From assembly GCA_905160935.1 (NCBI GenBank), contig CAJHZI010000371.1:1178501-1242500 (forward strand): a DNA stretch of 64,000 bases, written 5' to 3'. The position numbers and the translations under genes are program-made. This document shows positions 1-64,000 of the stretch, piece by piece. This DNA is from Enchytraeus crypticus (lineage: Eukaryota; Annelida; Clitellata; Enchytraeida; Enchytraeidae). Every line of letters begins with the position of its first letter. Within the stretch, counting starts at the first letter, position 1. Under the pieces are notes generated by a model. The model was not told the origin of the DNA and did no database searches. It worked only from the letters and a program-made list of their open reading frames with translations.

Positions 1-957
1 ATTAAAGATATAACTGCTATAAAGGTATGCAATTATTTACCACATTTCTATCTATAAAAACGTTAGTACTTTCATAAAAACAAGAAAAAACTCATTCTTT
101 CTCATGTAACTGAGAGAGAGAGATATGTGATTATTTCAGCATCAACACCAAATCACTGACAAACACAAATAGAAATAAACATTTAAAAGAAATAAAATAA
201 AAAATTCTCAGAAACACAGGGTATCAAGCAGTCTTAAGAAACTAGAACAACGGCCGTCAGGGAAGATGATACACATCTTATCTAGCTGACCATCGTCTAC
301 AACTATATTAATGTCATGTTTAATGCAAAATCAAGTTAAATACACACTTTAGCTAAGCAACAATTCTAGCTGGACATTTATACAAAAGAACCAAACTTAT
401 TTACAAACCATGAAACAATTTTTAACGTTTAGTGAATTCTGCTAGGGACCTCGGACTGCGGATATCAGGAGGTATTTGGTTCCAAGAATTGATAAAGCTA
501 TAGACATAAGATAAGTTCTCACTGTGCTTGAATTGATAATCTAGACTCATATTAATGAACTGCTTTTGAAAATATTTTTCCCATTTATCTTTGGCTATTT
601 GAAATGCCTTCGGAAATTGATAATGACTATAGATTCAGGTCGGCTGATTCGGCTACAGACGAAATCCTTAGTATTGTCATGAGGAGCCAGAACCGGAAGA
701 GAGACAGGAAGTTAAATATTCATTGATTGATTAATTGGTTGCTTGATTGAATGATTGAATGACTGACATGTTAATTGATTGAATAATTAATTTATTGATT
801 AACAGCGTAACCCAAATTTAATAATTATTTTAAAGTACAAGTTGGAATCTGATTTTTTTTATTCAAAAAAGTGAAATAAAGTTAAACCTTTGTTCTCGTA
901 CACAAGCAAGAATGATGAATAGAAAGCGAAGCCATCATATTAAACCAGAGAACTTAC
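1..957. other. Intron of the DZANK1-like gene, no coding signal
   Basis: This A+T-rich stretch lies downstream (minus-strand sense) of the last DZANK1 exon in the window. I see no exon-like reading frame or known repeat. It contains only a short GA run near 113-122 and a degenerate TTGATTGAATGA-type run near 722-800. The rest of the gene, which in vertebrates carries the zinc ribbons and ankyrin repeats, should lie beyond the left edge. Confidence 0.5.
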
Positions 958-1290
958 CAGATATTCCTCTGTTTCATAAAATGGATCTCTCTTTTTCAGC
1001 ATCTCTTGTTTGGTTTCTTTCTTGGGGGCAGTTGGCTTCATTGCTGCTGCTACCTTACTCACAGTGCCAATATTAAGCTTAGACTTAGGCTTTGGAGGTT
1101 CCTTCAAGGGCACCTTTTCAACAGGTTTAGGTGGAGGTGGAGCGGGCGGATCTGGCTTAGACTCAACTGGAGCAGGCTTCTCTTCCTTTGAGATCTTTGC
1201 TTTGGGTTTTTGAGCTGAGTGACCAGCTTTAAGAATGGAAACCGTGAGTAGAAATTCATCATCTTCTTCATCGAAATCAGCTTGAATAAT
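958..1290 (-). CDS. DZANK1: DZANK1-like coding exon 7, Pro/Lys-rich
   Basis: The acceptor is TGTTTCAG and the donor a perfect CTG|GTAAGT, phase 0 on both sides. It has 111 codons: an acidic start ([12 protein letters not shown]), then a long Pro/Lys/Glu-rich disordered segment, ending [10 protein letters not shown]. Confidence 0.8.
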
Positions 1291-4200
1291 CTGAAACAAA
1301 TAAAGTATGAGTCTCTAAGTGATAAGCATTATCTTTCCTTAAACTCCAGTACACCTAGCGTCAGGATCTGAATAAACGTTTTCTATTCATCTTAGAAAAT
1401 TTTGTAACAATTTCTGAAGCTTAGACGCTTAACAACCGAACGCTCTCTCTGACTTTGGTTTAAATCTTAGTGCTTTGTCGCCTTTTACGACAAGTGCAAT
1501 CTATGGTTTGTCTATTATTCAACAGCTTGGACATTTTATATAATACGAACACCATGAGTGCCTAGGTTAGGAAAGAATGGAGGACTTAACCGTAAAAAGG
1601 AGCAGCCTCATCATTAATATTCAGGATCGATATGTAAATATAATATCATAAGAATAAATGCATAACTTTCAAAAAGGAATCTGTTATACAAGTATATAAT
1701 ACATTAAGATAACTGCACAATGTACGTATGAATCAAATGACTTTGGAATATATAATTGTGCATAACTATTTTCCAACTAGTTACATTTTTTAATTAATAC
1801 AAAGTTCCGATGGATAAAAATTATAATATTGACTATGCCTCCTCGTATATGGCTTAATTTAATAATTATCTAACTCTGCCAAGCCTTGGTGTTCCAATGG
1901 CAGTTCTGAAATATGTGTCAGAATGGCATCTTTCCACTAAGTGCGCGTAAATGTGCTCCAGTTGCCCCTTCCAGTCACCTACACATACACATACACACAA
2001 AACACAAGGTATAAATGAAAATGCTAATGTTGAAAGCTAGGAACATTGGAATCTCTCAGATCAGACTTCTTTAACATGGGAACACAGAGTACGCGATCCA
2101 GTACTAAAAATGTACATTTTTTACATTTAACTTAAGCTTTAAGTTTTGTGTCTCGGCTCTAGCAGAGTCAATTACATGTATAATGAGCGTGTCGTATTAA
2201 AAGGCTGAGAAATGCAATGGGAAAGCACTAGAAAGCCACTTTTCTCTCAAAATATTGACGAAAGACAGAACAAAAGCTTAAGACATAGCCTTTACTGAAA
2301 GATCTACCAGTTGGTCATTTGAGTGCAGTGATGTGCGTGAAAACAGACTGTAATTAAATTCTCTCAACGAATTTTGCTAATTGATTCATTTATTTTTAAA
2401 TTCAATTAACTTTGGGAGTCTCTCTCACATCTATATCTATAAAGTGGCAATTAATCATAATAAGAAGCTGACCCGGTGGCGTGTTGGTACGTTGTTGGAC
2501 AGCGAATCAGTAGGAGCAGGGTTCAAATCCAGTGCTCTCCCGTCACTGAGATGCGATCGAGCAGGAAACTGATATTTAACTTGGTTTAAGCACTTTGCTT
2601 TTATAATGGTCTCCTTAAACCTCGTATACGAATTTTATACAATTAGCATTTTCACAATGGTACTCCTGAGATAGGTATAAGCTTCAGAGATTTGTAAAAA
2701 TATTATATAGTAACAGTAGACCTACAATTTTACTGCCTTAAATAATTTCAATTATTTCAAAACGTATTGCATTACACATTCAATTTTATTATATACTGGT
2801 AAAGCTGATAATGCTAATGTTAACGTCAGTTTCCTCATCGAAAGCGATGTCAGTGACGGCCGAGCTCAGGATTTGAACCCCGCACATACTGATCCGCGGT
2901 CGAATATCTTACAGACATGGCCACTGGCTCAAGCCAGTGGCGATGTCAGTAAGAACAAAAGTATTGTCTTTGCATAATACTGTGTAAAGTGAGCCAAGTA
3001 ATTGCCAACGCAACATAGGCCTACCACTTCTTTTCTACCACGCTGAATTGAGTTCATTTGCAGTTTCCTTACTCGATGTAAAATATTAATTATCAGTAAG
3101 AGAATGCTTGGGATTAGAACTCCGCACCTATTGGTTTGATTGCTTGCTTTACCGACACCTGAAGGAGAGACAATTGTCGGTAGAACAAGTTACTATGAGT
3201 AGATAGATTCTTTAAAAGGTCGATGTCGTGTGAATGTTAGCTTCGCAGAAGAGGACATAGTTCGTCAGATGAAATGCAATCTGATTAGCAGAAAATTCAA
3301 AAATGACAATCTCAAGGAATACAAAGATTTGGTTAAAACTACATCAAACGATGGATTTCTGCTTTGAAACTACGATAAGCAGAATATACACTGATTTGCA
3401 GTCGGAAACCTAACAGATCACTTCATTGGTCAAACGGTTTAGTAAAAATATCCGCTGTAATGAAGAAATAAATCAAATTAAAACTAACATTACAATCAAG
3501 TATTTTCAATAATAGCAGAATCAGTACGCTACATAAATAAATTACATGACAAATCAAATATGAGATCATCGGTCGATGCTGATAGAGCTGAGATAATATT
3601 GCCCTGACAACAGTATAGTATATACAGTAAGAGGAAACCAATATCTAAGGCATATTATTTAGCAAGAAACTGAATGACTACTAGATAATATTTTATAATA
3701 TCTAAAAGCTAAAGCTGATGTCAGTTTCATGATTCTAAATTATATCAATGCCTAAGCAAAGCAAAGAATAATAGGCCTATACTGCCATATTTATATTAAT
3801 AGACACTATAAATAAACCAGAAATAGTATCAGACATTGACTAATTAAACACGTATTTTAGCAGTATAATTTGAAATGTAGATTGAACCTCCGTTTCATAT
3901 TAATACCTCCTAGGAATCATTGATACACACCATTTCCAGAGCTTTCCATTTTGAACTCGGGTTCTTTGGTGACGTACTCAATAGCCGGAGGTCTCGGAGT
4001 CGCTCGCTGAGTCTCAGCCTGTATGAGTAATCTCAGGTCAGACAAACTCATCCGTGGCTGATCAAAGTTCTGCATCACAATATACAACACCCATCAACCA
4101 GAGTTCTGTATTACAATCATAAGTATAAACTTGCAGAGGCTTGCTAGATTCATGCCAAAACTAAATTTCAGAAACTGGGTCCTGTATTATTACAACAGCG

Positions 4201-6150
4201 CATTCCCAGGTTGGCCACAGGTTTCGTCAAATGAAATTCCCTGAGTTTTCCAGGTTTTTCAGAGTCATTTTTTTTAAATTTCAGACAATTTATACGCGAA
4301 AACCGACATTTCTTAGCACACAGTTGCACTAAATAGCATCAAATTCAATGTCATTGGATACAGTGTAGAAATTATAATGCGGCAGTCAATACTCTTTATT
4401 TCTGTTCTGAGCAGAAAGGAACACAATATCTTAATCTTTAATTTTGTATTAAAAAAAGTAAACAGCTAACAGACTTCCTCTAAAAACAACACGCTACAGA
4501 TGATTGTCTTTTTTCAACTGGGTGATCTCACTTTCGATTTCCCGGCTTCTTCTGCAGCAGACCGTTGTACTTTGCTTTTCTTCTCCAGCACAGTTTTTAC
4601 CATTTCCGCTGCTCTCTTTCGACTGGCGAGAGTCTTTTCTTTGCCGGCTTTATTTCTTTTCTGAGCCTCCTTGGCCAAATTGTAGCGTGATCTTGCTCCT
4701 CTCTGAAACTGAATCATCTGTTTGTCTATCACAACCTTTAGGACTCCGCCTGCTGCATTGACATGACCAAGAACGATAGGACAACTGATTCATTACTATT
4801 TTCAACGCTCACAAGATTTCACTCTTTGTTACAGTCTCATTTTGCAAGTAATTTTTAGAGTGCCAAAGCTGCTTTTAACATCATTCTTTTGAACTACCAG
4901 TTCCTTTGGTGTGTGAGGAACTACTGGGGAAGTAATTGCTGCTGCTAAATCTGTTTGCATACTGAAAGCCTGAGCAACATATGTACTCGTTGGTAAAAAA
5001 GATGAAGGAGCTTCTGCAGTTGTAACAGAATGCTCAAATTGCACAGACTCAGTTGATGATGTTGCTTTTGTTATTGAGAGAAATGTGCCAATACTGTAGT
5101 AATTTTTTGATGTGACAAATTTGTCTCGACAATTTGTTTAGCCCATCAAAATTTTCCCTGAGTTACCATCAAATTCCCAGAGTTTTCAGGTTTTCCAGAC
5201 AAAACTAAATTCCCCGAGTTTTCCAGGTTTTCCAGGTCTGTGGCCACCCTGATTCCTGAATCGAACATATTTGTCAATAAAAAGGCTACAAAGCTTAGTT
5301 TAACACTTGTTTAATGCCACAAGCGATACTTTCATATATGATCCGCATGGATTCAATGCGACGGCTTCCTGCTTTAACAGCAAAGTTGCATTCCCCTGAG
5401 CCATCCAAGTGTAGCCTTAGTACAAAGAATAGATCCGTTGCCTAGGTATATATATATATATTTTTGACTTTTGTTAGACACAATGTATATATAAAATCAC
5501 AATAAAAAGTAAAAGTATAAGTAAAAGGAAGAAGATAGGAAAACCTATTCAGCAAACTAATAAACAAACAACTGATTTTAAATTTAAATGAGAGAATTAA
5601 TCAAACACTTAGAGTGAGACCTTGAGGACGTTGTTGGTGATGGCACCCAGCTGTGCTTCGTACGGTGTGGAGAACCCTCCAGCAGTGCCCAGAGCCCAGC
5701 CAGGCAGAGAATTGGGTGGAACACCCCAAAAGTTGATTTGAGTACCGGAGTAGTTTGTAGGATTTATAGGCCCATCAGGCAATCCTTCAGACTCACGCTT
5801 GCGCTGACCTAAAGAACAATAAGCAAAGTAATTTAAAATGAAACACGTTTCATTTATACTGAAGATATGGTTACAAAGCTTCATCTTAATGTAATAATCA
5901 ATATACATGTATATTGTTACTATATTATGTAATAAATAGAATACTTATACTTTGCTATTATAAACCCTTTTTTTAAAAGAACCTTATGAATCGTCGCTCG
6001 CAATGGATCCTAGCCAATAAGGTTTATAATAGCGGTAGTTCTCATAATAGATCGTCTAAACTGATTTAATCCAGATATTTTCCTTGTAGTCACTATTCAT
6101 AATAGCAACTCTTCTTAGCAGAATTTTCATACAATCTCTATATATATTGC

Positions 6151-6225
<75 letters not shown>

Positions 6226-6621
6226 AACCCGACCACACCCGAGTACAACACGGGTCCCCGTGTTGTACTCGGGTGTGGATGGCCCACTGCAGAATAGGAC
6301 AACCGCGAGCAATCTGCCGCGTGTACGTAAGAGGCGACTAAAGGCAGGAGCTGAGGATAGCAAGAGGGGACCCACCTCACCATGAAATATTTTCCCCCAG
6401 GATTAAATGGTAATTAATCCACCGAACTGAGGAAGGCAACGGGAAACCACCACAGAAGCCATATTTTTCTCAATCTATAGGCTACATAAGGTAAGGATAA
6501 GGCATTGACTTTGTGAAGGGATTAATTTGTTGATCTAAGGAGTGTTCTTATGGAGCGAGAAAACAGACTTCGAGTATGAATATGTACCTTGAACCTGGCA
6601 CTTGGCAGTGCACTGAAGAAG

Positions 6622-6703
<82 letters not shown>

Positions 6704-9700
6704 CTCTATTAAATAGTTCTGACAATCATTAATCACTGCAACAGTCACAAGCAATTTCACAAAATGTTTAGAGAAGCAGATAAATCATGCAAATTATAGC
6801 CTAAATATAATTATATCCAATATTATAATTTTTAGTTCGTTTCAATAATCTCTTTTCCTCTGTAAAATGTTTTATATACATTTTTGGAACACAACTTAAT
6901 AATAACAAAAACATATCTGCAAGTTTATACATCACTTGTGTATTTGCATTTTCAGAAGCTGGTTATATACTTATTTCTCGCACATTAGTCCATGCATAAG
7001 TAAGTATAGGCTATACACAATTTCTAGCATCAGTAAGTATAATTGATGACGCTGGAAAACCATACCATATTTATTTCTCAAAGCACCCTATAATACTGTC
7101 TAAGAGCTCATTAGTTCAACATACCATCGTTGACGTCATATCTATATCCATCCACATCAGACGTATAGTCATGAGAGTCACGTGGTGTTCTCATCTGAGA
7201 ACTGGCAGATATCCTGCGCGACTTCTAACAAAACAGCACAGAGCCCAATTAAAGGAGTCATTTCACAGAGCCCTATCAGGCTATCAAACATATCTTACAA
7301 TAACAAGCGATATCTTAGCATATACTGCTATAAACAATCTTTTCTAATTGGATATGTAGAGAGAGTATTCTTTATAGTATCTAATTTTGATTGAATACAA
7401 GGTGGACTTAATTTAATCTTAATTCAATACGCATAATACAAATACCAACAAGAGCCAAAGTCATTAAAGAATATTAATAAATAGATTAAAAGCTTTATTG
7501 CAGCTAACATGCATGTATGCACAGGCACTGATACATATTTTAGAAACTCCAGTAAAACTTAATTCCTTTCATTGACAGTTGATTGAGAATTTCAGAAGCG
7601 GTTTTCAAAAGTACATGAAAACACAGCATGGCATGAACACATCACAACACAACATAAAATACAACAGAACATAAAATAGACACAGACAGGACTGATTAGA
7701 TGCCTAACTAAGGCAGCACTTAAGAAAATACCAGACTCAGCTAACTACTTGTAGTCCAGAGACTAAAGGACAAGTAGTCCAGAGACTAAAGAGACAAGCA
7801 CTGTAACAAACTGAATCACTTGAACGTATGCATTTGATTAACCAACAGATTTAATGCAAGCAAATTTATTGCACAAAATAGCATACATTAATTACATAAC
7901 TGAGTGTTTGGATCGAGAAAAGCGAAAAGAAGCATACTGGTTTATTCCGGTCATTTCTTAAAGAAGCTGAAGCAGCTCTGTGAGGAATACTTCGAGATTT
8001 TGCTGGTCTGAAGTCATTCTCATCTCGAAAGGAGAGAGCTGACTCAAAATCGTCATCAGTGGCTGGCCCACCAGACTTTTCCACGTTGAAAGTCTTAGTG
8101 ACAACGTTGCTCTGCTTTACCCCATCACTAGCACATAAAATGCAAAAGATACCTATAATCAATCAACAATATATCCGCAGTGAAGCTAAAGCAGTAGTCT
8201 AATTTATATTTCCGGTTATCACTTAGAGATCATAGAGGGGGTTGTACAATGCTCTACTGTGGATATAATTCATACATGATTCCAAATCTTCTACATAAAA
8301 ATTAATTTGCAGCAGTGTAGAAAATGCTTCACAAAACTTAGACAAGAACTTTGGTCATTGCAATGTAACAACAGAGTTAGTCAGCAAATATAAATATTAG
8401 GACCATTTGATTGTTTATAAGCATCATCACGGTCATCACCTCCCTTGAATCCCAGTTTAACTAGAGTCGGGATACGAATAGAACTTCTTTTCCATTCGTT
8501 TTAGAATTTTTTTTAGCAATTTCTGAAGCCTAGGCGCTCACCAACCGAATGCCCTTTCTGACGTTGGTTTGGATCCTAGTGCTTTGTCGCTTTTTCCAAC
8601 ACGTGCAGTCCACGGTTGGTCTATTATTCAGCCGCACGGGCCACAACACGGGTAACCTGAATGTTTATAGTAATATAGTACATAATTAAGAAATAATTAT
8701 TACTGAGAAGAGTATACTGCAAGTCTGTGATTTAATACATTGGATAGAACACGTTTAATTTACTCAAGACTATCGAGTACATAGCAACGTCAGTATGTAT
8801 TATTAAACAATCCGATACAATACTGATTGAGCAAACAATGAGGGCAGAAGAGTAGCAAACGAAGGTCGAAGGGTCCAAGACTCTTTACGTAATATTGAGC
8901 ATCATATTAGACTACGCCGTTACCATATCATTAAGTTATCCGACTGCAGCGCAGTAGGTACAGAGTTATAATCTCGCGTTTACTCCGCAATTGACACGCT
9001 TTCGAGACAGGAAACTGACACTAAACTAGGCTATAGACTTTATCAGAATCCAAAATCAATAGTTTTTGAGATTCACTTTTTAATGTGGACTTTGGTAACG
9101 GCAACAAACGTTGGTCAGATCGTGTGCGAGATCTGACCAACATATAAAAATATAGATGCTCTTAAATTTTCTTTAATTCTTGCAAAATAATGATAGAGAA
9201 ATATACTCAATGGACTACTAGAATTAAGTATGGAAGTATATAATTCAGGTATACGTGTCTAGACGAAATGTTCACGATCAATAATGAATCCAATTCTTAG
9301 AAGAGCAAGGCAATGGAATGTTTAGACTAAACTTAACAGACTAAACTTAACAGACTAAACTTAATATCTCATGTGTCCTAAACCTTATTAAAAACATAAA
9401 CGAACGCATTTAAATTAATGGTAGAGATGAGACTAAGTATGTGCTAAATGAAATCTATAGGATAATGGGAGTCACAAGTAAAAGCAGCTTCTTCTTCTTC
9501 GCCTGTCCCGCCCGTCCCAAGCGTTGATGATCATGGTCTTGTCTCTCCATACATGTATGTCTCTGTCCATTCTTGCATTGATCATTTCTCTTTCCGTTAT
9601 CTACATCCATTTCCACAGACCCTTGATGAACGTCACCCATGCCGACCCTTGCTTGTATTTCCAACTATTTTTCATGTCACTGTTGTATTTTCAACGATTT

Positions 9701-10809
9701 TTCTCGCTATAACGTGTCCGAAAAACTTATCTCCTGGTACGACTGCTAATAGCAATCGGATGCACAGACAAATGTGGATAGCCTAAATATTAAACAGCTC
9801 TAAAGCTAATGTTAACGTCAGTTTCATCACTAGAAAGCTATACCGGCATTTGAACATCATATTTGATCCGCACATACTAATCCGCAGTCGAATATCTTAC
9901 CGACATCGTCACTGGCTCCAGCTATTACATTATCATATTATGGAAATTAAATTATTATCAAGAAGACTGAATTGATGAGAGTGTCTGGAGAACTTATGTT
10001 TTGTGCTTAAAATATTTTGAGCCTACGATAACAGATATACATGCAATTGAAAGTGTTTGAGATGTGGCTATAGATTAGAGAATAATGGAGGAGATCAGAA
10101 GGACTGCAAGTATACAAACTGAAAGAAGATGGTTTATTAAAGAGGTAATAAAAGGAAGAATGATGTTGAAAAGAAGGGAAAACCGAGACTTGGGATGCTT
10201 GATGATTTGAAAATGTATTATTAGATGCATATGAATATAAAATCAGAGGACAGAAATGTGTAAAGTTATATACTATAGACCTGCAAATAAGTCGCATACT
10301 GAGAGACAAGGAACTTACAATGTTCTTCCATAAACACTCTTTAATCATCAGTTCTTTTTGTTAAATTGTTGATACTCATCATAATATATAATCAATACTG
10401 AAAATCAAGCAAAACCAATCCAGTTGCGAATGTACCGAGATGTATCACATACTTTCAAAAATATAACGCGGGAAAATACAATATTCTTCTGTGAATGCTG
10501 GTATGCTTTTGTGTGTTATGTGCTGTTGTATGTAATATCATGCATTTACCTCGACACTGCGATTGCCTTTAAGGTACGTCTGCCAGGCTTGAGGTTGAAA
10601 GGTCCCTTATAAGTGTACGTAGATTCTCTAGCCAATGCACTCAGCTGAAGAGGATTTGGTCTGGAACCGTCCGTTGTGAAGTATATTTTACAATCCAGAG
10701 ATTCTGAATAAACAGTTTACAATAGATGTTCATTTAATCTGCATTGTTTATACATAAACAAATAAATATATATATATATATATCTATATATATATATATA
10801 TATAAATAT

Positions 10810-10842
<33 letters not shown>

Positions 10843-10845
10843 TAT

Positions 10846-10899
<54 letters not shown>

Positions 10900-12654
10900 T
10901 TTAATTTGAAAGCAATTACACATTATCATTTTATACATGGGACACCACCTAATGTATCTAAGAGAGATATAAATATACAGGGTGTGCATTAAAAAAATAT
11001 CCTCCTATCACAATTGCGAGAGCTTAGTCAATTCTTAATATTTTGCCTTGAAATTTTAAGGTCCTCTTGTGGAAGAATTTAGCCACAAGCTTACCAAATT
11101 TGTAAAAATATTTTTAAGGGAACCGGAGTTATCCAAGCTTTGTGAAAAAATAGATTTTTTTCATTTAACACGTAACGTAAAACGTTAATTAGAATCAATT
11201 CCTTTTTGAAAATGTGCTGATCTTGAAAAGGGCCGTTAGATGATGACAACTCTGATATTGTGCTACAATGTGTGCTCAAAATGCACGCCCTGGGCTTTAA
11301 TGCCGGCCAGAAGTCTTTTCTTACAGATAAAATTGCGCTGTCAATGGACTGCTGTGGTAGGTCTTTCCAGATCTCTTGAAGAACAGCCTTTAATTCCATT
11401 GTGTTTCTGGGTTTGGTCTTGAAAGCACGATACTTTTCCAACATGGGTCTCCAGACAAAGAATCAGGTGAATTAAAATCTGGAGAATTAGGAGGCCAATC
11501 ATCCATTTTTATGAAATCTGGCCTGTATTGTACAAGAAAGTATTGCGCAAGACGTGAAGTGTGAGCCGGCGCGACGTCCTGTTGAAAAATTAAATCATTT
11601 GACTTTAACTTGTTACACTCTTCAATCAGTTTCGGCAGAATAGTGTTAGTGTAATACATTGTAGCACAATATCAGAGTCGTCATCATCTAACGGCGTTTT
11701 TCAGGGTCAGCACATTTTCAAAAAGGAATTGATTCTAATTGACGTTTTACGTTACGTGTTAAATGAAAAAAATCTATTTTTTCGCAAAGCTTGGATAACT
11801 CCGGTTCCCTTAAAAATATTTTTACAAATTTGGTAAGCTTGTGGCTAAATTACACCACAAGAGAACCTTAAATTTCAAGGCAAAATATTAAGAATTGACT
11901 AAGCTCTCGCAATTGTGATAGGAGGATATTTTTTTAATGCACACCCTGTATATACATGTATATCTGCATGATCCACTCGCAGTGGTCGAGTGAATTATGC
12001 CGCTCATTATAATGCTTGTAAATATCCAATGAATGCTTGTCTGTTCATGACCTGCAGCTACATGTATATTTTCTATTGGTTTCACACTTCACCAGCAATC
12101 ACTGCACTTAGTAAAGATCTAATACTTCTTCACGCTGTTTCTCTCTCTCTCAATATATATATATATATATATTGTATCCAGTAAGACCAGTCATGAGTGA
12201 TGGATGTCATCTAATGTTTCTTCCATTCATTGAAACAAACTGTGGACTATGATAAAAATAATGATAGTCAGGCATTTTCTTGCTTCATACATTTGAAAAG
12301 GTATTTGACAATGGTAATTATTGGAATTTGTTTATAAAATTAATGAATGACAACATAAACTTTCAGGTAATTAGCATTTTGGCATAGCTGCATAGTCATA
12401 CAAATTGTCATATAAGGTAGCATAACTCAGTGTCGTCAGCTTTTAATATTGGCAATGGAACATAGCAGGGAAGTGTTCTCTCTCCATATCTATTTTTTAT
12501 GTACATTAGAGATCTGGTGGGTTCAGTTGTTGAATCTGGTATTGGTTGTAGAATTGGCAATCAGATTATCAATATTCATGCATATGCTGATGATAAAGTC
12601 CTTATTATTACTCCTTCAGGGACAGCTATACAACTATTAATTAACAGTTTGTGC

Positions 12655-12717
<63 letters not shown>

Positions 12718-12748
12718 TATATACATATATGTATATATATATATAGAA

Positions 12749-12780
<32 letters not shown>

Positions 12781-12799
12781 GTGTATATATATATAGAAA

Positions 12800-12831
<32 letters not shown>

Positions 12832-12925
12832 TATGTATAAAATCTATATATATCATATATATATATAATATATATATATACATGTATATATATATATATT
12901 ATATATAATTACATATATATACATA

Positions 12926-12997
<72 letters not shown>

Positions 12998-14502
12998 TAT
13001 ATATATATATATAATATCATGTCCTGCAATATTTCTAAAACTGTTGCTATGATTTGTGGACCTTGGGAGAGAAGATGGGCCTTAGGCTCTATTTTCCCTA
13101 ATTTTAAGCTAGGTAATGATGATATTAATTTTGTTTCCCAATTCAAAGATTTAGGTCATTTGATTAACAATTGTCTAAGTGATGGTAATGACAAAATTGT
13201 GCAATACGTAATACCTTTGTTCGCACTAACAAGCTCAAAAGGCGATTTTTTTATTGCTCCCTTGCAGCTAAAACTACTCTGCTTACAATGTATTCTTTAT
13301 GTTTTTATTATATTGTGCTTTGGTTCAAATTTAAAGTGTCTTCATTAAGTAAATTTCGTTCATGTTATAATAGATATGTCAAACGGTTCTTCGTTTTCAA
13401 AAGGCAGGATAGTTTTTCTGCCATGCTGCCATTATGTAATATTCCTAGTTTTTCTGCCATGCTGCCATTATGTAATATTCCTAGTTTTGATATGATTATA
13501 TGTAACTCTAAATATGTGTATAAACCATGTGATAGTAAGTGCGGAATAGCACTAGTTCATTGTTTGAAGGTGTGATTATTCATTATAGAATTCTAATAGC
13601 GCTTTGTTTTTTACTTTGTGTGTTTCTATCTGATTTTACAAGTGTGTTGTGTGTTTTGTATGCTTTGTATGGGCCTTGCTGCCGTATTTTTAATAATAAA
13701 TAAATAAATAATAAGTGACTTGAGAAGGATCATAAGTTAAAATCATCATAAATAATATGACGTCAGAATAGGTTAAGAGCTTCAAATATTTAGATCAAAA
13801 GGCAACATGATATGAGACAGAATTAATATGTACAACTGAATAAGTAAAAAAAATTTTGGCAACAGGAAGGAACTACTAATAAGAATCTTTAGGAAATTCA
13901 CAAAGATACAGATTACAAGAATTTAAGCATGGTGCATACTCCAGTAGGGCTACAAGTTAAGAACTTTGAGGACTGAGAATATCAAAAGACTTGAGGCACA
14001 CGAAAAGTGGCTATAAAGACGAATTGAGAAGAATAGGTGGACTCACAAAATTACATAAAAGACATCCGTACAAGAGTTAGTTCATATGGACAGCTGATAA
14101 ATGCATTAATATGTAAGTAGAAGAGCAGTATAGGATATGTTCTAAGATGGGATGGTTTGAGAAAATAGATGAGAAAAGAAAAATGGAGAATAAGAGAGTT
14201 AAGAGAAGATCAGGACATGCGCTGCTACAAGATTTGATAATGCATTCGTTCCTGAGTGGATATAAAAATCAGAGGATAGAAATGTGAAAAAGTAATATAT
14301 GGTATTATGTGCCATGAAACTGCCAGGTATCTAGAACACTAGAATAAATTTTACAGTATTATTTTTCCAACAAGATAAAACTGTGCTTACCACAATCGAG
14401 CTCGATGAATGTAGCCTCATCAATGTAGTTCGAGGGCTTACCAGGCACAGCACGCCTCATAGCTGTGATCACTGGTGGTGCTACTGCCCCGGCTGAAGGC
14501 AT
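958..14502 (-). CDS. DZANK1: DZANK1 homologue, N-terminal 405 codons (3' part off window)
   Basis: Seven coding exons join in frame: 14391-14502, 10550-10703, 7938-8127, 7125-7221, 5621-5808, 3929-4069 and 958-1290. Residues 1-105 match the vertebrate DZANK1 N-terminus as I know it: a proline-rich start, the [16 protein letters not shown] segment, then a chitobiase C-terminal-like beta-sandwich ([11 protein letters not shown], about residue 43; TLKAIAVS, about residue 82; [10 protein letters not shown]). Later parts hold a conserved [16 protein letters not shown] motif (exon 5) and a Lys/Pro/Glu-rich low-complexity region (exon 7, residues 295-405). Vertebrate DZANK1 has double zinc ribbons and ankyrin repeats further on and works with NINL and dynein in ciliary vesicle traffic. 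Those domains are not in this window. The start ATG at 14502 gives the expected short N-terminus. The identification rests on the first three exons and is strong; the exact donors of exons 5 and 6 are less certain. Confidence 0.85.
1340..1535 (+). repeat. Dispersed repeat W, copy 1 (about 190 bp)
   Basis: It shares the order of blocks with 8420-8650: ...AGCAATTTCTGAAGC..., CCGAAYGC, CTCTGAC, TTGGTTTRRATC, TAGTGCTTTGTCGC, GGTYTGTCTATTATTCARC. The family is unknown to me. It sits in an intron. Confidence 0.65.
2470..2600 (+). repeat. Diverged tRNA-derived SINE
   Basis: It contains an A-box-like GTGGCGTGTTGGTACG, a B box (GGTTCAAATCC) and the family tail CCCGTCACTGAGATGCGATCGAG followed by GGAAACTGA, as in the other copies. 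Confidence 0.65.
2805..2955 (-). repeat. tRNA-derived SINE copy with palindromic head
   Basis: Read on the minus strand it has A box, B box (GGTTCAAATCC) and the tail ending GTTAACATTAGC. Its 5' end continues into a 22-bp-arm palindrome at 2908-2953. Confidence 0.75.
3929..4069 (-). CDS. DZANK1: DZANK1-like coding exon 6
   Basis: The acceptor is GATGCAG. The frame opens [19 protein letters not shown]. Two overlapping donors exist: GGT|GTGTAT (phase 0) and G|GTGTGT (phase 1). Only the phase-0 donor keeps exon 7 open, so it was chosen. Confidence 0.7.
4207..5251. mobile_element. DNA transposon with CAGGGTGGCCACAG ends
   Basis: The left end CAGGTTGGCCACAG and the reverse complement of the right end CAGGGTGGCCACAG match at 13 of 14 bases. 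Both flanks carry ATTCC, a likely 5-bp target duplication. Subterminal 'CCCTGAGTTTTCCAGG'-type repeats occur on both sides, two or three times on the right. The centre keeps two minus-strand frames (about 4500-4760 and 4829-5100), one strongly basic ([20 protein letters not shown]), which looks like the end of a decayed transposase. The superfamily is not certain. Confidence 0.7.
4514..4780 (-). pseudogene. Remnant basic C-terminal frame inside the 4207-5251 transposon
   Basis: An open frame of about 85 codons with a Lys/Arg/Glu-rich helical composition ([25 protein letters not shown]) ends at a stop at 4514. It lies wholly inside the transposon's inverted ends, so it is probably what is left of the element's own protein. 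No catalytic motif is visible. Confidence 0.4.
5621..5808 (-). CDS. DZANK1: DZANK1-like coding exon 5
   Basis: The acceptor is CTTTAG, phase 1. It contains the well-conserved-looking [17 protein letters not shown] block followed by a Gly/Ala/Leu stretch. The donor AAG|GTCTCA is weak but gives phase 0, which suits the next exon; the frame stops shortly after it. Confidence 0.75.
6154..6223. repeat. (AT)n microsatellite
   Basis: About 35 AT units abut the 5' end of the 6224-6621 retroposon. Confidence 0.95.
6224..6621 (+). repeat. Non-autonomous retroposon R, near full length
   Basis: This element of about 400 bp has a related copy inverted at 28005-28385 and fragments at 61495-61632 and 62275-62716. 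Landmarks are CGTGTACGTAAGAGGCGACT, GGATTAAATGGTAATTAATCC and GAGGAAGGCAACGGGAAACC. It ends TACCTTGAACCTGGCACTTG followed by GCAGTGCACTGAAGAAG, then (AT)n. The 3' end resembles that of a resident LINE (see findings). A 22-bp-arm hairpin opens it. Confidence 0.7.
6233..6278. repeat. Perfect hairpin, 22-bp arms
   Basis: The arms at 6233-6254 and 6257-6278 are exact reverse complements (CCACACCCGAGTACAACACG, then GG) around a 2-nt loop. The related copy at 28370-28385 has only one arm. Confidence 0.9.
6622..6702. repeat. (AT)n microsatellite at retroposon 3' end
   Basis: A long AT run follows directly on the 3' end of the 6224-6621 element. Confidence 0.95.
7125..7221 (-). CDS. DZANK1: DZANK1-like coding exon 4
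   Basis: The acceptor is TTAGAAG and the donor GTATGT, phases 0 to 1. It encodes a 32-codon linker rich in Ser, Asp and Tyr. It is placed by phase and position; the sequence itself is not diagnostic. Confidence 0.7.
7744..7797. repeat. Short tandem duplication (about 27 bp x 2)
   Basis: GTAGTCCAGAGACTAAAGGA is repeated immediately, the second copy slightly altered. Confidence 0.8.
7938..8127 (-). CDS. DZANK1: DZANK1-like coding exon 3
   Basis: The acceptor is TGTGCTAG and the donor GTATGC, phases 2 to 0. It opens with [19 protein letters not shown], the last strand of the beta-sandwich, and then runs into a polar Ser/Arg/Asp-rich linker. Confidence 0.85.
8420..8650 (+). repeat. Dispersed repeat W, copy 2
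   Basis: It matches 1340-1535 in the same orientation and keeps more G+C-rich blocks, such as CCGAATGCCCTTTCTGACG and TCCTAGTGCTTTGTCGC. Confidence 0.65.
9110..9141. repeat. 12-bp-arm hairpin
   Basis: GTTGGTCAGATC (9110-9121) and GATCTGACCAAC (9130-9141) pair perfectly around 8 nt. It lies in an intron with no adjacent gene end. Confidence 0.85.
9330..9374. repeat. 14-bp minisatellite, about 3 units
   Basis: Units of the type ACAGACTAAACTTA repeat three times. Confidence 0.85.
9797..9927 (-). repeat. tRNA-derived SINE copy
   Basis: On the minus strand it runs from a GGAGCCAGTGACGATGTCGG head through GATTAGTATGTGCGG to a tail ending GTTAACATTAGC. The B box is degraded. Confidence 0.7.
10060..10320 (+). 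mobile_element. Decayed LINE 3' end
   Basis: Translation, with frame breaks, follows the pattern of the better copies at 46140-46420 (a lysine/arginine-rich segment, GMLDDLK, then MKIKxEDR). It ends near CTATAGACCTGCAAATAAG, equivalent to the conserved TACCATGGACCTGCCAGTAG. Confidence 0.55.
10550..10703 (-). CDS. DZANK1: DZANK1-like coding exon 2
   Basis: It lies between a TTTATTCAG acceptor and a GTAAATG donor, phases 1 to 2. It encodes the core of the chitobiase-C-like beta-sandwich, including [16 protein letters not shown] and [12 protein letters not shown]. Confidence 0.88.
10766..10897. repeat. (AT)n/(ATAC)n microsatellite
   Basis: An imperfect AT array with interspersed ATAC and ATAG units. 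Confidence 0.95.
10978..11948 (-). mobile_element. Fold-back mariner (DD37D) with about 295-bp inverted ends
   Basis: The ends are CAGGGTGTGCATTAAAAAAA on both sides, flanked by TA duplications. The inverted match runs about 295 bp inward, far beyond the roughly 30 bp usual for mariners. The left arm contains the transposase 3' end. The right arm is an inverted copy of it in place of the normal 5' end. The element therefore looks like a deletion/inverted-duplication product. Confidence 0.88.
11280..11659 (-). pseudogene. Mariner transposase fragment, C-terminal catalytic half
   Basis: The minus strand encodes a DDE-type block: [19 protein letters not shown], then [14 protein letters not shown], then a frame break, then [20 protein letters not shown]. 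The second catalytic Asp (QQD) and the third (SPD) are separated by 37 residues, which fits the DD37D group. The first Asp region and the DNA-binding domain are missing, and the WG after the third Asp is altered. It is non-functional. Confidence 0.8.
12658..13013. repeat. (AT)n array inside a LINE reading frame
   Basis: About 356 bp of AT repeats with ATAC/ATAG/GAAAT interruptions sit exactly between the two halves of the reverse transcriptase. Confidence 0.95.
13411..13482 (+). repeat. 36-bp tandem duplication within the LINE
   Basis: Two adjacent identical 36-bp units encode [12 protein letters not shown] twice. Confidence 0.95.
13730..14320 (+). mobile_element. Decayed LINE, post-RT region to 3' end
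   Basis: Broken frames read like 45840-46420: [41 protein letters not shown] and finally KSEDRN. It is strongly mutated and reaches almost to the first DZANK1 exon. Confidence 0.65.
14391..14502 (-). CDS. DZANK1: DZANK1-like coding exon 1
   Basis: It starts at ATG ([15 protein letters not shown]) and ends in phase 1 before GTAAGC. It encodes 37 codons ending ...ATFIELDC and contains the family's PGK-x3-YID motif. Confidence 0.85.
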
Positions 14503-15858
14503 TTTCACTCTCCTAAACTTACTTCATAAAAGATTTAAATTAATAAAGAATTTTCTCTACAAGTGAGCTAATAGAAAGGCTATCTCATTACTTGGCTCAG
14601 CTACTAATAGGAATTTTTTAGCATCTCACCAACCTGTCCAGTTCACGTTATGAAATTTTAACACACTAGACTAGTTGGTTTTCTATTGAGATTGATACAA
14701 GCCAAAGAGTCTGAAAGACGTCGCAAATTAGAACAACGTTTTAAATTTAAAAATCAAAACTAGACTACGATCAAAACAAAACTAGATTTACAAGCAAAAG
14801 GTTAAGTGATCGGTTCAAAAAACATTGAAAGCAATATTTTACACTTTAAAAATATATCAGCAGCGACTTAAGATGCCACCTTGGCCTCAACCCCCACACA
14901 TCAGATACTATCAAGGGTACACTTCTTTACCATACTCATCAAATGCCACTACAGATACATTCTTTCATCCGGCCTACTCACCACGAGCCATCAGGGTTTT
15001 CTCTTCTCAAGTTAAATGATGCATGGGTACATAGGGCCTACCCTCATTCCTTATATTCTATCCCAAAGGAGATGATATACATATACAATCATATTATTCA
15101 TATATTCCTATAATTATGTACACCGAGAAAAAGCTATATGCATATTTTAGCCAATATATGAATAGATACCCGAGGGCTGAAGCTAACATAGAGCAAAATA
15201 TACAGAATTTTTTAACAATTAGGCAGACTAATGGAAGCCAGCCCACTCTGTCACTTCTTTCATGTCAGTCAACGCAGTGAACCGAACGAACACATTACTT
15301 ATATATAAGTCTGCCACCTTGCTTAATTTACACGCTTAATTGACATTAATTAATTATTGAGGTTCGAATTAAATTAAACCCTTATATACACACAAAAGTA
15401 ATTCAAGAATATCGGTGTTACAAGTAATATCAGATTCCTTTAAATGTAACTTAGTAAAATAGAATAAAGCTGTACTTTTAAGTAAATGAATGGGCGATAC
15501 GAGTCGGCTTTGTATTTATCAACATTTGTTTGTTTACATAATTACCATGACATCAAGTAACAACCAGTAGGCTACCACAGGTGCTCTCGTGACGCTCTCT
15601 GTGCATGTTTGATAATACTGCATACATAGATAATGATATCATCATCATCATTATCATCATCATCTTCTTCTTCTTCTTCCCTCAGTCTGCACAAAAAACC
15701 CATGTTTTCCAGCGCTGTGTCCTGGACAGTGAAGAATAGACCAACCGTTAGCAGGTGTCGTAAGAAGTAAATATATATAATCATGACAGAACAGCATGAG
15801 GAAAGTAAGCTTATACATGTATATTGTGAAACCAACTCAGGAGCCATATTTTTCCAAG

Positions 15859-15859
15859 C

Positions 15860-15906
<47 letters not shown>
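15859..15906. repeat. (CT)n microsatellite
   Basis: About 24 CT units. Confidence 0.95.
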
Positions 15907-15910
<4 letters not shown>

Positions 15911-16139
15911 AGTGGAGTTCTGATCTTGTATAGATCTGGAAAAAATAACTTTTCCAGTCAGACTCCATTGTAGTGCCGTTAAAAGGTGGATCATCGCGGA
16001 TTTATTCCGATATTTTGTCATTTCGTAATTTCTTGTAAACTGTTACATTCTGACAATGTGATTACAATATCTTATGAAATCAAAATGACGAGTTTTGGGC
16101 GAAATTCATTATTATTTTGCCTTTATTCGCGAGGCTCAT

Positions 16140-16320
16140 TCAATGGGGGGGGGGGGGGGTTGCGGGGGACATGTCCCCCAGAATCTTGATTTCGGGGACA
16201 CTAATGTTAATGGTCCTACCAGAAATCGAAGGTTGTTTGGGGAACTTTCCATTTGCAATGAGTTGTTGGGGGGAACACGTTAATAACGCTGGTAGGCCTA
16301 CAATGAGTTAAATAGGACTA
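16140..16320 (+). repeat. Poly-G containing dispersed repeat
   Basis: A G13-14 run is followed by GGGGGACATGTCCCCCAGAA and TGATTTCGGGGACACTAATG. Related poly-C/G segments occur at 20760-20900, 21825-21900 and 38930-38995. Confidence 0.45.
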
Positions 16321-16374
16321 TGTTGTCCACAGTGAAAAAGTTAAAAGTGAGCTTTAATTAAACAAACACCGTCA

Positions 16375-16645
16375 TTATTAGTGTTAGCCTCGGATACAAG
16401 TGGCCTGGGTTCAAAGCCCAGGTCAGTCAAGTAAAGATGGATATCCCCTTGGCCCCATGGAAGGTTAATCTTGTATCGAAGCTAGCTTGCTGCCGATTGG
16501 GGCTATCAATAGCAAAGATATGATTAACCATGGAAAGGATTAATAATAACCTGCCAGGAATCTGTAAAGCGATCTCGAAGACCGAACACCGGCCATGACA
16601 CTGCTATAGAAATTGTTGGAGGTTATTATTATTATTATTATTGAC
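16375..16645 (+). repeat. Candidate second tRNA-like SINE with (ATT)n tail
   Basis: It has TTAGCCTCGGATAC (A-box-like) and GGGTTCAAAGCCC (B-box-like) near the 5' end and ends in (TTA)n. No second copy was found here, so the assignment is tentative. Confidence 0.4.
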
Positions 16646-18189
16646 ACTGCACTAGACAAGACTATTACCACAAACCTAACACATTAAACTTAAAATTTAA
16701 AAATGTTGTTGCAATTTTTTTAAACCAAAATTGGTTCATATAAATACTGTAGTCTTTGGTAAAGAAATACATGTAGTATAAGGCTTAATCAAATTGAAGA
16801 CCTATTTGGAATTTTTTGGTAGTCCAAGGATTATCTACATGTAGTAGTAGGCAATTGGCATTCTAAATTAATTGTAACCAAATCACTACATTAGACTAAG
16901 ATATTGATTATATAGGGCCTATACATTATACAATACAGTTTCCGGACTGTGTGTGAACATTACTTTTTTGTAGTATTATCTTCAGGCTCGTCGACAAGGG
17001 GGTTTAATCCCTAGTTTTAATTCTGTCCCCCCCCACTTCTTGCCGATGTGAATAATGTTTATGTACAGAATATTACATATCATCTATTATGCTTCGCCAT
17101 GTAATAATGAAATGGTTGAAAGCAGTCAATCAACCAGAAATAATGAAATTCCAAATCATATATTCGGAATGTGGGAGGTATTGACTCATCGCGAAAATGA
17201 CGTAATAGCTCTTAGAAGGTCTTTGAAGTTCTACAGCAGCTATCGTTGTAAACAATTTGTTCAGTAACGATATACATTTGTAGAGTATAGGAACATCCGG
17301 CATTCTGACATTCGGCTAGAGTTACTAAATGTCAGCAGTTTCAGTGTTATAATAGATTTAATACTTAGTCTTGAAAAAGAAGAGGCTAATTATATGCTAC
17401 TATGTTTTCTAGAATTAGTGACGTAGTCCTAGGCTCCCTATATGCCTAAAATTTAAAAATTAGAGATGGAGTTTTAGTCTTTTAGACTACAATCAGTTTT
17501 GATTATTGATGTAAGTGGTAGGCCCGCTTATTACAAAAATGCATTATGCAATCCAACTCAACAGTAAAAACAACCCCAAACATCAGCATAATTTTATAGA
17601 TAATTGTCATAGCCAAATAAAGCCAATGCTATACTGATGCAACGAAGACTGCCACTTTTCAACATGTTGGTGCCTCGAGTTTTGGTTTAGACTCAGACCA
17701 ACCTAAGAACTTCACTATAAACTCAACGATTGTTCTTTGACTACCCACAAAGAAATTATACAAGATACAAAAGCACGCATTAAAAGCTTCATAAATGTAA
17801 TGATATCTCGGTAAATGCTACTGAAATCAACAATAATTAAGTTGTTTTCTAAATTAAAAGTGGAAACAAAACAACACAAGAGTGGAATGATTAAAGTTTA
17901 CTCATATTTCAATGTAGTACGTCTTTAACTCCAAATACAAAAACCACATCTTACCAAGAATTGTAGAAGTTACATCAACAGCTATAGAAATAAAGATAGA
18001 TATAAAATAGCTTTCTGATAATTATGTCTATCTTATCAATAAAAAAGGCCTACACGTTAAATTCTAAGAAATTATCAATACAAATTTAAATTTAACTAAG
18101 CTTTAATAACTTGACAATAGAATTCGCCCATATTTAAAATAAATTAAATATACCAAGAAAAATTCTCTTTCTCCAATATAACTTTAGTT

Positions 18190-18290
18190 CATCATCTCTC
18201 TCTTAGTGCACTGCCTACTGGCAGGTCCATGGTACATAACGCCTCCACTCTTCTCTGTCTTCCGCCTTCCTCTAGTTTATAGTTCATCAT
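18190..18290 (-). mobile_element. LINE 3' end fragment
   Basis: The minus strand ends ...GGTACATAACGCC-type sequence in complement: the conserved TACCATGGACCTGCCAGTAG then GCAGTGCACTAAGAG tail motif and an EDREEW-like frame. Confidence 0.75.
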
Positions 18291-20329
18291 AATCTGGACT
18301 AAAATAAGGTTAAAAATAAATAAATATTTACTATATGAAAACCAAGATAGAATATACCATGAATTCACGTTGATTTGCACAAATGGTATTATGGACTATA
18401 TCTTCTAATAACTATTAGAAATTACGATCTGCATTAAATCAAAAATATAGTTAACAGTTAACAGTAATACTATAGATGATCGTTAGCATAATTACATCAA
18501 AAGTCGCTACTGTGCCGGTGTATACAAACGAGTTTATAACTCAGTTATGATAAACAGTGCCCTCATCAAATTAGCTAATCCTCTCAAGCCTTGCCATTTA
18601 CACCCTGTTTATTTTAAGTCGTGTCCCCTTGATAGTAACAATACCATCTCAACCGGTTAACTAGTAGATTATCTCAAAATAACAAACGTTTACGATAAAT
18701 ATAAATATACAGAAATTATATAGGAATTATACGCAAAATTCTGTTAAATTTCGCTTCGTCCAATTTCTACAAGCCTATCTACCTACAAGAGTCTCAGAGA
18801 CATGAGTATGAAAGGAGCTTTAAAATATATAATAAACCAGAAATTACATGCATGCGAAGAAAAATTAACGTCGTAACTAATCCCGAACCAGTACGTTGTT
18901 GTCAAGTGAACTAGCCAATAAGAACATCTATAATATATATTATGCAATTTAATTATTTTAACAAAGAGTTATTGATAAGTTTTGTTCGAAAATGTGAAAG
19001 TCCTTTTAAGACTTGCAAGACGCCATTCTATCTTGCCGTAAGTCATCAGATTTCTCTTAGACTACGTCCTACACTTCTCTAACTGAATTTCGTAGAGACT
19101 TTCAGAGTATCATGTGAGCACAACATTTTCTTAAAGATATTAGAATGAAATTTGTCGTCAGTAGAAAAATTTATTGATCTTTATTTATGCTTTAGCTTTT
19201 GTCATTTTATATTATTTTCTTATAAGTTTCAAGAAAATAGTTAAATAGGCTTCCTGGCTATCGTAGGCACAAACCAGCCTCATTAAATAAAGTTTATACA
19301 GAATCTGGATTGAATTCTGGAATGAAATACTAGCAACTGTTGAAAAAAGTCTTTCATACTTTTCTAATCACACCATTTTATTATACACAATATAGTAACT
19401 ATTGCTAAAATAAGCTAGAATCATTTCAAAAAGAATAATAGTAAAAATATTACTAGCCAACAAATATTCTTAATTCAACCACTTCAATGCACTTAGTGCA
19501 TACGTGTTACAACTACGGTAGCTCTTCATATTAACAATTAATTGCAGTATCAGAGTTAAAAAAAACCATCAACAAACACACCTTGTATAAACTGGTAAAT
19601 ACATAATTTTATAAATTTTCATAAGCATTTCTCAATGTAATGATACATCCTTTACAAATTAATATCAACTGGTAATTATAAATTATAATTAGCTATAGGA
19701 CAAAACAGCAAAATGAGATATTCACACTTACTCACACACTATTATATCTAAACAGTAAACACTTGTGTCTTGTGTGTACCACCACGTAAGCACAAGTTAG
19801 GCAGATATGTGCGAAATGTGCACTAAAAACCAATAAGAAGTACAGCAACAAATATTTCTGCATTGTCAATTATTTGCAGACCAATATCACAAACAAACAG
19901 AGCTAGAGAGTAGAGCCTGATTAGTAATGTCAGAATGAGAGTCATTCAGCAGACAAAGAGAAGACATGATCAAGTCGTCGCACATTTCCAGTAAATTAAG
20001 TTGTGCATTATTTACCAACAAAAATAAATATTGAATTTATAAATTAATTTGCAATCCAGCAGCACTGAACTGCAGATATAGGGAATGTCTTAAGAATGAA
20101 TATCTACAGTTCCAAGATACAAAAGCAATAGCTATATCGAGTCCTTCTTTATTATACATATGACTTAATAAAAATTCACTCTTTTGAATCAGAATTGACT
20201 CAAACAGAAAAAACTGACAAAAAATTAGCAGAATGCATGCTGTAAAATAACCTACTATCAAAAACTAGTAGTATGTAAATACAGCTAAACTGAGCACCTA
20301 ATAAACCCTCAATATTTTATCAGGATAAG

Positions 20330-20490
20330 TTAATAATAGGAGACTGCAACAAATGGCAAGTATTAACACAAAGACTGCATAACATAACATAACAATTAGA
20401 GGGCTACTGTTATCCATAGCTATATCAAGCACTATTGAGACAAATCCAAGCAGGTGAGTAAAAAGAACGTCCAAAACCTTGTCGTTCACC
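20330..20490. repeat. Dispersed repeat X, copy 1
   Basis: It shares AACAATTAGAGKGCTACTGT and ATATCAAGCACTATTGAGAC with 29965-30075 and, more distantly, 29505-29600, in the same orientation. Confidence 0.6.
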
Positions 20491-23400
20491 TCACTAAATA
20501 GTACTTTGTAGCAGTGTTGTTGCTATCACAATTATAAAACTGGGTGAATTGTAGTTTTCAAAGTTCAAAAAGCTAGCCCTTAACAAGTTGAAGTGGCCAA
20601 TCTCATGCTTAACTCTTTCTTATATCCTGCATGCTTCCTGAAGAGACAACATCTATCTCTGTCTTGCTGACTTCAGTTCAGACCTTGTGTGATATGTGCT
20701 TTTACGTTCTACATGATTAACATTGCAATAACGCAGTGGCCGCGAAGCTGGTGGACAGAGGGAGCGATCGCCCCCCCCCCCCCCAATAATGTCTGCGGGA
20801 CAAACTTATCGTTTCGCCCTCAATAATTTTTCATCTTATAAAGCTTGACCACCAACAATTTTTCTCGGTAGTGAGCTTAGCTAATATATTATTATTCACA
20901 AATATGTTTTTATTAATTAAAATTTTTATCATAAATTTATGTATTTAATCAGCCTAAATCAGGTATGGCATTATATAACGAAAACATGGGAATTATGACA
21001 TTGTATAAAATCATGCAGTAGGCTAAACAATTGCCGAGCTCAAGGTTATCCAGCTGAAATTAAGCGTGATAACGATGTCACTGCACACGTCATTTTGGCC
21101 GGAGTCGGCATTAAAGTCAGCTTTCTGAAGTAGCCTAAGCTGGCATCAGCTTGAATCAAAACATCATTATATTAGTACGTAATCAACTTAATATGAACGT
21201 AACATAATCATTAGTGCATTAGAGTCAATTGTGACGGTCATAGTCCATTCAGTTTGCATCGAAATTTATAGCCTATAGGCCCTATGCAATACATACGCCA
21301 TAGTAGTAGCCTAGTAGACGCATGTAAGATTATATTAGAAGTAAAAATATTAAAAATAATACTATACATCTTAATTACTAAGCTATATTAAATTATATTA
21401 CAAGTGCTAATAAGGGTTTGTAGGCATACTGGTCATGTCAAAATATGGACGGATGTATGGAACTATGGTCAATGGATACCTGGCTGTGTAGTCTACTGGG
21501 CTAGAATGTAAAATTTTGACGCCTCAAACCAGATACATTGATGATTGTCATAGACTGACTTGATGAAATTTGTTTCTACATTTGCTAAAGTGAAAGCTAG
21601 GAAACTTATGCTTTGAAATAATATTCGTGTATTCAGATTAGGCATACGCAAACATAGAGTAATTTCAGGCATGCAGGATTTAAGAATTATATAATTTATT
21701 TTACAACCTTCTTTTGCAATTACAGACTGCACCTGAATATTGTCGTACCATAAAATTATTACTTAATAGTGCATCGTATTATTAAATTATTATATATTAT
21801 AAATGTATCAGAATTTAAACTGGCTCGCCCCCCTCCAATAATATTCATGGGGGCAAAAGTATCCTTTGCCCCTGAATAATGACAACAAAATTGAAAATTT
21901 CTTGAGTTTGCTCCCTCAATCCTGAAAACTGATCTCTGCCAAATACTATACCGTGTGGTTGATTATTTATATTCTGTGCAATGTTACGCTCTCAACTGTA
22001 TCGAAAGACTTCGATGAAACAAGTCAATAGTGTCCGTTAATTAACAATGAAATATCCTAAAACATCATCCTGGATACTAATATAATGAAGAATACTATAA
22101 CATACATCATCAAAGCAATAAGTAACATTTCCTCCTCTATATTCTTACAGTTTAATACATAAAGCTGCCCTCCACTTTTTACAAATTTTCTAAACGATAT
22201 TTGAGTAGGTGATTTCAGAAAAATTAGGCAAGAAGGAAATGAATAGCATTCTGTTTTGGGAGAAAAGTAGAAAATTAACAAATTTATGAACAGGATATGG
22301 CACAGATAGCTAAATAAAAAGAAACAGAGAACGTCAAATGGATTTAATAAAAAGAAAAGTTTAAGGGATGATTGTGAATTTAAAAAATACATACATATCT
22401 GAATTTTCTTTAAATTAGTAAATGAATAAAACAGTTCTAAGGTAGTGAATTAAGAACTACACGACAATGCAAAAAGCGGTATCATGTTATTAAGCTAATG
22501 GACCAATAAGAAAGCAACTGTTTTGAAATTAATTCAATGTATCAAGTTTTTCTATAAGCCAAATAAGTTGACATAGAATTCATAAAAATTATTTGGGTCA
22601 TGAGAAATTCTACATGTACAAGAGAGAGAACAAAAAATGAAAATTTTAACAAATTTTACATCATTATTTTAGTTGAGACAATGGGACATGGAACAAAGAG
22701 CTGAATGAGATTGGACTCGAGTGTTGGTATGGCATATGAATGTAAAAGATCAGTCAAGCAGAGAAAATCAGAATTGAAGCAGCAATAATGTAACTAAGCC
22801 CAGAGATGCAATTCGGGAAGGACCAGAAAAAGGCAAATAGAATAAGCCAGCCGAGCTGTGAGAGATTAGTGAAGTCGACAAAAAATGTTAAATGGTATTA
22901 CCAGTCAAGATGAAGCATAGAGATCTTAAAAATTGCGAAAAAAAAGTACCAGGTCAGAAGAGAAATCAAGATAACTAGCTAATAAAATGACAAGTGAACA
23001 AATGAAAATGTCATCGCTAACTTTTCAGCATAACATAAATGACAATATGATGCAAATTTAAAGGGATATCTAAGACTATTAAGAGGAGGTACAAATTTTG
23101 CAAATAGGAGGTAATGATTCTTAAGACAAAACACAAAACACCATTAGAACTAGCACTGTCATCATTTACATTTTAAGTATTAGACTGCTATTAGCCAGAC
23201 ACAGTTACATAATCACTTTTTACAATCACTAGCAAAAAACTATCAGAGAAATAGCATCTTCACGAGTATGGCTAGTTACTTACAGTAAATATGTTAGAAA
23301 AACTTGACTACAACCAATGAATCAATTATATTAGTCACCGTATATAATAGCACATATCATATCAATAACTGAGAAAGAGCCAGCCACAGATCCATCAAGT

Positions 23401-23799
23401 AAGATAGGTGCATCATCACACGCCATCTACAACAAAATAAAACAGCGTTTAAAACACTAACAGGTTAGCTCAGAGTGCCAACTTGGGAACCAATGCTCCA
23501 GAAAAGCTGAAATCTTAAACCAGTCTCAACAATAAAAACATATTATCCATCTTAGCTACAATAGCTAAAATAGTAGCTAAAGAGTATATTATTCGTAAAA
23601 TTAATATTACATGTTCGTATTGGCTCATTTAGTTAGAAGAGCTGTAGAATATTAATGTGCGAACCCCATTACTTAGCAATTATCTTACACAACATCATAA
23701 AAATGGCAAATCTGACTTCAAATCAAATAACATTTCAAATGAGTGATTTGGAGGTGGGACATTTATCATAATTCCGTCAAATCAGACACAGATACAGTT

Positions 23800-24310
23800 A
23801 TCTCTCGATAAAATTCATCCATAATTCTTGTTAACTCAATACTTCATTCTAAACTTGACTACTTCAATTCATTGCTATATGGTTTACCTTCTTCTCTCAT
23901 GCTTTTGCAACGCGTTCAGAATTCTCTAGCACGTGTCTGTCGATCCTTAAGGCTTCAGGCCACCTCTAGTTCCTTGCTTAATAATCTTCATTGGCTTCCT
24001 GTGGTTCAAAGAATTAAGTTTGAAATTGCACTGTTAACTTTCAAAGCACTTCTCTTTGGTAAACCTTCTTACCTTTCTAATCTCCTAATCCTATATCGAC
24101 CTTCTCGTAAGCATGGTTCTTCTGATGCAAAACTGCTCAAAATTCGTAATATTCTCACTTCGTTGGGTAAATGTTCATTTTATTTCTCCACTAGCTACTG
24201 TATGGAACTCTCTGCCTCCTGATCTTCGCTCATGTTCTACTACTTCCACTTTCCGTTGTAGGTTGAAAAACATCTCTTCCCACCATAAATATTTTTTCAT
24301 CTTGCCCTAC
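23800..24310 (+). mobile_element. LINE (CR1/L2-like) 3' coding fragment
   Basis: A reading frame with one shift encodes the typical LINE C-terminus: SKLDYFNSLLYGLPSSLMLL, RVQNSLARVCRS, LLNNLHWLPVVQRIKFEIAL, LLTFKALLFGKPSYLSNLL and FISPLATVWNSLPPDLRSC. It is 5' truncated and has a frameshift near 24110. An AT/TTA-rich tail follows to 24420. Confidence 0.8.
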
Positions 24311-24557
24311 AGTTTTTTGGATCATCAGACCGGCACCATTAGTATCATAATTAATTATTATTATTATAATAATTAATTAATTAATTAATTAGTATCATAA
24401 TAATTATTAGTATCATAATTAGATATCTATTTATTCCACGCAAATCGTATCTTACGCTGGGAATGATCTCACTCAGGAGTTTTATGAAATAATGAATAAT
24501 TCTTTCAATTTGGCCTCCACCCTGTCTAAACTTTGAGAATATTGTAAAAATATATAA

Positions 24558-24605
24558 TTAGATCCTGTCAAGAGAATATAGTTCCATTCTCTTGACAGGA
24601 TCTAA
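24558..24605. repeat. Perfect hairpin, 20-bp arms
   Basis: TTAGATCCTGTCAAGAGAAT and its exact reverse complement are separated by ATAGTTCC. Confidence 0.92.
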
Positions 24606-24869
24606 TACCAAACATGTAAAAGTACCTTTACTCTCCATTTTATTTACTTGGGAAAAACTATCTTTGATCAAAAGGTGGGGTAGTTGATATAACAAAGTCC
24701 AAGAAGGAGAAGGTAGCCAAAAATATTAGGGAACCACGGGTCTAAGCAAATGTAAATTAAAGACAAACATAAAACTATCCTAAGCTTTCACAAAGCCTGT
24801 TAAGAAATTGAAATGCAAAAGACTAAATCTCTCAACAATAATCACCAGGAATATAGGCCCCAATGAATA

Positions 24870-24990
24870 GTAATAATAATAATAATAAAGGTTTAACATC
24901 TGTTTCCTCATACAAGGATGATGTCAGGGACGTCATGAAACAGAAGTTGATCTAGTTACACAATTTTCTACAAGTTCCAGACAATGGAAA
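24870..24990 (-). repeat. Dispersed retroposon Z, copy with (TAA)n
   Basis: It shares GGTTTAACRTCYGTTTCCTC, GGATGATGTCAGGGACGTC and an adjacent (TAA)n with 63855-63985, and more loosely with 26985-27095. Read on the minus strand the simple repeat is a 3' tail. Confidence 0.6.
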
Positions 24991-25272
24991 GGCAATTACA
25001 AGCAAGGGCAATTACTAATCGAGTGAGAGAAGAAGCTCACAGGAAGCAAGAAAGGACGAGATAGATCAATAGAGACTAACAACACTAGAAAGAGACTAAG
25101 GTTAAATTAAGGCATCTGATTCTTAAAGTTTAGCAGAATCAAAACCAAATGGATGCTAAACGATTGTTGACCTCCACAGTATTAAATTTGGAATATAAAA
25201 ATAAATATGCATGTATCATCGCACATAAAATTATATTTAAAACGATCATGATGAACCTGCTGCAGTGGTTAG

Positions 25273-25278
25273 TTTATT
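25273..25278 (-). promoter_or_regulatory. AATAAA hexamer overlapping the LARP6 stop
   Basis: The minus strand reads GGTGAATAAAC, so the TAA stop codon lies within a canonical poly(A) hexamer. Whether it is used is unknown; use would give an almost absent 3' UTR. Confidence 0.4.
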
Positions 25279-26397
25279 CACCATGCGACCCTATGAACCC
25301 ATTCTCTATGTCACCATTACAGTCACTTATTGCTGCCTCGTCATTTCGAGGAGCCGACTGGAATCCTCTTGACCCATCAGGACCTCTTGGCTGTCTCACA
25401 ACATTCAACAGCTGCTTCGACGACTTATCCCCCCCTGACCCTGGCCCCACGTCCTTACGTCTCATGTTTGGACTGGCACCAGGACTGTTACCAGCTGATG
25501 CTGACAGCTGAGCCCCATCAGGTTTGCCACTCGCAGCCTTGAGTCTCCTCTGAACCCAGGGACTTTGCGAGGGGCTGTTCCCTGCACTAACAGACTCAAC
25601 AATTGTGAGGGGTGATTGAGCTGGAACACTCCTCCTGCGTGCGGTGGGGCTGGAGCGTGGACTGGACTTGGGGCTTGATTTGGGTGAGGAGTGAGTAGAG
25701 TGACAAGGACTCAGTCTAGTAGGATCCTGATGTGGACTCAGTGAACTGCGCAACACTCTTCCCTTCTGACCGTTAGAAGATTTTGTGTTATTCAGCTCCA
25801 GTTCAAATTTCCTATTTTCACTGCTATCACCGGCTCCAGCACGTGAACCTTCACCTCCAGCATTCCATGATTTCCTTCTACTCCCTCCACCATCTCCTCC
25901 TCCTCCCTGAGCAAACGTGTCCTCAACATCTGATCCTCCCCCACCACGCTCTCTCAATCTATTCAACGAACCACTCTTACCATCTCTATCGCCTCCACCT
26001 TTCTTAGCGTTATTGCCTGATCCTCTACCCTGCTGCTGACATTGAAGCAATGCCACTCTTAGCCCAGTTCTCCAGTTGTTTCTATCAGACATGGCATTGC
26101 TCGCAGCCAATGCTGACTCAGGGGTCTCAAATTCCACGACAGCGGCATATGAGTTGTGCGACTGGAGCTCAGGATGTTTGGAGACGTGACGTTTGACATC
26201 AGGAGGCAGTGGTTTACCAGGACGTAGCACCCTCACCAAACTGATCTCTCCATAGCCTGAAAAAAGCTCACTCACTGATTCCACCGATGGGCCAGCTGAA
26301 GAGGTTAGCGACGACGGTAGATTAAAAGCAACTACAGTACGCGAGGGAGCCTTTTCATCGTATTCTGGTAGCGGATCAATGCGTCTTACTTTAGTAC
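25274..26397 (-). CDS. LARP6: LARP6 coding exon 3 (RRM, SUZ-C)
   Basis: The acceptor is TTGGGTAG. It has 374 codons including the stop, with the RRM-like domain, a long Gly/Ser/Pro-rich middle containing repeated SSPKSSPRSSP units, and SUZ-C near the end. The TAA stop overlaps an AATAAA hexamer. Confidence 0.95.
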
Positions 26398-29246
26398 CTA
26401 CCCAAAGCAACATATCAGTTCATTTAATACAATGTCATCAATAGAGATGTATCTAACTTTAATATATTAAGTACATAATTCGCAAAAGTGCCGATTAATT
26501 GAATGGCGATCCATTTTGTATTTCTGCTCATAATAATTCATAATCATATTCCTGATATTTTCTGTTACTAAAGAGTAATTAAACTATTAAACTGAGATTC
26601 AAGGCAGGATAATAATGATGTTTACTAAATATTAGTAAAATGAATGTACTGAATATCAAATTTAGGTGAACTGAAAAGCTTTGCTATTATAAACTAGTAC
26701 ACAAGTAGAACCAAGTACTGTGCATTTTAAGGAACTTTACTGTGATTAAATAGAAAATATTTACAAAATAAAATTATTATTAACCAAATACAATTAATCA
26801 TTCACACCTTCGTAAGGTTTCACACATGGCGTACCACATGAGTCAAAGTTTCTTTGCATAGTTTTCCTTGTTGTAGTATTCATTTCCTCTTAGCATTCCC
26901 AGGTTATTAGTAATCATGGCCTTTTATAGAAGAATACCGATGAAGAAATTACATGATATATACAAAAGGTAAATAATTTTCAAGACAAATAATAATGATT
27001 TAACATCCATTTCTTCATACAAGTATGACGCCAGAAACATCCCCCATAACATGTCACTACAAATTGATTCATCTAAACCATTTAGAAAAACAAGTGTTGA
27101 AGAGAACAAATAACAAATAATATGATTTGATGAATAACATAGAAGCAAATACCTTCTTCATTTACTTCCAGCTTGCTTGATTGTCTCAAACTGTATGCTA
27201 CAACTCTGTGGTCCTTCGTCAATGATTTAACCTTTCGAAAGGATGCAACAAGCTTTAGACTCACATAGCCCAGTTTATTTCGCTTAACATGCTTCAACAT
27301 GAAAGCATCACACACGATATTTGCATCAGAGAAATAGAATTCGACCTGCAATGAAATAAATAATGACACAATGAAAAAATTTGAACTCATGAAAATTGAT
27401 TGCTTAAATTTACATAACATTTGACAAAAAAGGAGATCTTAGAAATATTAAGATTAGATATCAAACACTGCCACATGTGAAATCTTCAGTTAATCTAATT
27501 CTTCCTGTAATTATAATGAAAACAGACTTAAAGAAGTCCTACTTTCTTTGCTGTATCAATAAATGTAGCTTTTGATGAACAACAGCTCAGTTGAAATGAG
27601 GCAGAGGCAGGCTGAGATTAGGAATATTAGATGATTTAAAGACCCACTCATATGAGGACATAAAGATGAAAGCGAAAGACAGAGAAGCGCGGAAGCATTA
27701 TATACCATGGGCCTGCCAGTAGGCAGTGCACTAAGATATATTGAAACTAACAGGCCTTTTTAAATAAATGTTAATCAAGATTTATAAATAGTAAGTACTG
27801 ACTATCTTTCCATTGTAGTAATCATATGATTATTACTCGCTGGAGTCAGTGGCGATGTCGGTAAGATATTCGACCATGGATCATGAGCAGGGTTCAAATC
27901 CAGGGCTCCCCCTCACTGACATCGCTTTCGAGTGAGAAAACTGACGTTAAAGTGATCTTTTAGCTTTTATTAGTTGAGAAGCTACATAAAAATATCTAAT
28001 TTAATTTTAATATCTCTCTTCAGTGCACTGTCAAGTGGCAGGTTCAAGGTAAATATTCACACTCAAAGTCTGCTTTCTCGCTCCATAAGAGCACTCCTCC
28101 TTAGATCAACAAGTTAATCCCTTCACAAAGTCTATGCATTATTTATACCTTATGTAGCCTATAGCTTTGGAAATGTATGCATTCTGAGGTGGTATCCTGT
28201 TACCTTCCTCAGTTAGATGGATTAATTACCATTTAATCCTGGGGAAAATATTTCATTGTGAGGTGGGTCCCCTCTTGCCATCATCACCTTCTGCCTTTTT
28301 CGCCTCTTACGTACACGCAGTGCTCAGATTTTTTGCAGTTGCCCTATTCTGCAGTGGTTCAACCACACCCGAGTAAAACACGAGAGAAATTTTAATATAT
28401 TATTGCTATATATCTTAACTTCATAAATGAATTATTTTCTAAATGTAGGTCTTCATTACTTTTAGATTTCTTTTATATTTTTTAATAATTTGTGTAAACT
28501 TAGCTATCACATCAATTGCTTCTTTTGACTGTTATTTGTAAGTAAAATGTACCTACAGTTATGTGGATTTGTACAAAGTTGTCAAACCCTTCTAGGTATG
28601 GTAAATGAATATATAAATATAAAAAATCGACCTGTAATTAAATGTTTACATATCTTTACAGCTTATCTTAAGCATTCTAAAGTTAACTTAAGGAAACCTT
28701 GTAATTATACACAATATTTCTAATTTTAACAGTATGTATGAAATAATATGTACATACATGCATACTAACTTCCTTAATAATTACCTGTGCAATAATTTTA
28801 TTCTTCAGCTCGTCTGTTGGTATAACAAATGCTGCACTGACTTCACCTTCCTCCTTGTCATCACCTCGACTTGCTGAAACTTCTCTGTCAACATCGGACG
28901 CCTCGCCACTAAGGCCTGCTTCGTCATCTGTTCCATATAAAGACGAGCAGCTCGATGCCGCACCCGAAGAAGGGTCTAATCGATCTCCACACTCTTCTTC
29001 TTTTAATTCTTCCACACGCAACACAGGAGCTACCAACAAGGAACAATCACGACTCCCACGTTGCCTGTTGGCATTTGTCTCCTCTCCGTTGGCGTATTGT
29101 TCACCGTTAATGGTAATATTAGCTACCGAGCCAGTAACAGTAGTTGTATTATAGTTCAGCGTTGCCGAACGAGAATCACACTTATTAGAACCTAACGTTG
29201 ATGCTGATTCTTCACCACCAGCTGCCATTAACCTTACGTCACTCAT
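25274..29246 (-). CDS. LARP6: La-related protein 6 homologue (complete, 592 aa)
   Basis: Three coding exons (28785-29246, 27153-27345, 25274-26397) join in phases 0 and 1 with GT-AG splices. Residues 1-140 are a low-complexity Ser/Glu/Asp-rich N-terminus. A La motif spans about 143-220 (IPTDELKNKIIAQVEFYFSD, then NIVCDAFMLKHVKRNKLGYV) with the family's Y-F-S-D-x-N signature. It is followed by the LARP6 linker KVRRIDPLPEYD and an RRM-like domain (TVVAFNLP at about 240 to LRVALLQCQ at about 337). The C-terminal region is Ser/Pro/Gly-rich and ends with an SUZ-C motif (VRQPRGPDGSRGF, about 551-563). LARP6 proteins bind mRNA in the cytoplasm; in vertebrates they bind the collagen 5' stem-loop. It is somewhat longer than human LARP6 (491 aa) because of the disordered ends. 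The start at 29246 (MSDVRL) is preferred; in-frame ATGs at 29273 and 29228 are alternatives. Confidence 0.95.
26985..27095 (-). repeat. Dispersed retroposon Z, diverged copy in LARP6 intron 2
   Basis: It contains TTTAACATCCATTTCTTCAT and the ACAWRYCACTACARATYRATTC block shared with 63855-63985. It lies 60 bp from the La-motif exon. Confidence 0.5.
27153..27345 (-). CDS. LARP6: LARP6 coding exon 2 (La motif)
   Basis: The acceptor is CATTGCAG and the donor GAAG|GTATTT. It holds the core of the La motif: VEFYFSDANIVCDAFMLKHV, YVSLKLVASFRKVKSLT and VVAYSLRQSSKLEVNEEG. Confidence 0.95.
27600..27745 (+). mobile_element. LINE 3' end in LARP6 intron 1
   Basis: It encodes GRGRLRLGILDDLK-like and MKAKDREAR-like residues and ends ATACCATGGGCCTGCCAGTA then GGCAGTGCACTAAGATATAT. 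Confidence 0.8.
27839..27969 (+). repeat. tRNA-derived SINE copy in LARP6 intron 1
   Basis: It starts CGCTGGAGTCAGTGGCGATG, has B box GGTTCAAATCC, and ends ACTGACGTTAAAGTGATC. Confidence 0.8.
28005..28385 (-). repeat. Non-autonomous retroposon R, inverted copy in LARP6 intron 1
   Basis: It is the reverse complement of 6245-6620 with scattered changes. Its 3' end lies at 28005 next to AT-rich DNA. Confidence 0.8.
28785..29246 (-). CDS. LARP6: LARP6 coding exon 1
   Basis: It has 154 codons and ends CAG|GTAATT. It carries the disordered acidic N-terminus and the first helix of the La motif (DELKNKIIAQ). Confidence 0.9.
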
Positions 29247-30280
29247 ATTTAACCAATACTTGACTAGACACAAGTGAGAAGTATAAGTTTTATCTAAACT
29301 CTAACGTAACAAACAGCGTAACGTACAAGTAACTTCAGCGCGACACAACACTCCCGTGAGCTAATCACTGCCTAACCACTCGCCTAATCACGACAAAAAC
29401 TGAATCACGACTCAACAACACAACAACAGGCAGGGCATGTCAACAGAACTGTAACAAGAGCAGTAAGCTGTTTTTCAGTCTTATCAGCAACAAAAACAAA
29501 CAACAATAATACGATTAGAGCTCTACTGTTGTCCATGACAATATCGGGCAAGGTGGAACCAAATCAAAACCGATGAGCAGAGTGAGGGATTCAAAAACGG
29601 TGCTAGCCAAAATCAGGGTAATCAGTCCAAGGAAGGGTACTAGCACAATGAAGGTTTACGTTTTGGTCTCAGTTCGTGGACATTTGGTGGTTAGGAAAAA
29701 TCACAGAGAAAAAGCTTTAAACCGCCTATGAAGCTGTTTGTAAAGTAGGAACAGCTGATCAGGAGTAGATGTGGTGGTGCGCAGAATGGAGAGAACAGAA
29801 TTTCAGATCTGTGGGGGAAGATCAAATCAGCATAAATCGATCAGATCAAAAAGGAACATCAGATCAGCATAAAGCATAATATATAGGCTAGCTATAGCCT
29901 ATATGTTATGCTATTAATCTTGCGTACGTCACTGTTTTAATGCTGTATTAAATATTAAAATAATAATAATATCAACAATTAGAGTGCTACAGTCATCAAT
30001 GATAACATCGAGCACTATTGAGACAAAATCAAGACGGCGAGCAAAAACGACGGTCCCATTCCAAAACGACGGTCCAGTTGCTGGTCGCAATTAATGAACA
30101 GTGGGTAGAAAAGAGATGAAAAAAGGTTGGTCTTTTCAATTGACCCACCATATAGAAAAGCACTTAAACACGCCGATATGACGAAGAGTTGAAGGAAGAG
30201 ATCTAATTTCAGATCTGCGGTGCAGCATGGTGGAAATAAATTCTATGAACGATTACATGGCTTAGAGCGTGAAAGTTATA
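29247..30280. other. 5' flank of LARP6 with dispersed repeats
   Basis: The first 200 bp hold the presumed LARP6 promoter/5' UTR; no TATA box or obvious core element was seen. From 29505 on, related repeat-X blocks occur (29505-29600, 29965-30075). No coding signal was found. Confidence 0.45.
29965..30075. repeat. Dispersed repeat X, copy 2
   Basis: It contains AACAATTAGAGTGCTACAGT and ATCGAGCACTATTGAGACAA as in 20330-20490. Confidence 0.6.
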
Positions 30281-31170
30281 ACATAACATAACATAACATT
30301 ACAGAGTCAGGAAGCAATTACATGCTTGTTTAAGACTCATCAGGCTCTTAACTAAAACCAATTAAAATTAATCAAATCATACAGACTTCATGTCAACATG
30401 TCAAATTTATACATAGCCATGTATAACACTGAACATGCAATTAGCATCTAATTTACATGTTCTTATGTTTATCATATTTATTTTTAAAAGCATTCACTGA
30501 TTCTGCTTCCACAACTTCGCTTGGCAAACTATTCCAAGCATTTATAACTCTCTGCCTAAAGAAAAGTTTCCTTAAATCTAGTCTACTTCTAAATTTACTA
30601 AGTTTATAAATATGTCCCCTTGTGTTTCTGTTGTTTAATAAATTAAACCAAATACTATGGCTAACTTTGCTGAAGCCTTTGAGTATCTTAAAAACTTCTA
30701 TTAAATCTCCTCTAGTTCTTCTCTAACTTAAAGAGGTTAATCCTACAAATTTTAATCTATTCTCATAACTAAGTTTTTGACAGTCAAATACCAATCTTGT
30801 TGCTCTGGCTTGTACCATTTCTAATTTATCGATATCTTTTTTAAGATATGGGCACCAAGCCTGAACGCAGTATTCAAGTTTGGGCCGTACAAGAGCCTTA
30901 TATTGCCTTACCACAATATCTTTATTTCTACATGCAATTGTTCTTTTAATCATTCTTAATACACAATTAGCACTATTTACAACTTTATTAAAATTTTCAC
31001 TAAATTTAAAAGAGCTATCCACAAAGACGCCTAAATCCCTCTCACTGTTTGTGGATTTTAGTTTTATATTGTTCAATGTATACTCAATTTCTAAATTATT
31101 ATACCCTATATGCATAACTCTACATTTCTTAGCATTGAACTACATTAGCCAATCTTTATCCTTATTTCTG
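30281..31170 (-). mobile_element. CR1/L2-like LINE, 3' half
   Basis: The minus-strand frame encodes FNAKKCRVMHIGYNN, KSTNSERDLGVFVDSSFKFS, KALVRPKLEYCVQAWCPYL and DKLEMVQARATRLVF, the standard post-catalytic region of CR1/L2-type elements. It is followed by a 3' UTR (GCCTGATGAGTCTTAAACAA) and a (TGTTA)n tail at about 30281-30297. The 5' half continues at 32527 beyond an inserted LTR-element fragment. Confidence 0.85.
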
Positions 31171-31189
31171 TATGTGTATTTTTATATTG

Positions 31190-31530
31190 TGGTGCGGCGC
31201 AGCGCCGACGTCGCCTATCGGCGGCCGCTGCGTCGTCACCGCCGTCGGTCGCAACGGCGCCGCTCTGTCGAGAGGGCCGGCGGCCGACGTAAGTAGGCGG
31301 GGGGCGTCCGCCTCGGGCGCGAGAAAGGTTTCTCGCTCTGTCGGAGTAACGCTCCCTTGATATATCGAGAGAGGATCGAGTGTCCTAGTAGCAACTACTG
31401 TTACGGAGACCGGTAAAGAATGTCGCGATTCACCGCGACTTGGCGGATCATCTATCAGTCGATTGAGCGACTCTGCACTGTCAGGGGTTGGTGCAGAGTC
31501 TTGCTGCCATACGACGTTAGCATCTTCCAT
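31190..31530 (-). pseudogene. Truncated gag-like leader frame of the LTR element
   Basis: An open frame of about 110 codons rich in Pro, Ala, Arg and Thr (starts MEDANVVWQQDSAPTPDSAE) lies just after the putative primer-binding site. It stops where G+C-rich DNA gives way to LINE sequence. Assignment as gag is by position only; no capsid or zinc-knuckle motif is included. Confidence 0.4.
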
Positions 31531-31787
31531 TGTATACCGTCGCTGACTACCAGATTGGAAGTACTAGTCGCGTTTATCTATAGAACAAAGTAATTACGAC
31601 AAACACAGGCAAGAACAGTCAAATTAACAGAATTATTAATCGTATATCAGTATTATATGTGTAAAACAGAGTCAACTACGAACTCTATTGCACATAACTA
31701 AATAACTGTTTAGCGAGTCCTATCCCGCAAGTTAGGTTCTTATTTAACTCTATCGCGTCATTGTCCGTATCAATGAAAATCAATGAG

Positions 31788-32045
31788 AGACCGCCGCACT
31801 CGCCGGACTCGCCGTACTCGCCGGAGTCCAGAAACTGTAGACCGCCGCACTCGCCGGACTCGCCGTACTCGCCGGAGTCCAGAAACTGTAGACCGCCGCA
31901 CTCGCCGGAGTCCAGGAACAGGTCTTCTGACGTAGACCGCCGCACTCGCCGGACTCGCCGCACTCGCCGGAGTCCAGAAACAGTAGACCGCCGCACTCGC
32001 CGGACTCGCCGCACTCGTCGGAGTCCAGAAACAGGTCTTCTGACG
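31788..32045. repeat. 51-bp G+C-rich tandem repeat with 9-bp subrepeats
   Basis: Units begin AGACCGCCGCACTCGCCGGA and end GAGTCCAGAAACTGT. Within them CGCCGNACT-type nonamers repeat. There are about five units, some shortened. It lies within the presumed LTR. Confidence 0.88.
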
Positions 32046-32526
32046 TTGATGGCTTCTCTGCACTCCCTACTTCCTGCCCGACCTGTCCTTCCGTGATCTC
32101 TCGTCGGGTTTCTCACCGACACGTCCCTCGTAGTTCTCGAAGGCTGCTCCTCGAGCGTTATCTTTACTTCCCTTAATAATTATCTATACTACAGATTCTA
32201 TAACTATAACTATTATCTCATCACGTACGATGCTCTTAATATATCACTTAATGTATCGTAATATCTCTCTTAATATATACGTATACGCTTTTATCTGCAA
32301 GAAGCCGCACACCGCGCTATTAATGAAACACTATTAGCACACGCGACAGTCACACGCTTGTTTATCGGACTGCCAAGATTCCCGCGCGTCGCTTCTTTTT
32401 ATTTCACGCGTGATAGGCCACGCCTCCATAGACTTGCAAAAAGTCAGCCAAGCTCACACTGCTTAATAATGTCCAAATTATAAAACGAATCAAAGAAATA
32501 TCTTAACTAATGGCAATGCCACTACA

Positions 32527-33110
32527 TTTTACACGAATCGTGTGCGAAGAAGCTAGAAATCCCTACAATATCATACTTTAAAATCTCAGCATCTTCAATG
32601 TTGTTTACTATCTTTGCTACTTTAGAATCATCTGCAAATTTACTAAATTTAGATACAATATCTATGTCAATTTCATTGATGTAAACTAAAAATAATAGAG
32701 GTCCTAAAACAGAGCCCTGTGGCACACCACTCTTCACTGCTGCCCATTCCGAGAACTCGTCCTCGACACACACCCTTTGTTTTCTATTACTTAACCAATT
32801 ACCTATCCACTTTAAAAGTTTGCCCGTTATTCCATGTGCTTTCAACTTGCTAAGTAATCTTTTATGTGGAACTTTATCAAACGCTTTAGCAAAGTCTAGA
32901 TATAAGATATCAATGCTAATTTTATTATCTACTTTCTTTTTAATATATTCTAAAAATCTAGCAAAATTAGTTAAACAGGAACGCCCACTAATAAAACCAT
33001 GCTGCCTATTTCTAATTAAGTTATATTCTTCCAAGAAGCTAATAATTTTATCCTTAATAATGCTTTCAAATGTCTTACCGATTATACTTGTTAAGCTTAT
33101 AGGCCTATGC
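32527..33110 (-). mobile_element. CR1/L2-like LINE, reverse transcriptase core
   Basis: The minus-strand frame encodes QHGFISGRSCLTNFARFLEY, YLDFAKAFDKVPHKRLLSKL, GVPQGSVLGPLLFLVYINEI and the catalytic KFADDSKVAK. Alignment of the frame shows it joins the 30281-31170 part once the LTR fragment is removed. The ADD motif is intact, but the frame is broken by the insertion and an extra stop. Confidence 0.88.
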
Positions 33111-33161
33111 TAGATGTCACAAGAGAAATTAATTTAGAACACCGCGTCGGAGTAACAGGTT

Positions 33162-33270
33162 AACATAACATAACATTACAGTGTCAGGAAGCAATTATAT
33201 GCTTGTTTAAGACTCATCAGGCTCTTAACTAAAACCAATTAATATTAATAACATTATAACACATAGTTCA
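33162..33270 (-). mobile_element. Second, 5'-truncated copy of the same LINE 3' end
   Basis: It is nearly identical to 30281-30370 (AGTTAAGAGCCTGATGAGTC in complement) with the same TAACATAACATAACATTACA tail, in the same orientation. Confidence 0.85.
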
Positions 33271-33499
33271 ATACAAAACTGAGAACTACATTATACAAGT
33301 AGGCCTACACTTACCAAAAAGAGCCAGTGACTAAGGCCTGCTTATTTACAATCAACTGAGACCAGCAGACTTGACTGATTTATGGATTTTGGAATTTGCA
33401 CTTTTGGATCTTCTTTATGCTCAGTGACTAGGATTTATCTCAGTAGTGCTTTATGTTGTCATAAACAACAATAGCAGTGCAAAGACTTTAAAATAAGTG

Positions 33500-33665
33500 C
33501 TGGATGTGTGTATTGGAACTACAAACAAGTATTCGCTCAAGAGAATTTTTAAAATCTCGCAGCCAGGAAGATTAAAAAACTGGGAATTGCAGTAGTCCAA
33601 CCTGGATTGCACAAGCTTTGAGCTGCACCAATTGTAGCAGCGGTCTTGCGTAACAAATATGGAAG
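33500..33665 (-). mobile_element. Small LINE fragment
   Basis: It encodes KLVQSRLDYCNSQFFNLPGC, matching the RLDYCNSL motif near LINE C-termini. It is very short. Confidence 0.55.
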
Positions 33666-34084
33666 TATATTCGACGAAGTTCACGGTTAAGTAAGAAACA
33701 TATCCGTGAAGTTTTAGCTAAGTGTTGACGACAAAAACGTGACAGAAAAAACTCTGCCGCAAGGTGCCGATTATGCCTAAATAAGCGCCTTAGCGGAAAT
33801 ATCGAGTCGTCAACTAAAATTTCGTTAATAATGTTAGGCCTAATTGCAAATCAGTTAGAGTGGCTTAACTTAGTAAGAAATAGAATACTAGGAACATACA
33901 GTTGATTGTCTTTTACTAGTAAGTTAATAACTGCCATCATGCCATGGGCGTATTGCATTTAAATTTAGTTGCATTTAGAAAATGCCATGGATATATTCCA
34001 ATTTCTAACTAGTAATAATATAATAATAGTATTATAATAATAATAACAAAGGTTTGTTACTAAGCTATACAAAGTTAAACTAGT

Positions 34085-34520
34085 TCGCGTCTAACAATTT
34101 GGGTCCAACGTGTTTGTGACGCTTCTAGAACCTCCGGGCTTCGTCGTGACGTCCCATAGTGACAACCAGTAGTCGTTTGTTGGGACTATTCCGCACCATT
34201 ACGTTAATGTCCTGAGCTTAATTACGTACTCTGGACGTCGACCAAGAGTTTAACTGATTGTAGAGAATTCTCTCGGCGAACACTAACCTGTCTCTCTTCC
34301 GCAGCCGTTTATCTGATTCTGATCCCTGAATGTAGGTGGAAGATTTGGAAGCTTATGCAACATTTACAGATGACAATTAGATCTGAGGTAGTTGCTGAAT
34401 GATTATCTGATCAGAACTAATACCCGTCGATAGAGCTGCTCGAACACTGTCTCGAGTAACAGCACCAGCCGCCATGTTTGAAAACAGAGGAACGAACAGC
34501 TCGTCTCTCTTGTTCTCTCC
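34085..34520 (-). pseudogene. GTF2H4: Processed-type pseudogene of TFIIH subunit p52 (C-terminal part)
   Basis: The minus strand shows a chain of p52-like blocks in the right order: FSNMAAGAVTRDSVRAALST then GISSDQII (helical repeat before the C-terminal domain), RDRLVFAERILYNQL (about 34260-34310) and VVTMGRHDEARRF-stop-KRHKH (about 34095-34160). These blocks are shifted between frames and broken by stops, and no introns separate them, so this looks like a decayed retrocopy. p52 itself is the XPB-anchoring subunit of TFIIH. The middle and N-terminal parts are not recognisable. The source gene is not in the window. Confidence 0.65.
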
Positions 34521-34619
34521 ATAGATAATTCCTTCGTCACCAACCAACATAACCATTGGAAACCATGATATTTTAGGGAATTCCACCACTGATTGGTCTT
34601 CTGTCCCTCTCTCTGCAGA

Positions 34620-35885
34620 CTCTCTGGATCACTTTCTCTAGAAGCACCATCCGCTCTGTGATGTAGAACGGTGATGGGATACTTAGATACCTAGATTAGC
34701 TTATTCTTTGGTAAAAAATAGTTCAGTTTAACTACTTTTTTTAGTTAAAAGTGTAGCCTGGGTCTAGCTACTTTTCAGGTTCATGCTTATTATATACCCA
34801 AGCTGCAAGTTTACAATTGAGTGTCATCAGAAACATTCTCTTTTTCATGATCAAAAGGAGCAATGAAAAATATATGACCTTCATTTATTTATTTTAAATT
34901 ACTTTGATTGCACACTTTCTGTACTGGCTTTAGGTTAGTCTTATTTTTAGCCTTATACACCTGCTTATTTAGCAAATTGTAAGTCAGCGAAGTTTTGCAT
35001 TTTTATGTCAAAGCCTAATGTGTTGTTGTTCGTTTCTTATGCAGAACATACATATACCTGATTGATTTTGACAATTGTTCCAACTATAGTTGGATCATAT
35101 TGAATCTGGAGGAAAGTATTTTGAATTTTATTTTGCTTTCCTTTCTTCTAATTTGAATTTCTATTTTTTGAATTTCTATTTTTTGAATTTTTATTTCTAA
35201 TTTAAATTTCTGTTGCTAATGCAGAATTTCTATTCTGGGACATCATAATTTCCAAGCATTTATAACTCTCTGACAAAAGCTATAATTTCGTAAATTTACT
35301 TCTACATTAGTTAATTACATTTATAAGGCGTAGCCTATATATGGGCCTATATCAGTATAGTTGGTAACTTGGTGTAGGTATAGCTAGAGTCAGTTCATTC
35401 AAATATTTAGCAGTTGTCTTAAATTCATTGCTAATGTGTCCCGAATGGATTAAAGTGTTGTCATTTAAACGGCGAGTAATAATTAAGATTTCTGTCGCCT
35501 AAATTTGCTGCTCGCAATTCGAAATTATTAGTCGTCGCCGCCTGGTAACTGCACAAAAAGTTCACTATTTTAACATCGATGCGATAGATATCTAATCTAA
35601 TCTCCAGCAATGACGATACATTATACTTTACACATAAGAGAAAGAAAATAAGAGATAGCTGGGACGCTACAGTACGTAATCGCTAGGACGACGTGCTCGG
35701 GGTAAGGCCTGCGAGAGTTGGGTGAACAACTAGATGACAGCGCTGCGTTGTACTCTCTCCAATCTAAAACAGTACATAGAGTAAATCAAGATGTATCACA
35801 CAAATACACATCTAAGTTCCGCATGAGAAACTGTAACTATATCGGCTTTATACCATTTTTAAGATAACAAACATTAAATAAACAA
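34620..35885. other. Intergenic A+T-rich DNA downstream of the Ig gene
   Basis: No gene or repeat family was recognised. There are a few short internal repeats (ATTTCTATTTTTTGAATTTC around 35150-35200). Confidence 0.45.
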
Positions 35886-35891
35886 TTTATT
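35886..35891 (-). promoter_or_regulatory. Candidate poly(A) signal of the Ig gene
   Basis: AATAAA on the minus strand lies about 75 bp after the stop codon at 35966. Confidence 0.5.
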
Positions 35892-35965
35892 ATAGAGCTT
35901 AATCTATTTATATTTCGCTAATGTATCTTGTAGACCATGCTAACATCGAACTTGGACTTTTTTTT

Positions 35966-36240
35966 CTAAATTTGCATGTTAAAATATTCACCATGTTCCG
36001 ACTGTTGTCCGGCGTTAGAGCGAGTCAGTTGGTGATCCGAGGATTTATTTCCTTCTATCAATATGACCTTAGCGCGTGAAGTGTCGTTGTGCTGTTGATG
36101 ATGAAGAAGGTGTTGTGGATTGTGCTGGAAAGGTTGCTGACGGTAGAGTAGCTGTTGTTGATGCAGCTGCTGAATCTGTTCTAGCTGAGCTTTGGATGTG
36201 CTGAACCTGGCTTCAAGTTCTTGAAGTTCTCTGTCGATGT
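35966..36240 (-). CDS. Ig gene coding exon 8 (Gln/His-rich tail)
   Basis: The acceptor is TTGTTTAG, phase 1; only this frame stays open, ending at TAG 35966. It encodes a heptad-like helix ([20 protein letters not shown]), then Gln/His-rich sequence, then a polar end ([10 protein letters not shown]). Linkage to exon 7 over a 5.2-kb intron rests on phase and order. Confidence 0.7.
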
Positions 36241-36593
36241 CTAAACAATAAATGAATTGGTTCTATTTAACTAGACATTGTGAATGTTGATCAAGCAAAT
36301 CTTCTGTAATACACCATCATAAGTTACACGTCAGTTCAGTCTCATCTGCAAAAACTTGATATTGGCAATGTATCAAATTGGCGTCGAATTGTCCTCTTAG
36401 GCATGGAAGAATTACTCACAAATGAAGAATTTCAAAAAATAAATGCATCGATCTTGAAACTTTCCCATTTACACTGTACCCTACTGTGTCCGGTTTCTGA
36501 GATTAGACTAAGCAATAAACAAAGAAGGCATTGCACAACCATCTCATAAGAAATATAAATATATATATATATATATATATAGATATATATATA

Positions 36594-36634
<41 letters not shown>

Positions 36635-36674
36635 TATATGTATATGAATACAGTATATATATATATATATATAT

Positions 36675-36712
<38 letters not shown>

Positions 36713-36936
36713 GCTCTACGGGCTGCATTAAGGTTTGGTATGATCAAGAGTACCCTTAAGCTTGGATAAACTGGTCAATGAAGCGATCTGAAGAGAGCAT
36801 GACAGAGAAGAGTAAGTAGGAATATATTACAAGCACGTTTAACTTGTCATTTCATTTAACCACTAGAGAGAAATATAAATGCTATAATAAATAATAAAAA
36901 ATAGTAATAACAGTAATAATAATAATATTATTATTA

Positions 36937-36974
<38 letters not shown>

Positions 36975-37264
36975 AGGCTTGGGACTCCAAAATCTCTGGC
37001 AAAGCGCACTCGGAACTCCTCGAGAAGGCGTTAATCCCACAAGAAAAGGCCGGCTGCTTGCTGTTTCTACTCTTCATAGTGGTGACTGGTTGAAAGCCTT
37101 GCCTTTATCTTCCTGTGGCCTCCGCCTGGATGACGATGCAGTGAGAGTGAGGGGGGTCGGCACGGTTTTGAAAGTGGGGGGGGGGGGTCAAAGGGAAGAA
37201 AATGAAAATCAATCGCGAAAACGCAAGCCGCGACACTGCATAAGGAACTTAATTAAAGGAAGCA

Positions 37265-37359
<95 letters not shown>

Positions 37360-39987
37360 TATGTATATATTTATATATACATGTATATCCTATCGTAGTG
37401 CGCTGCTTATTGGCAGGTCCATGGTATATACTCCTCCACATACTTCTATCCTCCGCCTCTTTCTTCATACTAACATACGAATTAGTCATCAATTCATCCA
37501 GCATCCCAAGTCTCGGTCTTCTTCTCAGTGTCCCCCATACGACTAACACCATGGGGGTGCGAAAATAGTTTGAACTGTTTGAACATATAGGTTTTCCAGA
37601 CCCACTTATTCAAATAATGGAGGGGTATTGAAAATCAGAAATCCATCTCGGATAGATATAGTCCCTAAAATACATGAAATATATTTATTCCGTTATGGTT
37701 CTTTATCCCTGCAATGAAAAGCATTAGTTAAAACTTATTAAGACAAGCTAATATATGCTAGTAGAGCAAAGCAGGCTTACTTTCACACAAATAGGGTCTA
37801 ACCTTTTTCCGACTGAAGAATGATATACTAACTAATGACTTGAGATTATATCTTCAATAATAAGAAATAAATTACATTATCTTATGCTTACCTTATACAG
37901 CAATTGTTATTCTGATTAACTGATCGAATTACTTAAGCGCATTAATTATAGCCGAACGATTTAAGCGTTATTAGCTAAACAACCTAGAATATGCTAATGT
38001 TGTTCTAATAAAAGATAATTCATATTTTTGACAGACGTAACTCTTTAAATGCAAAAGTCAGACTGAATGCAGATTGACTCGGCAATGCATACAACTACAA
38101 GTCCATCCCTGGCTACTTTGTCTTGTGCCTCGCTACAGTCCGTTGAACAGAGGCTGAATCCAGACTAATTGCACGACATTAAGATAAGGAATTCAACTGA
38201 ATGACAGGATTGACTGTAAGGGCAGGGATTAACTGACGTCAGATTGAATTGACATCTGATTTGAATCAAATACTTGTTGGACATTTGGCTGGATTTGCAC
38301 TGTATTTTCTTACAACTGTCATCATGAAGTAGGCCTACATAGTGTTAACATGTTTCCATATCAGGACACAATCTGCTGTCTATACGAAAGTGCTGCGATG
38401 TCGTTGATCGTAGAACTCACGGATTTCCTTCCGTATTTCTCCTTTACTGTAATTATCATCTCTAATCTCTTTAGATATTTTTGCTCGCTGGCTCTCATTT
38501 CTCTTTAGAACAATGTATAAAAGCCACACAGTCATTTTGTGTAGCTGTTAGTGGCAGTGAAAGTGAATGAGAGGAGGAGCGGTGGGAAGAGAGGGGGTGG
38601 GGGAGGGGTGAAAAAGATTTGTGAGCTGTTGAGCCAGGTCGGTAAAGAAGAGAGTAATGTCTCATGGAAGGATGTGTGCGATAGGTGTGACTGTGATTAT
38701 CTTGAGATCATATCATTAAATTTGTATTAACAATTCTATCGCCTTCACTTGAACAACTATCCACATCTTGTACCTCTTGAATTCCTAATAAGTAAATCAT
38801 CTGCCAACACACAGAAAAAATCGGTTTTCAGCAGTCACTAACATTTTTCTGTATCAATTGAACTCCAATTTTTCTTAAAATATTACGTTACAAAAAGTTT
38901 CCTTGTATGTATTTTCTGTAATTTTAGGACCCAAAACAGGGGGGCCAAAGGTTCAGTGGCCTCGGTGGCCCCCCCCCCCGGTGTCGCCGTCCCTGGTGAA
39001 AGTAGCGGTTGGTCTTCGGCTGGGCTCTACTCTTTGTGAGCCACACAATTGTGTCTGCGGAGCATCGGTCAATGCACTGGGCACTCACGGCCTTTCGTGC
39101 ATGCGGAGCGTTGGCAGAATCGGCAGACTCCAGTATCTGAATGATCTGGTATGGTGTGCTCTAACTCGCGCAAATATTCCGGTCATAAAAGAGCCCCAGG
39201 GATTGAGCCTCTAGGATGGGAAACGACCGGACGGTGTATCTCAAATTCTTTGGGCAGAAGGCAAGTGTATTAGCTGGGATGTCATTGTGACGGATACATT
39301 CTCAGCAAGCAATCTCAGCCTTTCATGCGCTGCTGCTGACTCAGCTGCTGAAGCCGCTGCCAATAGGAAGACACTTAAATATGCCGTAGTCTCTAGGACC
39401 TACATCTTCCTGTCAATTGCAGGAAGATGTAGACATTGGGACATTGAGACATTGGCCAACATCAACTCTGCCGCGTCTGACTTCTTAAACGAATTAGGCA
39501 GGAGAACCAGTGCCATTACAGGCGACCAACATGAAAAAGCCTTTCTATGGCAGCGCCTATCTATCGCAATCCAGCGTTTTAATGCTGTATGCATTCGTGG
39601 CACATTGGCGAATGCGGCCTCCCAGAGCGTAGAGGAACTATTTTAAATATTTTTTCCTCTTTCTTTTAATTAAATAAAGTCCTTTTTTATCTTATATTTA
39701 GCCCAAGGCCTTATACAGTCCAGGGTAATAAAAAATAATAATAAAATAATAATAATAATAATAATAATAATAATCTGAGCGCACTTCTACCTCCCCGGGT
39801 GGTGAATAATCGCACTTATATCAACCATCATCGATAGCATATCCGACAGCGGATCAGTGTGTACGGGGTTCGAGTCCTGGGCTCTCCCGTCACTGACGTC
39901 ACTTTCTGACGTCGTAGAACGGGCATACATGATATCGAAGAACAAGAGATGCGACACTGAACGCGATAAAAATACTAATATATTCTA

Positions 39988-40038
<51 letters not shown>

Positions 40039-41919
40039 TGTAATAATAATAATAATAATAATAGTAATTCAACGTTTCAGTACAACACTATTAAATACAA
40101 TTTCGATTATATAATAATATTAATAGTAATAATAATAATAATTTTATGAGCCAAATAAAACAGGTCCCACTTCAATGCAATTGTTTAGGGGATGCTGGAT
40201 TATACAAATTGTAGGAACAGCCCTCTTTTCAGTATAGATGTATACCGAAAAGAGTGCCAGAAGTCAAGTAAGCAAATAAATGAGCACAGTGAGTATACAA
40301 AATGTAATTTCGTAGTTTTTTGTAACAATCAAATCCATGTCATAATATGGGAAATGCAAAATTGTACAAGGTTATTTATATACATGTGTATAGGCTGGAG
40401 CCAGTGGAAATGTCAGTAAAACTTTAAATAAGAAATTGCTTCATAATGAATTGCCTTCGAATTATAATCCTTCTTTATTGAATAGCGCTTCATTCTTTGT
40501 ATATAATTCTCGACACACATCGGAGTTTGTCCTATCGAGATTCAAACTTCTGTTTCATGAAAATTATATCGCCGTTCGCGGACCAAAATCTCGATGTCTT
40601 CAGCTAATCTTTAGATATTAATTAAAGTTCGAAAAGGATATCATGCATAAGATATAGGCCTACATGTATTTTACAATTATTATAACATTTAAGTTACTTT
40701 AAAATGTACTATATTGTGTAGATTATTTTGCATAGTTATTCTCTGTCGTTGCTTTATATGAATGTTTGACGATTGAAGTATTTCTACTAACTACTCTAAA
40801 GGATATCATGCATAAGATATAGGCCTACATGTATTTTACAATTATTATAACATTTAAGTTACTTTAAAATGTACTATATTGTGTAGATTATTTTGCATAG
40901 TTATTCTCTGTCGTTGTTTTATATGAATGTTTGACGATTGAAGTATTTCTACTAACTACTCTATGTATTTCTTTATAATTTTTATGTTTTACTTATTATA
41001 ATTTTAAAATTACTTTCATTAATGATCACCATAGTATGATTATTAATTTTATATATTTGTAATTTTCATTGGTTTTTAATGTTTTACTAAATATTTTGAA
41101 CTCAATTTATTTACCGCATAGTAGGCCTATGATAACTTGCTGTAGATTTGTAATTTTCTTTTTACGTATGTGAACTATAAAGAATAGTATGCATATCGTG
41201 AAGTTTTGTAGATAAATACACAAATAAAAAAGTGCAAAATGGATTAAATCACTTTGGATGATAGTTTTGGTAGTTCCAGAATTGTATTTAATGTTGTTTG
41301 TGTGTCTTTTTAGGCACACTAACTACATTAAATACAACTCTGAATATATTCTGTATAAGTAAATCCTGTCTAGCGTTATTGTAATTTTATATGCAAAGCT
41401 AACTTGTCATGCTATTACTACATAACCAGTGCCGTTGATAAATTGACAATAATTACATCGAAGTGATTTAAACCATGAAAATATTAACCAAACAGCTCCA
41501 TGTCGTCCTCATCTCTGCCGAGTCCATTTGCTGCCACGCACTTGTAGAAACCGTAGTCAGCGGGACCTAGGTCACTGATGCAGAGCGACAGGGTCAATGC
41601 GCCGTCTCCTTCTTCATAGGCTTCTATGCGATATTTGATGGAACTTGTGAGGCGCCGACCTTCCTTCTCCCAGTAGTTGTTAGCGTGAGGGAACGCTGTG
41701 ATGACGCAGTTCAGTATCGTCTCACGTCGCCTCTGTTTCTGACCCAGTCGCTTGTTCGGCATGAATATAATGGGAGGGACTAAAACGGCAACATCACATA
41801 AATTTTCAATTTATAATGGCTACTTCAAACAAAAAGTGAGTTTAAATTTTAGATTTAGAAGTGAATATTTTGAAAGATTCAATAGCTAAGGATTTATATA
41901 CAGTATATATATATATACA

Positions 41920-41989
<70 letters not shown>

Positions 41990-44096
41990 TAATGCACTGC
42001 CCACTGCCAGGTCCATGGTATGTAACGCCTCCACGCTTCTCTCTCTGTCTTCCGCTTTCCTCATCATGTCCACAGATGAGTGAATCCTTACATCATCTAA
42101 CATACCTAATCTCGGCCTGCATCTGCCTCTATTTCTTTCCGTTCTACCTTCAATGACCTCATTTAGTAGACTTTTCCCCCTCAAAATGCGTCCTATCCAA
42201 CTCTTCCTCCTATTTCTTTAATACATTTATCAATTGTCTATCTGTACCAACTCTCTCCAGAGTTTCCTCATTTGTAACGTTTTGAGTCCAGCTAATCCTC
42301 TCCATTCTCCTCCATTTCCACATTTCCAATGCCTCTAATTTCCTGATACATTCCTCCTTAAGGTCCATGTTTCACATCCATATAATAGCGTGGTCCTGTT
42401 AAGAACTGTTAACAAAAAGTCTAAAGCAAAACACAAAGATAACGATAGTGAAAGCCTTGGTTTAAGGCTTTCACTATCGTTATCTTTGTGTCTTGCTTTA
42501 GACTTTTTGTTAACAGTTCTTTCCTATTACCGAAGGCCACTTTTATTTGTGCAATCCAACTGCATATTTCAGTCTCACACTTCCCAACATCGGTTACAGT
42601 ATGACCCCAGTATTTGAAACTCCTTGTTCCAATTTCGTACCATTTATTGTGATATTAATTTCCGCTTTATTTTGGGACAGTCTCATCACTTTTGTCTTTT
42701 TGATGTTAATCTTCATACCGTATTTCAATGCCGTATCATTCAGCCTATCCATTAGCTTCTACAGTGTAGTCTCGCTGCCCGCTACCATTCCTTGGTCATC
42801 CGCAAAATCTTACATCTTGTATCAATTTTCCTCCTACTTTTATTCCTTCTTCCACGTCTTCCATGGCTTCCTCCATCATTGCCTCAGCGTAAATGTTCAA
42901 TAGCAGCGGCGAAATGCTACAACATTGTCTTACTCCACGTCCTATTTCACCTTCTTCTGAGTTATGGAGGTTACAGTACAATATTATATATATATATATA
43001 CAGGGTGAGTAAAAAAATGATAACACCTGCTCAAAGCTTGAATATCTCAGGCTATTGTTACTATTTTCAAACTATTTTCAAACCAAACTTTTACCAATTA
43101 CTGCAGGACTAATTTGTGATAGGGTGGCCAATTTTCATCCATTTTAATCTATAGATTGGCCAGATATACAAGTTTCAGCAGAGTAACCCCCCATTGTTTT
43201 ACCTGAAACTGGCGTTTGCTACAACGGTAAGGGCAAATTGCACTTCATTGGCGAGAAGGAAAAGGTGAACCCTCAGTATTACGATAATGCTTTACTTTCC
43301 GAGCTGTTTGATGATTGCTATGCTCTTCTACCAAATGGTTTCATCTTTCAGTAGGATGATGCTCAGACTCATGTTTCTCCCCATGCACATGAATGGATCA
43401 GCGAGAGAAATCCGCATTTCATGAAAAGGGCATTTTATATATATTTGAGACAAGTTTTAACGTTACTATCTCCGGCCTGAACAAAACAAATTTAGCCAAA
43501 TTTTATATTTCAAAAGAAGCGATCGCAGAATAATATTAGTAAGTAGGCCTAGAACTATATGCTATACTGTCTATTTAGGATTAATATTATTTCTGTAAAA
43601 CACAAAATATTTTAACATGCCAGACTCCCTGTTAGGATCCCAATATGGTGTACATAGGTGAAACGTTTAATTAACTGGATCACATACATGTAGCTGTTTT
43701 ATGAGGCATTGAAGGAACGATTGTACTTCATTATTAATTAAGTTCCTGTGACCTCTTTGTACGCATTTATTAATTCTGCAGTCTCTTCAGTTACTAGGGA
43801 AGCACAATTTTCTACTTCTTATCTTATCAATGAAGAGCTGTTAAGCCGTTGGAAGTTAGAAGTGGCACACTCTTTGACACTATCTGAGTAATAGCTTCGT
43901 GAACTGATACACCTAACGTCCGGTCGATCTCTAATTACATTACTCACTGTACTCCATAACATCGTTGACCAACTACACACTATCTCTCTCTATCAAACTC
44001 ACTCTCACTTTCTCTACCTCGCTCTGTCTCTCTCTAATTTTTTCTCTCTCTCTATGTAAATACATATAAGTATAAAAATATAAATATATAAATATT

Positions 44097-44143
<47 letters not shown>

Positions 44144-44327
44144 CCTAGTGCACTGCCTACTCGCAGGTCCATGGTATCTAACGCCTCCATTCTTCTCTGT
44201 CTTCCGCTTTCCTCTTCATGTCCACATATGAGTGGATCTTAAAATCATTTAAAATATCTAATCTCGGCCTGCCTCTGCCTCTATTTCCTTGTACATACAT
44301 ACATACATACATACATACATACATACA

Positions 44328-44361
<34 letters not shown>

Positions 44362-47300
44362 CATACATACATATATACATTATATATATATATATATATA
44401 TATACACTGTGAGTCAAAAAAAACATGTGCGCAGTCTCTCGCTCATAACTTTTGTATTAGTGAACCAATTTTTTAACTTCTTGCATAGGTATAATCAGGA
44501 AAACATTTGCAATAAAATAACATTAAGTGACTCTGTTAATTATTATTTTCTCGTTGAAGCAGTGCTTGAAAATATGTGCGACTGACAATATTCAGTGTAA
44601 GTAAATCAATCGCTACCGAATGTTTACAAATCCAGTGGAACTAACAATGAAACACACGAAACAAACAGTGTAATACAGCTACTGTCAACTGTCAAAGCAC
44701 ATGCTCAAAATGTCCTCCTTTGGCTCGAATACAAGCACGGAGACGCTTGCGCTACTCATCTTTTGCGTTGTCAATGACAGATTGCTGCATGTCTTGCCAA
44801 ACGTCCACCAGGCGTTGCTTCAACTCCTCCACGTCATTTATTTTCTTCTTTTCTGCACAATTTCTCTAATAAGCAATCTAGCCCTCCCAGAATCCATTTT
44901 TTGTTGGAAATTCGGCAATCAACCAATGTGCACCATCACCCTTTAGGAGGTACAAGTCTTTTTATGAGCGCGTTATCTTCATTAGTAAATACCATTTTAA
45001 AATTTCAACAAAAACAGACTATGTTTGTATAATCGTCTCTTATTATCTAAAATACACCAGAAGTGTCACAAAAACTAGATTTAAGATTAATACTTTTCTT
45101 CTTCTTTATAATTCTGAAAATATTTTCAAAATCGGTTAACAATTGTCAAAGTTGTGCACGAAATACTGCGCACATGTTTCTTTATGACTCACAGTGTATA
45201 TATATATACATATATCTGTCTATACACTACACACACAATTTCTCAAACACTCACACTCTAGCTCCCTTCACCGGTTCTTTTACATATTAATTTTTATTCT
45301 TTCATCATTCAATTAGAGATGGGAATCGAACCGTACCCGAACCGAACCGAACCCAAAAATCAGGAATTTTTGATCGAACCAAACCCGAACCCAGACTTTG
45401 ACCGAACCCGAACCCGAACCTCACTCGAACCCAGACTCTGACCGAACCCGAACCGAACCCGAACCCAGACTTCGTCCAAACCGGAATGAACCAAAATATT
45501 GAAGTTCCTTTCTCCTTAGCCAGCCTGACATTATATAAAGATAGTAAAAGCAATACAAATATATATTAGTTTTTGCATTTACATGTCTTACAGTATCCAA
45601 CAGCATATATTCAAGTAAGGCTGGTTCCGACACAAATTTAAAAATAATTTAATAACAGATAGCGATACAAAGGAATGGTAACGCTACAAAGGAATGGTAG
45701 CGGGAAGCGAGACTGGTCTACAGAAGATAGTGGATAATCTGAATTATATGGCATTGAAATATGGAATGAAGATTAACATCAAAGAGACAAAAGTAGTGAG
45801 AGCATCCCGGAATAGAGGTAAAGTCAATATTATAATAAATGTCACGAAATTGGAACAGGTAAGGAGTTTCAAATATTTAAGTCATGCTATAACAGATGAT
45901 GGGAAACGTGAGACTGAAATATATAGTAGGATTGCACAAGCAAAAGAAACTTTTGATAATAGGAACCTTTTAACAAAAATCCTAAAGACACTAAGATAAA
46001 GACAGCGAAAACCTTGGTATGGACTATGCTATTATATGGATCTGAAACATGGACATCAAGGAAAGAAAATATCAGGAAACTAGAGGCATTGGAAATATGG
46101 ATATGGAGGAGAATGGAAAGGATTAGCTGGACTCGAAAGGTTACAAGTGATGATTTTCTGGAGAGAGTTGGTAAAGACAGTTAATAAATATATTAGGATA
46201 TAGGAAGAGATGGATAGGACACATTCTAAGAAGGGAAAGTTTATTGAAAAAGGTCATAGAAGGCAGAATGAAAGGAAAAAGAGGCAGAGGCAGACCAAGA
46301 TTATAAATGTTAGATGATTTTAAGATCCACTCATATGGACATGAAGAGGAAAGCGGAAGACCGAGCAAAGTGGAGGCCTTACATACCATGGACCTGTAAT
46401 AGGCAGTGCACTAAGAGAGAGAGAGAGAGGGAGGGAGAGAGAATTACAAAAATCACTGGAATTTCAGACACTTATAGTTTGTTACTGGTTCAGTTAATAG
46501 CAAAAGGTATATATTATGATCATTTTTTCTGTGGAAGTACATGTGTTTATCAAATCGTCCTTATTTCACATTTTATGTTAATAAGTTGCACTTTGTCTCT
46601 GAAATATTGCATCAAATTTTAGACTAGACTTTTCCATTTAATTATAAACGTTTCTAATATACAGGCCTAGTGACAAAATTTATTTTTAAATGGATGAAGC
46701 ATTCTATTTTCTGGTTATAATCAAGGAGAATATTACAGATACTGTAAAAAAGTTAAATATCTATTTTTTGAACATTTTTTGTCAACTTATAGTATTTTAA
46801 GAAATGTACAGGAATAAATACCACTTCTCTCATTTTTTCATTGTCATATTTTTACTCAGGTGACAAATGTTTCAATTACTATGACTTCATGTATTTCTTT
46901 AAGCATATTTACCATAAACCATTTTAAACATTTATCATAACCATGATTATTATAAGTAATGTTAAACAATTGCAACATTATCCAAACCAAACCATTTAGA
47001 ACTCGAACCGAACTCTTGTGAGTTGGAAAGCAAGCCGAACCCGAACCGAACCCGAACCCTTGTTCTAACCGAACCCGAACCGAACCTAACTTTAATTTTC
47101 AACAAACCGAACCGAACTCTCAAATTGTCAACTGCTAACCGAACCTGAACCGAACCGAACTTTCATTTTCAACGACCGAACCGAACCCGAACTCTCAAAT
47201 TCATAAAATTCCCATCTCTACATTCAATCAAATTCCATTCTTCAATCAAATCAAATCAGAAATCAGCACATCATTTTATCATAAATGTATCCACTATATA

Positions 47301-50300
47301 TTTATATATTCATTGATCATTCTAATCAATTTATTCATGGCCTATGACGTTCTATATCAATCATGAAAACACACCTTTTTAGATTAATCGATATTACTAC
47401 CTATATTCCGTGTGGGTCAACCAATCACATCCAGGTTTAGTCAGATTCGAACATGATAATAAAATATTGAAGGCATTGAAAATGAAAATAAAGCAATTAA
47501 ATTTTATATGTTACGGATACTTCTCTATATACGGTAAAAACTTGACTACTTAAAAGATTCAAGTCTACATGACCTTTTAATCTTTTCAATCTATTGATTT
47601 AGAAATACTCATTAGCGGCTAATACTGTGTAAAACTATGTACCTTGAACCTGATACTCAGTAAGCAACTAAAATGAAAAATACTACAGGCAGTAAATATC
47701 CTTACACTGAACAATGACAAGAATTTGTTTGCGCACAGGGGTAGGTACTCCATTGTCTCCCACACATTCGTACAATCCATCGCAGTGTCGGGTTATGTTG
47801 TACAACGTCAGTCGCTCGCCTCTACCTATCACTCCTAGACAACACAACAACAACAACAATACAACGCTACGTTGTACACTCTCAGTCACTTTCCTCTATC
47901 TATCACTCCTAGACAACACAATAACAACAACAACAAAATGCAACTCTATGTTGTTCACTCTCAGTCACTCTCCTCCATTTATCACTCCTAGATAACACAA
48001 CAACAAAATACAATACAACTCTACGTTGTACACTCTCAGTTGTTCGCCTCTACCTATCGTCCTATCGCTCATACACAATAACGCCAAAGACACAATGGCG
48101 CTATACTAGATTTACTTATCAGTAAACACAACGGAGTCATGGCATAATTTAGTTGTAAGGATAACCCGGATGCGTAGTGTAGGTTTATTTCTTTTCAATT
48201 CATTAACAGAATATAATGGCCAAGAACAGTACATGTATAAAACACATTAAGCGTAATTCACAATATGGAACTATTAACAGTTAAGGTTTTATTCATTCGT
48301 GTCAATGTTTCTCGCATCTTGCGAATACTTGTCGTTATCGAAAGGTTTGAAAGTTAACCAGAAATTGATCCTAAGTTAAATATTCAAGCATCTTTAACAT
48401 ATTCTTGCCTAAGAGACATTAAACAGAAAATTTCACATGTTTTTAAAATCATGCGGATTAAGAAAACTTTAAGTAAACACCAAATATTCCGAAAAACTAG
48501 AGTCAAGCTCGATGAAAATGTACTACTACTTTGAGTTTGAAGCAAATCAATGCCACCAAAGTTAATTTTAAATTTATAAATCAATCAATGGAAACAAAGT
48601 TAAATTTATCGATTTATATTTATTTATAGAAAATTCAAAAGTGTGAATACGTTTTGAAACGTTATTCGTACTTTAGACATATCGTTTACTAATTAGAATA
48701 TTAATAATGCTAACATAAATGAGCTAACATAAGTCATTTATGTCATTTTTAACAGTATTATCACATTGAGCACATTGACCTGGTTCTTGACCATCCAGGC
48801 CACACCTCCTCAGTGGGTCCGCTTGTCTCCTGTACCACGTGATGCGAGGCGTGGGCACGCCTTTAACAACGCACAAGAGATCGACGTTCTTCCCTTCATC
48901 CACCGTCACTTCATGGTTGGACGTCTGATCATCAAGCTCTGGTGGCACTGTTACAAACAGAAACTACACATAAGAAGCGCCGTGGGTATATCATCCCTGG
49001 CTCAATGAACTTGCCTACAGTGTTAAAACTTCCTCGTGATCCAATGGTTGTTCGAGTTCGGGGCCGGAGAGGGATTGAAATTAACTAGAGATGAGAACCG
49101 AACCGAACCCGAACCGAACCGAACCCTAAAATCTAGAATTTTGACCGAACCGAACCGAACTCGAACCCAGACTCTGACCGAACCCAAACCGAACCCGAAT
49201 CCAGACTCTGGCCGAACCGAACCGAACCCGAACCCAGACTCTGGCCGAACTCGAACCGAACACGAACCCAGACTTCGTCCAAACCTAACTGAACCAAACT
49301 CTTGTAGTTCCTTTCTTCTTCACCAGTCTGCCATTAAGTAAAGGTAGTAAGAACAAAACAAATATACATGTATATTAGTTTTTGCATTTACATGTCTTAC
49401 AGTATCTAAGAGCATACATTCATTTAAGGCTGTTTCTGACAAAAAATTTAAAGTGGTAGCGGTACAAAGGAATGGTAGCGGGAAGCGAGACGGACCTAGC
49501 GAAGATAATGGATAGTCTGAATGATACGGGCATACGGCATTGAAATATAGAATGAAGATTAACATCAAAGAGACAAAAGTGATGAGAGTATTCCATAAAA
49601 ATCTGAAAATGCTTGACTCAATCTAGGTGGATTTGTTCTTGTTAAATTCAAATTATGAATTTTTTATAATTTTAGTGTGCTACCTTATAGTATTTTTGCA
49701 ACCAGATTTACAAATAATTATATAAGACATTCTATATGTGTTAAGACTATCTGGAGTAAATAATTTTGCACCATGGCAATGCAATAATATCATAACTATT
49801 TTCTTAACTTCATAATTGATCTGAGAGTTTCAAATTTGAAACCCTAAGATAAATTATGAGGCTTATTGGTCAGTTGATAGCAAACGGTGTATATTATGAT
49901 CATTTTTCTATGGAAGTACACGTATTACCAAATCATCTTTATTTGACATTTTTATGTTATTAAATTGCACTTTGTCTCTGAAATATTGAATCAAATTTTA
50001 GCCTAGACATTTCCACTTAATTATAAACGTATCTAATACATAGGCCTATAGTGACAAAATTTTTTTAAAAATTGATGAAGCATTCTAGTTGCTCGTTATA
50101 ATTAAGGAAAGTATTTCAGATACAATAATAAAGCTAAATATCTATATTATGAACATTTGTTGGTCAACTAACAATATTTTAAGAAACGTACAGGAATAAA
50201 TACCTCTTCTCTCCTTTTTTAATTGTCATATTTTTACCCAGGTGAAAAAATGTGGCAGCTATTATGACTTAGTGAATTTGTAAGCATATTTACCATAAAC

Positions 50301-53300
50301 CATTTTAAACATGTTTGTCATAACAATGATTATTATAAGTAACGTTAAACAATTGCAACATTATCCAAACCAAACCATTTCGAACTCGAATCGAACTCTT
50401 GCGAATTGGAAAGCAAGCCGAACCCGAACCGAACCCGAACCCTTGTTAGAACCGAACTCGAACCGAACCGAACTTTCATTTTCAACGAACCGAACCGAAC
50501 CCGAACTCTGGAAATTCATAAAATTCCCATCTCTAAAATTAACCCTCTTGCAATGTTGTCTTGAGGAATTCCTTCTCACAGTCTTGCTAAATCTCATTGA
50601 CTACTACTATAATAAAATTGATTACTATTAATTTCATATTTAATAAATGTTATTATTTGTCAAGTAAAATTAAAAATTATGTAGTTATAATTATTAAAAG
50701 TCTAAGATTATTGCCTCTAATATATTACGTACACAGCTGTCAAATAAGAAAATACTCACCGTTAATATGCAGATTGACAAACTTGGTGCGGATGGGATTT
50801 GTGTTAATTGTGCATCTATAGGTTCCTTCGTCCTGTCGCCTCACCTCTCTAATCTGAAGATTCCACTCCGTAACAAGCCTCCTTTCCAGGTCAAACCGCG
50901 GGTCATCGATGACTCTCCTGTCTTCGTACGTCAACGGAAAGGAATTGAAATCCAACCATGCAACCTGCAGAATATATTGATATTATTATCATCCCAAGTA
51001 CTAAATAAAATAAAATTACAACTGAAGAAGTTCTAGAGTGAGTTTTACAGAGTGAGTTTTTACAGAGGCAGATTAGGTATGATTAATGATTTTATGATCC
51101 ACTCATACTGGGACATGAAGAGGAAAACAGAAGAAAGAGAAGAGTGGAGGCTCTATTTGTCATGGACCAGCCAATACGCAGTGTAGTAAGAGAGACAGAG
51201 AAAGAGAGAGAGAGAGAGAAAGTACTGAATAATATTTAACACATTGTACCCGACGGTGTCAATACCCCTTGTGATAACGAATAAGAAGTTTATTTTAGAT
51301 ATTTGATTTAAATAGAATTAATCATATATTAGAAATGCATGAGAGATTAGCATGTAGGCCATTAATTATATCAATACTGGCTTTTTACTTTACGCTATAA
51401 AAATTATATACAGTATACAGGGTGAGTAAAAAAAATGATTACACCTGCAAAAAGTTTGAATAGCTCAGGCTATTGTTAATATTTTCCAATAAAACTTTTA
51501 CCAATTACTAAAGGACTAATTTATGATGGGGTGGCCAATTTTCGTCAATTTTGGTCATAGGTTGGCCAGTTATGCTAGTTTCAGCAGAGCAACCCCCCAT
51601 TTTTTAATGCACTGTAAATAAAAATTATATTTAATTTAATTTTTATTTTGGCCCTGAAAAGGGGCGTTGTAGTGGTTCAGAAGGAACCAGTTGCATATGC
51701 CAGCTTTACTGACTACTCGATATGCTTTCCTCCAACTGCTACGCAGGACTGCAGTAGCTTTCGGAACGCTAGGACAGCCTTGATGATTCCAGCTTGGGGC
51801 AGTATCTCCCAAATTGATTGTAGCACTTCCTGCAGTTCTGTCTTGCTTCTAGGCTTCGACTGGTGTTTCTGATAGATATGTAGCATGGTTCCCCAGACAT
51901 AGTAATCTAGAAGATTTAGATCGGGAGAGTTTGGAGGCCATTCATTCTTCTTAATGAAATCCGGGCTTCTCTCGCTGATCCATTCCTGTGCATGACGAGA
52001 TGCATGAGACAGAGCACCATTCTGCTGAAAGATGAAGCCATTTGGTAGAAGAGCATAGCAATCATCAAACAGCTCCGGAAGCAAAGTGTTGATGTAATAC
52101 TGAGAGTTCACCTTTACCTTCTCGTCAATGAAGTGCACTCTGCCCTTACCGTTGTAGTAAACGCCATTTTTAGGTAAAAATAGGGGGTTGGTCTGCTAAA
52201 ACTTGCATAACTTGCCATGTACCAAAATGGATTAAAATTTGTCACCCCATCAGAAATGAGTAACTTACTAATTTGTAAAAGTTTCATTGGAAAATATTAA
52301 CAGTAGCCTGAGATATTCAAACCTATTGCAGGTGTAATCTTTTTTTTACTCACTCTGTATATCTGAGGACGAAGCGAAATCAGTAACATTAAGTCGCTCT
52401 CTACTTCATAGTGTACATATGGGCGCTTCATTATTTATTCCTAAGGCTGGATCTAGTGGCGATGTCCGTAAGACATTCGATCGCGGATCAGTATGTGCGG
52501 GGTTCAAATCCTGGTCTCGCCCGTCACTGGCATCGCTTTCGAGTAAGGAAATTGACGTTAACATAGCTTTCTATAGCTTTTAAGACACTATTATGTAATG
52601 TATTAAAAATTTCTCTGTGTTTTAAGTTTTAACGATCCTTAATATAATATCATTAGGGATCTTCATTACATTTATAGCAAAACTACCCCGATAGCACTTT
52701 AAAACTTGCAATTTGCTTGTTTGTTAATGTAATATAATGCAAATTTTTTGTGGATAGTTCTCTAGATAGCGTCAAATACAATAAATAATAGATATTCATG
52801 GACTCGATGTATACATGTAGCTGTAAAAAGCTTACAAATAAGATAATTGTTCAATAAGGTGATCACTTTTTTTCTTATGATCAAGATGTACACGAGGACT
52901 ACGATATTGACGACCACGAAGACAAATACAACGACGACGATGAAAATGAAGATGACGACGCTGATGACGATGGTAAAGCCGATGACGATGACGACGACGA
53001 CGATGATGATGACGATAGTTATGATGATGATGAAGATGATGAAGATGATCATGATGATAACGATGATGACGAGGACGATGACGTTGGTTATAAGGACAAT
53101 TATATATGGATGTGAATCTCTTTGGTGGTTACAAACCACATCTATTTTGAAGATTGAAGAATTAAACAAATATTGTTGATTTAATGATTAGATTACTTAC
53201 CTTGTTTTTACCCAAGTACTGGATGATGCAGGGAAGGACAGCGGTCTGGCCCTGCACCACAGTCACATTGATCACAGGGACGTCGAATGTAGGTCCCAAC

Positions 53301-54594
53301 GAGAGCGCTGTTTATTTCAAATCAATAGCGTAACAGTTTATATTTACCACCCGGAGAGCAAGCATCTTAGCAAATATTTCTTCTATGATACTGAATATGC
53401 CAAAAACTGATATGGACTTCAATTTTCATATTGGTCATGCTATGAAGAGTGGTAGATGCAATATTCATATGATGGGGATAGGATTTTGAATGCGTATTTA
53501 AAGCCCGTTCTTCAGAATCTCGTTTAAATTCATGTACTTCGAGTAGAAATTAAACTAGTATACTAGCTTCATAAAGATTCCTTGTTTTTTATTTAACTTA
53601 AAATCTTGAGTGAACCACCCGAGGGCAGGGTAGAGATAATAATATAATACACTACATTAAAATACTTCAACCTGAATAGGTTAGCCTAGACTCAATTTAG
53701 TGGACATTTACCTTCGGATCCTTAAGTAATAGTTTTATATTGAGTAAGAATTTACACTAAATTACTTTTTTAATCCTCCAAAATCAAGGGATGCCAAAAA
53801 TACTTCACATATTGTAGCTTATCTATATCTTTAATGTTTTGCCAAATGGCAGGTCCAATGTTTCGAACATATGCATATTTACGGATAGAATGTAAGGACG
53901 CACGAGAGGTTGTTTAGCTTGATGTATGAGTAAATGTAAGGTTTACGAAACAAAGAACTGAAGACTGCTACTGCAGCACCAATTGAGCACAGAGTCCAGT
54001 AAATAAGACAAATGATGCGAAGTTTAGGTGAGATTCTAATTAACGTTTCGGCGTCTGCGATCGACAAAGTTGTGAAATATTCTTCAACGCCACACTTCAA
54101 ATGTCTGCATCTCATTCAAAATTAGTCAGCATATTATGACACATTGCTAGAGGAAGTATGACGGGGTGACCGTGAAGCGTGGTTCACATCTGAAACCTTC
54201 CATCGAAACAGTTACCGTCTATTCCGTATTGTTTTTATTTCGTTTGTCTTTTATAGATCTCATAAAATGAATACATTTCTTTGATAAATGACTACTGTTC
54301 ATTGATTAATGAAATACTAAATTACTAAATGCCATAAATATATTATTCTACATATGCATAATGACTCAAATTTGCAAAATCTTTCATGAGATTTTAAGCC
54401 CCTTATATAGACCATAAAAATGTACTGTACTTATATTGAGGAGAACTGTAAGAATCTGAAAATTATTAAGCGTAGACCAACAAGTTAGAACGATATGATG
54501 TAGATCAATCTTCGAATAATTAATGAGGATCTATATTTAAATATCAGCCCTTAAAAGAGCAAGATGGTATTGATTACACCTTGAAACATTGTAC

Positions 54595-54635
<41 letters not shown>

Positions 54636-54668
54636 TATATATATATATATATATACAGTATATATGGG

Positions 54669-54712
<44 letters not shown>

Positions 54713-56177
54713 CAGGGTGACTAAAAAAGATTACACCTGCAAAAACTTTGAATATCTCAGGTTATTGTTAACATTTTCCAATTAAACCTTTACCAATCAC
54801 TGAAGAACTACTTTCTGATGAGGTGGCCAATTTTCACCCACTTTGGTACATTGATTGGCCAGTTATGCAAGTTTCAGCAGAGCAACCCTCAGAAAATATG
54901 TGTGATGTACTTTAACACTTTACGAAATATAAAACTTTAGTATTATTAATGATATTCCCACGAAATTTATGCATATTGGGCAGAATTGGCTGCTGGTTAA
55001 GTGTTGCAAATTTCAAGAACATCGGTCTACTCGCTACGACTTAAGTCTAAAAACAATTTGTGTGTTCGGTTATAAAAGACACGTTTATTTTTAAAATATA
55101 ATTAATTATAATAACTTTAATTTATTTCAACGTGTACCTTTAATGGCAAATAATGTACGTGACACATTTAAACACAAGCTGGCACATAAGCACTTAAGTA
55201 CACTTATAATCGGACATATACACACAAACACGGTCACGGTTTACTTACCATTCTCATCATAGTAATCATCCTCGTACGCATCATTGTATTCATAGGCTGT
55301 GTCGCCCTCTGTCTGACCTGCAGGTAATCATCAATATAAATAATTATATGCACATAACTGCAACCTGCACACACGTGCACACACACATAAACACACACAC
55401 ACACCCTTGCAACAAGATCAAATGCATAAATTATATGAATCCAAAAGCCGTGGGTTTGAATGAACTAGCTTATGAGATAGATAAATCATGAACATTCACA
55501 GGAGAGTGTTCGTCTTCTGAATAAGGTGCCAAATAAGTTTAATAGAAACTGAAAGATGTAAACTTTTTGAAGCACTGTGATGTATGTTTAACATGTTTAC
55601 AGAATTCATTGTATTTCAAGCTTTAATAATAATAATAATAATAACCCTCAAAATGGTACAAATTTTGTGATCAATTTATCAAACCATCTGAAATGAAATT
55701 ATAAATTTCAGATTTTACAATCATTAATTTAATACAGTTATAATTAAATCTCAATATTTAGATAAATGTATGCTCCTATTAATGTTAAATTTACGATATC
55801 TTAATTGGAATAGTCCGTGAATTTCAAATCCTGCATTTTTTCGGATCTAAAACCTTTACGTTGTTAGTCTAGCGCAGCGCACAAGTTTCTCTCAATTTTG
55901 AATTTCTGGTACTGTGGAAGAGATAAGGCATTTTATAGAAGATAAGGCATTTTAAAGAAGAGATATTACATTTTTAAAAGCTGTAAAGCTGCATAATCCC
56001 TATTTGCGTACACAAGTGTACAGTTTAAAATACTATACGACGGTTGGCACTTTGGTGTCTAATTTAATTCAATTTGTATTACTATTACATTGTTTTGACT
56101 ACGTAAGAAAAGCACTTACCGTTAGCGTAGTATTCGCATACGATTATGCAGGTTATTAGTAATTTCTGAAACTGCAT
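35966..56177 (-). CDS. Secreted three-Ig-domain protein, lachesin/IgLON-like (complete, 433 aa)
   Basis: Eight coding exons join in frame (56120-56177, 55249-55317, 53201-53307, 50760-50964, 48780-48947, 47706-47834, 41489-41779, 35966-36240; 1302 bp). Residues 1-20 are a signal peptide ([20 protein letters not shown]). Residues 20-42 are an acidic Tyr/Asp/Glu linker. Ig1 (43-146) has VLPCII, VAWLDF and [10 protein letters not shown]. Ig2 (147-245) has [15 protein letters not shown] and [14 protein letters not shown]. Ig3 (246-342) opens [14 protein letters not shown] and has LNCVIT, YWEKEG and [14 protein letters not shown]. The VPP and FPP junctions and the domain order are typical of lachesin/IgLON/DIP adhesion proteins. 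Unlike those, the last exon gives a Gln/His-rich, coiled-coil-like tail with no membrane segment or hydrophobic GPI signal. Function is inferred: extracellular recognition or adhesion. Confidence 0.88.
36551..36709. repeat. (AT)n microsatellite
   Basis: AT array with a few ATAG, ATAC and GTATATGAATAC interruptions. Confidence 0.95.
36906..36971. repeat. (AAT)n microsatellite
   Basis: TAA/AAT units adjoin the start of the 36972-37190 retroelement piece. Confidence 0.92.
36972..37190 (+). mobile_element. Retrotransposon C-terminal region, first piece
   Basis: The plus-strand frame encodes [20 protein letters not shown] and [14 protein letters not shown]. Its natural continuation (VAVGLRLGS) is found 1.8 kb away at 38995, so this is the upstream half of a split element. 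A run of 11 G follows. Confidence 0.7.
37268..37389. repeat. (AT)n microsatellite at a LINE 3' end
   Basis: AT array with ATAC units directly joined to the LINE 3' end at 37390. Confidence 0.95.
37390..37552 (-). mobile_element. LINE 3' end fragment
   Basis: The minus strand encodes [14 protein letters not shown] and [13 protein letters not shown], then ATATACCATGGACCTGCCAA and the 3' tail, then (AT)n. Confidence 0.8.
37560..38930. other. Intronic DNA, no feature recognised
   Basis: Unique A+T-rich sequence with a purine-rich, G-rich patch at 38560-38620. It forms the middle of the insert that splits the retroelement. Confidence 0.4.
38930..38995. repeat. Poly-C/G segment
   Basis: AACAGGGGGGCCAAAGGTTC, then a C11-12 run, lies immediately before the second retroelement piece. 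Confidence 0.6.
38995..39646 (+). mobile_element. Retrotransposon C-terminal region, second piece
   Basis: Two plus-strand frames, offset by a stop near 39212, encode [60 protein letters not shown], then [16 protein letters not shown] and [17 protein letters not shown]. The Cys/His cluster (C-x3-H-x-C-x-CG...H-x3-C) resembles a zinc-binding domain found after the RT in many marine-invertebrate retroelements. A (TAA)n tract follows at 39732. Confidence 0.7.
39732..39774. repeat. (TAA)n microsatellite
   Basis: About 13 TAA/AAT units lie 3' of the retroelement, possibly its tail. Confidence 0.9.
39829..39910 (+). repeat. tRNA-derived SINE fragment
   Basis: It contains GCGGATCAGTGTGTACGGGG, a TTCGAGTCCTGGGCTC B box and CCCGTCACTGACGTCACTTT. 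Confidence 0.75.
39987..40062. repeat. (ATT)n/(AAT)n microsatellite
   Basis: An ATT array passes into an AAT array, giving self-complementary halves. Confidence 0.92.
40393..40425 (+). repeat. SINE 5' fragment
   Basis: GCTGGAGCCAGTGGAAATGT then CAGTAAAAC matches only the SINE head. Confidence 0.6.
40436..40620 (+). mobile_element. Probable LINE C-terminal fragment
   Basis: The frame contains [20 protein letters not shown] and [13 protein letters not shown], resembling the ...GPKIWNxLP ending of LINE proteins. It is short and unconfirmed. Confidence 0.4.
40633..40962. repeat. 165-bp tandem duplication
   Basis: Two adjacent units of 165 bp, starting AAAGGATATCATGCATAAGA, differ by about one base. 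This indicates a recent duplication. Confidence 0.95.
41489..41779 (-). CDS. Ig gene coding exon 7 (Ig3)
   Basis: The acceptor is CGTTTTAG; it has 96 full codons. The T left from exon 6 completes the Phe of FPP, giving [16 protein letters not shown]. The donor G|GTTAAT is weak but is required by phase. Confidence 0.9.
41899..41988. repeat. (AT)n microsatellite at a LINE 3' end
   Basis: AT array joined directly to the LINE end at 41989. Confidence 0.95.
41989..42975 (-). mobile_element. LINE, RT C-terminal half to 3' end
   Basis: The minus-strand frame shows [20 protein letters not shown] (RT palm), [20 protein letters not shown], then after several breaks [48 protein letters not shown] and [17 protein letters not shown], ending in the conserved 3' tail and (AT)n. 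A 122-bp inverted duplication interrupts it at 42401-42522. Confidence 0.82.
42401..42522. repeat. 122-bp near-perfect palindrome within the LINE
   Basis: The arms of about 57 bp (AAGAACTGTTAACAAAAAGT ... and its reverse complement) surround an 8-nt spacer with a single mismatch. The right arm encodes the expected LINE residues (ELLTKSLK...TKITIVKA). The left arm is an inverted copy that replaces the following LINE sequence. Confidence 0.92.
43001..43433 (+). mobile_element. Truncated DD37D mariner (family M)
   Basis: The left end CAGGGTGAGTAAAAAAATGA and the next 200 bp match the element at 51418. The plus-strand frame reads [38 protein letters not shown]-stop-DDAQTH and [10 protein letters not shown]. 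The right part is missing. Confidence 0.85.
44090..44146. repeat. (AT)n microsatellite at a LINE 3' end
   Basis: AT run joined to the LINE end at 44147. Confidence 0.9.
44147..44292 (-). mobile_element. LINE 3' end fragment, about 145 bp
   Basis: The minus strand encodes [20 protein letters not shown] and [16 protein letters not shown], then the TACCATGGACCTGC tail and (AT)n. The 5' breakpoint abuts a (CATA)n array. Confidence 0.85.
44293..44375. repeat. (CATA)n microsatellite
   Basis: About 18 CATA units. Confidence 0.95.
44405..45196 (-). mobile_element. Mariner-like deletion derivative with CACTGTGAGTCA ends
   Basis: The inverted ends CACTGTGAGTCAAAAAAAAC / CACTGTGAGTCATAAAGAAA continue into ATGTGCGCAG on both sides and are flanked by TA. 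Minus-strand sequence near 44690-44840 retains a transposase C-terminus ([20 protein letters not shown], then [17 protein letters not shown]). The catalytic core is gone. It is a separate family from the CAGGGTG elements. Confidence 0.85.
45306..45313. repeat. Target-site duplication, hAT-like copy 1 (left)
   Basis: CATTCAAT is repeated exactly at 47221-47228. Confidence 0.92.
45690..46441 (+). mobile_element. LINE fragment inside hAT-like copy 1
   Basis: The plus-strand frame encodes [56 protein letters not shown] and [12 protein letters not shown]. With shifts it continues to [48 protein letters not shown] and GRGRPRL. It ends TACCATGGACCTGTAATAGG then CAGTGCACTAAGAGAG and (GA)n. Confidence 0.88.
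46410..46441. repeat. (GA)n tail of the LINE
   Basis: GA/GGGA run immediately after CACTAA at the LINE 3' end. Confidence 0.92.
47221..47228. repeat. Target-site duplication, hAT-like copy 1 (right)
   Basis: CATTCAAT, identical to 45306-45313. Confidence 0.92.
47706..47834 (-). CDS. Ig gene coding exon 6 (Ig2, second half)
   Basis: The acceptor TTGTCTAG at 47835-47838 is the innermost of three tandem copies. The donor is CAGT|GTAAGG. It encodes [20 protein letters not shown] and the GVPTPV segment, with an NIT glycosylation site. Confidence 0.85.
47815..48062 (-). repeat. Triplicated splice acceptor/exon start of Ig exon 6
   Basis: Three tandem units of about 75-80 bp each contain (on the minus strand) an AAC/TTG-rich tract, TGTCTAG or TATCTAG, and GAGTGATARRTRGAGG. 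A fourth partial unit (CGATAGGTAGAGGCGAACAA) lies near 48035-48062. The unit nearest exon 6 is the real exon start. Confidence 0.85.
48780..48947 (-). CDS. Ig gene coding exon 5 (Ig2, first half)
   Basis: The acceptor is GTAACAG; it opens VPPELDDQ and includes [20 protein letters not shown]. There are two phase-1 donors, AACCAG|GTCAAT (used here) and GATG|GTCAAG (end at 48792); neither is strong. An extra Cys (RRCGLDG) lies outside the canonical pair. Confidence 0.82.
49078..49085. repeat. Target-site duplication, hAT-like copy 2 (left)
   Basis: AAATTAAC is repeated exactly at 50536-50543. Confidence 0.92.
49086..50535. mobile_element. hAT-like non-autonomous element G, copy 2
   Basis: It is bounded by TAGAGATGAGAA and TTCCCATCTCTA with an exact 8-bp duplication (AAATTAAC). 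It has CGAACC-rich arms at 49096-49290 and 50370-50510. The interior is colinear with copy 1, including the same 5' junction of the LINE fragment (49455-49605), but the LINE is shorter. It lies in intron 4 of the Ig gene. Confidence 0.9.
49455..49605 (+). mobile_element. LINE fragment inside hAT-like copy 2
   Basis: TACAAAGGAATGGTAGCGGG then AAGCGAGAC matches copy 1 at about 45687-45710. Translation continues to [10 protein letters not shown]-like residues before similarity stops. Confidence 0.75.
50536..50543. repeat. Target-site duplication, hAT-like copy 2 (right)
   Basis: AAATTAAC, identical to 49078-49085. Confidence 0.92.
50760..50964 (-). CDS. Ig gene coding exon 4 (Ig1, second half)
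   Basis: The acceptor is TTCTGCAG and the donor G|GTGAGT, phases 0 to 1. It encodes [20 protein letters not shown] through [14 protein letters not shown], with the conserved Trp and the second Cys. Confidence 0.92.
51050..51225 (+). mobile_element. LINE 3' end fragment with (GA)n tail
   Basis: TACAGAGGCAGATTAGGTAT is followed by a KRKTEERE-type frame and GTCATGGACCAGCCAATACG CAGTGTAGTAAGAGAGACAG, then a GA-rich tail. Confidence 0.8.
51418..52357 (-). mobile_element. Mariner family M, long-TIR copy
   Basis: The ends CAGGGTGAGTAAAAAAAATG and CAGAGTGAGTAAAAAAAAGA (reverse complement of the right end) are flanked by TA. Inverted similarity extends about 185 bp inward on both sides. The interior carries a transposase fragment. 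It lies in Ig intron 3. Confidence 0.9.
51713..52160 (-). pseudogene. DD37D mariner transposase fragment with D-to-N change
   Basis: The frame from about 52160 reads [71 protein letters not shown] and [18 protein letters not shown]. The spacing from the QQN position to the third Asp (LLD) is 37 residues. The second catalytic Asp is Asn here (QQN), while the related copy at 11280-11659 keeps Asp. The N-terminal DNA-binding part and first catalytic Asp are missing. Confidence 0.85.
52445..52585 (+). repeat. tRNA-derived SINE, near-complete
   Basis: Head GGCTGGATCTAGTGGCGATG; GCGGATCAGTATGTGCGGGG; B box GGTTCAAATCC; CCCGTCACTGGCATCGCTTT; end GTTAACATAGC. Confidence 0.85.
52885..53090 (+). repeat. 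(GAY)n trinucleotide-type low-complexity repeat
   Basis: GATGAC/GATGAT-rich sequence which in one frame would be an uninterrupted Asp/Glu run and on the other strand Val/Ile. There are no splice or start signals to suggest a gene. It lies 110 bp from Ig exon 3. A short LINE-like piece ([12 protein letters not shown]) follows at 53085-53170. Confidence 0.8.
53201..53307 (-). CDS. Ig gene coding exon 3 (Ig1, first half)
   Basis: The acceptor is AATAAACAG and the donor AAG|GTAAGT, phases 1 to 0. It encodes the first strands of a V-type Ig domain with the first Cys (TAVLPCII) and an N-x-T glycosylation site (NVT). Confidence 0.9.
53310..54590. other. Ig gene intron 2, no feature recognised
   Basis: A+T-rich unique sequence without coding frames or recognisable repeats. 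Confidence 0.4.
54591..54711. repeat. (AT)n microsatellite
   Basis: AT array broken by GGGCC at about 54666 and abutting the mariner end at 54713. Confidence 0.95.
54713..54894 (+). mobile_element. Mariner family M, left-end fragment
   Basis: CAGGGTGACTAAAAAAGATT and 180 bp matching the left arm of the 51418-52357 element, through AGTTTCAGCAGAGCAACCCT. The rest is missing. Confidence 0.85.
55249..55317 (-). CDS. Ig gene coding exon 2 (acidic linker)
   Basis: It has 23 codons between ACCTGCAG and G|GTAAGT. It encodes a Tyr/Asp/Glu-rich segment ([18 protein letters not shown]) that could be tyrosine-sulphated. Confidence 0.8.
56120..56177 (-). CDS. Ig gene coding exon 1 (signal peptide)
   Basis: The ATG at 56177 begins a 19-codon hydrophobic leader and ends G|GTAAGTG. 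A possible 5' UTR acceptor (CTGTATAG) lies 15-20 bp upstream. Confidence 0.8.
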
Positions 56178-57440
56178 TATTTTCTGTGATACCTATACAG
56201 TGTGCAAGTTAATTGTGAGATATGGATTGCATTCGATACGATTTCAACTCATTTTTTAATTTAATTCCAATCTCATCTGTAATTAGGTGTAATTAATCTG
56301 TACAATAAATCAAACAATTAAAATAAGCAGTATTTCATACTGCTCTTCGCTCTTTCTATGACCTGCCCAATAACATAGAAATATTCCCACTCACAGTTTT
56401 CTCGCATTCGTAATAAGAGAACATCATTGGTCAACAGGTTGACTAGAAATTTAATCAACGAAAAAAGGCTCTCTATACATTTACATATTTGCATTTACCA
56501 ATAAGAGATTCAAATTCATAAGAAGCTTATGTTAACACCAGTTTTCTTACTCGAAGGCGACGTCAGTGACGGCCGAGCCCAGGATTGCAATGCTAGCGAT
56601 TCTAAGCTCTCTTACGATATCTACACACAGCGTAAGTAATGCAATGAACTATAATGTAGCTATGAAAAATCTAAGGTTAAACAATGTGATTATAGGAAAA
56701 GAGAATAAATTTTGCAAAAATATTTAAATAAAACAATGCAAATATTGAGAAATAAACGAAGAAGCGGTATAACGTTCTTTTGCAAAAGCCTGCAGGTAGA
56801 TTTAAAGACAGACATGGTGCATCCTCCATTGAGTGCCAACATTACTGATAATAAACTGAATGTAGATTTGATGAGAGACATGATGCGCCCTATCTTGAGG
56901 GATGAGTTTCGCCGACTTGTGTTTGATAAGCAGAGAGAGACAGAAAGAGAGAATGCGCATTTGGAATTTTATATATTAGGAAAATTCTGTGATCTTTCAA
57001 TTTGACAATTTGAAGTTCATTAAAGAAGGCCGCATTTTAAAAACTAGGAGTCATCTCTTTATTTAACTATATTTAAAAAAATGTTTAACATAAATTAGTG
57101 TTATTATATCATCATTGAAATGTTTAAATTTCTTGCGCATAGAATCCTAATTTTAATTCTCGGTTTTCTGATGACTTTCTGATGAAGTTGAATCTTCCCA
57201 CGTAATCATAACTATCAGACAACAGACTTAGCGTATGTTATGGGGTTACGGGGCGTTGTAGAAAATGTTGTGACAAATGATTCTCAATAATTTTCCTAAA
57301 ATAGAAAACAGGTTTTTGTGGCAAAAACCAATATTATTCAAGTAATAAATTGCAAGTTAATTGACAGAGCAGCTAGATTAATTATAATTGTAGTCGCATT
57401 CTTATAAGCTTTATAACTCCTATTTTTTATTTTACACTTA
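56178..57440. other. 5' flank of the Ig gene
   Basis: It holds the presumed 5' UTR/promoter (not defined), a SINE fragment (56528-56600) and an unassigned plus-strand frame at 56712-57005 (polar, ends with a GA-rich run). No gene can be supported. Confidence 0.4.
56528..56600 (-). repeat. SINE 3' fragment
   Basis: It contains GTTAACACCAG, GAAGGCGACGTCAGTGACGG and CCGAGCCCAGGATT, the complement of the SINE tail and part of the B box. Confidence 0.7.
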
Positions 57441-57448
57441 CCCACATA

Positions 57449-57600
57449 TCACTGGCTCCAGCCAGTGGCGATGTTGGCAAGATACGCGACCGCGGATCAG
57501 TATGTGCGGGGTTCAAATCCTGGGTTCGCCCGTCACTGACATCGCTTTCGAGTGAGGAAACTGACCTTACCATTAGCTTTCTTTCGCTTTATTTTAGCGG
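57449..57600 (+). repeat. tRNA-derived SINE, near-complete
   Basis: Palindromic head CACTGGCTCCAGCCAGTG, A-box region GTGGCGATGTTGGCAAG, B box GGTTCAAATCC, CCCGTCACTGACATCGCTTT and the tail. Confidence 0.88.
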
Positions 57601-57774
57601 CTGTTAAATAAAAGTACAAATGAAACTGTAGAACAGTTACAAATCTAAAATAGTTTATATTTTAGTGAAGTTCATAACAATTTTACAGTTGAAATTTACA
57701 AATAATTAAGCACTAAAAAATTGGTGCATATCTTTGCCTATATCGATCAATTATTCAATCAATAAAAATTTAGC

Positions 57775-57900
57775 GTCCCGTTTCTCGTCATAAGGCACGT
57801 CAGGGACGTCTTTATGGTTACAACCGCTCAGACTTCTAGAGTAGCCAGACTTGAACTCTGTCATAGTACCACCATTATGGCGCTAACTCTAGCTATGATT
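57775..57900 (-). repeat. Possible diverged tRNA-like SINE
   Basis: The minus strand contains GTTAGCGCCATAATGGTGG and GAGTTCAAGTCTGGC, spaced like A and B boxes, then GACGTCCCTGACGTGCC. Confidence 0.45.
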
Positions 57901-59340
57901 TTTTACTTGTATAATTAACCCTCAAAGTCTTTAAACAAAGTTTGCGCATTGTTGTTTATTGTTTTATGGCTTATACCTAAGATTGTTTATATGCGTCATC
58001 TCGTAAAAATACCTCTATTCACATGTTTGAGAAAAATGGCAGCCCCTAGATTCATATCCTTTCATAGTAAACATTTAAACTCACTTAAATGACCACCTAT
58101 TAGGTTATTCCTAATCTCATTCCGTCACAAAAATTATATTCATTAAGCTCCTGCTTTTAAAACTAGCCACAGAGTTTAAAGCAAAACTATAGAGTTAATG
58201 TTGCTACCAGATTAAGAAAACGTTATCTTCTGGGGTGATTTCCTATTTTCTCTTCCGTTCCAAATTAGTTTGAGACACATCCTTCGACCCGATTCAAATG
58301 AAACGAGTAGAACATGGTTGGGCAATTATGCAGTTGCACGACAAGACAGGAATTGAAATAGCGTTACTTCGTCCACTAACTGGACTTCGTTGCCTTAATG
58401 AGTTAAATTTCTACTATCATAAGTTTAATTAAATGCAGACCATGTGCAGGCTCAGTTAAAGTAAAGCTGAGATTAAATTGGGATATTTAACTAATAGTAC
58501 AGTAGGGAAATTCAGTTTTGTTACACGTATACTTAAACGTTTATGAAGCTTATGCAGAAAATTAATTATTTATTTGTTAAAGTAACGTACATATACTAGT
58601 ATTTCTTAATGAGTGAAGAAATATAAGTACGGCCTATGGAGGACTACCGGACTCTAGGATTAACGAGCGACTAACACTGAACGGAGCGTGAACTGCTCAC
58701 CGCTCTGTCAGCTCCAAACGTTACACTAAACAAATGAAAGTTGTTCTCTCAGAGAGCGAGCGAGAGTGGACAAGCAAAGTACGTGATGCTTTTGTTCTCT
58801 TGCTAATAAATCCAGTGTCCTGTCAGTCAGTCAGACAGTCAGTCATGTTGTTAGTCAGGCCTCATACTAGCAACAACCTTGCCTTCACAGTGCAACAGAG
58901 AATAAGCTAAAGCTTATCTGCTTCAACTGCATGGAACTATTATTAAATATTTGTTGAAATAAAATAAGTCTAGTTATGAAATTGCATTGAGTTATATGAG
59001 AAGGTGTGTAAATTAAAACACTTCTCCAAAGTCTGTTAATCCGTATCAGTCAGTATACTGTGGATTTTGTTGTAATCTGTCAAACAGTCAATAAACTTTT
59101 TATACCTTAGATTTTTCTCATTGCACAGTTTGCATGCAATTGATGTAAATGTCTGTTTATACAAATTTGTGTTTCTTGACAGTATGGCAAGAATAAAGAG
59201 CAGTAAAAATGGAGACAAAGAACGAGAGAGAGAGAAAAAAAGAAAGTGATTAAATGAGGAATAGAAAAATAAAAAACGTAGTTTAAAATTAAGAAATTAC
59301 TGCATTTGTGCAAGATAGTTTATATGCCATATTTGTTAAG
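57900..59340. other. Intergenic DNA, no gene recognised
   Basis: The less A+T-rich patch at 58620-58870 could be an upstream exon or promoter of the Ig gene, but no splice-phase or core-promoter evidence supports this. Confidence 0.35.
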
Positions 59341-59345
59341 GACGG

Positions 59346-60070
59346 AAAATATAAAAAAACCAAGAAACTTTGAAAATGTGGATATGGAGAAGAATTGAAA
59401 AGATTAGCTGAACTCAAAAATCTACGAATGACGAAGTTTTTGAGAGAGTTGATACAGATAAACAGTGGATAAATGCATTAAGCAATAGAAAGATGAGCTG
59501 GATAGGACACATACTGAGAATGGAAAGTTTACTAAAAGAAAATATTAAAAAAACCAAGAAACTTTGAAAATGTGGATATGGAGAAGAATTGAAAAGATTA
59601 GCTGAACTCAAAAATCTACGAATGACGAAGTTTTTGAGAGAGTTGATACAGATAAACAGTGGATAAATGCATTAAGCAATAGAAAGATGAGCTGGATAGG
59701 ACACATACTGAGAATGGAAAGTTTACTAAAAGAAAATATTAAAAAAACCAAGAAACTTTGAAAATGTGGATATGGAGAAGAATTGAAAAGATTAGCTGAA
59801 CTCAAAAATCTACGAATGACGAAGTTTTTGAGAGAGTTGATACAGATAAACAGTGGATAAATGCATTAAGCAATAGAAAGATGAGCTGGATAGGACACAT
59901 ACTAAGAATGGAAAGTTTACTAAAAGAGATAATTGAAAGTAGAATGGAAGGAAAGAGAAACAGAGCAGAGATTGATTAGGAATGTAAGATGAATTAAAGA
60001 TCCATCCATATGTGGACATTAAGAAGAAACGGGAGACAGAGAATAGTGGAGGCATATGCCATGCACCTTC
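59346..60070 (+). mobile_element. LINE 3' end with a 194-bp segment in three tandem copies
   Basis: Units beginning AAAAAAACCAAGAAACTTTG at about 59351, 59545 and 59739 are near identical. Each encodes KMWIWRRIEKISWTQKSTND and RKMSWIGHILRMESLLKE-like residues in broken frames. The third unit continues into the normal LINE 3' end (GRMEGKRN..., then CATGCACCTTC) and a (TGAG)n tail. Confidence 0.9.
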
Positions 60071-60072
60071 TG

Positions 60073-60130
60073 AGTGAGTGAGTGAGTGAGTGAGTGAGTG
60101 AATGAGTGAGTGACTGAGTGAGTGAGTGAG
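60073..60130. repeat. (TGAG)n microsatellite, LINE 3' tail
   Basis: About 14 TGAG units follow the LINE end directly. Confidence 0.92.
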
Positions 60131-60134
60131 AGAG

Positions 60135-61490
60135 TTACGCTTGCAAGCATTAGACTGAATTTCGAAGATCTTATTGAAGATAACAAATAATGATAAAGGC
60201 TGAATGATAATTGTAATAATTATCTAACAACTAAAGATACCCACCTTCCCGTCATCGAAACCCAGCCCTTGCATTCTCTGTTATTTTATGTCAGTTTTAA
60301 GATTTCTATAATAGAGCATTAAAGCCATGACATCACAGCCAGAGGACAGAAACAAGAGCAGTAGCTAAATATTGAGAGTGATATAACGCTGGAGATATAC
60401 GTGTATACTGGAATCATCGCATTGCCGCACGTTTTTCCCAGGTTCTGAACTCACTTTTATAAAAAAACAGAATTTGCACTTATAAATGCATAGCTTATTA
60501 AGCTACATGCAAGGATTTGTTTCTTCATCCACAACTGATGAACCGGGAACAAGACGGATCGCCATACTTTAGTTCTGTATTGTGCTGGCTGGGAAATAAC
60601 TGAGTTTCTGCTGGTAAGCGGCACGCCAGCCTACTTCCTTAAGCGGGAGTTAATGTGTTCAAAACCCGGAGAAAACGTAGACTATTTCGTACGGAAGCAA
60701 TATCAGTATTACTGTAGCTTTATAGTTTAAAGCATAATCCAAACAGAGTGTTTAGTAAACTGACATACTTAGGAAGTAGAGTGATATTTTTCGAGCATTC
60801 CGTATTTTATCTCACACTTTATGTTTGAAAGTGTTCTTTAGCATTTATCTGTATTGAATGACTAAAGACCTTATAACGTGGGTAATCAATTCCAATGCCA
60901 TTCCTCCTCTGTTTAGGGCTGAATATTTACTGTCTGAACATTTGTTTTGTTTGATTGTGAACATTTGTGCTGTTGTTAGTTCACGTATAATTGTGTGAAG
61001 TTGGTGTAGGTCGTCAGGTCGTCTTTGAAGAAAGTCATTAGAATTCAATCGCATAGCCATTAGCTGTTTCAACGATGTTCTCGAAGTTTTATGTATCGTG
61101 GATATGCATCGATAACTAAAGGCTCACAAGAGGACGGTTCTGTAATCTTGTTACCTCAGCACTGAATGCAGATTTGTCAGTAGGTCCTATGCCGTTTACC
61201 TTACTAATCTGAAATAGCGATTAGAATAATATCTAAAATAGTGGTTGGAATCTGTAACATTTTCTCGGATAGGATTAGGTTTAGCTACTTGCAAATGTTC
61301 TTTCAGTTCAATTTGGGTTCTACAAAGTAATGGAAATTTTAAATATCTATAGGCCGCCCTGCATTGGTTTGTTGCATTAACCATCCGATTATTAGTTGCT
61401 GCACCGCATCTTCTGTCAATGCATTATTACACAAATTACGAATATGATATTTTACTTGCTCTAATCTAACTCAGAATCCAATCTTTACCA
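60135..61490. other. Intergenic DNA with unassigned minus-strand frames
   Basis: Minus-strand frames at 61196-61384 and 60845-61072 have a protein-like composition (e.g. RRPDDLHQLHTIIRELTTAQ) but are separated by stops and match nothing I recognise. They may be remains of a mobile element. Confidence 0.3.
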
Positions 61491-61494
61491 ATCT

Positions 61495-61632
61495 ATTGAC
61501 TACATAAGGTATAGATAAGGTATAACCTTTTATCAAGGGATGAACTTGTTGATCTTTGAGTGCTCTTTATAACACTTGAAATCGGACTCGAAGTATGAAT
61601 ATGTTCCTTGGAGCTGCCACTTGGTAGCACAC
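61495..61632 (+). repeat. Retroposon R, 5'-truncated copy
   Basis: CTACATAAGGTATAGATAAG, GGGATGAACTTGTTGATCTT and GAAGTATGAATATGTTCCTT match 6482-6590. It ends GCCACTTGGTAGCACACTAG then (GA)n. Confidence 0.8.
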
Positions 61633-61667
61633 TAGAGAGAGAGAGAGAGAGAGAGAGAAAGAAAGAA

Positions 61668-61763
<96 letters not shown>
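61633..61763. repeat. Compound (GA)n-(AT)n-(GA)n microsatellite
   Basis: GA, GAAA, AT and GA tracts in series follow the retroposon 3' end. Confidence 0.95.
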
Positions 61764-61764
<1 letters not shown>

Positions 61765-61766
<2 letters not shown>

Positions 61767-62270
61767 AATAGAGTGCTAGATAAAAAGAATTGATTTTTAC
61801 AAATAAAATTAGCAAAGTCATAGTAAAATATATAGCTATTAAAATCATAGAAATTATAAAATTATAGAATTTGTAATGTACGGGCTCGTAAACTTCCTAG
61901 TGTGAGACAATACTCTATTGCATTATGAATGTGATAAATGCCTATTTTTCGTCGTATGCATTATACATAAAGACAGGACTATTTAAAAATGCTATTATTG
62001 TTAAAATTCAAACTGATATAGTAATTGCTTATTTGTGGCATAGACTATGCAACGCAAAACAAGCATGTTAGTTTCTTGGTAATAATTACACGTAATAGGA
62101 TTTACCTACGAATTTTTTATATGTATAATATAAATATATATAATATAAAATATATAATAGTAAATAATAAATATTAATAAAAATTATACAATAAAAAATA
62201 AAAAATAGATATTTACATTATATATAAATGCAAATGGGCTATGCATGTACATGTATATTCACATAGTGTA
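61765..62270. other. Intergenic A+T-rich DNA, nothing recognised
   Basis: Very A+T-rich with TATAAATATA-type patches around 62120-62225. Confidence 0.4.
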
Positions 62271-62331
62271 CACAAGATGTGGATAAGCCGTTGTCTTTTG
62301 TGAATGGATTAACTTGTTGATCTGCGTCTAA

Positions 62332-62460
62332 AAAAGCTAATGTTAACGTCAATTTCCTCACTAGAAAGTGAAGTCAGTGACGGACGAGCCCAGGATTTGA
62401 ACCCCGCACATACTGATCAGCGATCGAATAGCTTACCGATATCGTCACTGGCTCCAGCCT
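62332..62460 (-). repeat. tRNA-derived SINE (left member of a head-to-head pair)
   Basis: The minus strand has GGCTGGAGCCAGTGACGATA at its head, GGGGTTCAAATCC and the GTTAACATTAGC tail at 62332. Confidence 0.85.
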
Positions 62461-62499
62461 TAAGGAACCAGTGGAGATATCGGTGTCGATGCCCACAGG

Positions 62500-62635
62500 C
62501 TGAAGCCAGTGGCGATATCATTAAGATTCCCGACCGCGGATCGGTATGTGTGGGTTCAAAACTCCAAAACCTGGGCTCTCCCGTCACTGATATCGCATTC
62601 GAGAGATGAAAATTATGTTAGCATCGACTTTACAT
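62500..62635 (+). repeat. tRNA-derived SINE (right member of a head-to-head pair)
   Basis: GGCTGAAGCCAGTGGCGATA, GACCGCGGATCGGTATGTGT, a B box broken by an AACTCCAA insertion, and CCCGTCACTGATATCGCATT. Confidence 0.8.
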
Positions 62636-62717
62636 ATTTATGGAGTGTTAATTATGGAGCACGAAAATAGGCTGCAAGATTATGTACCGTGGACCTTCCA
62701 CTAGGCAGAACATGCGA

Positions 62718-62732
62718 TATATATATGCAATG

Positions 62733-62764
<32 letters not shown>

Positions 62765-62907
62765 ATATACAATACATATATATTATACATGTATTGTATA
62801 TAGACATAGTATATATACATGCAAAATGTCTTGCATGTATATATACTATGTATATATACATGCAAGACATTTTGCAAGTATGTACTATTATACATGTGTA
62901 TATACAT

Positions 62908-62943
<36 letters not shown>

Positions 62944-62998
62944 TATATATATACACTACATTATATATATCTACATATAAGTAAGTATATATATATAA

Positions 62999-63038
<40 letters not shown>

Positions 63039-63060
63039 AGTATATATATGTATATATATG
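62718..63060. repeat. (AT)n/(ATAC/ATGT)n microsatellite with internal palindrome
   Basis: AT-rich array following the retroposon end. It contains TGCAAAATGTCTTGCATGTA and, inverted, ATGCAAGACATTTTGCAAGT (about 62818-62880). Confidence 0.9.
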
Positions 63061-63080
63061 TACATGCATAGGCCTATATA

Positions 63081-63843
63081 CAGACTGGGGCAAAAAAAGG
63101 AATCCCCTAGCAAAATCTCAATAACTTCAACAAAGCTCATAATATTTGTACAAAATTTTTGGGGTTTCTGAAGGAGGAGTTTCTGCATATAACTGTAAAC
63201 TTTGATAAAAAATCTATTGAGCAGTAAAAAAATTAGAGCGTTTCTACGAAAAAAGTACAAAAAATCAATTTTAACAAGGCCTTTTTTACCAAATGTCTTA
63301 ATAACTTCGAAAAAAACTTAAAATAGTTTTACAAAATTTTCGTAGCATCTAGGGTAGGAATTTCTGCAGATATTCTGAAAATTTGGTGAAAATATATCCA
63401 GAAGTAACAAAAATACAGCGTTTATTCGGAAAAAAGTTAAAATAAATTTTAACAAGAGTTATTTAAACAAAAGTATCGGAAATTTTCTTCAAAGTGTAGG
63501 AATAATTTTAAAAGAAGAACGAATTTTAAGCTCCTTTTATTGGAGTAGCTAACAAGGTAGTGCAGGCTTAAACTCCACCACTTAAGTAAACGGCCCTTTT
63601 CAGGGTCGTTATTATCTTTAAAAGGAACGACTGACTTTTCAAAAAGCCTTGTTAAAATTGATTTTAGCACTTTTCTCGTAGAAATGCTGCAATTTCGTAA
63701 CTATTGAAAATATTGTCACCAAATTTGCAGGTTATACGTAGAAATTCCTCCCCTAGAAGCTCCGTAAATTTCGTAAAGATATTTTGAGTTTTCCTAACGT
63801 TATTGAGATTTCCCTAGGGGATTATTATTTTTGCCCCAGTCTG
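63081..63843. mobile_element. Mariner-like element with about 220-bp inverted ends and internal repeat
   Basis: The ends CAGACTGGGGCAAAAAAAGG / CAGACTGGGGCAAAAATAAT are flanked by TA. The inverted arms run about 220 bp (sharing ATCTCAATAAC, AATTTCTRC, CAATTTTAACAAGGC). A third copy of the arm (about 63285-63480) is present as a direct repeat of the left arm. No transposase motif was found. Confidence 0.85.
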
Positions 63844-63854
63844 TATATACAGTA

Positions 63855-63985
63855 TATATAATAATAATAATAATAAAGGTTTAACGTCCGTTTCCTCATC
63901 CAGGGATGATGTCAGGGACGTCCCCAACAGCACATATCACTACAGATCAATTCACCCAGACCAATCTGCGAAAGAAATGTGATAT
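63855..63985 (-). repeat. Dispersed retroposon Z with (TAA)n
   Basis: (TAA)n, then GGTTTAACGTCCGTTTCCTC and GGATGATGTCAGGGACGTCC, as at 24870-24990. Confidence 0.7.
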
Positions 63986-64000
63986 ATATATATATATATA
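63980..64000. repeat. (AT)n microsatellite at window end
   Basis: AT run cut by the window edge. Confidence 0.85.

Follow-up and report, generated by a model that had tools for sequence, protein, structure and literature searches.

The window, a 64,000-nucleotide stretch of the Enchytraeus crypticus genome (assembly GCA_905160935.1, contig CAJHZI010000371.1, positions 1,178,501 to 1,242,500), contains two elements on the + strand, e1 (45314-47220) and e2 (49086-50535), with inverted tips and with perfect 8-bp flanking repeats that differ between the two. The first, e1, is a type A element of 1907 bp in which no transposase was recognised. Its target duplication CATTCAAT lies at 45306-45313 on the left and at 47221-47228 on the right, and its tips, TAGAGATGGGAAT (45314-45326, + strand) and ATTCCCATCTCTA (47208-47220, − strand), pair over 13 of 13 bp. 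The arms beside the tips are arrays: the left arm (45327-45464, + strand) has 14 exact CGAAC units and the right arm (47004-47192, + strand) has 17, on the same strand as in the left arm. Inside the element is a LINE-like 3′ segment (45676-46416, + strand), behind which a (GA)n tail extends to ~46441; this segment gave no Pfam match, and its other copies in the window share the 3′ boundary (query 777-803) and differ in their start points.

The second element, e2, is a type B element of 1450 bp, flanked by the target duplication AAATTAAC (49078-49085 and 50536-50543). Its left tip TAGAGATGAGAAC (49086-49098, + strand) pairs with the right tip (50523-50535, − strand) at 11 of 13 positions. The left arm (49099-49267, + strand) and the right arm (50381-50506, + strand) contain 19 and 14 exact CGAAC units, again on one strand, and a remnant of the LINE-like segment of e1 (49454-49594, + strand) is 83% identical to that segment. 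The reverse word GTTCG is absent within both elements. The coordinates, tips and flanking octamers given for e1 and e2 in the initial annotation proved exact; the tips are inverted, as it described, and exceed 8 bp in length.

The 524-Mb assembly containing the window was then searched. The tip TAGAGATGGGAAT occurred 2916 times, compared with 9 for the reversed control, whereas TAGAGATGGGAAV stayed near its control (134 versus 100 reversed), and therefore the shared tip includes base 13. Exact left and right ends were found 1262 and 1098 times; each pattern read backwards gave 0, so chance is excluded. The left end had 0 matches in viral contigs. We fetched the 39 copies most similar to e1 (40 of 11431 candidates were scored), and 33 of them, together with e1 and e2, form the set of 35 full-ended copies. 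The other six (L032, L034, L037, L039, L040 and L046) had no tip within 3 mismatches; in L032 the flanks match, but within an AT repeat.

The octamers flanking these 35 copies were perfect repeats in 27 and had at most one mismatch in 34. When the octamers were displaced by 1-6 bases, 1/35 was perfect at each shift, and left and right octamers taken from different copies matched in 1 of 1190 comparisons. The octamers follow the consensus nTnnnnAn, with T at position 2 in 22 and A at position 7 in 26 of the 27 perfect cases (binomial tails 1e-7 and 4e-12); the five lacking the position-2 T include both window copies. Related element-free sites hold the octamer once, either identical (the site of L028 in L069 and L017, that of L036 in L033) or with one mismatch (L033 in L036, L047 in L002 and the window).

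These features are those of the hAT superfamily. The tips, at 13 bp, fall within the ~10-25 bp that an excerpt of PMC3942097 gives for hAT terminal inverted repeats, and the target pattern nTnnnnAn is given as a mark of the Ac group in part of PMC8961557, which also places Hermes there. The evidence supports placing e1 and e2 in a large non-autonomous family of hAT type whose target sites follow the Ac/Hermes pattern, and the initial attribution of the duplications to hAT transposition is supported by the other copies as well. Mobilisation by another superfamily with repeat-rich ends, P/Galileo-like or Mutator/foldback-like, is very unlikely. Excerpts of PMC3688188 and PMC4079207 describe long, internally repetitive ends for Galileo and Tetris, and 8-10 bp duplications for Tetris, which its authors placed in Mutator; moreover, no transposase links our family to hAT. 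Against this stand the nTnnnnAn bias, the constant 8-bp duplication, the direct rather than inverted arms and the 13-bp tips, which start with TAGAG. Tips of hAT elements tend to begin with (C/T)A(A/G)NG.

The initial annotation treated e1 and e2 as two copies of one element. They do belong to one family, but they are unequal copies from different subfamilies, with left arms ~80% alike and with different internal deletions, each derived in its own way by deletion from long forms of ~4 kb. This 4-kb class emerged from pairing listed left and right ends. In a comparison of 100 listed left ends with 94 of the 100 listed right ends (the last six omitted), 56 left ends had a correctly ordered partner no more than 30 kb away, two of these pairs being doubtful at 11 and 16 kb, and 44 did not. 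Two end neighbours within 6 kb were in the wrong order, both explained by adjacent copies. Four long forms of the 4-kb class were read (L079-L082), and no transposase was recognised in the ~4-kb forms read; in the majority sequence of five long forms the longest open frame, 153 aa, lies over the left arm. Some long forms carry the LINE-like 3′ end. Type A copies diverge from their consensus by 3.9% on average over 33 copies, with gaps concentrated in the arrays, and from each other by 7.35% (minimum 4.1%), averages that exclude e2 and L044.

A full-length relative with a hAT frame and the same arms, envisaged in the initial annotation, was not found in this partial search of the genome, nor was any autonomous partner with the family tips. 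In keeping with the statement in that annotation that no hAT transposase is encoded here, the window holds 0 of the 122 PF05699 matches listed (150 of 252 candidates were scored). No tip with arrays was seen within ±1.5 kb of 30 PF05699 loci or in 1 kb on the C-terminal side of 20 others; for the remaining 70 listed matches, leaving aside one on C29 and one on C580, the comparison went no further than position against incomplete lists of ends. Inspection of seven isolated tip words, spread over six of these 30 loci, showed that none is a family end. The hAT domain at C29:17349 seemed to lie inside a copy, but the neighbouring copy ends before the domain. Around the 30 loci, credible pairs of tips with duplications were present in two (CAGTGTTATTCAAG, CAGTGATGTTAGAC), both differing from the family tip, and an AT repeat in one; the others showed no tip pair.

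The long copies were also inspected for coding capacity. Eight open frames of L079, L081 and L082 contained no hAT domain, all their weak Pfam matches being below cut-offs, and two tip pairs spanning 6.3-6.7 kb showed no hAT-like frame by eye in the 1.5 kb read from the middle of each. L083, a copy of 6740 bp, has a hAT-like frame (PF05699, 20.9 bits versus a cut-off of 21.4), and L105, a copy at C580, contains a listed PF05699 match. Neither gene belongs to the family, as both lie within separate nested hATs with tips beginning CAGGGGTGCGCAAC and CAGGGGAGGTTCTGG. The nested element in L083 is flanked by an unambiguous 8-bp duplication, ATCTATGG, and its site is uninterrupted in L082; that in L105 has a duplication with two mismatches.

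A further feature of the family is the direction of its arrays. Over the terminal 230 bp at either end of 43 copies we counted 813 CCGAAC words (418 left, 395 right) and 0 GTTCGG, in agreement with the same-orientation arrays described initially; the long, mutually pairing inverted repeats of a foldback element are absent, the arrays being direct. Elsewhere, isolated GTTCG words were found in 5/35 copies and, among the six long copies with a listing of such words, in five. Genome-wide, a right tip followed by a normal array was matched 508 times on one strand and 1294 times on the other, where the listing counts a single tip repeatedly, and a right tip with a reversed array gave 1 match; for the left end, polarity rests on the copies read. 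A distance of 13 nt separates the left tip from the first unit in 32/36 copies, and one of 34 nt lies between the last unit and the right tip in 31/36. Among 34 convergent tip pairs seen at less than 10 kb, 17 were typed at both ends, and 17/17 were left plus right. The fixed co-directional polarity and the combination of one left and one right end in all typed pairs are new observations. CpG decay, which some variants hinted at and which would have pointed to methylation of the arms, was not borne out: TG/CA stood at consensus CpG positions in 25/523 and 24/603 cases in the arms versus 33/428 in the interior.

We consider it probable that the family has been moved by cut-and-paste by a hAT transposase with Ac/Hermes-type preference, supplied in trans, with the arrays acting as subterminal binding repeats. 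The CCGAA(C) units beside the tips would be recognised by the BED domains of a transposase multimer, end specificity arising from many weak sites. The co-directional arrays would be read inward from one tip and outward from the other. Both point one way along the element, and therefore the two ends should look different to the transposase; such differing ends would make a synapse of one left and one right end more likely than one of two like ends. In this view e1 and e2 go back to ~4-kb long forms that lost different internal parts and kept both arms, one long-form lineage having taken up the LINE-like 3′ end, and the spread of type A would have been a star-like burst. No transposase with these tips was found, so footprints and analogy are the basis of both the hAT assignment and the binding role. 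By this analogy, transposase docking appears to be the likeliest role of the arrays, and a multi-site binding platform, as initially suggested for the arms, is plausible. The CCGAA units are spaced 5-6 bp, so that simultaneous binding of all of them is impossible. Binding sites in Hermes are spaced more widely.

Two other readings of the arms were weighed. It seems unlikely, although not negligibly so, that in this same non-autonomous hAT family the arrays are neutral, hitch-hiking tandem expansions and that transposition depends on no more than the inverted tip and a few tens of bases next to it. The number of units ranges from 8 to 20 in left halves and from 6 to 22 in right halves, a pattern that neutral slippage would likewise produce, and array length differs among copies, with the gaps falling mostly within arrays. 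Between subfamilies, clear conservation (88-100%) is limited to the outer 40-47 bp, the inner left array being 67-93% identical and no better than DNA further in; and mutation of putative inner left-end sites in Hermes caused no dramatic loss of activity (PMC10368747, in part). On the other hand, the same unit is present at both ends between different spacers in 43/43 copies and in every subfamily read, and tip distance and right-end polarity are nearly invariant, although shared unit, spacing and polarity could also be inherited from one ancestor. An action of the arms via single-strand hairpins instead of docked protein, a reading proposed from repetition alone, is hardly credible. Folded as DNA (given strand), the two arms of e1 were equalled or surpassed by 110 and 197 of 200 dinucleotide shuffles (z 0.15 and 1.80, where a positive value denotes a weaker fold than in the shuffles), which gives no support to the repeated secondary structure suggested at first.

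Within the docking interpretation, polarity could be a label that tells a hAT transposase the left end from the right: the sites would be identical but met in opposite senses at the two ends, and only left/right synapsis would be allowed. This refinement is improbable. With many similar copies in which tip distance and direction are nearly fixed and unit number is free, the family is also a ready source of substrates for asking which of direction, spacing and mere number of sites counts. In addition, it documents that elements in which no transposase was recognised, a 4-kb form among them, have amplified widely.

Among known systems, maize Ds elements resemble the family in being non-autonomous and of varied length, with shared tips and some subterminal repeats, and in needing a trans-acting transposase, as proposed here (PMC3260210, in part); the Ds partner, Ac, is known, whereas that of our family was not found in the partial search. 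In the hAT-derived Kat1/MATa element of Kluyveromyces, repeated hexamers beside the tips may enhance activity, but their polarity differs between the ends, whereas ours is the same at both (excerpt of PMC4763223). Galileo (P superfamily) and Tetris (foldback) share internally repetitive ends with the family, and those of Galileo contain additional sites to which its transposase (THAP) binds (PMC3688188 and PMC4079207, in part). As described there, however, these arrays lie inside long terminal inverted repeats and hence run in opposite directions at the two ends, whereas in our family inversion is confined to ~13 bp and the arrays run in direct orientation. The titles and abstracts listed for the array words (10 of 10) and the tip words (15 of 115) looked unrelated, and those listed for combined terms described no family with co-directional arrays; as this scope excludes subscription journals and Repbase, the absence is weakly supported.

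A close parallel is Hermes of Musca domestica, a hAT element of the Ac group. According to an excerpt of PMC10368747, it shares the 8-bp nTnnnnAn duplication, inverted tips of small size, numerous short repeats in the subterminal region on both sides and non-equivalent ends; its BED domains bind the subterminal repeats, and left/left ends are inactive. Hermes encodes its own transposase and has AAG(T/C) sites as repeats, whereas our family has CCGAA arrays and no recognised transposase. The same source gives left STR2-7 as antisense and right STR1-5 as sense; with the ends read inward from the tips, the Hermes repeats would also share one direction along the element. End recognition beyond the short tips and the failure of left/left ends are not settled there. 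If the polarity-label reading is true, the Enchytraeus family would show, naturally and in exaggerated form, the asymmetry between ends on which Hermes depends.

The two elements, e1 (45314-47220, type A) and e2 (49086-50535, type B), matched the initial annotation on re-examination, and their terminal bases were inverted at 13/13 and 11/13 positions, respectively. A search of the 524-Mb assembly (802 contigs) with e1 as the query gave at least 56 matching pieces, 40 of 11431 first-look candidates being scored; the 39 additional loci fetched were those most like e1, and the sample is biased accordingly. Thirty-three of these 39 loci, together with e1 and e2, had no more than three mismatches per tip and formed the full-ended set (n = 35). 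The exact 8-bp target duplications described for e1 and e2 extended to this set: the flanking octamers were identical in 27/35 copies, with one mismatch in seven and two mismatches in one. When both octamers were moved by 1-6 bases, 1/35 still agreed, and octamers taken from different copies were identical in 1/1190 pairings. Position 2 was T in 22/27 and position 7 was A in 26/27, far above base composition; the octamers of e1 and e2 have A at position 2. Of the long copies (L079-L084 and L106, n = 7), six had identical octamers and L079 one mismatch; the octamers of L106, whose left tip carries one changed base, were read directly from its sequence.

When the left and right flanks of each of the 35 copies were joined and searched against the retrieved part of the genome, spanning matches were obtained for five. 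The empty sites of L028 (two sites) and L036 contained a single, identical octamer, those of L033 and L047 a single octamer with one mismatch, and the spanning site of L013 was gapped and ambiguous. These empty sites are paralogous, not orthologous. Insertion of the family is of the cut-and-paste type, with an 8-bp duplication and an nTnnnnAn preference.

The same orientation of the arms at both ends was borne out in 43 copies (the full-ended set, L078 and the seven long copies): their outer 230 bp held 418 CCGAAC units on the left and 395 on the right, and GTTCGG was absent from both ends. Isolated GTTCG words occurred elsewhere in 5/35 full-ended copies and in five of the six long copies with a listing. 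Genome-wide, the normal array direction at right tips matched 508 times on one strand and 1294 times on the opposite strand, the latter count being inflated by single tips counted several times, and the reversed direction matched once. The tips are constant and the array direction is fixed. The distance from the left tip to the start of the first unit is 13 nt in 32/36 copies, and that from the last unit to the right tip is 34 nt in 31/36; spacing is mostly 5 or 6 nt between neighbouring units and 17-27 nt between blocks, the spacers differ between left and right blocks, and the unit number varies (8-20 in left halves, 6-22 in right halves). The proposed secondary structure was not supported, both e1 arms folding no better than shuffled sequence. 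In nine between-subfamily comparisons, base 12 to 40 (left) or 47 (right) was 88-100% identical, DNA 200-420 bp inside was 70-97% identical and the inner left array 67-93%; since the inner left array is no more conserved than the interior, only the outermost part shows clear constraint.

Because the arrays are direct, the two ends differ from each other despite having identical units. Seventeen tip pairs could be typed at both ends, and every one was left plus right. The other convergent pairs (n = 34 in all) were typed at one end (14) or at neither (three); as only exact ends were typed and 17/34 pairs are incomplete, rare symmetric elements could exist. A hAT transposase with a Hermes-like preference would act in trans on the family, and its BED domains may read the arrays. 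In Hermes, left-end repeats are bound by three BED domains, the right end is seemingly bound via its tip, and elements symmetrised to left/left ends show no activity (PMC10368747).

Exact left ends numbered 633 + 629 genome-wide and exact right ends 579 + 519, with none in reversed controls. The 13-mer TAGAGATGGGAAT occurred 2916 times versus nine for its reversed control, and the tip with any other 13th base 134 times versus 100, indicating that little else in the genome has the exact tip. Any autonomous partner in the genome should therefore be among these tips or have diverged ones. None was found among the 52 of 122 listed hAT-domain matches compared by sequence, and no own transposase was recognised in the family copies read. 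Other hAT elements with transposase-like frames are inserted in two members of the family, L083 (element bases about 1717-4320, tip CAGGGGTGCGCAAC) and L105 (about 770-3640, tip CAGGGGAGGTTCTGG). Separately, four TAGAGATGGGAAC words with alternating strands form a small inverted cluster within 70 bp at G000:C354:739244-739312, and a tip pair 206 bp apart at G000:C7:302165-302370 is possibly a miniature copy.

The first 100 listed left ends and 94 listed right ends gave 56 pairs, of which 38 were e2-like in length (1.20-1.54 kb), three e1-like (1.89-2.00 kb), four 1.66-1.78 kb and four 3.9-4.1 kb; the remaining seven were between these or longer. Relative to L079, e1 lacks 838-3266 and e2 about 445-3016. 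About 265 bp of a segment that e1 retains are missing from L079, so e1 derives from a similar long form and not from L079 itself. This segment is present in L079 and L080, absent from L081-L084 and L106, and had no Pfam match. Its other copies in the window have a common 3' boundary and varying start points; 5'-truncated LINEs share a 3' end and differ in their starts. From this pattern and the reading of its frame, the segment appears LINE-like. The LINE-like 3' sequence of e1 is also present at 59345-59927 as a young tandem array of three 194-bp copies (99% alike), derived from such a fragment. Type A copies diverge from their consensus by 3.9% on average (33 copies) and pairwise by 7.35% (minimum 4.1%), and look star-like.

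The Pfam content of the window, including an Ig I-set domain, reverse transcriptase and a SUZ-C motif, is probably that of an animal. A minus-strand open frame at 51713-52195, resembling a mariner/Tc1 transposase, had no match in this domain search. Tandem repeats were also seen between e1 and e2 (47797-48058, a 79-bp unit repeated about 3.5 times and unlike the arms) and at 40633-40963 (two 165-bp units, 99% alike), and a GC-rich CGCCGGACT-type minisatellite of 51-bp units at 31788-32032 has open frames on both strands.

Judged from the footprints, hAT membership is well supported for this family, no transposase having been recognised in the copies read. The arrays of Galileo and Tetris lie within long inverted repeats, unlike those of the e1/e2 family, and the repeats of the Kat1 element switch polarity between the ends, whereas ours do not. 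The family works like Ds-type elements, with subterminal repeats.
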